A stretch of 5,574 bases of DNA from Thermotoga sp. 4484_232 (GTDB lineage Bacteria; Thermotogota; Thermotogae; Thermotogales; Thermotogaceae), in NCBI GenBank assembly GCA_002084985.1, contig MZGO01000087.1, positions 1 to 5,574 of the forward strand. Direction: 5' to 3'. How positions within the stretch are numbered: the first letter of the stretch is position 1; each line of letters begins with the position of its first letter. This document shows, in pieces, positions 1 to 5,574 of this stretch. A program made the position numbers and the translations under genes. The notes under the pieces are model-generated. The model was not told the DNA's origin. It ran no database searches and saw nothing but the letters and a program-made list of their open reading frames with translations.

Positions 1-394
1 TAAAGTCTTCTACGAACACCGTTAGCTCTCCTGTTTTACTTTTAAACGGGAAACCCTTTATACCAACAACATCCCCTATATTGACGTATTTTTTAAATAC
101 CTTGAATTTTTCATCCCCTACCGCTTGTCTGTTTATGTATATCTGCACCCTTCCCGTTGAGTCCTTTATATGAAAGAAAGAGCTTTTTCCATGATGCCTG
201 ATCGATATTACCCTCCCAGCGACGGAGAGTTTCTCATCCTCTCTGGCCTCACCCACATTCAAGGTTTCTTCATACTTCCTTCTTACATCCATCGTTGTAT
301 GAGTCTTTTCGAACCTATAAGGATAGGGTTCTATCCCCATCTTTCTTAGTTCCTCTACTTCTTCTATCCTGCGTCTTCTTACCTCTTCTATCAC
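1..394 (-). CDS. lysS: Lysyl-tRNA synthetase, class II (N-terminal part, runs off the left edge)
   Basis: Cytoplasmic enzyme that charges tRNA-Lys with lysine using ATP. Only the first 131 codons are in the window. They contain the typical N-terminal helix ending in the 'MGIEPYPYRFEK' segment (residues 19-30), followed by the OB-fold anticodon-binding domain with 'AGRVISIRHHGKSSFFHIKD' (59-78), 'TGRVQIYI' (80-87) and 'GIKGFPFKSKTGELTVFVEDF' up to the edge. The class II catalytic motifs lie outside the window. I chose GTG at 394 because a GGGGGTGAT ribosome binding site (about 398-406) sits seven bases upstream of it; an in-frame TTG at 397 is a possible alternative. The gene starts 13 bases after the greA stop, so it is probably the distal gene of the long operon. 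Family assignment is firm; the exact start is less so. Confidence 0.95.
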   Translation of the reverse strand, partial: MIEEVRRRRIEEVEELRKMGIEPYPYRFEKTHTTMDVRRKYEETLNVGEAREDEKLSVAGRVISIRHHGKSSFFHIKDSTGRVQIYINRQAVGDEKFKVFKKYVNIGDVVGIKGFPFKSKTGELTVFVEDF

Positions 395-407
395 CAAATC
401 ACCCCCA

Positions 408-878
408 TCATTCTGGTCCTATTCCGATAATTTCATAACGGAACGTTCCTTTAGGAGCTTTTACTTTCACAACATCCCCTACCTTCCTACCCAACAGACT
501 CCTTCCGAGGGGTGAATCAGAGCTGAGTTTTCCGTTGAATATATCCGCTTCCTGGGGTGTGACCAGTCTGACTTTGTATTCTTCATTGGTATCCAAATTT
601 CTAAGGATAATCCAGTGTCCAAGTCCCACCTCACTGGCTTCCGCATTTTCTATTATCTGAGCGTTGTTCAGAATCTGCTCTATTTCCATGATCCTACTTC
701 CTATTCTTCCCTGCTCATTCTTCGCAGCCTCGTACTCAGAGTTCTCTGCAAGATCTCCCAACTCCCTCGCTTCTTTTATCCTCTCCGATATCTCGTACAT
801 GAGCTTTCTTCTCAATTCTTCAAGTTCTTTCTTCAAACTCTCGTAACCCTCTTTCGTTAGGTATATGACTTTTTTCAT
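408..878 (-). CDS. greA: Transcription elongation factor GreA
   Basis: GreA enters the secondary channel of backtracked RNA polymerase and stimulates cleavage of the 3' end of the nascent RNA, so that stalled complexes restart. The 156-residue length is normal for the family. Residues 1-75 form the antiparallel coiled coil. Its tip carries '[13 protein letters not shown]' (41-53), with the acidic pair D42 and E45 corresponding to the catalytic D41/E44 of the E. coli protein. Residues about 82-156 are the FKBP-like C-terminal domain, including '[18 protein letters not shown]'. The ATG start overlaps the nrdR stop as ATGA, and a strong GGAGGTGA site lies at 883-890, so translation is probably coupled to nrdR. 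GreA rather than GreB is supported by the length and by recalled similarity to Thermotoga GreA. Confidence 0.96.
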
Positions 879-1342
879 CTCTTCACCTCCCTTTCTTTCT
901 TCAATTCCTTGACAATATCCAGAAATTGATCTATTTCTCTGAAATCCCTGTAAACAGAGGCGAATCTAACATAGGCAACTTGATCTAATTCTTTCAAACC
1001 GCTCATGACCAGTTCACCTATGACTTTTGTACTCACCTCAGGGTTTCCCATCTTTTGGATTTCAAGAACAACCCGATCAACCAACTTTTCCATATCTTCG
1101 TAAGTTACAGGCCTTTTCTCACACGCTTTCAATATTCCCCTCATTATCTTACTTCGATCGAATTTTTCCCTTCTTCCATCTTTCTTTACAACCAGGACCG
1201 GCCCCACTTCGTATCTCTCATAAGTTGTGAACCTTGCACCACATTTTGGACATTCTCTTCTTCTTCTGATGACAGCTCCGTCGGATGTTGGCCTTGAATC
1301 CAGAACTTTGGTATCCTCATAACCACAGAAAGGACACTTCAC
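875..1342 (-). CDS. nrdR: Transcriptional repressor NrdR
   Basis: NrdR senses ATP/dATP and represses ribonucleotide reductase genes by binding NrdR boxes in their promoters. The 155-residue protein has the N-terminal zinc ribbon with C3, C6, C31 and C34 ('CPFC' and 'CPKC'), a basic stretch 'RRRREC', and then an ATP-cone domain starting around residue 48 ('[20 protein letters not shown]', 51-70) and running to about 138. The start is GTG at 1342, overlapping the whiA stop as GTGA. It is supported by a G-rich site (GGGGGCGAT) inside the end of whiA and by the expected M-x-C-P start of the family. The stop overlaps the greA ATG. No ribonucleotide reductase gene is in view, so its targets lie elsewhere. 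Translation may depend on ribosomes arriving from whiA, which is disrupted here. Confidence 0.96.
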
Positions 1343-1830
1343 ATTTCATCGCCCCCTATTCTGGAAGCGATATCCATGATTTTCTTGATCCTTCTATATA
1401 CCATCGCTTTTGTCATCGGTGGATCCATCAGATATCCTAGTTCCCTAAGGCTGAGGTCTTCGTTCTCAAGCCTTAAAACAGCTATTCTTCGTAATTCCTC
1501 AGGGAGCACCTCCAAACCTACACTCTCTATTATCTTCCTTATAGCCTCTATTTGCCTGGCATTACTCGTTCCCACTCTTACAGCATTCGCAGATATGAAA
1601 TTCAAGCTTCTGTTGACATCAGACTTTATAGATCTTTCTTCCACTATCTTCTCGTAGAATTTTACACTCTCGTATGCACCTACTATATTCAAAAATTCAA
1701 TTATATCCCTTGACGATTTGATATAGATTCTGAAGTTATATTTTAAGCTGACTATGTTGGATTTTATCCCAAAAAGTTTTAAAAGTTTTTCTTTAATGCT
1801 TTCTAAAATTCTCTTGTCAAACGTGCTCAT
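1339..1830 (-). CDS. Intact C-terminal fragment of WhiA (possible separate product)
   Basis: This 163-codon open stretch is the third piece of the disrupted whiA. It begins at an internal ATG just after the conserved 'RYHYHLE' segment. It keeps the rear of the second LAGLIDADG-like repeat, the conserved '[13 protein letters not shown]' and '[14 protein letters not shown]' segments, and the complete C-terminal helix-turn-helix ending '[11 protein letters not shown]'. No convincing ribosome binding site precedes the ATG. However, the stop of the preceding frame (TGA, 1834-1832) lies one base before it, so terminating ribosomes could restart here. If made, the product could bind DNA without the N-terminal domain. 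Its stop overlaps the nrdR GTG. Translation as an independent protein is inference; the homology itself is clear. Confidence 0.4.
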
Positions 1831-2171
1831 CTCAAGATGGTAGTGGTAACGAGGATCGGTAACAGATCCTGAAGAGAGGAAAAATCCCCTCAGTTAAAAT
1901 ATCAGGTAGGATACCTTCATTCCTCAGATTCAGAACTATCCTCTTTCTTCCTAACCTCTCCTCTTTGAATATCTCTAAAGATCTCTCACACAATTTAAGG
2001 TATCTAATAATCGTTACGAGATACCAGAATATCTCCACGTCTCAATTCCACACTACCTCTAGCCTTTATGAACCCTAAAAACTCATATTTCACTTCATCT
2101 TTTGACAGGATTGGGAACCTAACGAGCTCATCTTTCACTTCATCGGAAAAGGTTGAACGCTTTGTTCTCAA
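1339..2171 (-). pseudogene. whiA: WhiA-like DNA-binding protein, broken into three reading frames
   Basis: WhiA proteins combine an N-terminal LAGLIDADG-homing-endonuclease-like fold with a C-terminal helix-turn-helix. They act in sporulation-specific transcription in Streptomyces and in division and chromosome segregation in Bacillus. Here the homology is in three frames. Piece 1 (to the TAG at 2006-2004) has 'RSTFSDEVKDEL' and 'FLGFIKARGSVEL'. Piece 2 (about 2038-1896) has 'IIRYLKLCERSLEIF' and 'RIVLNLRNEGILPDIL'. Piece 3 (from 1893) has 'LRGFFLSSGSVTDPRYHYHL', '[16 protein letters not shown]', '[19 protein letters not shown]' and the HTH '[20 protein letters not shown]'. Each break moves the frame by +1 (equivalently -2). 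The best start is TTG at 2171, with GGAGGG just upstream and a TTGA overlap with the yvcK stop; an ATG at 2186 is less likely. Several residues expected at both junctions seem to be missing, judged from memory of T. maritima WhiA. Decay, sequencing error and split expression all remain possible. Confidence 0.8.
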
Positions 2172-3121
2172 CTTTTTTCCCTCCATCCCATCATTTTCAT
2201 CAGAGTTTTGGCAAGTTTCATTGGATCATGTCTTACTTTAACTCTCCCATCATAGGGATCCTTGATAGTACAAAGCAAAGGCTCAACAACGACCATTTTG
2301 TCCAGATTCTCTAGATCCAGCACTACCAAATCTGCCCCTTCCTTTCTGTATCTTTCAAGTATATCATCTGATGGCCTTTGGGAATTCGCTATTATGAAAT
2401 CAACCTCCTTTCCAAGATATCTCTCGATTTCTTTGACATGATCTGATAGTCTATACCCCACAGTTTCACCCGGTTGTGTCATGATGTTGCAAACATAAGC
2501 TAGTATCGCATCTCCATCTTGTATGGCTTCTTTCACTCCCTTTACCAAAAGATTGGTTACAACACTCGTGTATAGACTTCCAGGACCTAATATGATCATG
2601 TCGCTTTTTCTCAGAGTTTCCAAAACTTCAGGGAGGGCTTCCGTTTCCCTGTCCAACTCCACTTTCACTATCTTCCCTTTTTTCTCAACAATTCTTGTTT
2701 CTCCCACTACTTTGCTCCCATCTTCAAAGAACGCTACAAGACGTACCAGATCTTCACTCACAGGAAGAACCTTTCCTTTTATGGCCAAAATCTCTGAGAG
2801 GATCTTTATGGCACCTGAAAAACTACCTGTCATCTTTGTAAGAGCCGCTATCATGAGATTTCCTACCGTATGTCCTTTGAAACTGCCGTTTTCAAAACGA
2901 TAATTCATGAGCTTACCAAGTAAATGCTCGTCCTTTGCCAGAGCTACGATATTGTTTCTTACATCTCCAGGTGGTGGAATCCTTAGCTCTTTCCTTATGG
3001 TCCCAGAGCTTCCTCCTTCGTCAGTCACGGAGACCACTGCTGTTATTTCCACAGGAAATTCCTTCAAACCTCTTAGAAGCATTGAAAGACCTGTTCCTCC
3101 ACCTATAGCGGTTATCTTCAT
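2168..3121 (-). CDS. yvcK: YvcK family protein (gluconeogenesis/cell-shape factor, CofD-like fold)
   Basis: YvcK proteins bind UDP-sugars such as UDP-GlcNAc and are needed in Bacillus for normal growth and shape on gluconeogenic carbon sources; the fold resembles the 2-phospho-L-lactate transferase CofD. The 317-residue length is typical. Visible family motifs are the N-terminal 'GGGTGLS' (7-13), 'TDEGGSSG' (33-40), 'PPPGDVRNNIVALAK' (49-63), 'GHTVGNL' (83-89), 'GPGSLYTS' (179-186) and 'MTQPGETVGY' (214-223). The usual DDGGSSG is DEGGSSG here, a change I recall also in Thermotoga homologues. The ATG overlaps the rapZ stop as ATGA, and the gene ends overlapping the whiA start. The rapZ-yvcK-whiA order is the classic conserved trio of Gram-positive genomes. 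Biochemical activity beyond sugar-nucleotide binding is not settled for the family. Confidence 0.95.
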   Translation of the reverse strand: MKITAIGGGTGLSMLLRGLKEFPVEITAVVSVTDEGGSSGTIRKELRIPPPGDVRNNIVALAKDEHLLGKLMNYRFENGSFKGHTVGNLMIAALTKMTGSFSGAIKILSEILAIKGKVLPVSEDLVRLVAFFEDGSKVVGETRIVEKKGKIVKVELDRETEALPEVLETLRKSDMIILGPGSLYTSVVTNLLVKGVKEAIQDGDAILAYVCNIMTQPGETVGYRLSDHVKEIERYLGKEVDFIIANSQRPSDDILERYRKEGADLVVLDLENLDKMVVVEPLLCTIKDPYDGRVKVRHDPMKLAKTLMKMMGWREKS

Positions 3122-3966
3122 TCTATCCCCTTCCCAAGATCTCTGTGTTCCTCCAAAATTGATATACCGATCTTGCTGATTTCCTCGGCTATTCTTCGAG
3201 CTATGTACACGGATCTATGTTGACCACCGGTACAACCGATTGCCACTGTTAAACTTTTCCTTCCCTCCTTCGAATACTCATGAAAAGCCGTTAGAATTAT
3301 CTTAACTATGGATTTCACGTATTCTTCAACCTGGGGGTATTCTTTAAAAAACTCCCTCACTTCTTCATCAAGCCCTGTTTTGTGTGAAAGATTCGGATGG
3401 TAGTGCGGGTTCGGGAAGAACCTCGCATCAAAAACAAAATCGGCATCCATTGGGATGCCGAATCTGTAACCAAAACTCATGATTCTTATTATCCCTTCTT
3501 CCCATTCTGCTTTTAAAATTGAGAGGAGTTTTTCCCTCAGTTGATGAGCATTCAATCTGGAAGTATCTATCACATGATCTGCTATTTCCTTCAAATCCAT
3601 CAATTTTTCTCTTTCAACCTCTATAGCCTTCTCAAGGCTCATTCCATCTTGTAATGGATGCTTCCTCCTGGTCAGTGCATATCTTCTTAAGATCTCTTCT
3701 TTCGATGCTTCAAGGAATATAACCTGGGCTTTCAATTTATCTTTCAATCTTTTTATCTTCTCCACAGGATCCCCGAATATTTCACTCCTTATATCGACAA
3801 CTATTGCGAATTTCTCTATCGTTGAGCTCATAAGAAGTCTCGTCATTTCTTCGATGAGAGCGGTGGGAATGTTATCCATGCAGAAATAACCCAGGTCTTC
3901 CAGAAGACCGATGGCGGTGGTTTTACCTGCCCCTGAAAGTCCCGATACCACCAAAATTTCCTTCAA
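3118..3966 (-). CDS. rapZ: RNase adapter protein RapZ / nucleotide-binding YvcJ
   Basis: This P-loop protein in E. coli binds GlmZ/GlmY small RNAs and guides RNase E; in Bacillus (YvcJ) it hydrolyses nucleotides and affects competence. The 282-residue length is normal. The N-terminal domain has Walker A 'GLSGAGKT' (9-16), a Walker B-like 'IVVDIR' (55-60) and 'ALTRRKHPL' (97-105). The C-terminal domain has 'FGIPMDADFVFDARFFPNP' (169-187) and the signature 'AIGCTGGQHRS' (242-252). The start is TTG at 3966, the only one placing the P-loop at the normal distance, with a GGATGGTGA site upstream inside murI. It overlaps murI by 44 bases and yvcK by four. Since RapZ controls amino-sugar (GlmS) supply in E. 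coli, sitting next to murI fits a cell-wall theme. Whether GlmZ-like RNAs exist here is unknown. Confidence 0.95.
   Translation of the reverse strand: MKEILVVSGLSGAGKTTAIGLLEDLGYFCMDNIPTALIEEMTRLLMSSTIEKFAIVVDIRSEIFGDPVEKIKRLKDKLKAQVIFLEASKEEILRRYALTRRKHPLQDGMSLEKAIEVEREKLMDLKEIADHVIDTSRLNAHQLREKLLSILKAEWEEGIIRIMSFGYRFGIPMDADFVFDARFFPNPHYHPNLSHKTGLDEEVREFFKEYPQVEEYVKSIVKIILTAFHEYSKEGRKSLTVAIGCTGGQHRSVYIARRIAEEISKIGISILEEHRDLGKGIE
3430..3461 (-). terminator. Terminator-like hairpin with U-rich tail inside rapZ
   Basis: On the coding (minus) strand a perfect 9-bp stem is formed by TCGGCATCC (3461-3453) and GGATGCCGA (3448-3440) around a CAAT loop (3452-3449), with six G-C pairs. It is followed at once by TTTTGTTTTT (3439-3430). 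This is the architecture of an intrinsic terminator. It lies in the codons for the conserved RapZ segment 'IPMDADFVF', so protein constraint may explain part of it. Normal translation would probably mask it. A role as an intragenic attenuator is inference. Confidence 0.4.
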
Positions 3967-4738
3967 ATTCCTTCACCATCCTTTCGAATTCCTCGAAAGA
4001 TATCCCTTTTATGGTATATGAAACATTCACATCTATCATCTTCACCAATTTTTCTTCAAATTCATGAGCATCACCTGTGACAAAAAATTCCACACAACTC
4101 TTCTCTTCAGAATCCTTTAGATCCTTCTCCACAATACTGGCTAATTTTTCCGCAGGATCTATTACTTTCACCTCTTTCAGATACCTCTCTACTACGTCCT
4201 TAAAATACAGGAAGTGGGTACACCCCAATATCAGAACGTCGGGTTTGAATTTTTTTACATCTTTCAGGTAATGTTTAACCAGGTCCTCAGCGATTCCGCT
4301 ACGAAATCCCCCTTTCTCGATCATCGCCACCAAGAGTTGTGCGGGCTTTTGCAGAACTATAGATGCATCTCTCAATTTTTCTTTGTACACCCCGCTTTTA
4401 ACGGTAGCTTCTGTGGCAAGGATCGCTATCTTTTCACCCTTCACACCATTCACAGCCGCATCAATAATGCTGTAATAAGGTACTGGAAGCCTATCGGCAA
4501 ACGAATTGATAACACTGTCTATGGTGTTACAAGCAGAAACTATGATATCCACGTTCTTATTCAGAAGAAAAGATATTATCTCCAGCGTGTATCTTTTCAA
4601 AGTCTCCAATGGTTTCGTTCCATACGGTGCTCTATTGGTGTCAGCAAGATATATATAACAATTATATGGAGCTCTCCTCAAGAGCTCCCTTAAAACAGTA
4701 AGACCCCCTACACCCGAATCAAAGAGTCCCACTCTCAT
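3923..4738 (-). CDS. murI: Glutamate racemase
   Basis: MurI converts L-glutamate to the D-glutamate used in peptidoglycan, by a cofactor-independent two-cysteine mechanism. From the ATG at 4738 the protein has 271 residues, normal for the family. It shows 'GLFDSGVGGLTVLREL' (4-19, with D7/S8), 'DTNRAPYGTK' (33-42), the first catalytic cysteine C70 in 'SACNTIDS', and the second, C173, in 'LGCTHF' (171-176). The usual first-cysteine motif is ACNTAS; here it is ACNTID. The open frame extends upstream to a TTG at 4756, but the ATG has a GAGGTGG site nine bases before it and gives the expected M-x-x-G-L-F-D-S-G start. It overlaps zapA by 20 bases. The C-terminal tail ('GNFGGIGTFRGR') runs 44 bases into rapZ. 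Confidence 0.95.
   Translation of the reverse strand: MRVGLFDSGVGGLTVLRELLRRAPYNCYIYLADTNRAPYGTKPLETLKRYTLEIISFLLNKNVDIIVSACNTIDSVINSFADRLPVPYYSIIDAAVNGVKGEKIAILATEATVKSGVYKEKLRDASIVLQKPAQLLVAMIEKGGFRSGIAEDLVKHYLKDVKKFKPDVLILGCTHFLYFKDVVERYLKEVKVIDPAEKLASIVEKDLKDSEEKSCVEFFVTGDAHEFEEKLVKMIDVNVSYTIKGISFEEFERMVKEFEGNFGGIGTFRGR
4668..4688. repeat. Perfect 8-bp inverted repeat (hairpin) in murI
   Basis: GGAGCTCT (4668-4675) and AGAGCTCC (4681-4688) are perfect inverted repeats separated by five bases (CCTCA on the plus strand, TGAGG in the murI message). They lie near the start of murI in the codons for 'ELLRRAP'. No T-run follows on either side, so this does not look like a terminator. It may be a chance result of the codons or a local mRNA structure affecting early murI translation. 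Confidence 0.45.
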
Positions 4739-4997
4739 CCTTTTTTTCCACCTCAAGACTTCTAGCGATTTTGGAAGACAATTTCTTTATTCTCTCAGAA
4801 AGTCTGACATTCTCCAAAGCCAGATTTGCCAGCATAACGAACAGTATCTGTTCTATCCCCACTTCATCCACATATTTCTCGTATTTTCTGAACTCGTTTT
4901 TAATCTTGTCTACGACCTTAAGGTACGTCTCTTCATCTTCATCAGTTGTTAGAACGTACTCTCTGCTACCCAGTTTGATGCTCACCTTCTTCCTCAT
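4719..4997 (-). CDS. zapA: Cell division protein ZapA-like
   Basis: ZapA binds FtsZ and bundles Z-ring protofilaments at midcell. The 92-residue protein has the ZapA layout: a short N-terminal beta domain ('VSIKLGSREYVLTTDEDEETY', about 5-25), then helix 'LKVVDKIKNEFRKY', and 'IEQILFVMLANLALENVRL' (49-67), which matches the family's helical dimerisation segment, followed by a coiled-coil tail rich in Lys/Glu. The ATG at 4997 is preceded by AGGAG about ten bases upstream. An in-frame GTG at 4985 with GAGGAAG before it would give a shorter N-terminus and is a fair alternative. The gene overlaps the upstream coiled-coil gene by 32 bases and murI by 20. ZapA sequences are weakly conserved, so the call rests on layout, size and the LANLAL-type helix. 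Confidence 0.82.
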   Translation of the reverse strand: MRKKVSIKLGSREYVLTTDEDEETYLKVVDKIKNEFRKYEKYVDEVGIEQILFVMLANLALENVRLSERIKKLSSKIARSLEVEKKDESGTL

Positions 4998-5241
4998 CCC
5001 ACACCAACTCCTGACCTGTCGTCATTGAGAGAAACTTTTGAAGCTTCGTGACCAGGGTGTTCAAAGACTTCCTATGACTCTCCAGTATCAATTCTAGCTC
5101 TTTCTTCTCCCTCTCAAGGCGTTCCACTCTTTCAACAGCACTATTCAATTCCTCCCATAACCTTTCGTTTTCACTTTTCATCTTTTTGTACCCTTCTATG
5201 AGCTTGTCCACAAGTTTTTCCAGCTCTTCTATCTCCTTCAT
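4966..5241 (-). CDS. Small coiled-coil protein of unknown function, first gene of the operon
   Basis: I do not recognise a named family. The 91-residue product is almost entirely one charged helix. Residues 1 to about 72 show heptad-spaced hydrophobics ('IEELEKLVDKLIEGY', 'LWEELNSAVERVERLE', 'LELILESHRKSLNTLVTKL'), and then a short acidic tail ('WDEEEGEHQTG'). There is no signal peptide or membrane segment, so it should be cytosolic. It starts at ATG 5241 with GGGTGATC (5246-5253) four bases upstream, and it directly follows the operon promoter. It overlaps zapA by 32 bases, which suggests coupled translation. Size, coiled-coil nature and position recall the ZapA partner ZapB of enterobacteria, but sequence homology cannot be shown from here and the role is only a guess. 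Confidence 0.8.
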   Translation of the reverse strand: MKEIEELEKLVDKLIEGYKKMKSENERLWEELNSAVERVERLEREKKELELILESHRKSLNTLVTKLQKFLSMTTGQELVWDEEEGEHQTG

Positions 5242-5245
5242 AACA

Positions 5246-5253
5246 GATCACCC
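5246..5253 (-). promoter_or_regulatory. Ribosome binding site of the first operon gene
   Basis: The minus strand reads GGGTGATC here, complementary to the 3' end of 16S rRNA through its downstream part (GGTGATC). Only four bases separate it from the ATG at 5241. With the predicted transcription start near 5256, the leader would be about 15 bases and consist almost entirely of this site. Confidence 0.65.
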
Positions 5254-5262
5254 TTCCTCAGG

Positions 5263-5291
5263 ATTATATCATCATTTTCACCTCGAATTAA
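5263..5291 (-). promoter_or_regulatory. Predicted sigma-A promoter of the division/cell-wall operon
   Basis: The minus strand has TGATATAAT (5271-5263), a perfect extended -10 (TGnTATAAT). A weak -35, TTAATT (5291-5286), sits at the ideal 17-base spacing. The expected start of transcription is near 5256. It is the only good promoter seen upstream of the nine minus-strand genes, so it probably drives all of them. Confidence 0.7.
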
Positions 5292-5316
5292 CTTTACCAC
5301 AATCTTGTTATCTTCG
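5284..5316. repeat. Imperfect inverted repeat between the divergent promoters
   Basis: CGAATTAAC (5284-5292) and GTTATCTTCG (5307-5316) are near-complementary arms (GTTA and TTCG match, with a one-base length difference) separated by 14 bases. The left arm overlaps the -35 region of the minus-strand promoter, and the right arm ends just before the plus-strand -35 region. It could be an operator, but the match is imperfect and may be chance in AT-rich DNA. Confidence 0.25.
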
Positions 5317-5345
5317 GAAACAGAATATCATGGGTTTGTTATAAT
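5317..5345 (+). promoter_or_regulatory. Predicted sigma-A promoter of the aminotransferase gene
   Basis: TGTTATAAT (5337-5345) is a perfect extended -10. The -35 position, 17 bases upstream (GAAACA, 5317-5322), matches the consensus only in its last three bases, as is usual when an extended -10 is present. Transcription would start near 5352, giving a leader of about 32 bases. Confidence 0.7.
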
Positions 5346-5367
5346 CATCACGAATCCAAAAGTTTGC

Positions 5368-5375
5368 AGGAGGTG
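5368..5375 (+). promoter_or_regulatory. Ribosome binding site of the aminotransferase gene
   Basis: AGGAGGTG is a near-perfect Shine-Dalgarno sequence eight bases before the ATG at 5384, and it fixes that start. Confidence 0.85.
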
Positions 5376-5383
5376 TCTTATCT

Positions 5384-5574
5384 ATGCCAAAATTTTTGAA
5401 GAAACATTATATAGCAGCTCCAGGACCAACGCCTGTTCCTCACGATGTGCTTTTGAAAGGAGCGAAAGAGACCATACACCACAGAACGCCACAATTCGTA
5501 TCGATACTTGAAGAAACCCTTGAAAAAGCAAAATACCTCTTTCAGACGAAAAACACGGTCTATGCCTTTGTATC
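5384..5574 (+). CDS. Class V aminotransferase, serine-pyruvate/alanine-glyoxylate type (5' part, runs off the right edge)
   Basis: PLP-dependent transaminase of fold type I. Only 63 codons are visible, so the PLP lysine is outside the window. The N-terminus carries the subgroup's signature '[12 protein letters not shown]' (8-19), followed by '[19 protein letters not shown]' (26-44) and '[12 protein letters not shown]' at the edge, where the first residues leading to the cofactor phosphate-binding glycines normally begin. It closely resembles, as I recall, the T. maritima enzyme annotated as aspartate or serine-pyruvate aminotransferase, which lies next to a phosphoglycerate dehydrogenase-like gene there. 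Substrate preference (serine, alanine, aspartate or phosphoserine with glyoxylate, pyruvate or oxoglutarate) cannot be decided from this part. It is transcribed divergently from the large operon under its own promoter. Confidence 0.92.

Follow-up and report, generated by a model that had tools for sequence, protein, structure and literature searches.

WhiA proteins (TIGR00647) combine an N-terminal LAGLIDADG-like part, represented in Pfam by PF14527, with a C-terminal helix-turn-helix (HTH) domain, PF02650. The structure of Thermotoga maritima WhiA has been solved as PDB 3hyi, and in many bacteria whiA adjoins glmR, as stated in PMC10714963. The same study links the gene to cell division in Bacillus subtilis: removal of WhiA from cells without ZapA is described there as blocking division, and the whiA zapA double deletion as yielding no viable colonies on minimal medium, while depletion of WhiA in minimal medium in a zapA deletion background is reported to have had no clear effect on growth (PMC10714963). 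In Mycoplasma gallisepticum, WhiA is reported to repress only when its HTH domain and its endonuclease-like domain both bind DNA (PMC11701221). A different kind of precedent is provided by false pseudogenes produced during genome assembly, which have been documented by Cooley and Wright (2024; PMC11017572).

The window, meaning the whole stretch of DNA analysed here (5574 nt), carries a whiA locus that resembles the family in position and in much of its content but not in its reading frame. It ends inside a gene at each side, namely a partial lysS at the left end (NCBIfam PRK00484, positions 2-127 of 488) and, at the right end, a partial plus-strand aminotransferase-like gene. Read from right to left, the minus strand holds a coiled-coil-like ORF, zapA, murI, rapZ, yvcK, whiA, nrdR and greA. 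The operon had been described in the earlier note as otherwise intact, and profile matching agrees: the six neighbours contained entirely in the window, greA, nrdR, yvcK, rapZ, murI and zapA, cover their profiles nearly end to end. For instance, yvcK (2168-3121, minus strand) matches TIGR01826 with 365.3 bits over positions 1-309 of 310, nrdR (875-1342, minus strand, GTG start) matches TIGR00244 over positions 1-147 of 147, and zapA (4719-4997, minus strand) matches PF05164 with 36.4 bits against a cut-off of 23.8 over positions 1-81 of 88. As in the family, whiA lies beside yvcK, which we take to be the same gene as glmR. whiA shares 4 nt with each neighbour, its start with the yvcK stop (2168-2171) and its stop with the GTG start of nrdR (1339-1342); these overlaps suggest translational coupling, through which nrdR too could suffer from an interrupted whiA.

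Several further features of the neighbourhood were recorded. The 44 nt at 3923-3966 belong to both murI and rapZ, and residues 7-240 of the 277 encoded by murI align to a solved glutamate racemase with only small gaps; since the match ends at residue 240, the last 37 residues form an unmatched tail running into rapZ. Directly upstream of zapA and overlapping it by 32 nt, a minus-strand ORF of 91 aa (4966-5241) matches ZapB weakly, at 22.6 bits, below the cut-off of 31.5 and among several coiled-coil families. Judged from its sequence, this ORF might encode a ZapB-like partner beside zapA in this lineage. zapA itself had no match among solved structures, and no RNA family reached its gathering score in the window.

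Three-frame translation and exact matching to the closest intact homologue, P0001, revealed that the minus strand carries the whiA segments in their proper order but each in a frame of its own, as had been proposed, instead of all in one open frame of about 300 codons. The earlier note had placed the broken gene at 1832-2171, which is correct for the broken half, whereas the whole locus extends over 1339-2171, from a TTG start at 2171 (residue 1 of P0001) to a TGA stop at 1341-1339, and has two small deletions within it. The first piece, A (2004-2171), encodes WhiA residues 1-51 followed by four out-of-frame residues and a TAG stop, giving a product of 55 aa (P0049). Piece B (1895-2020) holds residues 61-102 in the second frame and makes up the island, about 125 nt long, that the two junctions enclose. 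Piece C (1342-1893) holds residues 117-300 in the third frame, where a 163-aa ORF beginning at ATG 1830 bears the HTH domain. By exact matching, residues 2-51 of P0001 correspond to 2168-2019, residues 61-102 to 2020-1895, and residues 117-300 to 1893-1342. The breaks, formerly bracketed between 2041 and 2006 and between 1896 and 1893, can thus be narrowed to 2018-2021 and 1894-1895. At junction 1, residues 52-60 of P0001 are absent and 29 nt are missing, the exact break being ambiguous owing to a 2-nt overlap of the flanks; at junction 2, residues 103-116 are absent, 41 nt are missing and one base is left over. These lengths are in line with the suggestion that both junctions are several residues short and reflect small deletions rather than single-base errors. 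In total 23 codons are absent relative to P0001, 9 at junction 1 and 14 at junction 2, and the gene occupies three frames because both missing lengths equal 2 modulo 3.

Intact relatives were sought with the three pieces joined as one protein, with X at the junctions, which returned 48 proteins from 1393 candidates. The best match, P0001, is a 300-aa protein in one whole frame with Thermotogaceae bacterium as its source name; the 91% identity given for it comes from local BLASTP alignment of the joined query. Compared codon by codon at the protein level with this cluster representative, the window encodes the same residue at 276 of 276 shared codons. The cluster comprises 25 member sequences on 17 contigs, the longest of 121,014 nt, although the representative alone was compared and some of the 25 members may be fragments. 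Two further 300-aa proteins follow at 82% and 79% identity, after which identity drops to 46%; the losses in the window are therefore deletions relative to its three closest proteins, all of which share the 300-aa layout. The 55-aa product P0049, in turn, was the sole candidate in the protein database, with one member on one contig of 5574 nt. As this is also the length of the window, the window appears to be one complete short contig, probably of metagenomic origin. Within the reach of that search, which covers ORFs of similar length sharing words with piece A and misses breaks elsewhere or uncalled genes, the same lesion was found in no other contig or member of the species. When used as a query, the 163-aa ORF of piece C retrieved two distant proteins but missed the ORF of the window itself, which was presumably folded into another cluster such as that of P0001, and a search of this kind cannot count broken whiA copies. 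These comparisons do not bear out the idea that WhiA has been lost by the organism or its lineage, given an intact protein that agrees at every shared codon and a broken product found on a single contig.

A wider survey gave the following context. In the order of Thermoanaerobacter wiegelii (G001), which belongs to another phylum and serves as a loose yardstick, the whiA match was a single open frame with no internal stop in 24 of 24 genomes. PF14527 was matched in 4 of 14 control genomes, T. maritima among them, and of 25 pattern matches to WhiA in viral contigs none was confirmed. A search of genome contigs with yvcK gave a top segment of 52% identity among the best 80 of 549 confirmed loci, with no Thermotogota title among the matches listed, and a search of plasmids gave 35 records, each below 60% identity.

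What the deletions remove can be read from the domain content. The HTH half is clean, as had been noted, with HTH_WhiA (PF02650) scoring 88.9 bits over 84 of 84 profile positions. Placement on P0001 puts both breaks in the N-terminal LAGLIDADG-like half, again as expected, and this part is incomplete, with residues 52-60 and 103-116 gone; PF14527 (LAGLIDADG_WhiA) is matched over positions 30-92 of 93 in the 163-aa ORF compared with 2-92 in P0001. Piece C hence retains the HTH domain in full, together with a large part of the second LAGLIDADG half. Neither piece A nor piece B reached any Pfam family alone. Against solved structures, piece A alone matches the T. maritima WhiA structures 3hyi and 3hyj (E 4e-9 or better) and piece C alone matches 3hyi (E 1e-34), the latter structure aligning with residues 5-296 of P0001. 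With piece B alone, no solved WhiA structure was retrieved (best E 0.91), and the identity of this piece as WhiA rests on P0001. R60, D109 and F116, which are invariant when 25 of the 48 homologues are aligned, all lie in the lost stretches. In an AlphaFold2 model of P0001 (mean pLDDT 87.7, pTM 0.70), helices are predicted at 55-67 and 110-124, and the deletions would remove residues 55-60 and 110-116, the first halves of both. The second of these helices leads into the LRGFFLSSGS stretch, which we presume to be important in the LAGLIDADG-like domain. With invariant residues and helix halves missing, it is predicted that neither read-through nor frame shifting could yield a normal WhiA fold.

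The most probable reading, to which we assign a probability of roughly 0.58, is that the broken whiA arose in a single assembly event in a Thermotogaceae species that normally has an unbroken whiA; assembly rather than mutation is what we infer as the cause. The assembly may have had a thinly covered patch at whiA, in which a read-sized piece, the island of about 125 nt being close to short-read length, would have been abutted to its neighbours over two uncovered gaps. Such an event would leave junctions with little or no homology, gaps of unrelated size and nothing else altered. One event fits better than two in a decaying gene, since the gaps are only about 125 nt apart and no amino acid is changed elsewhere in whiA. 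In favour of an assembly flaw are the complete match to a whole P0001, the contrast between its 25-member, 17-contig cluster and the single contig of P0049, and the character of the junctions. At junction 2, microhomology would be impossible if the intact allele encodes P0001, because the code demands the third base of a Phe codon just before the right flank and the second base of an Asn codon just after the left flank, and the window disagrees with both. Both junctions also fold ordinarily (z -0.90 and -0.70, against -1.91 to 1.45 for 10 other stretches of the window, 2 of which lie below -0.90), and loss driven by a hairpin was rejected on this ground. Some observations count against an assembly flaw. 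Gaps as long as 29 and 41 nt are not known to be usual among the small indels of assemblies, and profile matching reveals no lesion in the other six named genes that are complete, indicating that the contig is not generally poor. Junction 1 moreover lies in a quasi-palindrome that a mutational event could use. The artefactual pseudogenes of PMC11017572 resemble this locus in that a gene whole in a near-identical relative is broken in one assembly, and differ from it in that the relevant text of that study deals with frameshifts and internal stops at large and does not mention paired gaps such as those of 29 and 41 nt. Illumina-based assemblies are reported there to have generally the fewest such pseudogenes, which also weighs against an assembly flaw, and a causal link from coverage to frameshifts is given low confidence, at 37% (PMC11017572).

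It is possible, though we hold it to be somewhat doubtful, that whiA was really and recently knocked out in one strain, by a complex deletion or by two deletions in quick succession in the LAGLIDADG-like half. The 55-aa N-terminal product would then be left, with perhaps the 163-aa HTH product from ATG 1830, and WhiA would either cease to function or keep DNA binding alone. By analogy with M. gallisepticum, where the available description makes repression dependent on both domains (PMC11701221), an HTH-only product would be expected to bind DNA but not to repress normally. The deletions are precise and the rest of the contig is clean, as a genuine knock-out would predict, and a B. subtilis whiA mutant is described in PMC10714963, so that bacterium survives the loss. 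The quasi-palindrome, with 12-nt arms at 1999-2010 and 2014-2025 that are 83% complementary and 3 nt apart, could have promoted a template switch; this structure at 1999-2025 is itself partly made by junction 1. Recent strain-level pseudogenes likewise carry inactivating lesions without further decay at the protein level. Here, however, two nearby deletions or one complex event would be needed, no other residue is changed in 276 codons, the broken product is known from one contig only, and whiA is a single open frame throughout the more distant order surveyed.

That a working WhiA forms from separately translated pieces A, B and C, or results from two programmed shifts across them, is highly improbable. 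The GTG 2038 start of ORF B does precede the stop of ORF A, a single base separates the ORF B stop from ATG 1830 of ORF C so that coupled re-initiation is imaginable, and the short runs TTTT, GGGG and TTTTT lie beside junction 2. Shifting, however, cannot restore 9 and 14 missing codons, nor R60, D109, F116 and the N-terminal halves of the helices at 55-67 and 110-124; a homopolymer scan of 1357-2172 found no A/T run of at least 6 and no G/C run of at least 5, with runs of 4-5 bases beside junction 2; and P0001, which agrees with the window at every shared codon, is encoded in a single uninterrupted frame. In a frameshift gene the codons are kept and the frame alone changes, whereas here 23 codons are missing relative to P0001, which refutes a full-length product by programmed frameshifting. 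Two single-base sequencing errors in an intact whiA, an explanation with nothing in its favour beyond the frameshifts themselves, retain almost no probability, being already refuted by the whole codons missing at both junctions.

The broken whiA is therefore most likely either an assembly flaw or a defect of one strain, not a loss typical of the species; it is most likely no biological feature, and otherwise an ordinary strain-level pseudogene. The locus carries a caution, in that the operon is clean and the contig short, yet the broken gene is whole in a record matching every shared codon, for which reason claims of gene loss need raw reads first. The concern raised in the earlier note about a loss of whiA next to zapA was sound as regards B. 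subtilis, in which the interaction is reported (PMC10714963), and is silent on whether the loss is real here; as zapA is intact by profile, the two-gene effect does not apply directly. It is unlikely that a natural Thermotogaceae strain lives without full-length WhiA, with the HTH half only and an intact zapA, and that the LAGLIDADG-like half is dispensable there. We know of no tested function of WhiA in this lineage. Were the lesion genuine, the locus would represent a natural whiA knock-out in a lineage for which the structure of WhiA has been solved.
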